From Rhizodiscina lignyota (taxonomy: Eukaryota > Ascomycota > Dothideomycetes > Aulographales > Rhizodiscinaceae): DNA of 64,000 bases. The DNA lies in the NCBI GenBank assembly GCA_010015805.1, contig ML978122.1:1460453-1524452 (forward strand), in the 5' to 3' direction. The translations under genes were made by a program, and so were the position numbers. Shown piece by piece: positions 1 through 64,000 of this stretch. The notes under the pieces are model-generated. The model was not told the DNA's origin, ran no database searches, and worked only from the letters and a program-made list of their open reading frames with translations. Every line of letters begins with the position of its first letter. The stretch's first letter is position 1.

Positions 1-207
1 ACAATTTGCTAACTCCGTCTCTGCAATGTGGGTCGAACTTCGTCAAGGGCTTGGCTTCTCTCGATCTTCTTTGCTTCTGTCCTACTACAACAGGGAAACG
101 CTAAATCGAACGACTAAAATCTCATCGATGTTCTCAAATATCTAATGCATTGCGTATTACTTCGTAGGTAATGCTAACTAACTGAATCAGGCACTGCTGT
201 TGTCGCT
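1..207. other. window edge, 3' flank of the ustYa-like gene
   Basis: No coding signal is recognised in this short stretch. It lies downstream of the minus-strand UstYa-like gene. Further RiPP genes, if present, would lie left of base 1. Confidence 0.5.
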
Positions 208-1168
208 CTAGTGGTGGCCATCGTGATGCCCTGGAAGTGATCCGGCGCCGACGCGTTCATTCGTGCGATGCTCCTCTGCCCAGGCGAACAGGCTATCATA
301 ATCTCTGCAGATGTGGGTTCCATCCCATCCAGTCGTAGATCGCCCCGTGGGAACATCCGCGTTAGCGGCGGTCGTGTCTAAGGCCGGATCCGCCGAGCAC
401 TTGATCGCTTGTCTCAGAAATTCGGTACAATGATAGGTGTGCCAAACTTCCTGATCGGGCACCTGCGACGAATTCTCCATGGCCCTGCCGAAAGACTGCT
501 GTATCATGTACTGAACGCATGTTCTGGTCAGCCGATCCTGGACTTGGTTGTCCCGCTTCGCCACTTACCAAGCAATGAAGCTGATGGAAAACCGAGACAA
601 CGTAGATGTCCTCGGACCCATCTTTCCGGCCGGTTGGGACATTCACAAATCCTCGGCCCCCTTGCTTTGCTATCAGCTGTTTGTCACATCGTGGGGCATA
701 ACGCGATTGTCTCCTTACTAGGCATGTCTGCTTCCCATACAGCTTCCACTTCCGCTGTAATTTCAGTGACAGTTACAGCCTCAAATTTCTTGGCCACTAG
801 AGGATCTAAATGTAGCACTTCATTAGATACGTAGCTCCTTGGAATATTCAAATGGTACACTTACAGTCAGGTGCCAGGAGAAGGTTCTCAGGATTAAGGC
901 TTTGCGAAAGTGAAGGCGATGACAGTGGCAGCTGTACAGCAACTTTGATAAGAGGGAAAAGTAGAAGACCCAGGAGAATTACACAACAAGCAGTGAGAAT
1001 TCTGATTTGTCGGCAGAGCTTCAAAACAAGTCGATTCTCATCGTGTGGGAAGTCCTCAGTGGAGTCGCCGCTCACCGGGCTGTAGGATTCTTTCCACAAA
1101 TGAGAAAATGGGTTTGACCGAACAGCAGGATACATTTTCAGAGACGTGACGATGAAGAAACTTGACAA
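208..1168 (-). CDS. UstYa-like (DUF3328) RiPP oxidase
   Basis: UstYa-family proteins are membrane-anchored, copper-dependent oxidases that install side-chain crosslinks or hydroxylations on ribosomal peptides of the ustiloxin/phomopsin/asperipin (dikaritin) class. The spliced model is complement(208..510, 569..669, 719..796, 865..1168), about 261 aa. An in-frame ATG at 1135 would shorten it by 11 residues. All introns are GT-AG; the acceptor at 670 is the least certain. Visible features are a cytosolic N-terminus, one transmembrane helix (LTACCVILLGLLLFPLI), then a lumenal domain with the two family motifs HQLHC and HTYHC. After these come FLRQAIKC, the GWDGTHICRDYDSL block and a His-rich tail. 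Both HxxHC motifs survive splicing, so the gene looks intact. It is divergent from the repeat-peptide precursor, with about 560 bp between them. The family call is firm; the exact reaction is inference. Confidence 0.9.
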
Positions 1169-1729
1169 TGTTCAGGTATGAAAGATGCGGACTTGTTGAC
1201 AGAAAGAGAGTATCGTTTATAGAATCCTAGACAGAGCTCTGACATGTTTTTATAACGTCAAGCTCAACTCTAGGGGTATGGTAAGGAACATCCCCCTCTT
1301 AAAATTGGCCACAACTCCTCCGTCTGTGTCCCACGCGAGACCTGGCAATCACCGTTGCAAGGTATCCATACAATGATACCGGATTCACCGTCGACGTCCG
1401 ATGTATGTTGGAACCAGGGTTCACCACTCTATCTCACCGCCAACCTGTCTGAATGCTACGCATAGGCACTGCATCGAGGCACTATACCTCTTCTCGCAAG
1501 ATCATCCCACGGTCGTCCACACTGGCCGCCGTTCAATGTAATTGTACGATGGGTTGGACAATCCGTCGACTAATGGGACCCGCACCGGTATTGTTTGCCA
1601 TTCCGATTCTGATGTATAAAGAGGTCTAGTTGTCGGCCGTTCCCATTGTGCTATCCAGCTTCGTTCAAGGAATATCTTCATCCCAGAGTGTCTCAGCAAT
1701 CGTTTCATCTCTTCTCAATATCTGCCGCA
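1169..1729. promoter_or_regulatory. bidirectional promoter between ustYa-like gene and peptide precursor
   Basis: This 561-bp spacer separates the divergent oxidase and precursor genes and must hold both promoters. On the plus strand a TATA-like TATAAA lies at 1615-1620, about 110 bp before the precursor ATG. No specific operator was identified. Confidence 0.6.
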
Positions 1730-2287
1730 ATGAAGTTCTCCGGTGCCGTCGCCCTCGTGGCGCTCCTGCAAATGGCCATCGCTGCTCCCACCTCACCACT
1801 GCCGGCTGCCATTGAAGAGAAGCGACAGAGTCCCGACTTGGGTACCTACGTCTACTTCAAGCGTGAGGCTGAGGCTTCCGCTGAAGAGAAGCGCCAAAGC
1901 CCGGACCTAGGAACCTACGTCTACTTCAAGCGCGAGGCTGAGGCCGAAGAGAAACGCCAGAGCCCGGACCTTGGTACTTACGTCTACTTCAAGCGTGATG
2001 CTGAGGAGAAACGCCAGAGCCCGGACCTTGGCACTTATGTCTACTTCAAGCGTGACGCCTTGGCCGAGCTTGCGGAGAAGCGCCAGAGCCCTGATCTCGG
2101 CACCTACGTTTACTTCAAGCGTGAACCCGAGGCTGCTGCCGAAGAGAAGCGTCAGAGCCCTGACCTCGGCACCTACGTTTACTTCAAGCGTGAACCTGAG
2201 CCTACCGCTGAAGAGAAGCGTCAGAGCCCCGATCTTGGCACGTATGTCTACTTCAAGCGTGAGCCTGAAGCAGAAGAGAAGAAATAA
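1730..2287 (+). CDS. Kex2-processed repeat precursor peptide (KEP), dikaritin-like RiPP precursor
   Basis: Secreted precursor of 185 aa, intronless. It begins with a clear signal peptide (MKFSGAVALVALLQMAIA), a short leader, and then seven perfect copies of QSPDLGTYVYF. Each copy is preceded by Lys-Arg and followed by Lys-Arg, so the Golgi protease Kex2 should release seven identical cores from one chain. Spacers are acidic and begin EA, EP or DA, as in substrates of Ste13-type dipeptidyl aminopeptidases. I chose the ATG at 1730 because it gives the signal peptide; an upstream in-frame ATG does not. The Tyr-Val-Tyr-Phe end is chemically like dikaritin cores, where UstYa enzymes crosslink a Tyr phenol to a neighbouring residue. 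An alpha-pheromone precursor is the main alternative, but the divergent UstYa gene argues for a RiPP. The mature structure is unknown. Confidence 0.92.
   Translation: MKFSGAVALVALLQMAIAAPTSPLPAAIEEKRQSPDLGTYVYFKREAEASAEEKRQSPDLGTYVYFKREAEAEEKRQSPDLGTYVYFKRDAEEKRQSPDLGTYVYFKRDALAELAEKRQSPDLGTYVYFKREPEAAAEEKRQSPDLGTYVYFKREPEPTAEEKRQSPDLGTYVYFKREPEAEEKK
1826..2254 (+). repeat. seven-copy core-peptide tandem array
   Basis: Seven units each encode the same 11-residue core plus Lys-Arg, separated by spacers of 8, 6, 4, 8, 8 and 8 residues. The amino-acid sequence of the core is invariant, but synonymous codons differ: the Leu-Gly pair is TTG-GGT in copy 1, CTA-GGA in copy 2 and CTC-GGC in copies 5 and 6. 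Copies 5 and 6 are the most alike, which suggests a recent duplication. Confidence 0.97.
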
Positions 2288-3722
2288 GGGACGGTCAGTT
2301 TCCGTAGTGACAACAGCGTTGACTTGGCAAGCTCAGTACTGATCGGTATCAGATAACACGATCTGGATCCTCAATGCGGGTCTGGCAAGGCGTACTGCCA
2401 TATCGCACGACGGCATGTGGGTTGGCCATTCTGGTTTTGGGTCTGAGAGAGAGTTGGGGAGAGGTGTCGGAGATGGAAGCCACTCCTTACGTTGGTGTTC
2501 CTGCTGTTGTAGTCATTGTTGTTGTCATCTCGAATAGGCTGCTCTAGTAGTGAATCAAGTCGCTCGCTAGAATCTGATGTGGGATTTGCCTAAGCTGTAG
2601 CCTTCTTGTCCTTAAACAGATTAATGAAGCTCCCTATTCTTTGCCTATTATCTTGATACTATTCCTGGAATCGAGTAATACTAACCTTGAGCTTGGAATC
2701 CGACTTGCTCTTGCTATTGACAAATGAACTGGGGACCTGGATCTCTTGGGGTTTGACTGCTTTCGTACGCCATGGGGGAGCCGTGGGCGAACTGTGAAAG
2801 AGCTGTGCAAGAGCCTTGGGTGAGCCACGTAGTTGCTGGGTGAGCTGGCAGGTGAGCCGATAATGACCAAAACGGGCTCCGAATATCAGAACTCAAACGG
2901 CCCAACGGGTTCCTAGTAAGCCTTCTATTAAGATACTATTGCCTTGACTGAGTGCCATTAGAGAAAACAGACAGGTTCAGGGAAGAGTTTGGTTCCGATA
3001 TCTTCCTTCTAGTTCAGCGAAAAGGGAAGCTTACTAGGTATACCTCAAGCATGACTCTTAATAGTCCTCGGTAGTCTCCTCAGCCAGAATACTTCTCTAA
3101 CAGTTGCACTTCATCAATGATCAAGAAAATAGTCAAAACACCTGCTACACTCAAAATCCGTAAAATGAAGAGCGAGGGCGATCCAGGAAGCCGATTGCCG
3201 TGACGAATATCCCTCCACACTCGCACATTTCCTTGTCACACCGCAGGCCCGTTTTTGCGACGTGCTTCAGATACTGCTGCATCATGTGGCATCGTACGAT
3301 GTCTACACGAGCGAATTTAGAATGTGGGCAGAGGAAGCACTTCTGGGTCGAGACCTTCCGTCGACGAGTATATGCATGAATGTTTCTTGCGATGGGGTCT
3401 CGCCCGCATTCTCATTATCATCATTATCATCGCTGGTATCGCTTTCTTCTGCGTTCCAAGCTGGCCTTCACGGCTGGAGTTGGGTCTTGATAGATGTAAA
3501 GCGCTGTAAGGTTGTATGTTCCCTGAATTCTTTATTGTGAGAGCAGCATCGCCGGTTGATGAACCTGCCTCTGATCCGTAGGATGCATCGACGATGCGAA
3601 CGCGTTCCGGGCATACGTAATAGGGAGCACGTAGCTCCTAATCTTCTTCTTTCTCAGATTCCTGTTTGGATACTTCTTCGTCTGGGATGGCCCCATCCGC
3701 AGCATTGGCGAAGGTTGCCAAT
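2288..3722. other. non-coding stretch downstream of the precursor
   Basis: About 1.4 kb with only short open frames that do not resemble known proteins. It presumably contains the precursor's 3' UTR and degraded sequence linked to the neighbouring DUF3435 relic. No additional UstY-type gene could be found here on either strand. Confidence 0.5.
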
Positions 3723-4970
3723 CTACTTGTTTGTTTCGTCATTGGGCGTATCGCGGAAGTAGTCTACTTCCATCTTGCCCTCCTCTTCCCTTCCTAAACG
3801 TTGAATCTCCCTCGTCAATTCCTTGTGCTCTTGACAAAGCTCCAGACACTGGGACTCGCCCTTCTTCAGGGTTCCTGCCGAAGATTGAATCTGATTCTTT
3901 ATCCAATTCCTCTCCGATCTCAGCTTGATGATCTTGGGATCACGGCGAATGCGCCTTGCGTGCTGGATACACCGACTATTCATGCTGATCGGCGCCAACG
4001 GATCTCGCATACTCTTACGAGCCGCTTGTCAAGGCCCTCCTGCATCGGACTAGCCAAGGTGACCTGTTGCAGGCCACCAATAAGGTCAGACTGTAGTGTC
4101 TCTCGAATCCGTGTTCCCAGACTGACTCAAGGCTTTCATCCGTCAGGGCGACGAAACTCGCTGGTGAAAGTAAACTCTGAACGATAAAGGACTATATGAA
4201 GAAAGGGAAGCTGACTGTTTACCTTGTTTGCGGCCCAGCGTCTGTATACTGCATAGAAACTTTTTTCCCACTCGTAACCAACCCTTCGGAGGCGTGCTTC
4301 AGTGCAACATCGCTGACGTCGTAGGTCGTGGGCTTCACTGGGTCTAGTTTCCATTCTTCTGCAGTCCGTTCTATACTCCGGAGAGCATGGACCTTGAGTT
4401 TATGCTCTTTTTAATAATTGGGAGCTTGGGAAGCCGAAGGTGGGTACGGAGCTTCCAGATGAGCTCAGGGCTCAGGTTTTCGTTATTAAATGCGTGGTCT
4501 CAAAATGCCATCGCAACGACTTGTAGGGTGGGGCAGTAGGCCAGCTGGTAGTCCCAATGCAGGATATATCTTGTCATATTGGAATCGTTAGTCTCAAATA
4601 TACTCTCGGGGGAACTAATTATTACCTGTCTATGCTCTTTGCTCTCTCTTTCATATTGCAGAAATTGACTATCGCGCAGGGGATATCGGGACCATTTGAA
4701 TTTGGAAGGTAGAATAACTGAATATCCTGCCAACATACTGTGTTGGAATCGGTGTCGACGGCGATGGTCTCTGGGATATGACTTTTGAAACCTGACTCCG
4801 ACTGGTATGTTCACTGGTATGGTCGCCATTCTCTTGAAGCACGCCCGGTCGTGTGCCAGTGATGGAAGACCACGGTTGAACAGTTGATTGTTGGACAAAG
4901 CAATTGTTGAATCGGAAACAAGTGGAGTGCTTCCAGAGGAAACGCTGGTGAAGGGCCTGCTCATCCGGCC
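3723..4970 (-). pseudogene. decayed DUF3435 tyrosine-recombinase gene
   Basis: Fragments in different minus-strand frames line up, in family order, with DUF3435 proteins, a group that includes the captain recombinases of Starship giant transposons. In order they are a CPTLQVVAMAF block at about 4500-4540; an in-frame stop and then DHAFNNENLSPELIWKL; RVGYEWEKSFYAVYRRWAANKVN at about 4220-4290 (like the family's 'RRGAANAVN' arginine box), given here only as a landmark; an ERHY segment where the catalytic tyrosine is expected; and a C-terminal basic helix region with RRDPKI, HKELTREI and YFRDTP. Several frameshifts and at least one stop separate them, so no intact protein can be made. The upstream limit is approximate. 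Not all DUF3435 genes are Starship captains; family membership is better supported than element identity. Confidence 0.68.
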
Positions 4971-6111
4971 GAGGATAATTTTTTAATGCTCCGAGCCAAG
5001 GGTGTTCCGGGTGCCGGTTAGGAATCTTAGGATCCCTCCAATTATTCCCCACTAAGACGATGATGTCTTTGTCGGTTGGACATTCGTGGGCTTTGCATTG
5101 ACCTTCGACCAACGCTCGTTGGGTCAGCTCACAGCCGTTGATTTGCTGCCCATTTGCGGTCGTCAGTCTTGCGGTAGTGAACAAAGTCATACTTCTTGCA
5201 TCCGACCTGATAGATACTGGCTCGCTTGAACAATCTGTTCGGTGCTACAAGATTTCTAGGTGTAATACTGCAGCATAGTGCACATAGAGTCATACTGAGC
5301 GCTGGGCCTCTGAGCGCGCTAATGTCTTTATCATAAAGGTAAGGATCGGGAATGCGGTTACATCAAACCATATTGTGCTCACAAGAAGGACGTTAAGATG
5401 CTTGAAAGTTATGCCACTGGCTTTGCCAGTGGGACTTGTTGTAATGCACCGCTTACTGCACTCTGCATTGCAGTTGAATGGACTTTCTCTATCGCTATCC
5501 GTGTCGGAGTATCCACAGATATAGATTGGCTAATCCACACTGAGTTCGACGATAAGGTTTTGCGCACAGATGCCATAGGACTAGCAGGTGACTTTACGAA
5601 CAGGCAGCCTATCGTGGTTTTTGTAGAGAGAATGCTTTACGGGATATATTCCAGTCCGAAGGGGCTAACTAGATCAGCGTCATAAAATCCAAGAGAAACT
5701 CCACGATGATGACCTTTCAAAAACGCTAGTCCGTAAGCCATCTACTTCATATCAGTAATAATGATTGTATTCCGTACCCCTTAAATATCATGTATTGGGC
5801 GACACGGGGCCCAACGGGACTGCAATCGATGCGCGACGAGCAGGCAGTCGAAACTGAGTCTTCGACATACAAACCTGTATTCAATCACGCTTTCATGCAC
5901 CCGTACACTTCGTCTCGAATGTGCACTTGGCCTAGAAATTGAAAACTTTCATTAGTCGGAGCGGATGCAATTACTTAGTGTGTAGAAAGTTGTTCGCGAC
6001 CTTCAGGCTTGGCACCACCTTGCTCCTTCTAAACTCCGAATCTTCGATTCTCGCGGGGCCTCTTAACATCCCCAAGTCTATCTTGTCAAGCATGCCAGAG
6101 CGTAGTCAAGG
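4971..6111. other. intergenic, no recognised gene
   Basis: About 1.1 kb with no recognised coding sequence. The left part may be more of the DUF3435 relic in decayed form, and the right part should contain the promoter of the hydrolase gene starting at 6112. Confidence 0.45.
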
Positions 6112-7513
6112 ATGAAGAGAACGCTTCTTTTATGCTTCATACACGGTTTTAAGGTCCGACCCTTCCCTTGAACCGCGCCGCACATTGCTTAACTATTTGG
6201 ACAGGGCGGCGATGATACCTTCGAACGCTTCCCGGAAGACTTGCGCGCGCTTGTAAGCCATGCGATGCCTGATGTCACTGTCTATGCGATCCAATACCCG
6301 AAATTTCAGACTCGCGGGGATCTGAGGGACTGCGTGAGGCGCTTCAAAGAATGGTACATTACTATTTGGTGGACACTACGATGCGCCGATGCTGATGTCT
6401 TGGGCAATGGCAGGTTGCAGAATAAAGTCATAGACCTCGAGGTCGCGAATCAACAGCCTTCACCTACGGTCGATCCTTCGGTGCGCACGATATTGGTGGG
6501 ACATTCTATGGGGTACGTCGCTAGATTCCATGTTGTGGGTGACGTGGCACTGAACACTGCGTACCAGAGGCATTGTTGCAGCAGAGGCAGTGCTCTCTAT
6601 TTGCCAGGACCAGCCGATTAGTTCCTCCGGCGAGCTCTCATCCGATTCCGCTGGCTTCATGTTCCCTTATATTCAGGGCATTCTTGCATTCGACACTCCA
6701 TACCTTGGAATCGCTCCTGGAGTTGTGGCTCATGGTGCAGAGGGCCATTTGAACAATGCATCGGCCGCCTATCAAGCAATTAACAATGTCGCCACATCAT
6801 TCGGATGGGGAGCAAAGAGCGACCCGGGCCCGGCTGCGTCCGTCGAGGCGAGCAAGTTGCTTCCGCCTGCAAGCAGCAACAGCACTGCCGATGCCGCTGC
6901 TACGCCTGCTTGGCAGCGATGGGGACGCTACGCAATGTTTGCGGGTGCAGCAGGTGCAGTCGCCGCAGGTGGTGCTGCAGCTTACATGAAGAGAGATTCA
7001 CTCTCGGTGGGCTGGAAATGGGTGGGCTCACACCTCGAGTTTGTTGGATGTCTTGCACGTGGCGCAGAGATGGAGAAGCGTCTGCAGTCCATAATCGATA
7101 TGGAGAGGGAGCACGACTTCGGGTTCCTTGACATCTATACCGCTCTCGGACGAGCTGTGGAAGGAAAGAGTAGCTGGAGCAGCGGTGTGCTCGGAGAGCA
7201 GCGTACATTCTGCACATTGCCAAAGAGCGGGTCGCGGCAGAAATACTTTCTCAAGGCTACGAACGACGCTGCGGAAGATGAGACGTGGGCTCACACCGGG
7301 ATGTTCACGCCGCGTAGCAATCCTGGATATCATGCCATGGCCGAGGCTGCCAGAGAGATTATCGGCCGATGGACACAGGGCAAGTGGTATGCAGATGCCA
7401 CGATGGACGAGACGAAATTACGATGCGGGGACGATGCTGAAATCGTAGACGGACCCGGAGAGGTTGAAGAACTGGACACCGAATTTGATACCCACGGCGA
7501 CTTGGGAGCTTGA
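6112..7513 (+). CDS. DUF676-like alpha/beta hydrolase (putative lipase)
   Basis: Conserved fungal protein of the DUF676/alpha-beta hydrolase group, probably a serine esterase or lipase; its substrate is unknown. The spliced model 6112..6153, 6205..6353, 6414..6512, 6568..7513 gives 411 aa. Exon joins restore family motifs: HGFK joins GGDDTF across intron 1, FKEW joins LQNKVID across intron 2, and the nucleophile elbow GHSMGG is completed across intron 3. The N-terminal FIHGF forms the oxyanion region. A small-residue hydrophobic stretch (YAMFAGAAGAVAAGGAAAYM) around residues 215-235 may be membrane-associated. The acidic C-terminus is rich in Glu and Asp. The first intron has a weak donor (GTCCGA), but the frame and family alignment need it. 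There is no evident link to the RiPP pair; I read it as a housekeeping-type gene. Confidence 0.85.
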
Positions 7514-8424
7514 GGCAATGATGGTGTGTTCTCCGAGAAATAACCCCTCGAAAACTCCGGTGGCTCCCTACCATCATCAGGACGAGCAGGACGAGCAGCA
7601 CGGCCAATATGAGCATTCACTGAAGGGCAAGAAACCACAAGGTGAATCTTGACCAATTGACGCTGACCAAAGCTAGATTTACTGTGAAGAGATAAACCAA
7701 CAGTTATCTCAAGAGTGTATGATGGTTGCACGAATTACGAAGTATAAGGTCGAGTCTCTTTGGAATCTCCTTCATGCCATCAATTGGAACAGTGAGGACA
7801 TCCTCACAGGGGTCTCAAGATTGACCGAAAGTCGCCCCACGGGGTCGAGACATCGAAGTGCTATGGTGTAGAGTATCTTCAATCTGGGCAGATTATGCTC
7901 CTTGGAGCCGCGCTATAGCAGTCTTGATAGACACCGCCAGAGCCCGGAGGAGATTGTACCGAGCTTTTTGTGATGCTCTCGCTTCGACTGAGGAGCGAGG
8001 CTCGTTCCTGAAGCACCTTTTCGGCCTTCATGGCTGGTTAGCTATGTAAACGTCCATAGCATTGTATTGTAGTAGCTCCTGGGGTACAACGACTCTGTAT
8101 ATTCTATGCGCCCTCCTGTTCGGCTCCGAGCGCGCGGAAAAGGGTCGCTCGGCTCTATATAGGCCGAGCCAACTCCTAGCGCTCGGGAAATCCGAGAGAT
8201 GTCCCGCCTCCCCACGTTGTTGAGATCATCTGCGTATCAAAATCCTCTTCAAATAGCTACATCGCAGCCGGAGGCACTCTTCCTGAGACATTTAGATTCC
8301 CGGATCCATTCTTGCTGAGCTATAAAACGGGCGAATAATATCCGTTTGACTATTCAACTCTAGATTTAACAGATCTCGGTGTCTTGGCACTGTCGGTGTC
8401 ACAACAATGCGGATGTGCGGCTAT
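7514..8424. other. intergenic between convergent genes
   Basis: About 0.9 kb between the convergent hydrolase and dienelactone hydrolase genes. It should hold both 3' ends. A plus-strand frame of about 60 residues at 7858-8049 has no recognisable motif. Nothing else was seen. Confidence 0.5.
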
Positions 8425-9436
8425 CTACAAGTTCCTCTGGAAGAATGCATCAAGCACTTGATACGCTTCTCTAGCACGATTTGCGAGTTTGGGGTCAGCC
8501 CAATTGGACCTTGCCGACGCAAATCCATGGTGAACATCAAGCTGTAAATTCGATCAGCCAGCTCAGTCTTACATACACGAAAGGATGACCAGGCTTACAA
8601 AGTCCTGCCGGACAGATGCGTCCGCGATGGGCTTGGTCTGGATCTTGCCGTAGAAGGCATCCATTGCTTTTGGATCCTCGCCTTGACTGGGGAGCAATGC
8701 GATGGGAACATCGACATTGTCCGCGTCTTCCGGCTGAAAGTTGGTGGGGTGGATGAAGCCCATGCACTTGAAAAGCTTCAGGTGCGCGCCTTGGACGAGC
8801 TTTTTCGCACCGAAACAGAATCCATAGGCCTAGAATGCTTAAGCGACGTCGCCTTGCGTACACGAAGGGCGGAATATTTACGCCAATTGATGCAGCACCG
8901 AGCCGTCTGGCGTTCTCCACCGTTGCGATCAAGCCTGGCTGCACCTTTTCCCAGGATCCAACTTCCTGGACCCACGCGTTTAGCGCAGGCCGCCCTGCCT
9001 TGGGCGGTACTATGCAGCGTCAATGGCCGAAAACGTGTATAGAGAGTGAGACATGTCACATACTGTCATTGATGTCCCATCCCTTCCCACGGAAGAAGTC
9101 TGGAATAACGATCCGGTATCCGCGCAGTTGGGCCAAGTAGTCAGCGCCTTGTAGGGTGTTCGAATGGAGACCGAAAATATCTGGGTCCAGTTAGGTACTC
9201 CGTACACTCTCCGCAATTGAAACGGATAGACGGGTCGCTGTAGACGAGCCGCGGTATCCCTCCATACCATGGATAGCTACCAGCGCTTGCTTAGCATCGG
9301 GGTCGCCTGTTTCGTACACTTCGAGGTCATCTTGCCCTTCAATCTGGAGAGTGAACCGCTTTCCAACTGGGACGTAATCAGACTTGAACGGTGGCAGCGT
9401 GCAGCACTGTTCGTTGACTTCCGACTGTTCCGCCAT
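8425..9436 (-). CDS. dienelactone hydrolase family protein
   Basis: Alpha/beta hydrolase of the carboxymethylenebutenolidase family, which opens dienelactones to maleylacetate-type acids in aromatic degradation. The model complement(8425..8541, 8599..8829, 8882..9009, 9064..9180, 9268..9436) gives 253 aa, the usual length. Exon joins give the conserved series CCTLPPF near the N-terminus, ALVAIHDIFG, YRIVIPDFFRGK, the nucleophile elbow YGFCFGAK (catalytic Cys), GFIHPTNF and the catalytic histidine in DVHHGFASAR. All introns are GT-AG. It is divergent from the FAD monooxygenase gene with 476 bp between the start codons, consistent with joint control. Fungal members also act on other esters, so the true substrate is open. 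Confidence 0.9.
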
Positions 9437-9912
9437 TTTCCCAGGAAGACGCAGAGGTGAGTTAGGGCTAGAGGAGGCTTAAAATTTAGGTTCGATCATC
9501 TTGAAGCTATCGAACGTCGGTTGTGAGATTTTCAAGCTCATTCGTCACTATCTCAAATTCATCACGTGCGGTGGTGGGGATGATGGAATTTCCAACTCGG
9601 ATCCATGCATCCAGAAACACGCGAGCGACGGTGGGATGATCCCAGATTTGAGGTTTCTGCGGAGATCTGCTTTTCTCACAGAGGCAGACATCGGCAAAAT
9701 GCTCCCAGAAAACGAGTTGATTCGGCGCCTGCGGAATCCGTCCGACACGTCTTAGTCGATAGAAGACTCACGGAAGGACAGTACCTGGCGATGCACACCT
9801 TCGCCCCTCCATGTATATCTTTTTAAAAGACGAGGCAAAGCGTTTCGTTTTTTGACCCATCGCTTGATTATTCAGAATTTGAACGCACGTGTATTCAATC
9901 TACAGAATAGAG
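9437..9912. promoter_or_regulatory. bidirectional promoter, dienelactone hydrolase / FAD monooxygenase
   Basis: A 476-bp spacer between two divergent genes of apparently the same catabolic route. No specific binding site was recognised. Confidence 0.5.
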
Positions 9913-11574
9913 ATGGTATGTACCAAGTCGCGATGAGCCATAACGACGTCCTGACTGACCTTTAATCAGCATATTATTGTCGTTGGTTGCGGCCTCGCCG
10001 GCCTCACGGCTGCGATTGCGCTGGCGCGCGCAGGCCACAAGGTCGAAATCGTCGAAGCAGCACCGCAGATCGCCTACGTCGGGGCAGGTCAGTTCCATCC
10101 CACGGATCACCATAGTTTGCGCTTCGTCTAAAGAGTCCCTAGGCATCCAAGTCTCGCCAAACTCATCGAGAGTCTTGCGGAAGTTGGGCGTCGACAAGTA
10201 CATCGAGAAGTACTGCACAGAGCCTGTGGATCTCCGTATGATGCGATGGGAGAATGGCAAGAAGCTTGTCGAATGTCCACTCAAGAAGCCCTCCCATGAC
10301 GAGTACGGATCGCCTTACTGGTGAGTTCGATATGGCTCCTCATCGTTACGGACCGTAGCTTACCCTTGGCCAGGCACGTTCACCGCGCCGATTTCCACCG
10401 CGGTCTACTCGAGTGCGCTCTGGAGCTGGGAATTGTAACGCACCTCGATAACCGCATCGTCGACATTGACGCTGAGGCTCCATCATTGACTAGCCATACT
10501 GGCAGGCGCTTCACTGCAGACCTTATCGTGGCTTCTGACGGTTGGTAGACACCCGCGATGTTCTGAGAGAGCTAGTACTTATGACTTTTACAGGACTGAA
10601 TTCGAAATGCCGTGAGGTTGTCGTCGGCCACGCTAGTCCTCCGATTCCAACCGGCCAGATGGTGTACCGAGTTACGATTCCAGCGCGGAAGCTTAAGGGC
10701 ATCCCTGGGCTCGAGGAGATGATCACAACTCCGAGAAACAACCATTGGATTGGTCCATACGGAACAATCCTGAGTTACCTGCTTGAAGGTATCAACGAGA
10801 CGCTAGTGAACTTGGTCATGACGTACGTCTGCTCTTCTATGATGACAAGGTCTCTTACCGCATACTGACGAGACGAAGGATCGATGTAAACGGCAGAATG
10901 CCAGACGGTGTCAACCAAAGACTCAGTTCTGCAGACGCTGCACGTGCTGCATTCAAGGGATGGGACCCTCGGGTGGACCAGATGCTGGAGCACGCCGAGC
11001 ATGTTCTCGAATGGAGGGTAAGATTCGCCTTGTCGCGGGTTCCTCATGGATCTCGAAGCTAACATGAGCGCAGTTGTTCACCCATCACGAGATCCCATCG
11101 TGGGCGCATTCGTCGAAGAAGCTCATTATCATCGGCGACGCCTGCCACGCCATGACCCCCTATCTCGCACAAGGCGCCGCTATGGGTATCGAAGACGCAG
11201 CGATCTTGGGCGGTCTCTTGGAGAAGTATCCTACTATGGATACGATCGGAAAGGTCATCACGCTCTACGAAAGGCTTCGCATCAAGCGTACGGCCCGCGT
11301 TGCCGAGGCCTCCATCGACTCCCGCTACTTTACGCAGATGCCCGACGGCCCGAAACAGGAGGAGCGCGACGCCTGGCTCGTCGAGCACCCGGGCATTTGG
11401 AAGGGCCACATCAACATCCGCAGCCGCAAAGAGTTCCTCGACTGGCTGTTCGGATATGATGCGTACAAAGCCCTTAACGAGGCGATTCAGGCGGAAGAAG
11501 GTGGTGACTCGGCGGGTAAGGGAACTTCCATGGGCGTACACTCGCACGTCGCTGAGATCATCTCTGAAGCGTAA
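9913..11574 (+). CDS. FAD-dependent monooxygenase, salicylate-hydroxylase type
   Basis: Class A flavoprotein monooxygenase, 444 aa in the model 9913..9915, 9970..10087, 10143..10320, 10374..10540, 10594..10822, 10879..11017, 11074..11574. The first coding exon is just the ATG. Motifs are HIIVVGCGLAGLTAAIAL (FAD dinucleotide fold at the N-terminus), the linker PNSSRVL, the internal LIVASDGLNS segment (DG motif) and IIIGDACHAMTPYLAQGA (second FAD motif). These are typical of salicylate or hydroxybenzoate hydroxylases, which hydroxylate, and may decarboxylate, phenolic acids with NAD(P)H. It is divergent from the dienelactone hydrolase and close to an MFS transporter and a zinc-cluster regulator, which supports a small aromatic-catabolism cluster. 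No ring-cleavage dioxygenase is visible nearby, so the substrate and the full route remain inference. Confidence 0.9.
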
Positions 11575-12154
11575 TGCTCCCCGCCTTCACCAAACCTTCA
11601 AGACGACAGTGGGATTTCGCATGCTTTGTACGATGTGCTTTTTTGGACTAAAATACCCAGAGTGAGCATCTGATATAGATTCATCATTCTATGAGGAGTA
11701 TGGTAGAACGGAATGATTCACGTTACTTGTTACGGCTGCCTTTGGAGCAATCCTTCAGTCTCGTCAGCACATTCCGGATCTGATGCGAAGGATCGGCGCG
11801 GCAGTTGATTTTGAGCGTGCGACGACTACAGCGTTTCGTCTTCTCTAATTTCTAATTTGTTTCCTCTTTTATGCTGGAAATTAGGGAATTCTGAAAATGG
11901 AAGTTGGCTGAAACGCGCCTCATATGAACTGGCCAGTAACAATAGAATGCGCGTCCGAAGCAATTGTGGCTCGTGAGTGAGTCAGTGAACGACTGCAGGT
12001 CGGCCCCAGCGGGGAAATGTTCAGATCCTTCAGTTGCATTGCCAAGCTGATAAAGCGTGCAAGTGCGATTTGGGCGAAAAGGCTCGATGCGTGTTCCAGA
12101 ACGCTCGGTGGGCTCTGAGACACAACGCCACATTCGCTATGCTAGCGTTCCCCT
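11575..12154. other. intergenic
   Basis: About 580 bp after the monooxygenase. It probably contains its 3' UTR. No gene is recognised. Confidence 0.5.
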
Positions 12155-12660
12155 TCACGCCGTCGGCTTCTTCCGCGGCATATTGGGCGTCGTGATAGAC
12201 GTTGGATTTTGACTCATGACGGGCTGTCTCTCGTCAGACGGTGAGACAGCAGGGAGCACTGCTTTCCAGTAGATTCCTTCGACTTGGCGGTATTGCTGGC
12301 TTTGTTTCGATGCCTCCCACCAAGTTCGGATGCGCGAGGAGGAAACCGGCAACAAGTCTGCATAACCAAAGAGGGTAAGAAAGCTATCAGAGGTACCGTA
12401 GAGGATCTGGAGCATCCTGTCTAGAGCTTGCGAGCTGAGTATTAGGTTTTCGCCGTTCCCGATTGAACACACACACATCAGCTACCTCCGCCACCTCAGC
12501 TTGCTCTTGGCGCCACCGTCTGCCATCACGTGTAGGGCCGTTGCAAAGGATATCCATGGGACTGGAACTGATATTTACTCGATCTGAGTGCAACTATACA
12601 AGGATGGCACTGCCTTCCATCGCCAACGGGAGAAACTGTCGTGGCATGACTGAAGCCTAC
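12155..12660 (-). pseudogene. possible glutathione S-transferase-like remnant
   Basis: A minus-strand frame of about 107 residues carries LFGYADLLPVSS followed by RIRTWWEASKQSQQYR, which resembles the C-terminal helical region of glutathione S-transferases (the 'ADI...WWE' pattern). No thioredoxin-fold N-terminus could be joined upstream, so it is either a fragment or a chance resemblance. Low certainty. Confidence 0.22.
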
Positions 12661-12786
12661 TAATACAACGCCAACGCTTTAAATAATAATAAATAGTCAA
12701 TACATCCGATGCAGAAAGGATAATTCCGAAGATCCAAAACTACAAGGAATGTCATGAACTCGTACCAGGTCGTGCCGCGTGCGGAA

Positions 12787-14632
12787 TTATATGTACTGAT
12801 GGAAAGACGGCTCGCCAAGACGCCGTCGCCACTTCTCGCCCCAGATCATTAGGGAGAGGATGGGGAACCAAAATACTAGTAGAATGAGTGCAAAAGTGGT
12901 CCAGGCCCAGTCGAATCCGATGGCTTCCCAGGTGACCACGTTGAAAAAGCCCATGACGAAAGAGAGACCGCGTGAGAGATTCATGAGGACAGCGCTCTCT
13001 GGCGTCTGAGGGCGGTAACAATCGGAGACGTAAGCGTAAAGACACGTGGACGCGATTTGGAGACCAAGCACGCCTGTCATCTAGTTAGTAGACAGTCTAG
13101 GGTGAAGTAGTAGAAGTACGTACCAACAGCTAAGCCAACCAAGGGAGGCACAAATGCAGTGCGGTGCTCAATGCACACTCCAAAAATAATCATGCCTGCC
13201 ACCATGAAACAGATGGCCGCGGTGGTCAGATACAGACGGTGTTCTGGTTTCCGAACCCCGTCGTGCTTCTTCGCTAGCCGCGTCATGAGGACGTCCGAGA
13301 GTTTGCCGGCCGTACACTCGCCAATCAAGGTGCCAATGATCAGTGGGATACCAGTGCACAGGCCAATGGCTCCGCTCTTGAAGCCATAGAACTTCGTGTA
13401 GATATTGGCCATGCTGATTGCGGGCAGAATGTTAATGAAAGTCCAGCACCACGTATAGAACCAGAAGGGGAATGCAATCGACGGGTACTTCAGCATGTAG
13501 AATGAGGTGAAGAAGTCGCGGGGTTTCAACTTCCGTTGCGGAATAAGGTTGCCGCGCAGGTTGAACAGCATCTCCCAGTACGTTCGTTCGTGCGTTCGCT
13601 GCGAGAGAAATTCCGGGCCTCGAGAAAATAGAGTCTCTGGGAAAGCGAAGAGCGCAATGCTGAAAGACAGTGCTGTAATGATGGCCGGCATCCAGAAGTC
13701 CCATTGCCAACCCAAATTTTGGCCGAGGAAACCACCGACTAAAAAAATTGTTAGGTTGTGTTGAATGTGGCCGAATGACTCGTGTACATACTAATAACTG
13801 CAATATGCGCGCCGTTGGTGACGAAGATGGTGTATACACCGCTCTTTTCTCCACGCTCATGCATGAAGAACATGTCTATTCCATGGTTAGCTTTTTGCCA
13901 AAGCAAGCCAGAACTTCTCAAACGCATACCATTCAAGCACGTAGTTCCAACGGACATCATCCCGCCCATTCCAATACCATTGATAGCACGCGTGCCCAAC
14001 AGCTGGCTGAACGTCTTGGAGTTCGCAGAGCCGATTTGTCCCACAATTGCGAATATCTGTGACAGTAGCGTAATTGGTCGCCGGCCGTATACGTTCGTCA
14101 GAGGTGTCCAAATGAACGGGGAGACGCCGCCGAGGATAATCGACGTCGTTGTGGAATATGTGACAATCTCTACGGGGCGGTGGAAAGCTTTGCCCAGCAG
14201 CACCAAGCTCGGGTTTGGCACCGCGGCATTGAAAGGGCCCAGGAACGCCATGAAACCGACCTGGATGAGAACACTCCATTTGAGCCATCTTGGCCAGTTC
14301 TGTGATCAATTTTCGTCAGTATGCCATTAACATTTTATTTTTTGGTGGGCTGTTGAAAGACGGAGGAAAAATCAAGCTGAATGATGTGCTCGTTCTGAAC
14401 GCGCAAATCTTTGCTCTACACGTACCAAGGGGTCATCTTTGAATCTGCTGGGCTGGGGCTTCAACGGAATGCCATAGGGGTCGAGTTTGAGGTCTCCGTC
14501 GTGGGCGTGGAGCTTGGAATCGGAGTCGTTGGCCTCCCAACCGCCCTTTTCATTGTCGGAGTACTTCGTCATGACCTCATGTCGTTCAGAGCCAGTGGAG
14601 CTCAATGGCGACTTTGGAATGTAGGTCGCCAT
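12787..14632 (-). CDS. MFS transporter (drug:H+ antiporter-like)
   Basis: Major facilitator superfamily transporter, 520 aa, model complement(12787..13073, 13124..13738, 13792..13875, 13930..14299, 14426..14632). A hydrophilic N-terminus (about 70 residues with DPYGIPL) precedes the membrane part. The segment after transmembrane helix 2 reads NVYGRRPI (MFS signature loop). The middle carries AINGIGMGGM, a long cytosolic loop between helices 6 and 7 rich in Arg and Glu, and LIGECTAGKLSD in the second half. About 12 hydrophobic helices are present. It is divergent from the zinc-cluster regulator at 15519 and lies 1.2 kb from the monooxygenase gene. It may import the aromatic substrate or export a product; the sequence does not say which. 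Confidence 0.9.
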
Positions 14633-15518
14633 GGGATTGCGACAGCGATCCAGTGGAGAGGATGCGTAGGTTCGAGCGAGCGAGCGCGAGGCAGGGTGTC
14701 AGCACGTTGATTAAGGTTTGCTGGCCACGACGCTGACGGGGAGTTCTGAGGGCGTGCGAGCACAGCAATGCGAGGCGCTCGCCTCCTACCTAGCGTGCCA
14801 CAAATCTCTCGCTCCTTCCCCGCAAACCGAATGGCGGGATCAAGGTCACATCCTCGCAGCATGAACGCAGCGCCCTTGCCTGCTCCCCTGTTTCGACGCC
14901 CAAGAGCGTCCTCTGTCATGGCATTGAAGGCTGGGCGACGCACGAGCAGCACGACCGGTCCCGGCAGTTAGCTTGCTCGCTGCAATGCTCACTCCTCGCC
15001 AACTGCTCGGGGCGCGCTGATTCGCCGAGGCCGGGGAGTTAGCTGCACGAGTCGTGCAGCGGCAGCGTGCCGTATCAGTCCATTCAGGAGGAGGGTGGCA
15101 GATGCGGCGCCGCTTGCATGCTTGCGTCACCCCGGCTGCCACTCGTCGCGCGCATTCACACCTCCCCCTCTGGCACGTCTCTGCGGCCGTCCGAACCTCT
15201 CCGCCTTTCGCCTTAGCCGTGAATGGCCTGCTGAGCGGCGCCCGGCAACAGGAAGCTGATGAAGTGCCCGAGCGGCGAGGGGTTTACGCATTGCTCGACT
15301 CGTCCGCTCTGGTCACGCTGCTGCGAGTAGTAAGCTGCCCTCGCACGCGCGGTTAAGTATTAGAGGAAGTCAGCGACCGAACCCTTTCTCGCACTTCTCC
15401 ACGCTGCGGATGTAGCCATCCCAATGTCAACCACTGCGATTGTGGAGAAGACCGCCCGAGCCTAGGCGCGCAGGAACGTGCCACAGTGCCGCTTTCCGCT
15501 GAACCCGCTACACCCGCA
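14633..15518. promoter_or_regulatory. bidirectional promoter, MFS transporter / zinc-cluster regulator
   Basis: A GC-rich spacer of 886 bp between the divergent transporter and regulator genes. Open frames across it are low-complexity shadows. A CGG-spaced site for a zinc-cluster factor is likely somewhere here, but I cannot single one out. Confidence 0.45.
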
Positions 15519-17990
15519 ATGCCTGAGAAAATCGGCGACCGGCGGGACAGGCGGAGGGTACCAGACGGTATGTCAATTTCATATCGCATTCGATGACTCC
15601 AAGGCCCGAGTGGTCCCCCGGAGTTGATTGGTGTGTCGTCGTTGACGTGTAGAGTTGCAGAGCGAAGACGGAGAGCCTTAGCGAGCTGCGATGGCTGCAA
15701 AGGGCGACGAGTGAAGTGTCAGAGGTCGGAGTCGGAGGAAGCATGCGTGAGTTGCGTGAAGGCGGGTATTGTTTGCCAAACCACTCTTCCACGGAAGACT
15801 CGCATCTATGGCAGCGTCGAGTCGTTGAGCATTCGATATCGCGCCCTCGATGCGCTGGTGAAAGGCCTCTTTGCCGACCAAGATACCGCCGACACTAAGG
15901 TGTTGTTCCGCATCGCGCAAGAACGGAATATTTCTATGCCAGATGCAAACGATACGTCGGCCGAGCAGGACCTATTCCAGAACACCTCTGGGCCGAGTGT
16001 GAAGTCCGACTACGACAGCGACCTGGACCTACCAGACATCTTCCTTCCGGTGACCCAGGCCGACAATCCATTCGCAAGTCGCCAACCCAAGCTCGTGGAC
16101 GAAAGACTGATTCCCACCCCCCATGGAGTCTCACACTATGTCGGGCCATCTAGCTCCTTCAAGTTCGCGGCAACCATCCGCAACATGGTCGGCCAGTGCA
16201 GCATGCTGCAGCAGGATGACCATCAGTTACGGCGGAATACTCACGCCTTGCGCGCAGACTTTGCCAACATGAAGATAAGCAAAGTCATAGAACCACGTGA
16301 ACCGGATGACTCAGGCAATGATACCGCCAGCGTTGCTGGTACGGATGTTGCCACGAGTACGTCGCGGACAACGTCTCCATCGAACACCTTCAACGATCCC
16401 CACATGCAGACCATGGAGAGCGCATTTTCACTCCTGCCTCCAAGGAACGTGGCAGACGCATTGGTTGCTGGGTTCTTCGATCGTGTCCACGCCGACTTTC
16501 CTCTGTTCCACAGGAGTACCTTTCAGCAACGATATGAGCTGTCCTGGGAAGCTGCATCGGAATCGACTCAGAAGGCAGACCTTGCATGGATGTGTTGTCT
16601 CTTTATGGTTTTTGTTCTAGGAGCTCAGGCGCTCGAGGAGCACGACGTCGAGCAATCTTCACAGCTGCAGAAGCGCTATCTCGCTCTGACACGTGCCCGG
16701 CTTCATAAGTTGGTCACAACGTCTAGTCTGCAGAATGTCCAAGCTCTGGCACTTCTAATGCTCTACGAGCATAACTCCGGAGAGCGGAATACTGCATGGA
16801 TGCTGGTTGGCTGTGCCGCAAGAATGGCCATATGTCTTGGCCTGCACAGAGATAACACTGCTACGTCCTTTGACTCCATTGAGCGAAATATTCGACGCCG
16901 TGTGTGGTGGACCTTGTACATGTTTGAGCATGAGCTCTCTGTTGTACTCGGTCGACCGTCTGGTATTGACGACGCAGAAGTATATGTTGGATTACCTGAT
17001 GAAACCATTATCGAGCCAGCTGGATGTCCGGATATCCTGAAGTCCTCAATTCAGTTGACCCAACTGCAAATCAAGATGCGGGCGACGCTCTATCCTCTTC
17101 CACGGCAGCAGGAGATAGTTCTAACCGCCGGACACACCCATGCTACGTCAACTATGCTGAGAACACTGGATACTTGGTTTGCAAATATGCCAGCTCATTT
17201 ACGGCCCGAGCACAAGTCGTTATTACCTACCCATCAGAGGGCAATTCTCTTACTTCACGTCCGTTATCAGTACACGAAGACGGTAGCGACACGGCCATAC
17301 ATACTGCTGAAAGCAAATAACGACATCAACGCTCTGGCAGGCAGAAGTCCTCGGCATTATGACCAGGAGAACGAAGCAAGAGTTCTAGCCGAAACCTGCT
17401 GCGCTTGCGCGCACGAAACGATCAAGTGTCTTCTTATGCTTGGTGCAGCAGGCCTTTTGAACGGCACCAGCTGGCTGGACACGTACTTTGCCTACCACGC
17501 AATACTCGTCATTTGTCTTGACTTCCTTGCAAGGCCACGTGAACTCCCGGACACGCCCGAGGATGCAGCCCGTAAACAGTCAGTTGTACAGATGTGCACG
17601 TTCATCCGGCAAACCAGACTTGCATCGACTTATCATATTCTTGGTCAAGTCTCTGTACAGTTCGCGCGCATTGTCGGCATCCTCGACCACTCGGTTCCTG
17701 GGGAAGAGGGTGTCGGTGCCAGTGCTGGTGGCCGAGACATCGTTGCTGGCGCTCCTCACCACCTGCCACACGGACAACCTCAACTCGCTGCTGCTGTACC
17801 GGTAGCCGGTATGGCGGCTCATCACGTGGGGAATATGTACGCTACACCGACGCACGAGACGTTCAACACGCCTGGTGCAATGTGGGATTTCTTTGATCTG
17901 GCAAATCCGGAACAGGCCGGCTATGGGATGAACTTGGCTGAGTTCCCGCAAGCCGGAACCTTTGGGCAAGGCATGAATCCGGGTTACTAA
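15519..17990 (+). CDS. Zn(II)2Cys6 transcription factor with fungal_trans domain
   Basis: Pathway-type regulator of about 792 aa in a two-exon model (15519..15567, 15661..17990). Exon 1 was chosen because it splices in frame into RRRRALASCDGCKGRR, giving a basic N-terminus; an alternative start at 15624 skips exon 1. The DNA-binding cluster has six cysteines in the order C-x2-C-x6-C-x8-C-x2-C-x6-C. The middle region carries the fungal-specific domain: FPLFHRSTFQQRYE, ALALLMLYEH, AARMAICLGLHRD and RRRVWWTLYMFEHELS. The C-terminus is Gly/Pro/Ala-rich. It is divergent from the MFS gene, so the likely targets are the transporter and the neighbouring monooxygenase and dienelactone hydrolase genes. 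The inducer is unknown. Confidence 0.9.
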
Positions 17991-20900
17991 GGATTCATAG
18001 AGGGCAATCGGTGTTTCTGCGTTCGATTGGTGGTGGTCTACCGCTTCGAAATGGCATACTAATCTGCCATTTCTATTTGTTATGGATTTAATACTGGCTT
18101 GACAAAGGTGTCTAGCCAAAGGGAAAAAGTTGTGTGCAAGTCGTCTTTACTCTCATTTGTTGATAACATATTTAACGTACAGCAACAACGTTAAGTGCGT
18201 AGCCTCGCGAGCGGCTCTAGGCAATCGAACCCATGGTCTAGCGCACCCACTCCATAGAATCAATTACTCCGTATTCACATACTATATGCTTCCAAAATTG
18301 CAATCAATGTATCTTGAGTATCCATATCGTTATACTTTCCAGGTTCGCCTGTTCTTCTATGTCTTCTGGTCGATACAAAACTATCTCCCCAACGACAGAG
18401 GCGCGACAAGAGGTAAAATCAAGGTGGCGCCCCCAATGTGATGAAAGCACGTAGCCCGAGACCGAAGATCCCATACTGGGGCTTGATGATGATCTAACTC
18501 ATTTAGAGGCTCGTATTCCTCCAGTCTCGCGTGGCGGCCCTGTCGCCAAGCAAGCATCCTTCCTCCTCCTGAGTTCTAACGCGTCCCTCTCGACGACTTC
18601 ACATCAACATTTCTGTACCTTTCATCAACCTTCATCTCTCATTATTGGGGGCCATGAAACGGTTCGAGGCCGTGGTCATTAATTGCTTGGTAAGTCGTCG
18701 TTCCGCGCGCGGGTAGATCGCGCGAGCGTGTATCCAGTTTTCATTGTCGCGCTCTGGTCGATCATGTCTCATTCTCTCTTCCCAATTCGTAGCGCCCCTG
18801 GCTGCTTTCCCGTCGGCTTTTGCGGGGTCTCAATGTCTCACACGAGGCGAATGAGACGAATTCGGCAGTTGTCCGTCACCAGTTACATTAGTCGATCTCA
18901 GACCTTGGTGACGATCATTTGAAATCAAGCCCTCCCTCAGGCCCGAACCGCGCGATGAGAGAATTCAAGATTCGCGAATGTTAAGATAAAGTCTTCTCCG
19001 TGAAAATCTGCATCTTCCATCCATTGCGGTACAGACCTAACTTGGGGGCAAGCTGTGGCAAGTTTTCCTATCGTCTCATTGGCTTCGTCTATTTCCCTCC
19101 ACATCCGAGCAATGAGCGTGCAGCCTTTCGATGCTGCATGATCCAATCACGCATTTTCAAGGCCACAATTCTGCAAGAGACCACAGGATATGCAAGTACA
19201 CCGACGATCTTCGCACTGTACTTCGACTTCGGCCTCTCGTCATTACCAATTCCGCTCCCCACGCCCAACGACGGTGAGTAACCGTTTCCGACATCCCGGT
19301 CTCATCGAGGTGGCACAGCATCGCAATCGCCGACATGGCAATCTGCAAATGTCTCATCAGTGGAACGGCAAAAGAGGACATGCACTCCACGGGCTGCTTC
19401 GACGATGTCGTCAAGGTCCAGGATGACAGCTTTTCAACGTTTTACCAGCCAGTTTCCGCATTAGTATATATCCCCGCAAATGCTTGCAGAGACAGCTTGC
19501 AGGTGGGCCAAGCATGTCCGGCACATTGGTGGAGGTCTTTCCTTAAGATTTACCCTCAATACGCATGATAGGCCTGCCTTCTTAAGCTCAGGGTTCGGGC
19601 GGGTGCTGCTCAACCATCGAGGCCACATGGCACAGAACGGTCACGCTGACCGCCCTTGCTGGATAATAGAGTCGATCAAAATCTGTGGCGACATCCTGAA
19701 TCGCCATCTATCACATCGTGACATCGCCCACGCGCGTCATGGTTCTCCGGATTTATCACACTCATATACATTCGAAAAGGACAACAGAGGACAGCCAATT
19801 TTTTATCGCGTTCCCGACTCGCCGTCTTACCCGAAACAAGGCGGCGCCGCATCTCGTCCGCCCACGCCACTACGATCGTGGCCGCCGAGCACTCCCCGCA
19901 GCAGTGGCTCTGGATGGCCACCACTCCCCGATAGTTCGGAACGGCTTGGAGTCTTCCAGCTCTACAGTTCTATAGCAGCTACCTGGAGCGGCCATCAGAG
20001 ACTTCGGAGCGACATGCATATCCAGGTTAGGGCGTGAGTGATCTCCCCAGGCCGATGCTAGTATATGGCAGGTCGCTGAGGTGGTCAGAAATGGTGGAAC
20101 AAGGGAGTGCATTGTTTTAAGTGACGAACCTGGAACGATGTCCGATGGACTCCGCTACTGATATATCGAATCTCCCTTTCTATGCGTATGAACCGCCCAA
20201 GACTCTTTCTCAATTCTCTCGCACAGAAAATATATCTTTCATAGGGGAGTTCTTTCCCCGATGCGTCGCCGAAGAGAGCAATCATCTATCATCGCCGTCT
20301 TCAGATCCACCCACATTCCGGGCAGTTTCTTCGAGAAGCCTCAAGATGGCACTGAACGGTCTTTTATGACCACGCTCTGTCACGCCAAACGTCCGTTCGA
20401 ATGTCCATTCCAGCATTGCCGTCTGAAGATACTGGCCTCAGTAACATCCGCATTTGAGAGGAGGGCCTTGTCGATGGTCTCGAGGTCACCATAGCCAAAT
20501 TTGTTCCGTCTTTCGCTGGATTGCGTTTGAAACGCTGCAATGGCTTGTTGCTGTCAAGCCCCCGTCTATCCCACGAGGTAACAGAATGGCCCTGCCGAAC
20601 TGTAAAATCCTTTGATGGGTTGCAGCTGATACTCCGTGTAAAAGCACATGGGACCTTTCGAGATTCCGATCAACTTCGATCGAGCAGCAAACTGGCGATG
20701 CCGTGTAATTTGTGCGGTTCGCTGCAGAGTTGCACGCACATTTCAGAACACTAGCAAACGCCACGGAACCGTGCTCCTGGTATGCTTGCATCGTATTTCA
20801 ACATACAGTGCAGCCGCACTTGCAGAAGCATCTTGCGCCTGCATCCGCTCCTCGAGTGCTCATCCAACTCAGAACATCAGACTGAACCCCCACGGCCAGA

Positions 20901-23900
20901 GGTTCAACACGCCGTCAATTCCTTGGTACCCACTTTTCACCAGCTCTCTGCTCCAGGCGATTCTTTGAAAGAGAGACTTATGAAACCACCAGGACACACC
21001 AATGGTCTACATCCGAACTTCATTGGCGCCGACATCGCATCGAATATTGCCCCACGTCCACGGCACCATCAACTACCTATCTCCAAGCGAAGAGTCCTTC
21101 GAAATAGAATCGCCTCGAAAGGAACATCTTGTGTTTGGCTCGAATGTTCTTCGGAACTTTTGGTCCCAAGTATGGATCCATTCTTTCATCAAGCATGCAG
21201 GCCTTGCAAGACCCCTTGACGACTTCCCCAAAATTTAGCTCTTCCAAACTCTTCCGATGCCCCGACGTATATTTAATATCCGGTCTCCTTCTAATAACGG
21301 CTTGAGGTGGGATGCTAGGTGCTTAGGCAGGAGTAACCTCCGAAATGTTGGCCTCTGTCAGCGCCGGGCATTAAGGCCGAGCCATATTTCGTCGAAATAT
21401 TTCGGGCGGGGAAGAAGAGCCTGGAGAATACGACCGACGGAAATTATAAAGTTGAAGAGAAGCTCGTCTCCAAAATCCTAGAGCGCATTTGTTCACTGGA
21501 TATCAAACTGAGTCTCTACACATCAGATGAAAAGCATCTGATCAGCATTCCTCTGGACGGCCTCTGCCACGTTGTGGAAGCTGCGTGTCCCCAATGCGGA
21601 CAAAGGCGATTCCTGATTCAGCCCAATGGAATTCCTTCCGGTCAATCCGGTTTTCTCAGTTTGCGATCATCCGCTGGGCGACGGAGATTTCCCTGGCCAA
21701 GCCTCTGTATGTTGTGCAGCCTGCGAGTATTACGCCGAATGGGGCAACTCCTCCGTCCGACCATTTCACAATTACGGAGACGATGTTATGGCTCATCACA
21801 CCCACCGAGTCCGGTCGGAGACGTAGTGTAAGGTCTTGCAAGGCTACACTGCGGTTGACGTCTACGAGTATTTATTCCCTGGGGATTTGCGGTCAAACAA
21901 GTACCAACTTTGTGTATTTCTGGGATTTCGCGCCCCCTCTCATACAAGCCTTTAAATCTCACCGGTCTGACAGCGGCCGCTGTTAGATACAGCATTCTCC
22001 ATTTCGCCCTTCGTCAACATCCAATTCGTAAAATGTCTCAGATTTCAGTTACACAGGCAGCATGCGCACAACTCGCTTTCTTTTCTCTGTCTGCGATAAT
22101 GACTAGGGCAAGCGGTAATCCCACCGCATGCGAGACCGAACACGAACGTCCAATCCGACGCGGACGCCTTGTCAACAGCACAAGACAACTCTGGGGAGCT
22201 TCAGATCCTCCGACGCCAACTTCTGCTCGAATTCTCCTACGTCATGCGTAACATGATGTTGACGTCCGACGGGCGTAAATGAGGCTCTTAGCCAGGAGGC
22301 GAGTTTCACAACAGGCATGGCGGCCAACAATAGCCCATCTGGCCCCAGTAATACCTCTATTAGATGGATGACCTCGGACTTGAGCGTTTGAGGGACTTCG
22401 TCAAGCGACAGGCGACGCAGACAATCAACGTATTTTGCTCGGCACCGGCGCCTCGAAAGCTTGTATACCCGGATCGTTTAGGCAAGAATGTGGTATTCCT
22501 TCTCGGTCTCACACCAAGACCCGCATGCACACGGGACACGCAATGGGGCTCTCGAGCGGGCGTATTACTCGTGGGAAGTTTATCGATGGATCGAGCGATC
22601 GGGGTGAGGGATCAATAACGCTGGACGGGAAGGATCTGAATCCCGGCGCCCTCCCTTGCTGTGCTATGCAGGGCCACGGTGGCTCGTTCGCCGCAGCGGC
22701 ACTTGGCACCCACACGATCTCGGTCCGTTCCTCGCATCTCCGAAGCTTGAGAAGAGCTTGATTTCCTATCGCAGTTCTCGCCGTATCGAAACCTGACGCT
22801 GGTCGCAAGCTTTGTTCTACCATCGCCTCTTTGCCGATGAGTTGTTGCTTGCTGGAGCGGAGCATCGCGTCCGAAAGTTCAGCAGAGGCCGCTGCCGCCC
22901 CCGCAGATCCCCTAGCAAGTCACAAAGCTGCTTTTAGGCAAGACTAAACGGCGTGGTCCCACTTGGATGCTGCGAGTGTTTGCTTCTGCCAAGTGGTGAG
23001 CACAGCGACTACGTCACTCGTCATATTTGGTGCTTGTCACGACGACCCGGCAGTGTGGTTGGACGTAGCACTAAAGAGCACTAAAGAGGATATGAGTGTT
23101 GTCTGTTGAGGACCGTTGAAGTGCCGAATGCGTGGATGAGTGCTCCACTTGCGCTGGGGTTGAGCGGCCGCAATTGGAGCAGCACGCGAGAGACTCGCAC
23201 ACTGGATCACGCCTATGCAGATCAGCCGGCTTGTCCGTCAACGATCGACCAGTGCTTGGCGAACGTGGTTGGTTGTATTGAGTCGCAGCTTGTTGGATTG
23301 AGCCAGGATTTCGCTTATCTTGACGTCCGCCTGCTATCCCACACCCACCTGATGGCCACATCACCACCCCCACCCCACGCTTGTCATGCTGGCCTAAACT
23401 CTACATGCCTGCGACCAGCCATTGTGAGCGCCAGGTAGGGAGCATGTGAAGCGCTGCAATGCGCTTCTAGCAGTTGGACCAACAGACACCTCCAGTAAAC
23501 GACGATGGGATTTGCTTTCGCGCCTTCCGCCACTGGCTTCGTTGCGAGCACGGTCTCTAGCGTTATGTAAGTGCTATAGTTCTTTTATCGCTCTTCTCCA
23601 CAGTACAGTCACTACAGTGCATTTCGTCTATACTGTTTTGCCGCCCCTAGTGGTAATCTTACGGTAAGGCACATTCGTAACTCAGCCACTTGCGAAACAA
23701 CGCAGCTACGGCTGAAGTTGTCCGCTATACCATGGTGGAGGTCAAGGCGTCAGGCGTCTAACCCTACGGCTCGCTATGGTATTGCAAGCATCTCAGCTAC
23801 AGGGGCTTCCCCCGTCTTGGGCTTGAATGGGTACGAGCTCTATCTATACCATACATATCCACGAACTTCCGTTATTGACCATTCGTTGCTGATCGGAATC

Positions 23901-23942
23901 CTTCACCTTTTGTATCTATTCGTTTCCTTTCTATCTTCGCCT
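17991..23942. other. 6-kb gene desert
   Basis: No gene could be supported on either strand. Short frames occur, for example a protein-like minus-strand frame ending at 18937 (69 residues with WREIDEANETIG and WMEDADFHGEDF) and plus-strand frames at 19480-20037, 20782-21219 and 21585-21986. None matches a family I know and none extends by clear splicing. A decayed multi-exon gene at about 18.9-20.3 kb on the minus strand is possible. There is a small direct repeat (AGCACTAAAG) near 23070-23090. Confidence 0.45.
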
Positions 23943-26847
23943 ATGTCGACTCAATTTCCTCACCATCCCCCGGATATCCACTCCCAATTATCTCAAGACC
24001 TTGGCCGGTCTGGGTCGTTCAAGAAGCCCGAGATGCCAACCTCAGCTTGCATGAGCTGCAACCGCCGCAAGCTGAAATGCGACAGAGAAGCGAGCGGATG
24101 CAGCAATTGTGTGAAATCGGACGTGGTAAGAATTGCCATACGCACCTATCTTAGTAACACGCTAACATTTATGTAGACATGTTGTTCTCCCGCTTCGAAT
24201 TGCCAAGTTGTTCTCATGCTAACAGCTTCGCTAGGCATCTATCCCCCGCAGAAACGAGCAGCTAGGCGTAAACGGGGCCCGTACAACAAGGAGAAGACGA
24301 GGAGGGAGAGGGAGCTTGAAGCGTCTCTGAAGTCGTTGGGTCTCAAGTCTCTCGAACTCACCGATTCTTTTGGAAGTCAAAGTATCAGCATTCCAGGTAG
24401 CTTTGATGGGATCCCGACAACTGGAGCTGTTGGCGCTCCATTCGGTGCGGACCCTGCGGGCGCCATTGCACAGTGGGCAAATGCGATACACGGAATCAAC
24501 AGCCACTCGACAACCCCAAACAGGAGCCCGGAGAAGAAGCATGTCATGCATAATATGCAACAATGGCCTGTTCTACCGCCAATTGCAACAGACCATGCCA
24601 TACCGATGCAACACAGCGCTTCATATGGACCTCCAATGGCGTACTCCCACTCTCCAGAACAGACGCACAGCAGTCTTCTTCTTGAGAATCAGCATGATCT
24701 TATCTTCGGCTCTCCAACGTCGACGACTCCCTCGCTGTACCCTTTGCATCCACCTTCGAGCCAAATACTGGAGTATTGGCAAATATTCACGGTCAACAGT
24801 ACGTCAATCCACCTCTACACTCAGTGTAACGAAGCTAACAAGCCTAATAGTTGATCCTGTAACGAAAGTGCTTCATGTGAGTAGTGTTCCGCATGCTTTT
24901 CGACGTTCTCTGCTCAATGGCCTATCGATGGAAGTCATCGTCATTCCTCCCCAATCCTCTTTCTACGAGTCTCGAACCACGTCCATGAGAATGTTGCATC
25001 ATCAAATATCTGTTCATCGCGACTTTCGAACTTGTAATCTCAGGTCTTGATTCTCCACTGCTTCTACGGTCTTCGCCTTTGGAGTTTTCGCTCCCGGAAG
25101 TCTCACCTTGCTGATTAATCTCCAACGCTACAGGTACCTTCATTTGGGAGTCATATCATGGAAGCGAAGCTCAATCTTCAAGCGCTTGATGTCGGCCTTG
25201 AGGCTCTCATGTTCGCTGTTTATTTTGCAGCGGTCACCAGCCTAACTCCAAGCGAGTGCCAGATGCGCTTCGGAGAAGGCAAGGAAACACTGTTAGCTCG
25301 GTACAAAGTTGCCGTGGAAAAGGCCTTGGGAAAATCCAACTTGCTCACGTCACAAAATATCATGACATTGCAGGCACTTACACTGTACTTGGTAAGGTTA
25401 CGATATGGCCTCAAAGAGCTGCAGACGTGCTAACCCGAGTAAAGTCATGCCTCCGCGTCACCGATACCAGCAGGATGACATACACTCTGACTGGCCTCGC
25501 CATACGTCTTGCCAGATCCATGGATTTGCATTTAGACGATCCGCGTCTCAATCTTTCTCCGTTCGAAAACGAGATGCGAAAACGACTGTGGTGGACCATT
25601 TGCTCATTAGAGTGTCGTTCTGCCGAGGAGTACGGCTTTCATCCGTCTCTCGGCGGGCAGACATTCGATTGTTCACTCCCACTCAATGTCAACGACGAGG
25701 ACCTTGACCCGGACTCTACTGAGCCCCCTGAGTCCCGGCCCGGATGCACCAGCATGACATGGGCTCTCGTCAGATTCGAGCTGGCAAAGATTATCTTCCG
25801 CGTTTGGAACTTATCGTCGAAGCAAGACAAAGACAAAAGTCTAAACCCTCGAGACCTCGAACTGGAAAAGGAGCGGATCCTTGACGACGGCCAACGCCAT
25901 CTTGAGACGCAGTATCTGAAATATTGCCGCAGCTCCCGCCCTTTTGACTGGATGACGGCCACTTTTACCCGGCTGATGATTGTAAGTTACCGCCCCAACT
26001 ACCCCTCGCAAGTCACCCCACGGCGACCCACATGACAATTCGCCACCCATGTCAAACTTTGCTAATACTGTCGCAGACGAAATTGAGACTAATACTACAT
26101 CATCCGTTCAACCCCGATGCCGTTCATCCCTTACCCAAGGAACTGAGGGAGAAATGTTTCCATACGTCGATCGAAATCCTTGAACAGTCTTCTCTTTTGA
26201 GAAACGAGCCTCGCATCAAGCGATGGATCTGGATTTTCCTCAATCACCATCAATGGCAGGCTCTCTCGTACATTCTATCCGAACTATGCCACCGCACCGG
26301 AAGCGAGCTCGTTGACCGAGCATGGCGGATCGTAGACGAGACAGTCGCCAACTGGGACGACAGATACGACAGAGTCCGACAGAGCGTCATGTGGGAACCA
26401 ATGAATAGGCTATTGATCAAAGCCCGTCAGGTCCGCGAGCATGACCTCATCTCCAGGCAAAACTCCTACGCCAGCTCTAGCAGCGACCATAACCAGCATA
26501 CCAGTCCCAATTTTATAGATCCCTGGGCTTCGAACAATACGTTCCAGCAGACAGAGCCCTTGACCATTGCGCCGTCAGCCGTCACCACCCAAGGAGGACC
26601 TCAATTCGGGAGCTTTGAAGAGCCATGGTTCGGAAATGCTTCAGTCACGTCTGCGGACCTCATGCTACCAAATATGCCTACTTTGTGTCCAGATCCGGTC
26701 GAGTCCGGCTTCTCGACGCCTCTGCAGCCGAGCACGTCCGCTCCAACAAGGACGAATTCGGATCTGCAGTCTCTCGTTGAGGGATTCGAAAGTCTTCGGC
26801 CCGACGAGTTTGCAGCGCTTTTCGAGAATTATCCGATGACTTATTGA
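23943..26847 (+). CDS. Zn(II)2Cys6 transcription factor, likely cluster regulator
   Basis: Zinc-cluster regulator of 780 aa. Model 23943..24125, 24177..24180, 24235..24798, 24851..24876, 25134..25391, 25445..25981, 26077..26847. The cluster starts CMSCNRRKLKCDREASGC-SNCVKSDV. The final ligand Cys is restored only if a 4-nt exon (24177-24180) is spliced between introns of 51 and 54 bp, each with a GCTAAC branch site; the product then runs TCIYPPQKRAARRKRGPYNK, a usual continuation. The rest carries the fungal_trans domain: LFAVYFAAVTS-like segment, TYTLTGLAIRLARSMDLH and MRKRLWWTICSLE. The C-terminus is Ser/Pro-rich. It lies 525 bp from the end of chorismate synthase and at the edge of the aromatic-precursor cluster, so it is the natural candidate to control it. 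The 257-bp fourth intron is long for this window. Confidence 0.88.
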
Positions 26848-27372
26848 TGAAGTTATGATTGTCTCTTTTCGGAAGGGGCTTTGCCTCTATCCCGCTTTTC
26901 AGCGACCTTCGCAGTACACATCATCTGGGAGAATATGAACTTCTTTGCGGCGTTTTGGTGGAGAAACACCAAGGCGAGAACAGGATGGGAGGTCTTCTGA
27001 GGCGATTTTTTATTCATTTTGCTCCCGGCGTTTGTCGGCGTCCTAATGGCAAATATGCCTTTTATACCATACAAGAACGGTAAGGGTGGACGGTTGCAGC
27101 ATGAAACATTTCGCATCGCGTGGAGGGAGGAAATTGAGTGGACGAAACTCGGACCTACGGAGTAGTCGTAACTCCGAGGTCACATGACGTGATTGCAAAC
27201 GGGAATTAAGTGTAGCACTTTAACTTTGAAAGTCAGCTGCAAAAATGGACATACATGAGCTGACGCTCTAAATATCGAGATCGAGATCAAATTTACCCTA
27301 TGACTCGACTATTGCTCTATTTATGCACATTAGATGTCATTGGCTTAGCAGTGAAGCAGTCGAAGGGTATAT
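26848..27372. other. intergenic between convergent regulator and chorismate synthase
   Basis: 525 bp holding the 3' ends of two convergent genes. No further gene was recognised. Confidence 0.5.
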
Positions 27373-28799
27373 TTACTGCCCCAGTTCCGCGGCCTGGCCC
27401 TGCCGGCCCAAGGCCCCTTCGCCCCCCTCGCAACATGTTTCCTTACACTTGCCTCCCCTGAACCGTACACTGAGAAGTCTCTTCTCACATTTCTCGTTAA
27501 TGGTCATCTCTTTGACTGCATTCAAAGCAAGCTGTGACTGGTCGATTGGAGGAAGTAAAGAGCGTGCAGAAAGCCTCGCTTGCTGGGCCAAGATGGCATC
27601 CATGAGGACAATGGCCGCCATCGACTCTACAATAGGGACTGCTCTGGGAACGACGCATGGATCGTGCCTTCCTTGGACTTCAAGAACGCCCGGCTCCATG
27701 TCGAAGGATGTTGTGTTTTGTGTCTTTCCGATCGTTGCTGGAGGTTTGAATCCGACTCGGAAGTAGATGGGAGCGCCATTAGAGATCCCTCCTTGGACGC
27801 CACCGGAATTATTTGTCTTGGTAGTAAGGCGAGGACTTGAAAATATGCTGCTTGGGTTTCTGGAAGCTGGCGACGATGCACCAGATGGTATGAACGCATC
27901 GTTGTGGATCGATCCTGGGAATTCAGTGCCATCAAAGCCGGAACCAATCTCAAAGCCTTTCGACGCGGGAATGCTCATCATCGCAAACGACAGCATAGCT
28001 TCTAGTTTATGGAAAGCTGGCTCTCCCAACCCGGTTGGTGCATTTCGAATTACACAGGTTACACTGCCGCCGATGCTGTCTTTCCTGTCACGGTATGTCG
28101 AGATCACCTGGCCCATTCTGGAAGCGCCAAGGGGGTGTGGGCATCGTACGGGTGCATAAGAATCGACCTGTTCCCGGGTGACAGTCTTCAGGAGATGCTC
28201 GAATTCCGAGTGAGGCTCCAGAATGAGCTGGTCTACGGTTCTAGGAAACAGCTTTTCAGATCCGACCGATGAGACGAAGGCTACGATCTCGATCCCGTGC
28301 GCCTGGTATAAGTACTTTTCTGCAATGGCGCCCGCAGCTACCCGACCTTTCAGTCCCATAAAGTCAGCTGTCCGTTTAGGTTCTGTTTCGATATCTACGT
28401 ACCGATGGTCTCACGAGCACTGCTCCTACCACCTCCCGAAGATGCTTTGATGCCGTATTTCTCCAAATATGTCCAATCCGCGTGACTTGGACGAGGGTAT
28501 TGATCGATTTTCGACCTCTTATAGTCCTGCGGCCGTGTGTCTTCATTTCGGACCATTAGAGCAATGGGAGTGCCAAGGGTGACTCCGTTCTCGATGCCGG
28601 ATTGGATTTCGATTCTGTCTTTTTCGTTCCTAGGAGAGTTCAGGACGCTCTGACCGGGTCTCCTCCTGTTCAGCTGGCGATGGATGTCTTGCGAATCGAG
28701 CTGCATTCCTGGCGGCACATTCTCGACGATGCAACCTACGGAGCGACAGTGCGACTCTCCGTACGTCGTAACGCGAAAATGCTCTCCAAAACTCGACAT
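27373..28799 (-). CDS. chorismate synthase (cluster copy)
   Basis: Converts EPSP to chorismate, the last step of the shikimate pathway, using reduced FMN. Model complement(27373..28346, 28403..28799), 456 aa, one intron of 56 bp. Signatures are TYGESHC near residue 14, [25 protein letters not shown] (completed across the splice), [21 protein letters not shown] and [13 protein letters not shown]. The C-terminus has an extra Cys/Lys/Gly-rich tail (about 40 residues) beyond the usual family end. It is divergent from prephenate dehydratase. The normal fungal pathway is served by one housekeeping gene, so a copy lying beside prephenate dehydratase, DAHP synthase and an NRPS-like gene is probably a dedicated paralogue; that needs the rest of the genome. 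Catalytic motifs look complete. Confidence 0.93.
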
Positions 28800-29431
28800 G
28801 ACGAAATCTCAGTGGCGAGGATTTAGAAGAAAGAAGCTTCAAAAGGGAATAAGGGTCTAACGGTGCACCCCAGATTATGTATATCAAGCTAACTCGAGCC
28901 AGAATGCCATCATCGTTTGCATCACCAGATCCATTTCTCTTGCATTCTCGATCGATTATCGATCGAGATTCAAGAATGGACCGAAGGCCTTGGCCTTTTC
29001 GGCGGTGGACCATTATGACGCTGGTTCAGACAATTTCAGGGTCGCGCAAGCTCTACAGTCCCACTGGAAGCGCGTCATAGCCCTCACGACAGGCTTTGCC
29101 ACCTCTTATACTCTCTAGCTCGAGGCAGTCTAGGCCAGTCTTTGTCTCTACATTGGCCTCCTCTGTGGAGTTGAGGCTGACGATGTTGAAATCCCCGAAT
29201 ATTTTTGCCTTTTCGGCCCCGACAGGGGTGACATATGATGCGCAGACCCTGAGAGGTTTCGCCATGTGCGTTACGAAAGAGGAAAGTCCTTTCACGAATA
29301 TCCTCTTCTCAAACAGTTAAATATTCAGACCCTGGAGACCCTTTGGAAGTCATTGCCCCAAGACTTGAATATTAGACGTTCAAAAAGCCTCCTAACATAA
29401 ACACAAACACACACACAAACACACACACAAA
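28800..29431. promoter_or_regulatory. bidirectional promoter, chorismate synthase / prephenate dehydratase
   Basis: A 632-bp spacer between divergent genes of the same pathway. An (ACA/CACA)-rich microsatellite runs at about 29398-29431, directly up to the prephenate dehydratase ATG. No operator was identified. Confidence 0.5.
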
Positions 29432-30611
29432 ATGAACTGCGAAGAACCGATTGTTGCATACCTTGGCCCAAAGTCTAGCTGGACTTCCCAGGTTCGTTTT
29501 CATGCATGACGCTTATTCAATCCTTTACTTGCTTTTCTGCAACAGTACTAATGCTCTTCAACCAGGCTGCAGAGAAATGCTTTCCCGGTTCGGAATATCG
29601 TCTGACACCTAAAGAAACCATCCAAGGCAGGTCCACGCTGACGGTAAATGAGACTGATACTAATCCGCTTCATCACAGACGTCGTAGAGGCAGTCCAGAG
29701 CGGCAAAGTCGACCGAGGCGTAAGTACCCCGTATACTCGCAGCTTGGCAACATACTTACAATGTGAGACAGGTCATACCTTTCGAAAATAGCTCGAACGG
29801 AACCGTTATCACAACGCTAGATACCCTTTCCACGTCACACTTGGAGTGTTCGGACCTCACGATAGCTGGCGAGACGACGCTCAAGATATCGCATTGCTTG
29901 CTTGTGCGGTCAATAGAGCATGGTCAAATCACACCTCCCGACTCCCCTGCTGGTGCAGGTACCCCCGCAGACCATACAGATCAAGGCTCGCGAAGCCTGG
30001 ACGGCTCCGCATTCGCAGAATTAAAGCGGATCAAGCACGTATACTCGCATCCACAAGCGCTGGGCCAATGTCGGGAGTTCTTAGCGGCGAACTTGCCGTG
30101 GGCGGAGCTGCACCAGACCTCCTCGACTGCCGAAGCCGCAATTATCGCATCAAAGGACCATACCAACTCCTCGGCCGCCGTCGGCAGCGTGTTGGCGGCG
30201 AGGCAAATCGGCCTGCGCGTGCTGCTTGAGGGTGTGCAGGACGTGCGCGAAAACTCAACACGGTTCCTCGTGCTCAAGCGCGACCCTGCTGATGCGCCAC
30301 CGTGGCATTCTTCGAGAACCCATCCGGAAGGCGAGCAACGCAAGCTGCTCGTGTCGTTCGCAATCGACCAGCGGGCGCAGGGCAAATTGGCCCATGCGCT
30401 AAGCACGTTTAATAAACCCAGCATCCAGCTCACGAACATCCATTCACGCCCGAGCCGCAAATCGCCGTTCCACTACGTGTACTTTGTGGAGATCCAGTGG
30501 CGTGCTGAGAAGGATGGCGGACAGCAGCTTCAGGACGCGCTGCGAGACTTAGGCAAAATCTCACAAAGTCGCCGCTGTCATGGCACTTGGGGGCCGACTT
30601 TAGAGTGGTGA
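29432..30611 (+). CDS. prephenate dehydratase with ACT domain (cluster copy)
   Basis: Converts prephenate to phenylpyruvate with loss of CO2 and water. Model 29432..29491, 29566..29626, 29679..29719, 29772..30611, 333 aa. Intron 2 is best read as GC-AG, because only the donor AAG|GCAGGT keeps the frame into DVVEAVQSG. Catalytic-domain landmarks are VAYLGPKSSWTSQAAEKCF at the N-terminus, GVIPFENSSNGTV, and the family triad NSTRF (Thr-Arg-Phe). The C-terminal ACT domain starts KLLVSFAIDQ. Its ligand-contact motifs differ from the classical GALV/ESRP forms (here GKLA and HSRP), which could mean altered phenylalanine feedback; this is inference. It directly supplies phenylpyruvate, the expected substrate of the nearby synthetase. 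Confidence 0.92.
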
Positions 30612-33600
30612 TTAGATGCAACTGGGTGTGGGATGGGATTCCCACGGTGCAAGTTTGATGGCTAGGCGGCACCGCACCGCGTGGGATGTTCGCTTCTTGT
30701 TTGGCATGTATGTACAGTACTTTGGGATAGGGTTTGCGTTGGCGTTGGATGCGGAAATTGATCTACCAAAAAGTTTAGTATGGCAATGTACAATATCCGT
30801 GATATTTCCTGCAATGATCTGATTGTGGCTACCCTGTCTCGTGGATCGCGGTTCGGGGGTTCTGCCTCCGCTGACCGTCGTTGTGGGATGACCCTCAATG
30901 GGAGCTATTTGTGGGTGTGGAAATGCATGTGTCGCTCCACTGATCCTCGCGAGTTGGCAAAGCAAAGATAATTGTTTCGCGACCAACAGCACGAACTAGG
31001 CTTAATGGCGTTCAGTGTGCTCTGGCGTGATTCTAGCCACCCCTGCGAGATGCAGCAATCAGTCGAGATGCACTGTTCCAGGCACTTGGAGGATTTGATG
31101 AGAAGGGGTATGCAGTACGCCATCCTTTGTAAGTCGCCTTACCTACCACGCCCAGCCAGGAGTAAGAGCAGCAATCTCGAGTCTTGGACTTCTCCATACG
31201 AAGTGGTGGACCATGTGCTCTAGACTCAGTCTTACAAGACCAAACCCCACGTCATACTCGCGAGCTTCCACCGTCCTGGGCACGCGTTCAGGGTGGAGGC
31301 GCTCGCACTTGCGGGGACGTCCCTGGATGGCGGAATGGCAGCTACAGCTGCGGAAACGAGTTTCTAACGACACCCAGGCTTCGACATGCACCTTGTGGGT
31401 ATTCAGTGGGGTAGCGCCACTCTCGGGAGCCAACGTTTTGCCCAGCACCCTGTTGCCTGCGCAGATCAACGTCCTGGCGGCATCCTCTCCACCCAGTCAG
31501 CCAGGAGCCGCAATCAGCTTGCCGGTAGACTAAAAGAGTCCCTTGAATTGCACCCTCGTTCGCACGTCCATGCAAGCCGTGCCGAAATGCCTGTTGCGAA
31601 AACTCCGTAAAGCCTCGATTCGGAAATTAACTGCCAATCACCAACACTCGTTAAGGAGCAACTCCTCCGTTCCTTATACAACGTTCGGGCCCGGAAGCTG
31701 CTCCGGGATTCGTTCGTTTGCTAACCGCCCATGGCATTTCGAACCCGAACCACCTTCGAGCCTCATGCCCATTCTCCATAGTCTTGCACTAGGTACTGCA
31801 GCGTGCAGCCTGCTCCGCGAGGAATCAGTTAGCCACCATCTCAGTCCGTTCCTCAACCAGTCCAGTCGAGACCGCAACATCCTCTCCACAACTTTGAGAG
31901 ATGCATACGCGTGTTCAGACGGAGTACTTGCACTCGTTTTGCTCGCGTGGGGAGCGTTCGAGGTCGGCTATTCGCAACAGCCTTTGCACTCACGGGTACC
32001 AATTGCCCATTCACCCCTGTGCCCTCATCCGGCCCTAGGAACTGTGAATCTGTATCTTCCTAGTCAGCTTACTGAGCTTGCGTGAGGGTAGATACCAATT
32101 GCCCATTTTTACGCGGATGCCGGTGCACGTTTATCGCATCCAGAATGATATGGCTTTCGATTGTGCCATCTCCGACTCTCGTAAAATTAAAGACCCTGAA
32201 TATTCCTTCCGTCAGATTCAGTATGCCCATGTCAGGGTGAGATTCACGATTCGGATCTTGTTCTACCGTAAATAGAATAAGCAACGCCCAAGTCGCTCTT
32301 ATCTCTACCGGGCTTGTGTCGAAAGCAGACGAGGCCAGCGATCTTCTTAAAGGGTCCTTTCTGTATGCGGTAGCGGATGGCATTGACTACTTCAAGCGAA
32401 CCCTGAAGGATGCCAAAGCATTTCGCAGGCCATTTGCAGGATGACGACATATTTCTGAGAGACGTCAATCTGACCATTAAGGTAACGAGAGCGTCGCTGA
32501 CTTGTGATAAGTTTACATGATTCCACATTGAGCGCATCAATAGTCTTCACCATTATCTGGAATTGAGGTACACATTTCGTCCCGGAATGCACAATTGACC
32601 GCAGCAGGCGCTTCGAGTAGCATTCGCATCTGCCGTATGCTGTAACATCAGCCATTCGGCATCCGAAACGCTTGAGTAAGGATCCACAACGGCAAATGCT
32701 CGCTTGAGTCAGGAAGTTCGTAATCACTATCGTGAAGTGGTGCGGTTCAGCCCCAAAGCTCGCAACCGGTACTGTCAAAGGACGGAATCATCTAGTTTGT
32801 TCCGTAATCTCTCCGGATACATGCTGGCCAACATCGTATCGAATTAGCTTCCACGTCTTCTCGTGTGCTGAGGAGATCATGACTGCAGAATCGCGTTCCA
32901 CAGCATGCAAGACATTTTGCGTTCGCCTTGCTTTTTGCATGCCCATAAGCAGCTATTATCGCGGCATGGTCCGAAGCAAGTATACTAGGCGACCGGAGTG
33001 ATTTAAACACCGCGGAATCGCGGGATTTGCTCACACGATACTACCGGAGCTGTTAATTAATTAATAGAAGAGTTGAGCGTAACTGACGCGTAGCGAAAGG
33101 CGTCGACTCTCCAGACGTCCAGGATAAGTAACCCTAATGGCCGAAGCGGCCGCTGAGAAGCGCAAGCCGTATAGGCAAGGAGGTTAGGTGGAAAGAAAAT
33201 GGAATCTGGACCAAATGAGAGACGTTAATTAGGGGAGGAATTCTACTCCGGAACGTTTACTAAACTTTTGAAGATGCATTTGCTTAAAATGTCGAAATTA
33301 TGTAGATACTTTCGGAATAATCACGTGATATAAATTTGGCAAGAGCTGAGCTCTCGGCTGAGATTGAGGGAATTTGGATGATTGAGGGTAATAATGGTAT
33401 TAACGTGCAACCGAGCTTATCCTTGAAGCACTTTCAGAAAGACCCACGAAATGAAGGGTGTTTTCCAGTTGTCCGTGCCATTGCCTTGGCGTTATAAATT
33501 AGTCCGAGACGAGCCGAGCTGGCAGGCCCTGCAGTGCCGCAGCCGCAGTTTGTCGGCCAACAAACTTCGCCTCCTCCGGAAACGCTCGCCCTCCCATTTC

Positions 33601-33922
33601 ACCAACTCATCCACTTCTCTTGCGTTGTGGCTGTTCACTCTCACTTCTATCTGTGTCATGTTTCTTTTCATGTAGCAGCATAAGGATCACTTGTCTTATA
33701 TCGTCTATGACGAGTCGTTCTCGACCCATGCGTAAATGACAGACGAGATTTGGCCATGGGAACGCGTTGAAGAAAGTGCCCTAATCCCAGTGCTCGTTCT
33801 CCTTTGAATGCTGTCTACAATCTATTTCCGCCAGTATCATACAAATGCGACTCCCCAACACCTCAAGGCTAGCGATATGCGAGATCTGACAATTGGAAGT
33901 GAAGGGTGAATGAGGACTAATT
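30612..33922. other. 3.3-kb gap inside the biosynthetic cluster
   Basis: No convincing gene. Minus-strand frames at 31143-31469, 32069-32383 and 32392-32778 and a plus-strand frame at 31543-32085 look partly protein-like but are interrupted by stops and match nothing I recognise. The stretch at 33050-33420 is A/T-rich (for example TTAATTAATTAATAG). A decayed or lost cluster gene is possible. Confidence 0.45.
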
Positions 33923-35251
<1,329 letters not shown>

Positions 35252-36161
35252 CTTGAGTGAAAGGGATGTTGATGATATCTCTGGTATGTCGGGTTTTTAT
35301 CAAATCTTTGGCGTCACGTTCTCAAATGATCCTGAAGTCTGCCTCTCGACGTTTTGGGCTTCTCGAAGGATCCGCTGCTTTTCATATTGGTGATTTTCCC
35401 TTCGGGACTTACAGGCCAGCTCAAGAGCCGCTAAATTTGCCCGAGCACTATACTGAGACAGTATCTCGGCGAGGTATCGTGTTGTTCTCCGACCCGTGAC
35501 TTTCGGGGCCGTGTGGGTGTGGTTAGGTATGCCGAGCCAGGGTCCCTCACAACGACCATCGCAACCTTTCGCAGAGACTATGAACCAATCTTCGCGTGTC
35601 CTGGTCTCAAATTACAAGACGCGGATGACTGTAGTACAAATTCGAATTGCGTCCTGGTAGTTTACTAAAGGCTTCGAGCAGTCACATTTTTACTCGAATA
35701 TTTCGACGCCTCGCAACTCATAATTACTATCAGTGCGCAATCACCATCGGCACCGAATGTTTACTTTTCAGTGGCTGATGATACTTTTATGGACTCACTT
35801 GCCTCACAGTTCGGCTTGCATTCGGCGGCAAAGCCAGCTGTGCTTGCGAGCTCCCCAGACCAATGACGAAATCTACACTATCAATGCCAAATTGTAAGAC
35901 GAACCAACGCGCGACTGTGCCTTTCGGGACCGACCATGCGGATGTCGTGGTGTTCTCCATTCTCAACAGCAGGAGATCTCGATGATGTAGCACTAAGCCA
36001 AGATGCAGGATGTGAGTATACATATTGCCGAGTACTCAGGGCATCATAGATTCTTCGGATCAGTCAACGCATCTTTATATCCCTCGAAATCTCGATTCTA
36101 CACAAAAAAGGCCCTTTTACTATACTGACTCAGGGCACGGTACTATCACAGTTCATCTGCA
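35252..36161. promoter_or_regulatory. bidirectional promoter, DAHP synthase / NRPS-like synthetase
   Basis: A 910-bp spacer between divergent genes, apparently serving both the flux-entry enzyme and the synthetase. No specific site was identified. Confidence 0.5.
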
Positions 36162-39114
36162 ATGGCTCCAGGCCGCGTCGACCCTCTGCCTCAAACTGAG
36201 GTCCTCTCGGCCAAGGCCCCGAAGAACCTCTTCCAACTCCTCACAAACGCAGCCCGCGAAGCTACTGGCCGCGGTCTCTCCTACTATGCTCCTAACAACG
36301 TAAAGAAAGTCAGCGCGACGACGACATATGCCGACCTCCTCCAAACCGCCACTAACAATGCGAAACTCCTCCACTCCACCACGGGCATCGCTCCAGGATG
36401 CACCGTTCTCCTTCACTTCGATAACCACAGGGACAACATCGAATGGATGTGGTCCGTTCTTGCCTGCGGTTTCCTTCCAGCGATCTCGACCCCTCTCAGC
36501 AACGATAATGACCAGCGCAAGCGCCACCTCATGCATCTTCACCGACTGTTGAAGAATCCAGTCGTTCTTACCAAGGAGTCCCTCGTCATGGACTTCGAGA
36601 CCGTCAACAACCTTAACATCCAGACTATTGAGTCTATCCGCACCCTGCAGCCGAAAGAGGATGAGACTCTCGCGGAGCAAGGCCTCTTCAAGGAGGAGGA
36701 TGAGACTGCTATGCTCATGCTTACTTCTGGCTCGACTGGCAACGCTAAGGGTGTCTGCCTCCGTCACGGCCAGATGCTCCGCGCGATTAAGGGCAAGAGC
36801 TTGTTGACCGGCACCACTCCTAACGATGTCTTCATCAACTGGATCGGTCTTGACCACGTTGCGAACTTGACGGAAACTCACCTCCACGCCATGAGCTTGG
36901 GCGCTGATCAAGTTCACGTCCAGGCCGCAGATATGCTTGCGGACCCCCTTTCCTTCCTGGACCTAGTCGACAGGCACCGGGCTATGTACTCTTTTGCTCC
37001 GAACTTCTTCATGGCCAGCCTCCGCAAGGCTCTTGACAACCCCGAGGAGGTTGGTTCCCGCAAGTGGGACCTTTCCTGCCTGACCTCTCTCATCTCTGGT
37101 GGTGAGGCCAATGTTGTTGAGACGGCCGACGCTCTCACCAAGCAGTTGCAGAAGTTTGGTGCTCCTAACAACTTCATCCGCCCCGGTTTCGGTATGACCG
37201 AGACCTGCGCTGGCTCCATCTACAGCAAGGACTGCCCTGCATACGATATCGAGAACAACTGGGAGTTTGCCTCCCTTGGATCCTGCATTCCGGGTCTTCA
37301 GATGCGTGTCATGCTCGACAATGGTCTCTCCGCGCCACCAAACGAAGTCGGTGGTCTTGAGCTCTACGGCCCAGTGCTCTTCAAGGAGTACTACAACAAC
37401 CCCTCTGCCACCAGAGACTCGTTCACCTCTGATGGATGGTTCATCACTGGTGACCGCGCCTTCATTGACAAGAAGGGCCACATGGTTCTCGCTGGCCGTG
37501 CCAAGGAGACCATCATCATCAACGGTGTCAAGTACTTCCCTCACGAAGTTGAGACGGCCATTGAGGAGGCCAACATCAAGGGTGCCACCCCATCCTTCAC
37601 TGCTGTGTTTCCTCACCGCCCCAAGGGCTCCCAGACTGAGGTCCTGTGCGTTACCTATCTCCCCACATTTGAGCAGGACGACATTGAGACTCGTGTCAAG
37701 ACTACCGACGAGATCACGAAGGTCACCATCCTTCAATGCGGTGTCAAGCCGTACAAAGTCATTCCTCTTGAGAAGAAGTTGCTGCCAAAGACCACTCTTG
37801 GCAAGCTTTCCCGCGCCAAGATCCGAAATGCCTTCGAGCAGCGCAAATACGACTCTTATGCCGAGGCCGATGAGAAGCTCATCAAGGACTTCCGCAGGGC
37901 TCGCGTTGAGAAGCCGAAGACTGACCTCGAGGGGTCCATTCTGGACTGCTTTGCCGACCTCTTCGAGGTTCCGGACGATGAGGTTGGCGTCAACACTTCT
38001 CTTTACGAGATGGGCGTCAGCTCCATTGAGATCATCAAGCTCGCCACTTTCATCCGCAGGAGGCTCAACTTGGATGAGGAGATTCCAGTCATCACGATCA
38101 TGACCAACCCCACGATCCGTGGATTGGCAAAGGCTATTGAGAAGATGCAGGGCCCCGCAGAGTACGAGCCGGTCGTCTGCCTGCAGCCAAAGGGCGACAA
38201 GGTTCCGCTCTTCCTCATCCACCCTGGTGTCGGCGAGATCCTTGTCTTCCTTAACTTGGCCAAATACATCACAGACCGCCCCGTGTACGCCATCCGTGCG
38301 AAGGGCTTTGACGGAGAACAGTACCACAAGGACATTCCGGAAATCGTGAAGTGCTACCACGACGGTATCAAGAAGGCTCAGCCTAAGGGTCCGTACGCTC
38401 TTGCAGGCTACTCATACGGTGCCATGTTGGCATTTGAGACTGGTAAGCTGCTCGAGGCTGGCGGTGACGAAATCAAGTTCCTTGGCAGCTTCAACCTGCC
38501 ACCTCACATCAAGGTATGCACCCCCTCACTCCGGTCCCGAAAATTGGGCCCGAGGGGGACTATTTGCTAACCAATACCAGATGAGAATGAGGCAGCTTGA
38601 CTGGATCGAGGTGTTCCTTAACCTTGCATACTTCCTTGGTACGCATCCAACCTAGATTGAAGGCAATGCATCGATGCTGACACATAGCGCAGACCTCATC
38701 TCTGATGACTACGCCCACGCCATCTCTCCTGACATGCACAAGCTGTCGCACAGCGACGTGCTTGACTTTGTCATCTCCAAGGCGCCGCCAGAACGCATGG
38801 AGGAGATGGCGTTGTCGAAGGAGAAGCTCGCCAACTGGACCTCCATCTCCCACTGGCTGCACTGCATCGCGCACCACTACGACCCATCCGGCTCCATCTC
38901 CTGCATCGACGTCTTCTACGCCATCCCTCTCCAGGCCGTGGCCAAGGACAAGAGGATGTGGCTCGACAACCACCTCAACAAGTGGAACGACTTTGTGCGC
39001 GAGGACGTGCGCTTCACCGAGGTCGACGGCGCCCACTACACCATGATGAGCCCGTCGCACGTCGGCTCGCTGCAGAAGAAGCTGAGGGACGCCATGGCTG
39101 CTCGCGGCATCTAA
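36162..39114 (+). CDS. NRPS-like A-T-TE synthetase, aryl-pyruvate-condensing type
   Basis: Single-module enzyme of 943 aa (36162..38513, 38581..38638, 38693..39114) with adenylation, thiolation and thioesterase domains and no condensation domain. This architecture belongs to synthetases that activate and dimerise aryl-alpha-keto acids, such as atromentin, polyporic acid, microperfuranone, phenguignardic acid and butyrolactone synthases. The A domain shows LTSGSTGNAKGVCLRHGQ (around residue 190), INWIGLDHVANLTE, FGMTETCAGS, FITGDRAFID and the catalytic lysine in TTLGKLSRAKI. The T domain has the phosphopantetheine serine in MGVSSIEII (around residue 618). The TE has IHPGVGEI, the nucleophile elbow GYSYGA (around residue 748) and a late histidine in DGAHYTMM. 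Neighbouring prephenate dehydratase implies phenylpyruvate as substrate. The product type (terphenylquinone, furanone or dioxolanone) cannot be read from sequence alone. Confidence 0.94.
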
Positions 39115-39548
39115 GCTGGAGTAGGTGCGCGTTTCTTGCTGGCCGTAATGGAACTTTGTGTATGCGAATGAGCGAATCCACATTGTACAATATGTTTCCA
39201 TTTGTATTCTCACATCTTTCGGCGCATTGTGGCTTGCGATTAGATTGCTGGGGTACATAGAAGAATAAAGATAGAACCTTTCTTTTCAAGAACAGTTGTC
39301 TGCGCCTATTCATCCTGCATTTATCGCTCATTGCGCAAATGAGATGTACGTGAATTGTTCAATTGAGTGAAATTACGTCGTAAAGAACCGAAAATCTAAT
39401 GCGACAGTCAGATCTGAGGATTACTGGTAGTGGTTGAAACTCGGATTTGGACCAAGTAAAAATATTTTACAAGGTCGAAAACCAGATTGAATGATTGATT
39501 ACATGGATGCTCAGAATATAAATGCAATGTTTCTTGGATATTGTTTCC
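39115..39548. other. 3' flank of the synthetase gene
   Basis: About 430 bp, A/T-rich. It probably contains the synthetase 3' UTR. No gene seen. Confidence 0.5.
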
Positions 39549-39800
39549 AGTGTTCTGTGTTCAGAGTGTGTTCAGAGTGTGTTCAGTGTTCAGAATGTGT
39601 TCGGTGTTCAGAGTGTGTTCAGAGTGTGTTCAGAATATATTCGGTGTTTAGAGTGTGTTCAGAGTGTGTTCAGAGTTCGGAATGTGTTCGATATTCAGAA
39701 TGTATTCAGTGTTCAGAGTGTGTTGGATGTCCAGAGTATGTTCAGAATATGTATAGTGTGTTTAGAGCTGTGTTTAGAGCTGTTTGAAGTGTGTTTAGAG
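39549..39800 (+). repeat. degenerate minisatellite, GTGTTCAGA-type unit
   Basis: About 250 bp made of imperfect repeats of a unit of about 9-11 nt, best written GTGTGTTCAGA, with variants (TTCGG, TATTCAGA, TTTAGAG). The degeneracy increases toward the right. The open frames across it are Cys/Val/Phe-rich artefacts of the repeat. It ends about 75 bp before the 5S-like gene. Confidence 0.9.
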
Positions 39801-39875
39801 TGCCGCATCTTGCGATAGATACAGTGCTTGGACGGCGGGTCTGGTGCTGCAAAAGACATTAAGCGTATATATTCA

Positions 39876-39994
39876 ATGTTTAAACATCTCTTGGGGAAAA
39901 TAGGGCCTCTCGTCCGATCGACCGTACTCAACCCCCAAAGAGGGAGGCTAGTACCATGGCTGGGTGACCACATGGGAATCCCTCCTGTCGTATG
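39876..39994 (+). rRNA. 5S rRNA-like gene, 5' stem strand diverged (possible pseudogene)
   Basis: About 119 nt with strong resemblance to fungal 5S rRNA over the internal and 3' parts. It has GGGGAAAATAGGGC, CTCGTCCGATCGACCGTACT, GAGGCTAGTACCATGG, TGGGTGACCACATGGGAAT and the 3' end CCTCCTGTCGTATG, followed by a T-run. The internal promoter region for TFIIIA is therefore recognisable. The first 15-20 nt do not match the usual start and cannot pair with the 3' end to form helix I. Fungal 5S genes are dispersed, so an isolated copy is normal. Either it is a pseudogene or its 5' end has been replaced. Confidence 0.75.
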
Positions 39995-40001
39995 TTTTTT
40001 T
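39995..40001 (+). terminator. RNA polymerase III T-run
   Basis: Seven consecutive T residues directly after the 5S-like 3' end, the standard Pol III termination signal. Confidence 0.7.
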
Positions 40002-41425
40002 GTTCTCCTCCAGATAGTGTCTTTTGGTTTCTTTCCTTTCAATTTGGCCATCTTCGTGCACGAATGGGGATGGATGGCAGCGACATTGGTAACCCTGAGA
40101 CAAATTTTTTCGATGTCCCCTGTCTCGCCGCTGTCGGACTTCCCAGCACACGCAGACTCCTTGCTTTCTCCTCTTTCTCACAAGCAGTTTACTGCAGACG
40201 TGCCCTTCGACCATTCGTGCGAATGGAGAACGAGGTCGGTCTTCCTGCTTTTGGCGTAATTCGAAACTGGACCTTGCAGATGTTCCCGTCCTCTTCATCA
40301 CCGCTCCCGATGGGCCCTTTCGCGCTTCTCTTCCATGTCGATAGGCTTGTCCTTCCAGATCTTCGGTCTATGAGCAATGCAGTCCGACCAGATGCAATGA
40401 ACAGCAGACGGAATTAAGTATCATGACCGATATCTCTACATTTCGATAACCTGATCTCCATCACGCGTCGTTCGAGATGTCGCGCGCTCACATAGAGTGC
40501 GGAATCTTCTCCGACACCTCAGAGCTCTATCGTTCATGGCGCGCGCTGCTCCCCTTTTGGCCGGATACAACGTAGAGCCCCTCTTGAGCTTCAATCCTTT
40601 CTCGGCTTGAAGGAGGAAGCGTCCAATGGCTACTCTAACTAATGAGCCATCTAGCAGTGCAGCATGCCGCTAGGTTTGAATTAGATGCCATTCTGACAGC
40701 TTCTGACAGCTCCCCGCAATGAAGCTTTGCGATGAAACCTTGCGTCTGCAGATCCAACCATTAAACTCTCAGGCCACCGGAAACGATCTGGACTCGGGCC
40801 AGCCGCCAGCCGCTCGCACAGCTACGCTATCCTATCAATTGCACTAGATTTGCTTTCTGAATGCTCCTAAGCGTTGCATGAGTCAAGATCGGGCGCAGCC
40901 GCCACGCACGCCATCCCCCGTCGGACAGGTGGAGTGATACCACGATCCGATGACGAGTCCTCATGTACCGGCCGAGCTCTCCACATGGTTCGACCAACAC
41001 GACATCTAGGCTCCACCAAACCTTATCGCCAATGCTGTGCACATGCTCTCACAATATTCATGATTCCGCCAGGCCGGCGTTTCCGGTCGCGAGAGGACCA
41101 ATTAGAGGCACTGGATGAAGCACCGAGAGCGACACACACACTTCTGGAGTAATGGCACCTCCGGTGATAATGGACACTATCAGGGTTGCCGTTCCTACAT
41201 GAAAGATCCGATGCGGGGCCCAGAAGGGCCCTGACGTAGTCTTCAAATTTTTTGACAGTGTAAACACGAGACCTCTGCCTACTATAAGTGCTTGTGTCCC
41301 TTTTCTGGTTTTCCTTCAACTCAATTGAATCCATCCTAACTTCGAATCCTCCACCTCTCCTCTCCCAACAAACAATTCTGGTATATCCAGCTCTACTCGC
41401 ATATCACAGCAGATACAACAGCATC
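40002..41425. other. intergenic upstream of alcohol dehydrogenase
   Basis: About 1.4 kb without a recognised gene. Open frames at 39992-40417 and 40874-41152 lack family features. The right end should hold the promoter and leader of the alcohol dehydrogenase gene; pyrimidine-rich sequence precedes its ATG. Confidence 0.5.
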
Positions 41426-42591
41426 ATGGCACAGAACATTCCCAAGAAGCAGATGGCCCAGGTCATTGAGAAGACCGGCGGCCCAGTTCAGTTCAAAGAA
41501 ATCGACGTCCAGCAACCTGGCCCAGATGAAGTCCTCGTCAACGTCAAATACAGCGGCGTGTGCCACACAGATCTCCACGCAGTAAACGGCGACTGGCCGC
41601 TACCTACGAAGCTCCCCCTTGTCGGTGGTCACGAGGGCGCAGGTGTCGTAGTTGCAAGGGGTGAGCTTGTCAACGAGATTGAGATTGGCGACCATGTCGG
41701 TATCAAGGTAGCTTTCAATTATTCTGGTTGGAATACTCCCGGAATCCTGACATCAGTTGCAGTGGATAAACGGAACATGCTTGGCATGTGACTTCTGCCA
41801 GCAATCCGACGAGCCTCTCTGCGCAAAAGCTCTCCTTTCTGGCTACACAGTAGACGGCTCATTCCAACAATACGCCATCGCCAAGGCCGCACACGTCGCT
41901 CGCTTGCACAAGGACATCCCGCTCGATGCGGTAGCGCCAGTCCTATGCGCAGGTATCACCGTCTACAAGGGCCTGAAGGAGTCCGGTGTGCGGCCTGGCC
42001 AAACTGTGGCCATCGTCGGTGCTGGTGGCGGTCTCGGAAGCTTGGCCCTGCAGTACGCAAAGGCTATGGGCCTACGATCGATTGCCATTGATACCGGCGA
42101 CGAGAAGAAAGATATGTGCGTTAATCAGTTGGGCGCTAGCGCCTTCGTCGATTTCGCAGCAAGCAAGAACATCGTCAAGGATGTGCAGGCGGCGACTGAG
42201 GATGGTCTGGGCCCGCACGCCGTCATTCTTGTCGCTGTGAGCGAGAAGCCCTTCCAACAAGCTGCTGAGGTAAGCGATCAATTCGGTTTTCAACACGAAT
42301 CAGGCTAATGTGTTGCAGTACGTTCGCCCAAGAGGAACTGTGGTGTGCATAGGTCTTCCAGCTGGCGCATACCTGAAGGCACCAGTTTTCGAGTCAGTCA
42401 TCAAGATGGTCACCATCAGGGGCTCGTACGTCGGCAACAGGAGAGACAGTGCAGAGGCACTCGACTTCTTCCGCCGTGGACTAATCAAGGCCCCGTTCAA
42501 GGTCGTCGGCTTGTCGGAACTGCAGAGCGTGTACGACTTGATGCACAAGGGACAGATTGCGGGACGATATGTGCTGGACACCAGCAAGTAA
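41426..42591 (+). CDS. zinc-dependent alcohol dehydrogenase (ADH1-like)
   Basis: Medium-chain NAD(P)-dependent alcohol dehydrogenase, 353 aa, model 41426..41707, 41763..42269, 42319..42591. Catalytic zinc ligands are Cys46 in GVCHTDLHA, His69-Glu70 in GGHEGAG, and a Cys in [13 protein letters not shown]. The structural zinc is bound by four cysteines in [17 protein letters not shown] (about residues 100-114). The Rossmann motif is [17 protein letters not shown]. The acceptor pattern is that of yeast-type tetrameric ADH. It could be an ordinary fermentation enzyme, or it could modify a product or by-product (for example phenylacetaldehyde or phenylethanol) of the phenylpyruvate cluster. It lies 2.3 kb beyond the synthetase, across the 5S-like gene, so cluster membership is uncertain. 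Confidence 0.94.
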
Positions 42592-43104
42592 AAGTTTTGA
42601 GACCTTTCAGCGATTCAGTGTAAATGTATATATTCAATCAATAGGACACTTATGAAACTTGCCAAAGTACGAAGGTAAAGGATGTGATGGATCACTTCGT
42701 GCTCTTTTTCTTCATTCGAGGCCAATGCCATTGTGTATATAAACCACCTCTCCGCATCGAGATTCCTTTCTCACTCACCGTTTTACGCCGTGATCTACAA
42801 ACTGTATTCACTTTAACATTGCTGTTCTTTTCACTTCGCCAGCAAATAGAGTTATTGCGATTACAGAATTTCCACTGATTCTGTGCCTATCTTGCAATTC
42901 TCAGACATTCCTAATTTCAGCTTTCTGAGGTTCCAGTATACACAATAGCTCTGCAGCTTTCGCCTCTCTTCCGTATAGACCACAACATATATACAGCCGT
43001 TAAACATCGCACAATGTAATGAAATACATCATCCCGAACCTCCCAAGTGTCTTTCAAATCACCACCCTTCCCGCCTCGACACTAGCATGCTCTCCCCAAC
43101 CCAC
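42592..43104. other. intergenic between convergent genes
   Basis: About 510 bp of A/T- and pyrimidine-rich sequence holding the 3' ends of two convergent genes. No gene recognised. Confidence 0.5.
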
Positions 43105-43815
43105 TTAATCCTCCCAAACCGACTGCTTAGCCTTCTGCTTCTCCTCCTCCGCCCTCTTGACCTCCTCCTTCTCCTTCTCCCTCCTCTTCCGCTCCGCCTC
43201 TCGCGCCACCCGATCGTACTCCCTCTCCGCCTCCGTCCGCCTCGGCGCCTTGACGCCCAGCCCCGCCGCAATCAGCCGCGACGCCGTCGCCATCGTCTTG
43301 TCCGGCCTGCGGTCCGGCCGCGCGGGTGTCGAGCGTCCCGAAGCAGTCGGGCTGCCGGTCGCGGGGCTCCGCGCCGATACTGAGCGGCTCGGTGGCTGGG
43401 CGGAGGGTGTGCTGGGCGTGGAGTTGGTGGAGGTGGTCTGGGCGAGGTGCGGGAAGCGCTCGTGCGAGTCGAGGTCGGAGTAGGAGAAGGTGTGGGCGGA
43501 GGGCGAGGCGGGCGTTGGTGGTGGTGGGTGCGGGTCGAAGTTGGTGGAGTGTCGGGAGAGGCCGATGACGGGCGAGCTGTCTTCTGAGGTCTCGGTGGAT
43601 GGGTCGTTGGTTGGTGTCGTGGCATCGTGGTCCGCTTCGTCTTCCCAGGAGTCTGCTACGTCGGCAGGCTTGGACTTGGCCTTTGCCTTGGGGATGGCGG
43701 TGGGCGCGGTGCTGATGTGGAGGTTGGAGAGGTTGGAGGGGAGATCTGGAGGACGTTAGATCGTGGGTTCGAGGTGCCATTTGATGTACGCTGTACCTTT
43801 TGTAGTAGAGCCCAT
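43105..43815 (-). CDS. conserved-looking fungal protein with C-terminal coiled coil, function unknown
   Basis: Two-exon gene, complement(43105..43745, 43797..43815), 219 aa. The 19-nt first exon (MGSTTK) splices in frame into DLPSNLSNLHIST. The middle is a disordered region rich in Pro, Ser and Thr with an acidic patch (DSWEDEADHD). The last 60 residues form a highly charged helix starting TASRLIAAGLGVKAP and ending KQSVWED, with heptad-like Glu/Arg/Lys runs that suggest a coiled coil. Other frames through this GC-rich stretch are longer in places but have low-complexity His/Pro/Arg content. A TATA box lies about 110 bp upstream. I do not recognise the family, and no function is proposed. Confidence 0.75.
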
Positions 43816-44561
43816 AGCTTCTGGAGTGGAGGTTGAGGACTCAAGGAGAGTTACACGCGATCAATCACTGAAAGGGCATAGATCAAAGTACAGCGTATCA
43901 AGTAAGGGGCAGACCTCTTCGATTTATACAGGAGACGATGCACATCGATGACGGTGGAAAGGGTGAGGGCGGCGGCAAGAGCATTGTGAGCGTGCGTGCG
44001 GCTGACGTCTAGCAGAGCCAAATGAAAGCCGGCGCGTCAATTGCGGGGAATGCGAAATCTGGTGCGAAATCTGGGGAAGGGCGGGACGGAGACTGCAGCT
44101 GAAGCAAATCGCTTTTACAGGGGCAAGACACGCTCTGCTTGGTCGAGATGTCGTCGAAAGAATGCAGGCTACAAGGTGGGACGAAATGCGCGCGCACATT
44201 GTTTGTCTTTTACTCCGAGCATTACTTTGCAGCGCTTCACTTTGCTGGGCAGTGAGCGTGAAGACAGGTACCAAGTACCGGCAGCCACCGACACACGCCG
44301 ATTTCGGGAGGCTTGCTCGCCCAGGACCGCGGCGACCGCTGTTTTGCAGTAGCAAAACCCTGTCTATTTCCGGCTCTCCAGCGACCATGTCTCCGCTGCC
44401 GGACTGGCCAATAAGGTATATATCGAGCCGGCTTCAAAGCCGCCGTGGAAGCAGATGGAGAGCATCAAGATCATATTTTAGCATTTAGGATAGACGCAGG
44501 CGTTCAATTGGCTCCCATAGACCATCCCCTCATCTACTTTCTCATGTCTTGACTCTCCAAC
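43816..44561. other. intergenic between divergent genes
   Basis: About 750 bp between the coiled-coil protein gene and the succinyl-CoA-synthetase-like gene. It includes a short tandem duplication of TGCGAAATCTGG near 44049-44075 and the promoters of both genes. Confidence 0.5.
43923..43928 (-). promoter_or_regulatory. TATA box of the coiled-coil protein gene
   Basis: TATAAA on the minus strand about 110 bp upstream of the ATG at 43815, a usual spacing for fungal promoters with a short leader. Confidence 0.5.
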
Positions 44562-46804
44562 ATGTTGTCCAATCGCTGCGTCCGGTTATCTACTTTCCGT
44601 AAAGCGTCTCATTCATATCAGCATGTAGCTCGCGCTGCATTCTCGTCAACATCTCCATGTCAGAGCTACGATGATACTATCGGTAACCTCAAGATTGGTA
44701 AAGACACCCGCGTCATCTTCCAGGGCTTCACGGGCCGACAGGCCACGGCGAACGCGCAAGAGTCGATAGCATGGGGCACCAAGATTGTGGGCGGTGTTCG
44801 TCCGGGCAAAAGTGGCGAGCATCTGGGCCTGCCAGTCCTGCCCACGGTAAAGGCAGCGATGGACGAGTTGAAACCAGATGCAACTGGCATCTACGTTGCC
44901 GCTCATCAGGCCGTGGGTGCGATTGAGGAAGCAATAGAAGCGGAGATTCCACTGATTGTGGTTGTTGCGGAACATATTCCTCTTCACGACATGTTGAGAG
45001 TACGCTCAAGGACGCTCCTACATGGGAATATGGAATTGACATATCCTAGGTTCACTCGATCCTGAAAACTCAATCAAAAAGCCGGCTCGTGGGAGCAAAC
45101 GCTCCCGGAATCATATCATCCATCGGCCATTGTCGTATCGGCTTCCAGCCCCTCCCATGCTTTCTGGAAGGTCACGTGGGCGTCGTTGCGAAGTCTGGCA
45201 CTCTGAGTTATGAGACTGTTGGAGGGCTTACCCGAGCTGGTGTGGGCCAATCACTCGTCATCTCAGTGGGCGGCGACGTTATAGCTGGCACTGACTTTGT
45301 GGATGCGTTGAAACTCTTCGAGAACGACGACGAGACGCAAGGCATCATCATGTGTGGTGAACTCGGAGGAAGGGCCGAAGAGGAAGCAGCTGCGTGGATA
45401 AAGGACTACCACAAGCGAACAAAGGATCCCAAGTATGATGCTGTCTTTCTAGCGTTTTATCCATCTACTGACGATGACCAGACCAATTGCCGCACTTATT
45501 GGAGGCATCCATGCTCGCCCACGCACTGTTATGGGTCACGCTGGTGCGTGGTCAGCTCCTGGCGAATCATCAGCAGCACAGAAGTACAAGATACTGGAGG
45601 ACGCTGGCGTGACCATGGTGAACCATCCTGCGAAATTTGGTAATGTTATGAAAGGCCTACTTGCAAACAGCGGACGGCTTGTTGACACCCCAGTATGTGG
45701 CCATTGTCATCCGTCCCCAAGACTTATCATGCTTACTCAATACAGCAAAAATCGGCCGCATCTCAAAGTCGTGGTTTCCACACGCTTCGACGACTCCCAC
45801 GATCGTCGCCAACTTCTACCCAATCCCAACAAAGACGTGGCCTCCATCTTCGAGCAGATCAAGCGACAGCATTGCTTGCCAAATCAGGCTTCACCGTCAC
45901 CCCATCTCCCTCAACGCCGATATCAGAATCTCGCCTTCTCTCCATGACCGTCGACCGCTCGGCTCGCTCACCATGCATCATCGCCTCGCCAACCGCAAAT
46001 CCAGACACGATCTACCAGCGCTCCCGCCACTTCCCCTTCGACTACCGAAATGGTCCAACACAGTCTGAAATGAGTGCAATCCTCGCTCATGCCGAGCTTG
46101 ACGCCGTACCTCCCGCCGTAAAAGCCCAAGCAGCGAATCTCATCCTCAAGCTCTTCGACCTCTTCAAGGCAGAAGAAGGGGTGGCACTTACCGTGAACGT
46201 CGCCGTGTCTCCGTCCGGCGACGGGATCGAAATCTTCAACCCAGACTTCAGCTTCGACGACGCCGCTTTCCGCTCTACGAAGCGTCATCCAGAGCTGCAT
46301 GCGATGCGTGACCTCAGCGTCGAGGACCCGGTGGAGGTGTCCGCCGAACAGCATGGTATAGTATACTGGAAGCTCTCAACTCCAGACGACAAGAGCGCCA
46401 ACGTCGGCACGCTGGTCAATGGCGCGGGGCTCGCGATGAACACCGTCGACGCGCTCGCCGACCTCGGCGGGAAAGCGGCCAACTTCCTCGACACGGGCGG
46501 CAAGGCGACGAGCGAGACGGTGAAGCAGTCGTTCGAGCTCATCCTGCAGGATCCGCGCGTGAAGGTCATCTTTGTGAACATTTTTGGCGGCCTGACGCTG
46601 GGAGATATGATCGCGCGCGGCGTGGTGCTGGCGTTCAAGGAGCTGAACATGCCCGTGCCGGTGGTCGTGCGAATCCGTGGCACGAACGAGAAGGAGGGCC
46701 AGAAGATAATTGCGGAGAGCGGGTTGGATTTGTTTGCGTTTGATGATTTTGAGGACGCGGCGAGGAAGGTTATGGAGTTGGCTGAGAAGGGCATGAAAGG
46801 CTGA
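44562..46804 (+). CDS. fused succinyl-CoA-synthetase-like protein (alpha + partial beta)
   Basis: Acyl-CoA synthetase (NDP-forming) related to succinyl-CoA synthetase. Model 44562..44999, 45050..45432, 45482..45692, 45746..46804 joins an alpha-like and a beta-like part in one chain of 696 aa. The N-terminus looks like a mitochondrial presequence (Arg/Ser-rich, no acidic residues for about 30 residues). The alpha part has the CoA-binding IFQGFTGRQAT, PLIVVVAEHIP, SGTLSYETV and the phosphorylated histidine in GHAGAWS. After a basic linker (RGFHTLRRL...RRGLHL) the beta part carries VNGAGLAMNTVDAL, GGKAANFLDTGG and VNIFGGLTLGDMIARGV, the CoA-ligase half. The ATP-grasp half is short and lacks obvious signatures. 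Housekeeping enzymes use separate subunits, so this is a paralogue with an unknown substrate. A gene-model error at the last join is possible but the frames agree. Confidence 0.82.
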
Positions 46805-47283
46805 CGTAGAGAGAAAGATGAAGTTTGTAGTAAACAGACCGATATTAGGTCCCATAAAGGAGATTTCGGGACATTGCATATAGATAGAAAAACAGGTCAC
46901 ACTTCCAATGGGAACTTGCAGGACTAAGGCTTTTGGATTAGCTGAGCTTAGCATATCATTTCACCGCAGTCGCGAGATGTGCCTCTCTAACACCTCCCGT
47001 CGAACCCTCACGCCTCAGAGCACCGAAGAATTTTGAAAGCCAAGCCAGTCACTCCCCGCCCAGTTTCGCAAAATGCAACAAACACCGGTATCCTTTGGAT
47101 GCCCCACACCGCCAAGTGAACCTCAGTACCACCCACGCTGTTTGAGGATCGAAAGGGAAGAAAAAATCACAGTGACCGTTGCTACCTCTGAAGGCAGCGC
47201 TGGTCACCTGCTGTTCGAAATGATCTGAGTCATAATATTCGTGGCGGTCGTGTCTTGCCGTAGGGTGGGTTTTGCTCGCCACT
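46805..47283. other. intergenic between convergent genes
   Basis: About 480 bp holding the 3' ends of the fused synthetase and SUMO genes. No gene recognised. Confidence 0.5.
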
Positions 47284-47651
47284 TCAGTATGGGCCGCCGC
47301 CGACTTGTTCTTGGTGGACTTCGAGCGTGTCGCCGTCCGTCATCTCGAGCTATTCACATCCGCTATTGTTAGAAACAAAACACTTGAGGTGGCGCTGTGC
47401 GCGTGCAGACATACCGTGTCGGGCGTGTCGTTGGGCTGGACCCTCTGGCCGTCGAACAGAAACCGCACGGCCGTTGGCGACTTGCCCTGGCGCTCGCAGA
47501 AGGCGTCCATCAGCTTCTTCAGAGCGGTGGACCGCTTGATCTTGAAGAAGACCTCGTTGTTGTTGTCCGTGACCTTGATGTTCAGGTGTTCGCTGGCCTG
47601 GGGAGTGACATCGCCAGCTGGGCCGCCCGGAGTGTGATCTGCGTCGGACAT
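47284..47651 (-). CDS. SUMO (small ubiquitin-like modifier)
   Basis: Ubiquitin-like modifier conjugated to lysines in nuclear and other targets. Model complement(47284..47349, 47415..47651), one intron of 65 bp with donor GTATGT, 100 aa. Landmarks are the flexible acidic N-terminus, HLNIKVTDNNNEVFFKIKR, LMDAFCERQGK, VRFLFDGQRV and, after the splice, LEMTDGDTLEVHQEQVGG. The diglycine is followed by the short tail GPY, which a SUMO protease would remove before conjugation. Length and motifs fit fungal SMT3/pmt3 exactly. Confidence 0.96.
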
Positions 47652-48434
47652 TTTGGAGTGTCTACGCTTGAGAACGGTTTGGGGAAGTTGAATGGGGTTC
47701 TGGTCGCAGATGGAAGGGGGCGCGCTTGATAGAGTGTTAGCTCGGGCGATTGTCAAGGTGTTGAGGTTGTCGACAGAGGAAGAAAGGAAAGAGAGAGAGG
47801 CTCACCCAGAAGGAAGAACTGCACCAGTCCTCTCTCTACGGAGTTAAGCGGCGGCGCAAGGATGCTAAGCAGCACTTTTGGGAGCAAGTTTGCGTGAGGC
47901 TGTGAGTCAAGGTGCTCGCGATCGCGTGGTGGTGAGGTGGAAACGAGAGAATAGAGGGTGGTCGCGGTATTTATAGGCGCGCGATTGGTGGGGGTTGTTG
48001 TAGTGGGCTGGCGTGTGAAGCCGTGAACGATGGGATGGAGCGTCGTGCCCGCCGGGTAAGGTACAAGCGAAAATCTCCTGCGTCTGCGTCACTCCTGGCC
48101 ATTTGCGACGCCACAATTGTTGCATGCCTTATTTGACGGGCTCGCGCGGGAGTTTGCATATATTTCACCTTGGACTCTTTCATGCTCTACGGGTCTCTGC
48201 AGCCACACAGCCGCGAGACTGTTGTAGACGCTTCTTTTGGCTCTTCGACCTGCGAATACGCTACCGTGACGTCTTTCCTGTCACGCCCTCGTAGAAGCTG
48301 CCAGACTCTTACGCTACATACACCATACACCGGCTTGAGCCCAGCCCACTAGGCGACTTATAAAGCGAGCTTATCCAATCCAATCATTTAAACGCCTATA
48401 TACGAAAAGGGACACCTCAAAGACCTCTCTCGCG
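47652..48434. other. divergent promoter region, SUMO / CMC4
   Basis: About 780 bp between the two divergent small genes. It contains the SUMO 5' UTR (possibly with an intron) and the CMC4 promoter. No additional gene recognised. Confidence 0.5.
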
Positions 48435-48899
48435 ATGGTAAGTCCACTTGTTCCGCCACTGCAAAATATAGCAACTGAAGAAAAAGCAGCCCGATTTGGA
48501 GAAGGACTTAAAGACGGATCCCCCTTGTCATCCTAGGGCTTGTGCTATTCAAGGTAAACATTGCCTCATCCCTTCAGTGCAAACCTCTCATGTGGCACGC
48601 ACAGATTGTTTGGCAGCCAACCAATATAAGGAGGAAAAGTGTCAGAAACAGGTATGACATAGAATACCTTCCGGTCAAGAGACTGGTGGCTGAATTCCAT
48701 CCAGGTTGATGACCTGTACGCATGTTGCAACGTTTTCTATCAGCGAAATGGGGATGATGCGAGCACCGCGAGCTGCCCGAAAGCGAACCTGCTGAGGTAT
48801 GTCGAAAGTTCTGAGCTGTGCCTGCGTTCCCATCTTCACATATGTTTTGACGATTATATCAGGTTGAAGATGAAACAGAGAAGTGAGGGTCAGAAGTAG
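48435..48899 (+). CDS. CMC4: Cx9C motif-containing protein 4 (CMC4)
   Basis: Small twin-Cx9C protein of the mitochondrial intermembrane space, imported by the Mia40 disulfide relay. Five tiny exons, 48435..48437, 48490..48553, 48605..48651, 48705..48796, 48863..48899, encode 80 aa. The first coding exon is only the ATG. Splicing gives a short acidic start, DPPCHPRACAIQDCLAAN, then YKEEKCQKQ, DDLYACCNVFYQ and TASCPKANLL. The first cysteine pair is spaced by nine residues and the block CLAANQY matches the family's CLQANSY. The gene is easily missed because no exon exceeds 92 nt. Confidence 0.9.
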
Positions 48900-49325
48900 A
48901 CTGCAGAAGGGCTTGTGAATGAGGCATCTGTCACACCATGTATTTCTTCAACTCTCCTCCCTCCGAGTAGAAGTCAAGCGAAGTTGGTTACATGCGTAAT
49001 CCATCTAAGACAATCTTGAGCACGCAGAGAGATCCGTAGACCTGTACAAACATTGAAAGATAGTTTGAACCGAGACTCTAATGACTGCCTATGTAAAGAC
49101 ATGAGAGAAAAAAGGACGGTTGTGCGCGAGCGAAACTTTTCGATGTCTGGCGGCACGCGCTTTCGCGCTAAGCCCAATCGCGCCTAGAAGTGTTTGGCCA
49201 GGTCCGCATCCGCTTTCAGGTGGATGAGCTGTCAACGTGATCTTCTTCACACCTCAACGGCATGATTCGCTGCCCTCTTCACAAACCGTGTTCGCTGGAG
49301 TGGAGGTGATTCTTACGTTCGGAAC
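48900..49325. other. intergenic upstream of Nup84/107
   Basis: About 430 bp between tandem genes, holding the CMC4 3' end and the nucleoporin promoter. No gene recognised. Confidence 0.5.
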
Positions 49326-52300
49326 ATGGCGCCCATCACGCGCCGGTCGACTTCGGCAGGCGTGTCGAAGCCGCCACTGCGAAAGGTTTGTTTTGCATAC
49401 TTTCCGCCCGTACGACCTGGCATAATGCGAACACCCAAACACTGACACTAGAACAGTCAAAAACTCGTGAAGATAGCTTCGACGGCACAGGTGTAGGCTT
49501 GGCCACCACAATCTTGCGATCACAGGCTGATGCCGCACTTCAGAATCACGACGGCACGAACGGTACCTCACATGCGACAATGGCCTCGGTCTTCCCCAAC
49601 GCTACAACGAACGGTGTCAACGACGTCCTTCGACCTCTGTCGACGATGGCGGAACGCGTCGGCAAAGAAGTGGAGGAATTCGCGGTGAGAATGGACAAGT
49701 GGAGAGTAGAGATGGAGAAACAAGACCTCACCTCTGAGAGGGGGTACCGAGAGACTATGGATCTGGTAGATCAACTTACCAAGATCGCGGAGGAGCGGCT
49801 TAAGGACCTGAAGAGAGAGGCATCCCGAAATCATAGTCGAAGCGTTACGCGGAGTCAGGTTGGCTCTGCAGGCCCACGATCGGAAGAGACCCGTCACGAA
49901 CTTCGAAGCGCGCAGATAGAGGTCAATACTTGGAAGCTCTTCCGCATGATGCTTGGCTTCGAGTTTCCGGACCCTAGGTTCGATCGCAATACGAATCGCC
50001 AAATTTATCTCCATCAGAGTGGCCCGTTGAACACATACACACCCGGCTCGGAGATATGGGCGAGGTTCTTGCTCGAGAATGACGATGCAAGAGAAATGGA
50101 GAACATCATCCGATGGCTGGAGGAAACAGCACGCACAAATGGAGGCAGCATGGAGGATATATTAGAAGAGTTGGAATCCAAGTCTGGCAAAGGTACCTCT
50201 CAGTGGGACAAGGGCTGGATGGATACCCGCGAGAAACTCAAAGGCGAGAAACGAATTCGCCTGTGGGATATGCCTTCATCGGCAGGCTCTCAACCGCACA
50301 ATGACGGAGAGGGCCGGCGCTTGGTCACCCAGCTTGACCCAGATGCGCCCAGCAGGCAGGGTCGCGTCCTCGAGCCTAATGACATGGAGTCTGAGAAACC
50401 AATATGGGAGACCTGCTTTCGATTGCTGAGAAGCGGAGTGCCTTGGGATGATGTAAGAGGGTGGTTCGAGGAACGTGGCGAGCAATGGCGTGCCGCAACG
50501 CTGGGCAAAATTGGCGAAACACAGCAGTGCAAAACAAACACAGCTGGACCGGATTGCGGAGCTCTATGGCGTCGAATCTGCTTCCGTATCGCTCAAGCGT
50601 CTGGTGTCCCAACTCACGAGAGAGCTGTCTACGGTCTGCTGGCAGGAGATCTCGAGTCAGCCTTTTCACAATGCCGTGATTGGGATGATTTCCTCTACGT
50701 TCACTACAACGCCTTTTTATTGAGCCGCTTCGAAAAGTACCTACGAGAAAGTGGAATCTTTCAAGATCGACAGATCAGTCTGCCAGACGAGACGCTCCCC
50801 CCGGCATCAGCTCTTGTGGCCTTCGAAGATGAAGGAACAGTCGGCGGAAATACGGTACGTCGGCTTCGACTACAGCCAGAAACCGAAAAAGAAGCTCTCG
50901 AACCGGAGAAGAATATTCAAGGCGCCTTGATCGGCAGGCAGTTGATGGAATTCATTACATCTGTCGGTATAGCAGTATCGCAAAACGTGTATGCTGCCGG
51001 TCGCCAGTCTCGCCTGGTGAAGCCGACGGAGGTACAGGTCGATTCCTCATTCGGAGCCATTGCGGACGACGAAACATCTCTACGCCTCATCACCCATATC
51101 GGTCTCATCTACCAGGCGTTCCAACCCGTCTATGACGAGAACGAGAAACAAACGGTCGACAATATATGTGTCGTCTATATGGACTACCTCCGGCGTGCTG
51201 GCAAGATTGACTTGTTACCAACCTATGCGTCGTTCATCCAGGATTTACGTGCCGAAAAAGTCCTGGGTATGATCATGGCTGACGTTACGGCCCCTCATGA
51301 ACAACGCACACTCCTTAACCTGATTGGCAGGACTCATCTTACGGCTCCCCATGCACTCGTCGAAGAATACATGTGGGCACTCGACAGTGCCAACTTGATG
51401 TGCGAGCAGACCACGGGAATATCAAATTTCAAGATTCTAGAGAGTACGCAGGGTGCCGATTTCCCCGAACAGCGAGTTGGAGCTTCGTTCACACCTCACG
51501 TGCTTGCACCGGAAGAAGAGAAGATTATCCGCAGCTGCGAGTGGTTTGTACTTACGCCTGGCTATATGTCGGGGGTCCTGACCTCCCTCACTTACGTTTA
51601 CAAGTGTCTTTTGTGTAAGTCCTCATACAGTACCTCAACGAATTGCTTTTGCGTTTAGCTTGATCATTTTCATTAACGGTGGTCTAGATAATGGGCGATG
51701 GAGCGCAGCCCTGGCGTTATCACATCGCATCACGTGGAAGAACCTGATGGACCTCAAGACGCCGTACTATTACAATGGCAAACGGGTCGATATCATGGAT
51801 GACGCGACATTGAACACCAACCATGTGGAGGAGATGCGTCGAACAACCCGCGCTGCATCCCGCCAACCTCATCCATCTGCCATGAAGAACGGTGATCAGA
51901 GTTCGCGTGAAGAGAAGTTTACGAGGCTGTATAAGATGGAAGGACGGACATATTACGAGTTGATGCAACTCACTCTTGCTCTCGAGGCTCTGAGCATCTG
52001 GCGGAAGAAGGAAGATGAAGCCCTTGCGTAAGCGAACCCTTTAGTATTTGGTTGCGTCAAGTACTGACTTGGACAGTGCGATGTACGAGGGAGCCGTCCC
52101 ATTCCAGGATGCACGCAACGCTCTCAAAAAGGCGTTCCATAACGTCTGCTCAGCTGTAGAGCCAGTTTTCCATGACTTCCTCACTCACTCCAATGATGAT
52201 GAGGATGCAGAATGGATGAAGACTATCCGACACGCCTATCTTCCTGAAGTCATTATTGCCTACAATGCCGTGCTGCATTTCGGTGGCACTTATCTTGGCC

Positions 52301-52569
52301 GTGAGAACTTCACCAAGAGCCTCGATATAGCCACTTTGATTACTTCAGAGGAGAATAAGGAGCTTGTGGAAGCACTGTTGTCAACTGGAAGGATGGAAGA
52401 GCTTGTGAGAAGCCTTGCATTGACGAGCAAGCAGCTCTTGAAATGCAATGAACTGGTTGCCAAGAACGAGGCGGCGGGTAGGAAGAGGAAGGCGAGCCGT
52501 GACATGGGGCGGAAGCGAGGATGGGATGGAAGGACAGCGGAAATATGGGACCTTGGCAAGCTGAATTAG
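49326..52569 (+). CDS. NUP84: nucleoporin Nup84/Nup107
   Basis: Scaffold subunit of the Y-shaped Nup84/Nup107 complex of the nuclear pore. Model 49326..49385, 49457..51614, 51688..52027, 52077..52569, 1016 aa. The start at 49326 was preferred because exon 1 (MAPITRRSTSAGVSKPPLRK) splices in phase into the long frame. The protein is alpha-helical throughout, as the family is, with segments such as TWKLFRMMLGFEFPD (family-like 'W'-containing helix), ERAVYGLLAGDLESAF, DNICVVYMDYLRRAGK and LTFVYK-like C-terminal helices. It ends in a basic tail. Intron 3 interrupts KCLLY-NGRW and intron 4 interrupts EALAA-MYEG. This is an ordinary single-copy core gene. Confidence 0.92.
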
Positions 52570-53522
52570 AGTGTGCGGCGGAGTTTCGATGGAGTTCAGC
52601 AAAAATCGACGTCTCGTGCGAGAGCGAGACAATGGCATTGTAACATACGTTTCGGGATAATGCTAGCCCTGCTAGGTACTTTCACAAGCTACTCCTAGCA
52701 TGGGACTGTCTTACTAAATATTTCGCTCTTGGCGAACTATCGTCTTGGTACTGGACCGTACTTTCCTCTTTAAAGCGCCCAGCCAGTCAGCAATATATCC
52801 CTTTTAATCTACACTCGAAGATTAGGCCTTTCGTTGGCCGTGGCGTGAGCATGGATGTCAGCAGCGTGGCGCCTGCATGGCATGTCAGGTACGTACCCCT
52901 GGATAAGAGCCTCAATCTGCTGAGTTGCCGAGGATCAAGGGAGCCTTTCGCAACTCGAAATTCGTCTCTTCCATCACAACTAGCTCGTGCAAACTTCATC
53001 AATTACGTTGACAAGTAGTCAAGCACTTAAGCATGGCGCCACAGCACATTCGAGCAGCTATAGACAATGCAGCGGCTCACCTTCCTAAGCCCTTATAGTG
53101 AACTCGTATGAGGCATCAGACTAAACAGGCGGGAGGCATGCAAGATGTCGTATTCGGCTAGAGGCATCTTGTACAACCAGCCAACCCCTTGCTGTATCGG
53201 GCTTTTAATAGACTTCATGCAGGAAAAGGACCTTCGTCGGCTCTAGCCTTCAGGTACGTGCCGTGGCTGGTGTTCTCGTCGAGGCCGAAGCCCCATGCTG
53301 AAAACCCTTCGGGGTGAGAATTTGGAAGGAAACAGGCGTCCGTCCAGAATGCCTCTCCCGTCCCCATGGACTCCGATGCCTCTGATGAGGTGCCGGGCCC
53401 AGGTACATACAATAAAGGGCGCGCGCCGAATTTCTCACTTGCGCTCGTTATTCGCGCCGTAACCTCTAGAGGGCGGGCTATTCATTCGCTTTTGTCGCGC
53501 TGTTTCGAGTCTTTCGTTAATC
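52570..53522. other. intergenic
   Basis: About 950 bp without a recognised gene. The left end holds the nucleoporin 3' UTR and the right end the promoter of the GPI-anchored protein. Confidence 0.5.
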
Positions 53523-56500
53523 ATGCGCTGCTCACGCGGGAAGGAGCTTTTTCTGTCGTTATTCCTAGCGGTTGCAGAAGTCCACGGACTGGGTGAGTGA
53601 GCTCTAATTCTCGTCAGATGGGCCTTGAGGTCTTGGATTTGGAATCTCTGCGATATCCTGATTCCTATTCGCTTCCGTATATTTCTCGCTGTGCTCTACT
53701 CTTTTGTTCTGAGGCGCGTCTCGCTGACTATGAGAAGTTCATGAGCGTAGGTTCGCCAATAGTTCGAGCGCGTCGAGCGCGTCGAGTGTGTCGAGAGCCC
53801 CCATTCCCTTGATTGGCTCAGCAACTGGATCGACTGGAGCAACTGGCACGGGAGCAACTGGCACGGGAGCATCACATGCTACGTCCTTTGCGAACTTTAC
53901 GGTACCTGCTGCGTTGGCATCGGCGAAATCATGCGACGAAGAGTGGGCAGCGTATCTCTCTTCGTCTTCGGCATATGTATCGAGTAAACACCTGAATGCC
54001 ACGACTTGGACGACGGATTATTTTTACAGTACTACGGTCGAATACGATGGTCCATTCACGACGCTGTGTGACGGCTATCCCAGAGCGCTGAAAGATGCCA
54101 CCACACTCACTACAAGTACCTCTGCCGCCTCGTATCAGACAACAACAGACCCGTATTCGAATATCGCAACAACTCCGACCTGTCGTATCCAGACCGATGT
54201 ATGCTCGAGCCTCGAGGATTTAGCATACAGCGAGCAAGACCTGCTTTATTCAGAATCTAAAACTGCTTCAAGCGACCTTGCTCAAGTTACCTTCCCAGCA
54301 TGCGGCTCCGAACCATACTCTTCGAAGCAATGTCCCGGATTTGGGCAATGTTTCATCACGGTAACCGCTGTCCGTCTTCTGTACTGGCCCGTGTCAACTA
54401 CTTCGGGCAATGTCTGTAACAAGACGGGCTCGACAATCTCAGCCAAGCCGACGGGGAACGGCCCGAATACTGCTGTATTCGACGGTACGACGCTTACCTC
54501 ACCTACCGTGTATGTATCTGTCGAGAAGATGCAGGCCAACGGTTGCGGAAAGACGTACAGCAACACGATCATTCCCGTAAACGCGTCCGACGTCTCAAGT
54601 ATGCGTGGAGAACCACCGTACATTCTTGGTCTGTTGAGCGAGTACCCGTTCAACTACGCCGACCTACAGGTCTCAACTTTGAATAACAGCTACAAGATCC
54701 CACAAGTGCCGGCAACGGCGTACCAAGGAATGGGACGCTGTGGCGACGACCCGACTGCCACGTGCGCCACCATCTACAACGATTACAATCCGGACATCCT
54801 CATCAACTACCAGGTCCACAACATCGATTCGGACTGGGTGGCTGCAACGTGCTTCTTTGAAGAGGACGGCGTTTTCGACCCGCCCATTGCGTTGAGCACG
54901 CAAGGAGTCTTGATTGGTCCTGGTGGCGGTGGTAACGCTGGACCGACGACGACGCATACTCCAAAGCCGCCTTCGTCGCCGGCTGTAGCGCACACTGAGT
55001 CTACCGTCCCACCCGCTCAGCCAAGCAAGACGCCGACTCACCCTGTTTCTCCAACATCTTCTCCGACCTCGTTGCCTGACAACAGCGGAAGCGGCAGCGG
55101 TTCAGGTGACTCCGGAAGCAATTCGGGGGGGGATGGCAATGGCAATGGAAATGGAAATAGTGGCAGCGGTTCAGGTGACTCTGGAAGCAATTCCGGAGGA
55201 AGTGGAAATGGTGATTCGGGTAGCGGTGATTCGGGAAGTAGTGCGGCTGGAAATGGAGGGAGCGGGGGAAGCAAAACGACAACTAATGTGGTCCCCCCAC
55301 TCATCTCAATCATCGAGTCTCCCACCCCAGGTCAGTTATCTGCTCATCTTGAGAGCTCAGTGGATGGTAACGGGTACGTAGGCAGCAGCTCTGCATCGGC
55401 AGTCGGTGGTTCCAGTGGTCATGGTGGATCTGGATCTGGATCTGGCTCACAAGGCAGTTCGAATAATGGAGGCTCTTCCAACCATGGTAGCTCTCCTGAC
55501 GGAAGCGGATCTGGGTCGAGCAGTGGCAACTCCGGAAATGGAGGATCAGGCTCAAACTCGGGCTCGGGCTCAAATTCAGGCACTGGCACCGGCTCAAACT
55601 CAGGCTCCGGCTCCGGTTCGGGCTCAGGTTCTCAGTCTCAAGCGATCGTTCCTATCGGAGGAAGTACTGCTGTTGTTACTGCTGGGCCTACAGCTACAAT
55701 CGGCGGATCTACTCTTTCTGTCGGGGGTTCCGCTGCAACAATCGGCGGACAGCAAGTCTCCCTCGCACCTGGTGGAGTTGTCGTGGGCAGCAGCACTCAC
55801 TCTTTTTCTGCCACACCTAATCCAACGGGCGCAGTCTTTACAGGAACAGGTGGTCAGACGTTCACGGCTACGACGAACCCCGGAGGACAACTGGTTGTCA
55901 ATGGACATACTTTCAGTGGATCATCTGCAACCGTCGGCGGCCAAGTTGTGAGTGTCGGTTCTGGCGGTCTCGCGGTTGCAGGCTCGACAGTATCGTTCTC
56001 AAACCTGCCTCAGAAAACTCCAGAAGCCGTGTTTACGGGAACCGATGGCCGAACCCTCACAGCTGCGACAGATTCTTCGGGGCACTTGGTTGTCAATGGA
56101 CATACCTTTAGTGGAGCGATAGCATCAGTTGGCGGGAAAGTCGTCAGCGCCACGTCGGGAGGTGTGGTTGTTGGAGGCTCAACATTGACATTCTCCGGCG
56201 CCCCTAAGGCCACGGAAGGCGCAGTCTTTACAGGAACAGACGGCAAGACCTTCACCGCTTCAGAAAACTCTGCACGGCAGCTCGTCGTCAACGGACACAC
56301 TTTCGCTGGAGCGATGGCAAGAGTTGGCGGTAAAATTGTCAGCGCCACTTCCGGTGGTGTAGTGGTTGGAGGCTCAACATTGCCATTCTCCAACCTCGCT
56401 CAGGCCACGGCAGGCGCAGTATTCACAGGAGCAAACGGCCAGACCTTCACTGCCTCAGAAAACTCTGCAGGGCAGCTCATCGTCAACGGGCACACCTTCA

Positions 56501-57207
56501 GCGGATCAGTGGCAACGATTGGCGGCCGAGTCGTGAGCGCCACATCTGGAGGCGTAGTTGTGGGCGCCACTACATTGCCATTCTCAGAGCTACCGCAAGG
56601 CTCGCAGGGTGCCGAGTTTGAGGGAGTTATTTTCACAGCGGGCTCGTCTGTCCAGACCGCCGCCGAAATATCAAACGGTGTCTTCGTCGTCGACGGCTCA
56701 ACGCTGTCGGTAGGCGGACCAGATGCTACGATCAATGGCCAGGAAATCAGTGTCGGATCAGGTGGGCTAGTGATAGGCGGCAGCAAGACACTAGCACCCA
56801 GCGAAATTACGGCAGCAGAGGCAGTTGTTACTGAAGCTGCATTTACCGCTGGTGGACACGTCGTCACGGCTACAGAAGTTCGGAATGGCGTGTATGTGGT
56901 CGACGGAACCACGCTATCGGTTGGCGGACCAGACGCAACCATCGATGGACAAGAGATCAGCGCGGCGCCAGGGGGTATTGTCGTCGGAGGAAGTACGACG
57001 GTTCATCCGTCAAAGGTCACGGAGGCGAGTGCGTCCGGGCTTGGAGGCTGGATCATCTCGGGCCTAGGCGGGTCGGCGACAGGCACTGGAGGCCCTCAGC
57101 AGTTTACCGGTGCTGGAGAGAGGATGTCGCCGTGGGGCTGGAAGGATCGGTGGAAGGTTGCGGCCGTTGGGGTCGCGGGTGCGATTGGATGTTTGATGAT
57201 ATTGTAG
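53523..57207 (+). CDS. large repeat-rich GPI-anchored cell-surface protein
   Basis: Secreted wall-associated protein of about 1180 aa. Exon 1 (53523..53592) gives a signal peptide (MRCSRGKELFLSLFLAVAEV). The acceptor of the next exon is at about 53734 or 53737, which is uncertain; without exon 1 the long frame has no secretion signal. The N-terminal third is a Cys-containing globular region (for example YFYSTTVEYDGPFTTLCDGYP, CGKTYSNTIIPVNAS). A Gly/Ser/Asn linker follows, then about seven beta-rich repeats of about 65 residues. The C-terminus is a short hydrophobic stretch (VAAVGVAGAIGCLMIL) right before the stop, as expected for GPI attachment. It is probably an adhesin-like or structural wall protein; its ligand is unknown. 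Confidence 0.82.
55080..55640 (+). repeat. Gly/Ser/Asn low-complexity coding stretch
   Basis: Simple repeats of GGTTCAGGTGACTCTGG-like and GGCTCAAACTC-like units encode SGSGSGDSGSN-type linkers. Such DNA is prone to slippage, so length variation between strains is likely. Confidence 0.85.
55641..57020 (+). repeat. tandem beta-repeat units, about 65 residues each
   Basis: About seven coding repeats. Five are close relatives built around FTGTDGKTFTA, LVVNGHTFSG, VGGKVVSATSGGVVVGGST; the last two carry VFVVDGSTLSVGGPDATI and NGVYVVDGTTLSVGG. Units 3 to 5 are the most similar, which suggests recent duplication. Confidence 0.85.
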
Positions 57208-58475
57208 ATGTTAAGTGCATGAATATTTAGTAAACTAATGTGTTTTGAATACGACACATGTCTATTACACTGATTTTGAGTGGTATCTTGCGCCGCCACA
57301 GCGGTAAGTCCAAGAATAGGGGAACATCATTATCAAAAGATCTGGTGTATACCTTGTTGGACCTTAACGTTCGGTCAGAGTGACAGAATAAGAGCAACCC
57401 GTACTGTATCCTACCGATAGCATTATACATTAATGCATAGTAATGTTTTATCTGCTATAGATAAACTAGGTTTCAGTGTTTGTTCAAAAGTTTAAGGATT
57501 AGGGTTCCTAACCCTAAGACTCTATTCGACCACATTAAGCAGAATACACATTGAAGTCTATATTTGCATTGATATTCTCAAGCAGAGAGTAACTCACTAC
57601 GACACCTCAATGATCAAAACTTGTCATTGCTATTGCCGAGATACTTGCACACGCTTTGAACAATAACGACACCGAGTTTACACCGACTCGTCCGATAGGC
57701 CGAATTCCCCAGCATATCAACCCCTTAACTCAAATTCGCTTCTCCCACGTATTCCACGGCACTTGGGATTTCATCAGACCACCGCATGGCATTCGCTGTC
57801 TTCGGAAAACTCCCTATGTGGGAATAAGGATTTCAAAGAAACGGGGGCTTCGACCACGATACGCTCTTCTCGCCCGTGACTCCACAGTCGGTTGCTTCGG
57901 GTGGGCTGTTCTCAGGGGGTCTTACCGCTCTTACACTCCGCTTGCGACATCTTTTCGCCTCCTTTTCTGCCCTCAGCCCTCTTCACTGGTCAGCTTGTGC
58001 GACTGTCACGAGCACCAGCGAGAAGCGAGAAGCCTAAAATTGATCAATCACTTCGCATGACAAAGCCTCGTTCGCAAGGCGCGCAACCATCGCCATTGTA
58101 GCGCGCCGCCTCGTGCCGTGGTTGGCCTGCCGATTTTATTGTGACTCAAATATCTCCATGCTTTTTGATACTGGGCAGCTGGGGACAGAGCTGCATGTCC
58201 ACCGATGCGGCTGGTTTACGCGCCACGCGGACTCCGGACTGGTTTCATTTGTTTCTTGTCGCTTACTACGTGGCACGTTCAGCTGACATTATTATGGCCG
58301 ACCACCTTTCCACTCTTTCGCGCTTATTCTCATTCTTACTCGGCTCAGCGTCTTATAACTGGATGCTTTTTATTCTTTAGGAGATCCATTTCCGCGCAAG
58401 CCTCGGACTTCCATTCTAGTTTCTTATATACCATTCTGTCGCCCTCCAGTGCTCTGGTTTCGCAGCGTTCTCAAG
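57208..58475. other. intergenic
   Basis: About 1.3 kb. A plus-strand frame at 57656-58060 (134 residues) has no recognisable family. The right end holds the promoter of the F-box-like gene. Confidence 0.5.
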
Positions 58476-59147
58476 ATGGCAGAAAATATATCCTCTACTC
58501 ACCCACAGACGCAATCAGCTTTCTTTAGCTCGTTGCCTCTCGAGATCCGACTACTCATATACAGCTATGCCATCCCCAGCGAATATGTGGTCCTCGACAA
58601 ATTCGAAACCGAGAGACTCACTGCCGATCGTGGAGCGGTGAAGGTCTCGTACAAGAATCTTCGGGACAGTTTTCTATCGCCAATCCTCCTGAGCTGTCGT
58701 AGGATGTACCAAGAGGCCGCCGATATCCCCGTGAAGAACGTCCGCTTCTCAATCAACCTCCAATTCGGGCACACCAACGTCATGCCCTCGCCGTCATTCG
58801 CCTCCCGGATAAGGCGCCTCGAAGTTCTGTGCGACCTAACATACTTTGAGGCCATGGACGTCAAGCTGCGAAAGCTCGCGGAGATTTGTTCCTCTGGAGG
58901 ACAACTCAAGGATCTCCGCCTCGTTCCGTACTCTCAGCCCTACTGCATGACGAATCCACACAGCTTGAAAGAAAACCTGGAAGACATTCTCTGCCTGCGC
59001 GATTTTGGGGTGGTTGGGAAGACGGAGGTTGACTGCTCGCACTTGAAGACGAATCTACCGATCGAAGTTGCAGCGCTGCTTTGGCCAAATCTTACCAGCC
59101 CGGACGCTGTGGTGAACGCAATCCGGAGATCCCAGACGCATCTCTAA
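58476..59147 (+). CDS. F-box-like / 2EXR-type protein
   Basis: Intronless gene of 223 aa (start at 58476 preferred; an upstream in-frame ATG at 58449 adds nine residues). The N-terminus has FFSSLPLEIRLLIYSYAIP, the pattern of fungal F-box-like and 2EXR domains that recruit an SCF ubiquitin ligase or act in unknown ways. It is followed by LLSCRRMYQEAADI, also typical of this large fungal family, and LRLVPYSQPY further on. The rest has no catalytic motif. Such genes are numerous and variable in filamentous ascomycetes; no specific target can be given. Confidence 0.72.
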   Translation: MAENISSTHPQTQSAFFSSLPLEIRLLIYSYAIPSEYVVLDKFETERLTADRGAVKVSYKNLRDSFLSPILLSCRRMYQEAADIPVKNVRFSINLQFGHTNVMPSPSFASRIRRLEVLCDLTYFEAMDVKLRKLAEICSSGGQLKDLRLVPYSQPYCMTNPHSLKENLEDILCLRDFGVVGKTEVDCSHLKTNLPIEVAALLWPNLTSPDAVVNAIRRSQTHL

Positions 59148-60003
59148 TGACTGCGGAAGTCACCAAATTAAGAGCTTACACGCAACTTCCTTACCCATTT
59201 GGCCGTTCCAGCGTGCATCAGAACAGTGATAGGCATCATCGAGATCACACTGCTGGAAAGCCGCCTGAAACACAACATATCAGTGCCACCGCCTAAAAGC
59301 ACCCCAGGACGCTTCATTCAAGTCGAAAATATCTCTGTTCATACATGGTGACGTCACCGAATACACTTCTTCGTTAGCCGTATGACATTCGCAGACTAAA
59401 TATGCTTTGGATCCGAGGTCGAATGGGGGCTTCGTAGCAGCTCAATTATATGGAACCGAACGATGAAGGAGACTCCCACAGAAATCAAATGAGTTGTTTG
59501 GCATGGTTACGAAACCCCACAACTTGGGGACAGATCGCGGGACTTGGAGACAAATGTAGTGGTATGAGCAAAGCTCAAGAACCATAGAATCAGCTGACAT
59601 AGATAAGAAGCAGTAAGCATTGTACAGCATTCTGAAGTCAGAATCCTAATGCGCCATCGATGAGTAATTGAGAGGGATTGCGAGAGGTTGGAGATCTGGG
59701 AAGATTGAGGAGAATTGCTCTTCGTTGGACGTAATCTCAGTATGTACAATGAAATGGGACTCGTAAATTTCGGTGTACCCATCATGACTCGTCAAACATG
59801 TGCTATTCGTACAAGGGAAAAAGTTTGATAGCCTCGGGAATGAATGAGGTCTACAGGGTATCGCTCGCCAGAAATGAAGCCGAGAGATGAGTGGAAAATA
59901 GAAAATATGCCGCATTGGTCCCGACCATACGATGCAGTGCCCAAAGTCCCGCCTGCGAGTGTCCAAGGCTGTTGATAGCGAGATTACGAAAGCCGTGCTT
60001 TTC
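59148..60003. other. intergenic between convergent genes
   Basis: About 860 bp between the F-box-like gene and the third zinc-cluster regulator. Short frames occur on the minus strand but none is recognised. Confidence 0.5.
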
Positions 60004-63000
60004 TTACCTGGCTGACCGCGAGTTGAAAAAGGCATTGCTCTCGGCAATCATCCGCTCGATCTCTTGAGGCCCAATACTCTCGAGATTCTGCATCAGGCCA
60101 GCCTGTTGATCAACAGCGAGGCCACTGCCATGCATGGCCGTTGCTCCGCCTCCGACTCCCTGTGTGAGCATGTCTGCGGTCCAGTATGGATCCGGATAGT
60201 AGTCCTGATACTGCTGCGGCTGTGTGATCGCGGAGCTTGGAGACGTTCCGAACTCGTAGCTGCTGATTGACGAGAGCGGGTTGTCGAAGGACGATGTTGT
60301 GATGGACGTGTCGACATCAAGGGTCGTTGGGAAACTCCCCGGTGCCAAAAAGTTGGGGCTCACGGCCGGGAGAACGAAGTTCGGAGACCAGCTGGAAAGC
60401 TCGGCGAATGTTGTCGGAAGTTGGTTATACTGGGAGTTCGGATCGTAGGGAAGAGCGTGCGGAAGCGGCTGAGGGTGAAAGTAGTGAAGATTTTCATAAG
60501 CACTTGGTGATTGCGATGCCGTTCTTGAGCTGCCTGGCTTGTGCGATGAAACGGGAGAACCAGGCGTTGGTGGAAGATTGAAAAGAGGCAATTGGAGGCT
60601 GTCGGAGAGTGTGGATGTGTGTATTGGTCTGGCTGGGTAAATAAGTGTGGGTACGGACGAAGAAGACGTTGGGGCTGAAGTCGGGGCAGGCGGCTGTGTT
60701 GTAGGCTGGAGTCCTGGGGGAGTCACGGGAGCAATGCCTGTAGCGGATATTGGTTTATTGGGACGGTTGTAATCATCCGGTTGGATATAGCCAAATGGGG
60801 CGATTGATGGAGAGGTGGGCCCCATTAATGGACTAATCTTGTCGTTATTGTCTGTTGAAGGGTCCATTGGCGTAGAATGTGGCCGTAGTGACTCTGGTGA
60901 GACAGTCGTCGAGTCCGCAGAGATGGTGATATCGCCGTCTTTTTCATAAACTTTCAAGACCGCCTCAATAAGGTTCAGGTAGAGGTCGTGCGCAGAAGCT
61001 GCACCAGGCCACCTCTCGGCAGAGAGTGAGATGGACTCGAGTCCAACATCCAGGTAGCCTTCGACTTCCGGGCGGGGATGAAGTCTGCGGACTTCCTCAT
61101 ACGACAGAGTCCAGAGTAAGGTGTTGACGGCCATAAAGATACTTTGCACGAATATCCATGTGGTCTCGACATTCCTTCTCCTCATCTGCTCGCGGTGCAT
61201 GAGGACATTATATTGAACGGCGTCGTAACACTTGAGAGCAGCTTTTGACGATGGTTTCGGCACCTGAGGCGAAGGCCTGAAGAGGAAGACAACCATAGTA
61301 TTGTACCTTCCGTTAAACCTGATATGAGATCATTGACGTTAGCTACTTTTGAAACCAGAGCGTGTCGCAAATACAGGACTGAATTGATTTCACGCGGGTT
61401 AAGCACTAATGTGCATAAAGGCGCGCCGATGAGAGTTTGTGCTCACCAGGCTTTGTCCAAGCCAGTCCCTGTGTCCTCGAGCGGGCTCGCGTCTCTCCAA
61501 GCAATCAGCTTTTGTTCCATTTGCAGAAACCAAGGATAGCTGTCATCTATCGGTTCGGGTCGCTTCTTGAGATACAGCGCCTTTCTAATCTCCAATTGAA
61601 GGAGCCTCATCTTGAAGAAGTGCATCGATATCCATTTCTTGATGGACGGGCCAGGCGCCGGTAGTATGCCTTGGGGTGTTATGTACTCGTCATCCACAAT
61701 CTCGAAGAAATTCAAATTGATGTCCTCTTGATTGACAGACATCGCGCTTGGCCTTCCAAGGCTGTGCGCGAGACCAAAGTCCATTACAATGATGGACCAG
61801 GCCAAGCGCCTCCGCATGTCGAGCTCTAACGCATCTACAGGCTGACCACGACTGCCTCTGCCGACGGTCGCTTCATCGGTGAAACCGAGCGCTTCAGCAA
61901 GCCGCACCGCAGCTCCGATGACATAGTATATTGCAGTCCTTGTCGGCGTCAAGAGTGAATAGGCTGCAATGAGAGCGTACGCTTGGAGAGTTTGCACGCT
62001 CTTCAGTCGAACAACCTCTTCCAGAAACTTCAACGCCGCCAGATAGTACGCGTCTGCCAGCGCGGCAAACTGTTTGTCCATTCTTTGGAGCCCAACGGCG
62101 ATGACCATCCGAAGCGCAAAGTTTTTGAACGCGTCTTGCGATCCACCGTGGTAGACGTCGTCAATGTCTCGCAGAAATGACGGCTCGTGCAACATGGGGT
62201 ACATCGCATGTACCTTCATGAAGAACAAGTTCACAAGGTTTGACGTCAAATCCCTACTCGGCAGGTCTACTGCGGGAGCTTCGCTGTACATCGGTGTTGG
62301 AGGGTTCTCGGGGACGGCTATCGCTTCTTCCTCCGCAAACTGTTCTTCCACTGCTTTCACTTTCGTCTCTGATATTATTTGCTTGATGCTCTTGGAGTCT
62401 GAGAATTGCTTCGCAAGGTTCATCACCACACGGGATATGGCAATGCCGCTCGATGGGCCGAGAAACTTCGTCTCCTCGCTCTCCTTCAGTCGCACAAGGC
62501 CTGGATTGCGCACTGCAAGCTCAGAGTCGAGCTCACGGTCCTCCGCCTCAAGAATCGCCAGTTCCTGCTCCAACTGAAGTATCTTGTGCTGTAGCCACAC
62601 CACATATTTTCTCGAGACAATTGTTCGTTTCGTTACATCGAAGTATTCGCATTGAGCATTGGCTTTCTCGCAAGGGCTACATCGGGGCAGGCCAGGATCG
62701 CACTTAATCTTTCTCTGCGGTACGTCAGACTCCGCCAGATGGACGTTTCCCACTTATTCGTGCGAGACATACCTGCCGACATCGCGTGCAAACTGTCAGA
62801 GTTTGCTGGACCTGGATTCCCGACGGCTCTCTACTGGATCCCTTTGGTCTTGTGCGGGATCCAGTCGCAGCGCCCGAGACTGGAGATTTCTGCTCTGCTT
62901 GGGGAGAGATGTGGCTCGTCTCCGATGCGGAATGCATGTGCCCCGTGGGAGAAGTAGTGGACGACGATGCGCCTTGCAACTGCGAACTCGCACTCTCAGA

Positions 63001-63051
63001 CGGCTCGACATCCTCAGCAGACTGCGGGACAGCAGAAAAGGTGTGAAACAT
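60004..63051 (-). CDS. Zn(II)2Cys6 transcription factor with coiled coil and fungal_trans domain
   Basis: Regulator of 953 aa, model complement(60004..61318, 61447..62714, 62773..63051). The zinc cluster is split by the first intron (donor GTATGT): TVCTRCRQ joins RKIKCDPGLPRCSPCEKANAQC-type sequence, giving C-x2-C-x6-C-x6-C-x2-C-x6-C. A leucine-rich coiled coil follows (KILQLEQELAILEAEDREL), which fits dimeric binding. The fungal_trans region contains FFMKVHAMYPMLHEPSFL, QTLQAYALIAAYSLL and RRRLAWSIIVMDFGLAHSLGRPSAM. The C-terminal third is Pro/Ser/Thr-rich with NPLSSISSYEFG, a probable activation domain. The most upstream ATG (63051) is tentative. Nothing nearby indicates its targets. Confidence 0.9.
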
Positions 63052-64000
63052 CGGCGTGCGACGAGGGAGAGGGCGTCGACTGGGTTCAAACGGAGGAGAG
63101 GCTCAAGGCTTTTCTAAGGATACAGCGCGACGTCGAAAATGGTATCACAACGATGGATGTGCATTGCCAAGCAGGCACTGCAGCCTTCCAAGAAGAGGTT
63201 AAAGCATGCATTGAAGGACTGGAGAGAGGCTAGCTGTACAGCAGCGCGCGCGCGCGTGGGAGCGATCACATCAGCGTATGAATGTCGCTTTCCTAGCGAA
63301 GGCCGAGTCCATTTGGAGCGGCGCAGATAGCCACTGAGGAGCCGATCCCCCGCTGGCAGCGTGAGAGGCAGCCCGCCGTTGCACGCATCATCCCACACGC
63401 TTCCCTTCTCGGCTGGCGCTCTTGCACCGTTCAAGTCGTAGGGCTGACGGGTGTCGATCAAAAAGGTGGGACAGCTCGTGCATGGCATTCGAGTCCGGTG
63501 GAGTTTGAGGCTCTTCTTGCTGTGAAATGCCTTCGCCGAGTTGTTCGACCACCGCGTCAAACCTCCGGGCCAACATGGACTCGGACGTAGCGAGTATAGG
63601 CTCATATTGCCACGCTAACGGTAAAAGGGTCCCGGCTAACGCGCGATGCGCGTGGCTTTATCGCTGCAAGGATTTAGTGGCATTCTCACGTGCGACCAAT
63701 ATTTCTCCATCATCTCACCTCTTGTGGGCCTCTCACGGCGCCAGGCTTCCAATGTGCTTTTCGTGCCCAAAATTCGGTTCTTAGGGGGCGTTTTTGGAGT
63801 GCTGTGCCTTCTCCTTGGGTCAATGGCTGGTTGTATTTAGAGTTTCCATTGCGATACCCCGCCTGCACTTCCTGGACGGAATCTCGACGAGCGAGTGACG
63901 AGAAGCGAGGCCTGTCGCGCGACAGCGCCCGACATACCACTCTACCTTCCAGGTGGCCTCTCTTCAACTGATCAGGGGAGGGGAAGGGCCCAGTGGTCCC
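63052..64000. other. upstream region of the zinc-cluster gene, window edge
   Basis: About 950 bp with the promoter of the minus-strand regulator. It includes a (GC)n stretch (GCAGCGCGCGCGCGCG) at about 63241-63256. No gene recognised. Confidence 0.5.

Follow-up and report, generated by a model that had tools for sequence, protein, structure and literature searches.

The window analysed here is a 64,000-nucleotide stretch of the Rhizodiscina lignyota genome, positions 1460453-1524452 of the contig designated C2. At its left end lies a gene encoding a precursor peptide with seven Kex2-type repeats and, divergent from this, a gene encoding a UstYa-family oxidase, oxidase A. The initial annotation had described these as a pair of genes at positions 208-2287, and this location, the precursor ORF and the absence of an internal stop from the divergent UstYa gene are all correct. 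They are, however, part of a cluster of at least six genes that continues on the minus strand beyond base 1, the left edge of the window. Positions to the left of the window are therefore given as negative numbers, obtained by subtracting 1460452 from the contig position, and the features of the locus are collected in Table 1.

Table 1. Features of the R. lignyota locus (window positions; negative values lie left of the window)
Feature	Position	Strand	Details
Helicase ORF	-7611 to -11474		S1, DEAD, Helicase_C and OB_NTP_bind domains
UstYa D	-5800 to -6826	-	Pfam UstYa E 3.3e-22
P0003	-4272 to -5189 (C2:1455263-1456180)	-	stop-to-stop ORF, 306 codons, between UstYa C and D
UstYa C	-2512 to -3768	-	Pfam UstYa E 7.5e-58
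UstYa B	-860 to -1992	-	Pfam UstYa E 1.7e-37
Oxidase A (P0004), UstYa family	208-1135	-	exons 1135-865, 805-719, 660-569, 510-208; 250 aa
Shared divergent upstream region, precursor/oxidase A	1136-1729		594 bases
Precursor gene	1730-2287	+	ATG at 1730, stop ends at 2287; 185 aa
Tandem array	1813-2268		spans the core repeats of the precursor
Seven core copies	1826-2254	+	seven different DNA versions, identical protein
DUF3435 (PF11917) pieces, probable relic	3729-4810	-	weak, collinear; 1.4 kb past the precursor
DUF3435 piece	4010-3729	-	profile 267-359
DUF3435 piece	4583-4416	-	profile 89-143; one stop inside
DUF3435 piece	4810-4625	-	profile 33-80

Precursor gene and oxidase row

The precursor has a hydrophobic N-terminus, MKFSGAVALVALLQMAIAA, which is signal-peptide-like as judged by the hydrophobic stretch only. 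The sequence QSPDLGTYVYF is present seven times, with copies starting at 1826, 1895, 1958, 2015, 2084, 2153 and 2222, all flanked on either side by KR, and the spacers between the cores are acidic (EAEASAEE, EAEAEE, DAEE, DALAELAE, EPEAAAEE and EPEPTAEE). The seven identical, KR-bounded cores originally recognized are thus all located and, as no 5-mer occurred more than three times in 2000 shuffles of the precursor protein, they are not chance repeats. The DNA copies of the core vary at 10 of 33 columns, with at least 15 substitutions, and every change is synonymous. Were change unconstrained, silent outcomes would be expected for 21 of 99 single changes, or for 11 of 33 transitions, giving probabilities for the synonymous-only pattern of ~1e-10 (all single changes) and ~1e-7 (transitions only). 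As the seven copies are distinct at the DNA level and differ by synonymous changes only, QSPDLGTYVYF is maintained by selection and the array is not the result of fresh tandem copying.

The upstream region shared with oxidase A contains a TATAAA sequence at position 1615, which is 115 bases upstream of the ATG of the precursor. A search of the R. lignyota genome returned three rows, all parts of this same gene, and no second copy of the precursor was seen. The precursor scores above the Pfam cut-offs of two unrelated families, MAP1B_neuraxin (33.6 bits) and Cyc-maltodext_C (28.9 bits); no single stretch passes, and both identities were rejected as summed chance matches to the repeats.

Oxidase A is open throughout, matches the Pfam UstYa family (PF11807) with an E-value of 3.9e-21, and has the motifs HQLHC and HTYHC and a His-rich C-terminus, GAGSLPGHHDGHH. 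Our own model (253 aa) and the deposited form differ only at the acceptor of the second intron, and the deposited form was adopted because it agrees with the relatives, three of the four close ones having DMP[RK]GRGF and the fourth DMPMGRGF. Initial models of oxidase A and UstYa B contained introns of 31 and 38 bases, respectively; in the models that replaced them the introns are 58 and 53 bases long, in agreement with the family pattern (HQLHCLYM; GLTVHHSIHCLN). UstYa B, C and D have the same orientation as oxidase A. The four UstYa genes share one strand, occupy no more than 8 kb and diverge from the precursor. All four models are open, match PF11807, and have a hydrophobic stretch near the N-terminus and both HxxHC motifs, spaced 29 to 37 residues apart. 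The splice sites of UstYa B to D were chosen by us, the least certain being the first junction of UstYa D, with an AAG acceptor. Proteins of this kind would be membrane-anchored, each with a putative binuclear copper centre. In CctR, a member of the DUF3328 family, HxxHC(x)nHxxHC has been shown to make the protein a binuclear copper enzyme, with two coppers bound and activity lost when residues of the motif are changed (PMC12435403).

A fifth protein with paired motifs, P0003, is encoded in the same row. It has a hydrophobic stretch and HYAHC and HSVHC motifs 30 residues apart, but matches no Pfam or NCBIfam family above cut-off; an NCBIfam name is also absent for P0004 and P0007. Alignment of P0003 to the oxidase A profile by hhalign extended over 39 columns that include both motifs (E 0.0027), with a probability of only 11%. 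A genome search with P0003 identified 11 other matches. Seven of these are located 4.1 kb or less from a UstYa match and four are far away; for comparison, regions no more than 6 kb from a UstYa match make up ~1.5% of the genome. All six of the 11 that were read have paired HxxHC motifs. The P0003 type looks, from its sequence, like a second UstYa-like family that accompanies such clusters, and P0003 may similarly be a copper oxidase. Its members occur near UstYa genes far more often than expected by chance and, if they work as such, would widen the fungal copper oxidases.

Relatives in other fungi and elsewhere in the genome

A search of ~5.8 billion proteins identified at least three relatives of the precursor, designated P0001, P0002 and P0011. 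The first search scored the 8000 candidates with the most shared words, and more relatives may exist; an alignment search (E up to 10) returned P0001 and P0011, P0002 being longer than the proteins it admitted. P0001, from Thozetella sp. PMI_491, has four copies of QSPDDGQYIYF. P0002 and P0011 are environmental sequences, the former with one copy of QFPEMGFYVYF and three of QYPEMGYYVYF, and the latter with two copies of the identical QSPDLGTYVYF within 68 residues. The leader of P0011 differs, and its first core is flanked by ER and KK instead of KR. With the R. lignyota protein included, the four precursors conform to the pattern Q-x-P-[DE]-x-G-x-Y-[VI]-Y-F; Q1, P3, G6, Y8, Y10 and F11 are invariant over the four distinct cores, with D or E at position 4 and V or I at position 9.

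For oxidase A, the search gave seven matches, itself among them. The close relatives, with 55-63% identity, are from Xylogone sp. PMI_703, Thozetella and Scytalidium lignicola (partial), together with a JGI protein; the relative with 63% identity covers 64% of the query. These have in common HTYHC and the His-rich end, and the next matches, from Purpureocillium lilacinum (36%) and Penicillium fimorum (34%), are well below. Xylogone and Scytalidium are Leotiomycetes and Thozetella is a Sordariomycete, whereas R. lignyota is a Dothideomycete, order Aulographales. The contigs given for the Thozetella precursor and for the oxidase relative both measure 247,591 bases and are taken to be one and the same, and the two genes are therefore probably linked, as indicated by equal contig sizes rather than by gene positions. 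This probable linkage speaks against the UstYa gene being unlinked in related species, an observation that the initial annotation had named as refuting its proposal. The search for precursors in Xylogone and Scytalidium, which covered predicted proteins of suitable length having words in common with the query, found none, and these may be missing from the annotation. The oxidase A subfamily and the core appear to travel together.

The R. lignyota genome (33.4 Mb, 29 contigs) has 76 rows of UstYa matches in 36 loci, and the locus described here has the most, with six. In 25 of these 36 loci, scanned with several kb of sequence (20 loci) or a 1.5 kb flank (5 loci), a script picked, next to UstYa genes, nine further ORFs with Kex2 repeats. 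Their repeats are unrelated (for example, ELYQNPSEKR, QKYDIDPDKR, EEDPFKWDK and NVDSTSQAEWDGGGDFAP) and, with the present locus, the genome has at least 10 loci that combine Kex2 repeats and UstYa genes. There are 12 tyrosinase (PF00264) and 4 S41 peptidase (PF03572) rows in the genome, and none of either on contig C2. Two of the tyrosinase matches, C3:509629-510538 and C11:161667-162317, adjoin other UstYa loci and, for this reason, these loci may have the ustiloxin/phomopsin layout.

Kex2 repeats, an N-terminal Gln and EA/EP spacers also recall precursors of the alpha-factor type, and filamentous-fungal alpha-pheromone precursors share the Kex2 repeat anatomy and have a short core that possibly starts with Gln. 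Alpha-pheromones have, in contrast to the core here, a Trp-Cys...Cys core with a WCxxxGxxC motif, and UstYa neighbours are absent as a rule. The genome does contain a STE2 receptor gene (C2:3034415-3035306). A pheromone gene with a WCxxxGxxC(W) core was sought with two DNA patterns, which gave 1 and 4 matches; their backward controls likewise gave 1 and 4. Two of these five matches were read; both are single copies, and their reading frames are unlikely or overlapped. By these patterns the genome thus shows no convincing canonical pheromone gene, which, with the STE2 gene, counts in favour of a pheromone role for the present precursor.

Boundaries and neighbours of the cluster

Pfam searches were made with 15 chosen ORFs to the right of the precursor, and with 8 ORFs and the models of UstYa B, C and D to the left, all within 20 kb; ORFs alone were listed for a further 20 kb leftward. 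The helicase ORF is likely the left boundary of the cluster, with genes for a short-chain dehydrogenase and an enoyl-CoA hydratase beyond it. To the right, the collinear DUF3435 pieces are probably the relic of a gene for a tyrosine recombinase; it reads towards the cluster, of which it is a candidate member at most. In the ORF scan, 3723-4028 scored 27.7 bits (cut-off 25.8) and 4625-4810 scored 16.9 bits; a second scan gave two rows for the relic, both just below cut-off. A weak alpha/beta-hydrolase match, below cut-off, is present to the right of the relic. Further right, at 9955-17987, genes for an FAD monooxygenase, an MFS transporter and a fungal transcription factor are present in a row. 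They possibly constitute a separate aromatic-compound cluster and are not assigned to the RiPP cluster.

Genes with DUF3435 are the captains located at the 5′-end of Starship elements, yet are more usually solo (PMC12134995). The relic is oriented towards the cluster, as for a captain, and the distribution of the cluster over fungal classes is patchy. The genome search revealed one other DUF3435 place and, given two such places and UstYa neighbourhoods amounting to 1.5% of the genome, the proximity would occur by coincidence in ~3% of cases. No clear boundary repeats of an element were found in the 8 kb searched where, apart from the core array, there are only short pairs taken as chance. Starship-type transfer is a lead only.

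Proposed pathway, alternatives and known systems

The features of dikaritin, or ust-RiPS, loci are present, namely UstYa proteins with two HxxHC motifs, Kex2-bounded repeats, and Tyr8 and Tyr10 in the core. The reading we favour, with a probability of roughly 0.75, is that this is a UstYa-type RiPP cluster in which the oxidases modify the 11-mer to a crosslinked (cyclic) product. The initial annotation had proposed a dikaritin-type locus, and this proposal is strengthened by the three further UstYa genes, the conserved core family and the probable linkage in Thozetella. Its comparison with known pathways stands for the dikaritin type and not for the ustiloxin/phomopsin layout; the leftward extension that it suggested revealed the additional UstYa genes but no tyrosinase, there being no match on the contig.

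Entry into the ER, Kex2 cleavage at KR, trimming of basic residues and formation of pyroglutamate from Gln are known steps of peptide maturation. We infer the processing, the site and kind of modification, and the crosslink as follows. The precursor would enter the secretory pathway, where Kex2 would cut the KR sites and a carboxypeptidase trim the basic residues, releasing up to seven QSPDLGTYVYF peptides, the N-terminal Gln of which could close to pyroglutamate. The four membrane-anchored UstYa proteins and the divergent paired-HxxHC protein, with binuclear copper in the lumen, would then oxidise the peptide, most likely at its invariant Tyr8/Tyr10/Phe11 end, and the product would be the 11-mer, or a trimmed piece of it, made cyclic by crosslinked side chains. 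In ustiloxin biosynthesis, cyclisation is believed to follow digestion by Kex2 (PMC6514808). Participation of Phe11 is a guess for which the closure of victorin provides a precedent (PMC9233826). By default, we would guess that the product is a secreted bioactive, defence or signalling peptide. The system is compact and constrained, having a single short core that ends in conserved aromatic residues and an oxidase subfamily apparently co-travelling with it, and the role of each of several UstYa proteins on one peptide becomes directly testable, gene by gene.

The oxidases might, alternatively, hydroxylate, halogenate or desaturate the released peptide and leave it linear, a proposal that overlaps the favoured reading except for the last step. 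The UstYa family has been implicated in hydroxylation and halogenation besides macrocyclisation (PMC12435403), and four or five oxidase-like proteins for a single 11-mer leave room for oxidation other than crosslinking. However, Tyr8, Tyr10 and Phe11 do not vary among the four distinct cores, as would be expected of crosslinking sites, and Tyr is enriched in KEPs linked to DUF3328, being present in 65.6% of the repeats of KEPs with DUF3328 neighbours versus 38.2% of those without (PMC7329392); a linear product is therefore considered unlikely. Distinctly unlikely, in our assessment, is a broader proposal, that a RiPP family present in at least two, and probably three, fungal classes employs up to five paired-HxxHC copper oxidases of two families to make polycyclic Q-x-P-[DE]-x-G-x-Y-x-Y-F peptides with a Tyr-x-Tyr(-Phe) crosslink, and was spread by a DUF3435 (Starship-type) transposon. 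If so, the P0003 family would represent another group of UstYa-like oxidases, as yet without a name. A crosslink of the Tyr-x-Tyr type has been reported for the YLY motif of aminopyruvatide, a bacterial P450 RiPP (PMC13192836).

Compatible with the favoured reading, the cluster could also be silent or decaying, unexpressed or lacking a transporter, reductase or peptidase. The recombinase relic 1.4 kb away and the absence of tyrosinase and S41 peptidase matches from the contig are in keeping with this, as are the positions, among the ORFs scanned, of the nearest transporter match, 11 kb rightward, and of the short-chain dehydrogenase, found leftward only beyond the helicase. With all four UstYa models open and only synonymous changes in the cores, a silent or decaying cluster is very improbable. 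There is even less reason to regard the precursor as that of a linear pheromone or signal peptide with oxidase genes adjacent by chance, given a core without Trp and Cys, four adjacent UstYa genes, probable linkage in a second class, the presence of DUF3328 neighbours beside only three pheromone KEPs (PMC7329392), and an expectation, within the limits of our searches, of far more species than four precursors represent; it is this core and UstYa evidence, and not the pattern search itself, that makes a pheromone so unlikely.

Of the known systems, asperipin-2a (aprA/aprY, Aspergillus flavus) is the nearest model, the layout being closer to asperipin than to ustiloxin in having no tyrosinase match on the contig. 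Both loci have a ust-type precursor, an adjoining UstYa oxidase and an aromatic core, and the asperipin cluster has four genes, one of them a DUF3328 gene, and no tyrosinase (PMC6514808). Its core, FYYTGY, is made bicyclic via Tyr ethers, for which the one UstYa-type enzyme is essential (PMC6514808). The cores are, however, unrelated, four UstYa proteins and a divergent fifth are encoded here and one there, and no reductase or transporter was identified directly beside the present genes in the ORFs scanned. Ustiloxin and phomopsin also have a repeat precursor and several UstYa genes, two and five, respectively (PMC7329392), but that branch was rejected for this locus, which has YVYF in place of a YxIx core and lacks tyrosinase and S41 peptidase matches on the contig. 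Four UstYa genes is a high number, as 22% of KEP genes have DUF3328 neighbours, with a mean of 1.7 per KEP gene, yet phomopsin has five.

Victorin is similarly a multi-core RiPP, likely processed by Kex2 and closed through a C-terminal Phe (PMC9233826); its core is unrelated, and the role of Phe here is suggested by analogy. The epichloecyclins (GigA) share a signal sequence, repeats with KR sites and Tyr in the core (PMC6514808), but have a different core in which closure is from the N-terminal Ile to an internal Tyr (PMC9233826). QSPDLGTYVYF, GTYVYF, GQYIYF, GYYVYF and YVYFKR were absent from the 5.39 million papers searched, figures and supplementary tables excluded, and YVYF and YIYF from passages of four survey papers; the tables of the KEP surveys could hold such a core. 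In a survey of 250 secretomes, Kex2 repeats were also conserved across genera, and its four new Pezizomycotina motifs (DADAATXYV[A/V]D, YVW[G/A][G/S], SPPHKT and QKLKVD) differ from QSPDLGTYVYF (PMC6339444). Kex2 repeat proteins are very diverse and, with at least nine other such loci in the same genome, the R. lignyota locus is a further case of a known kind.
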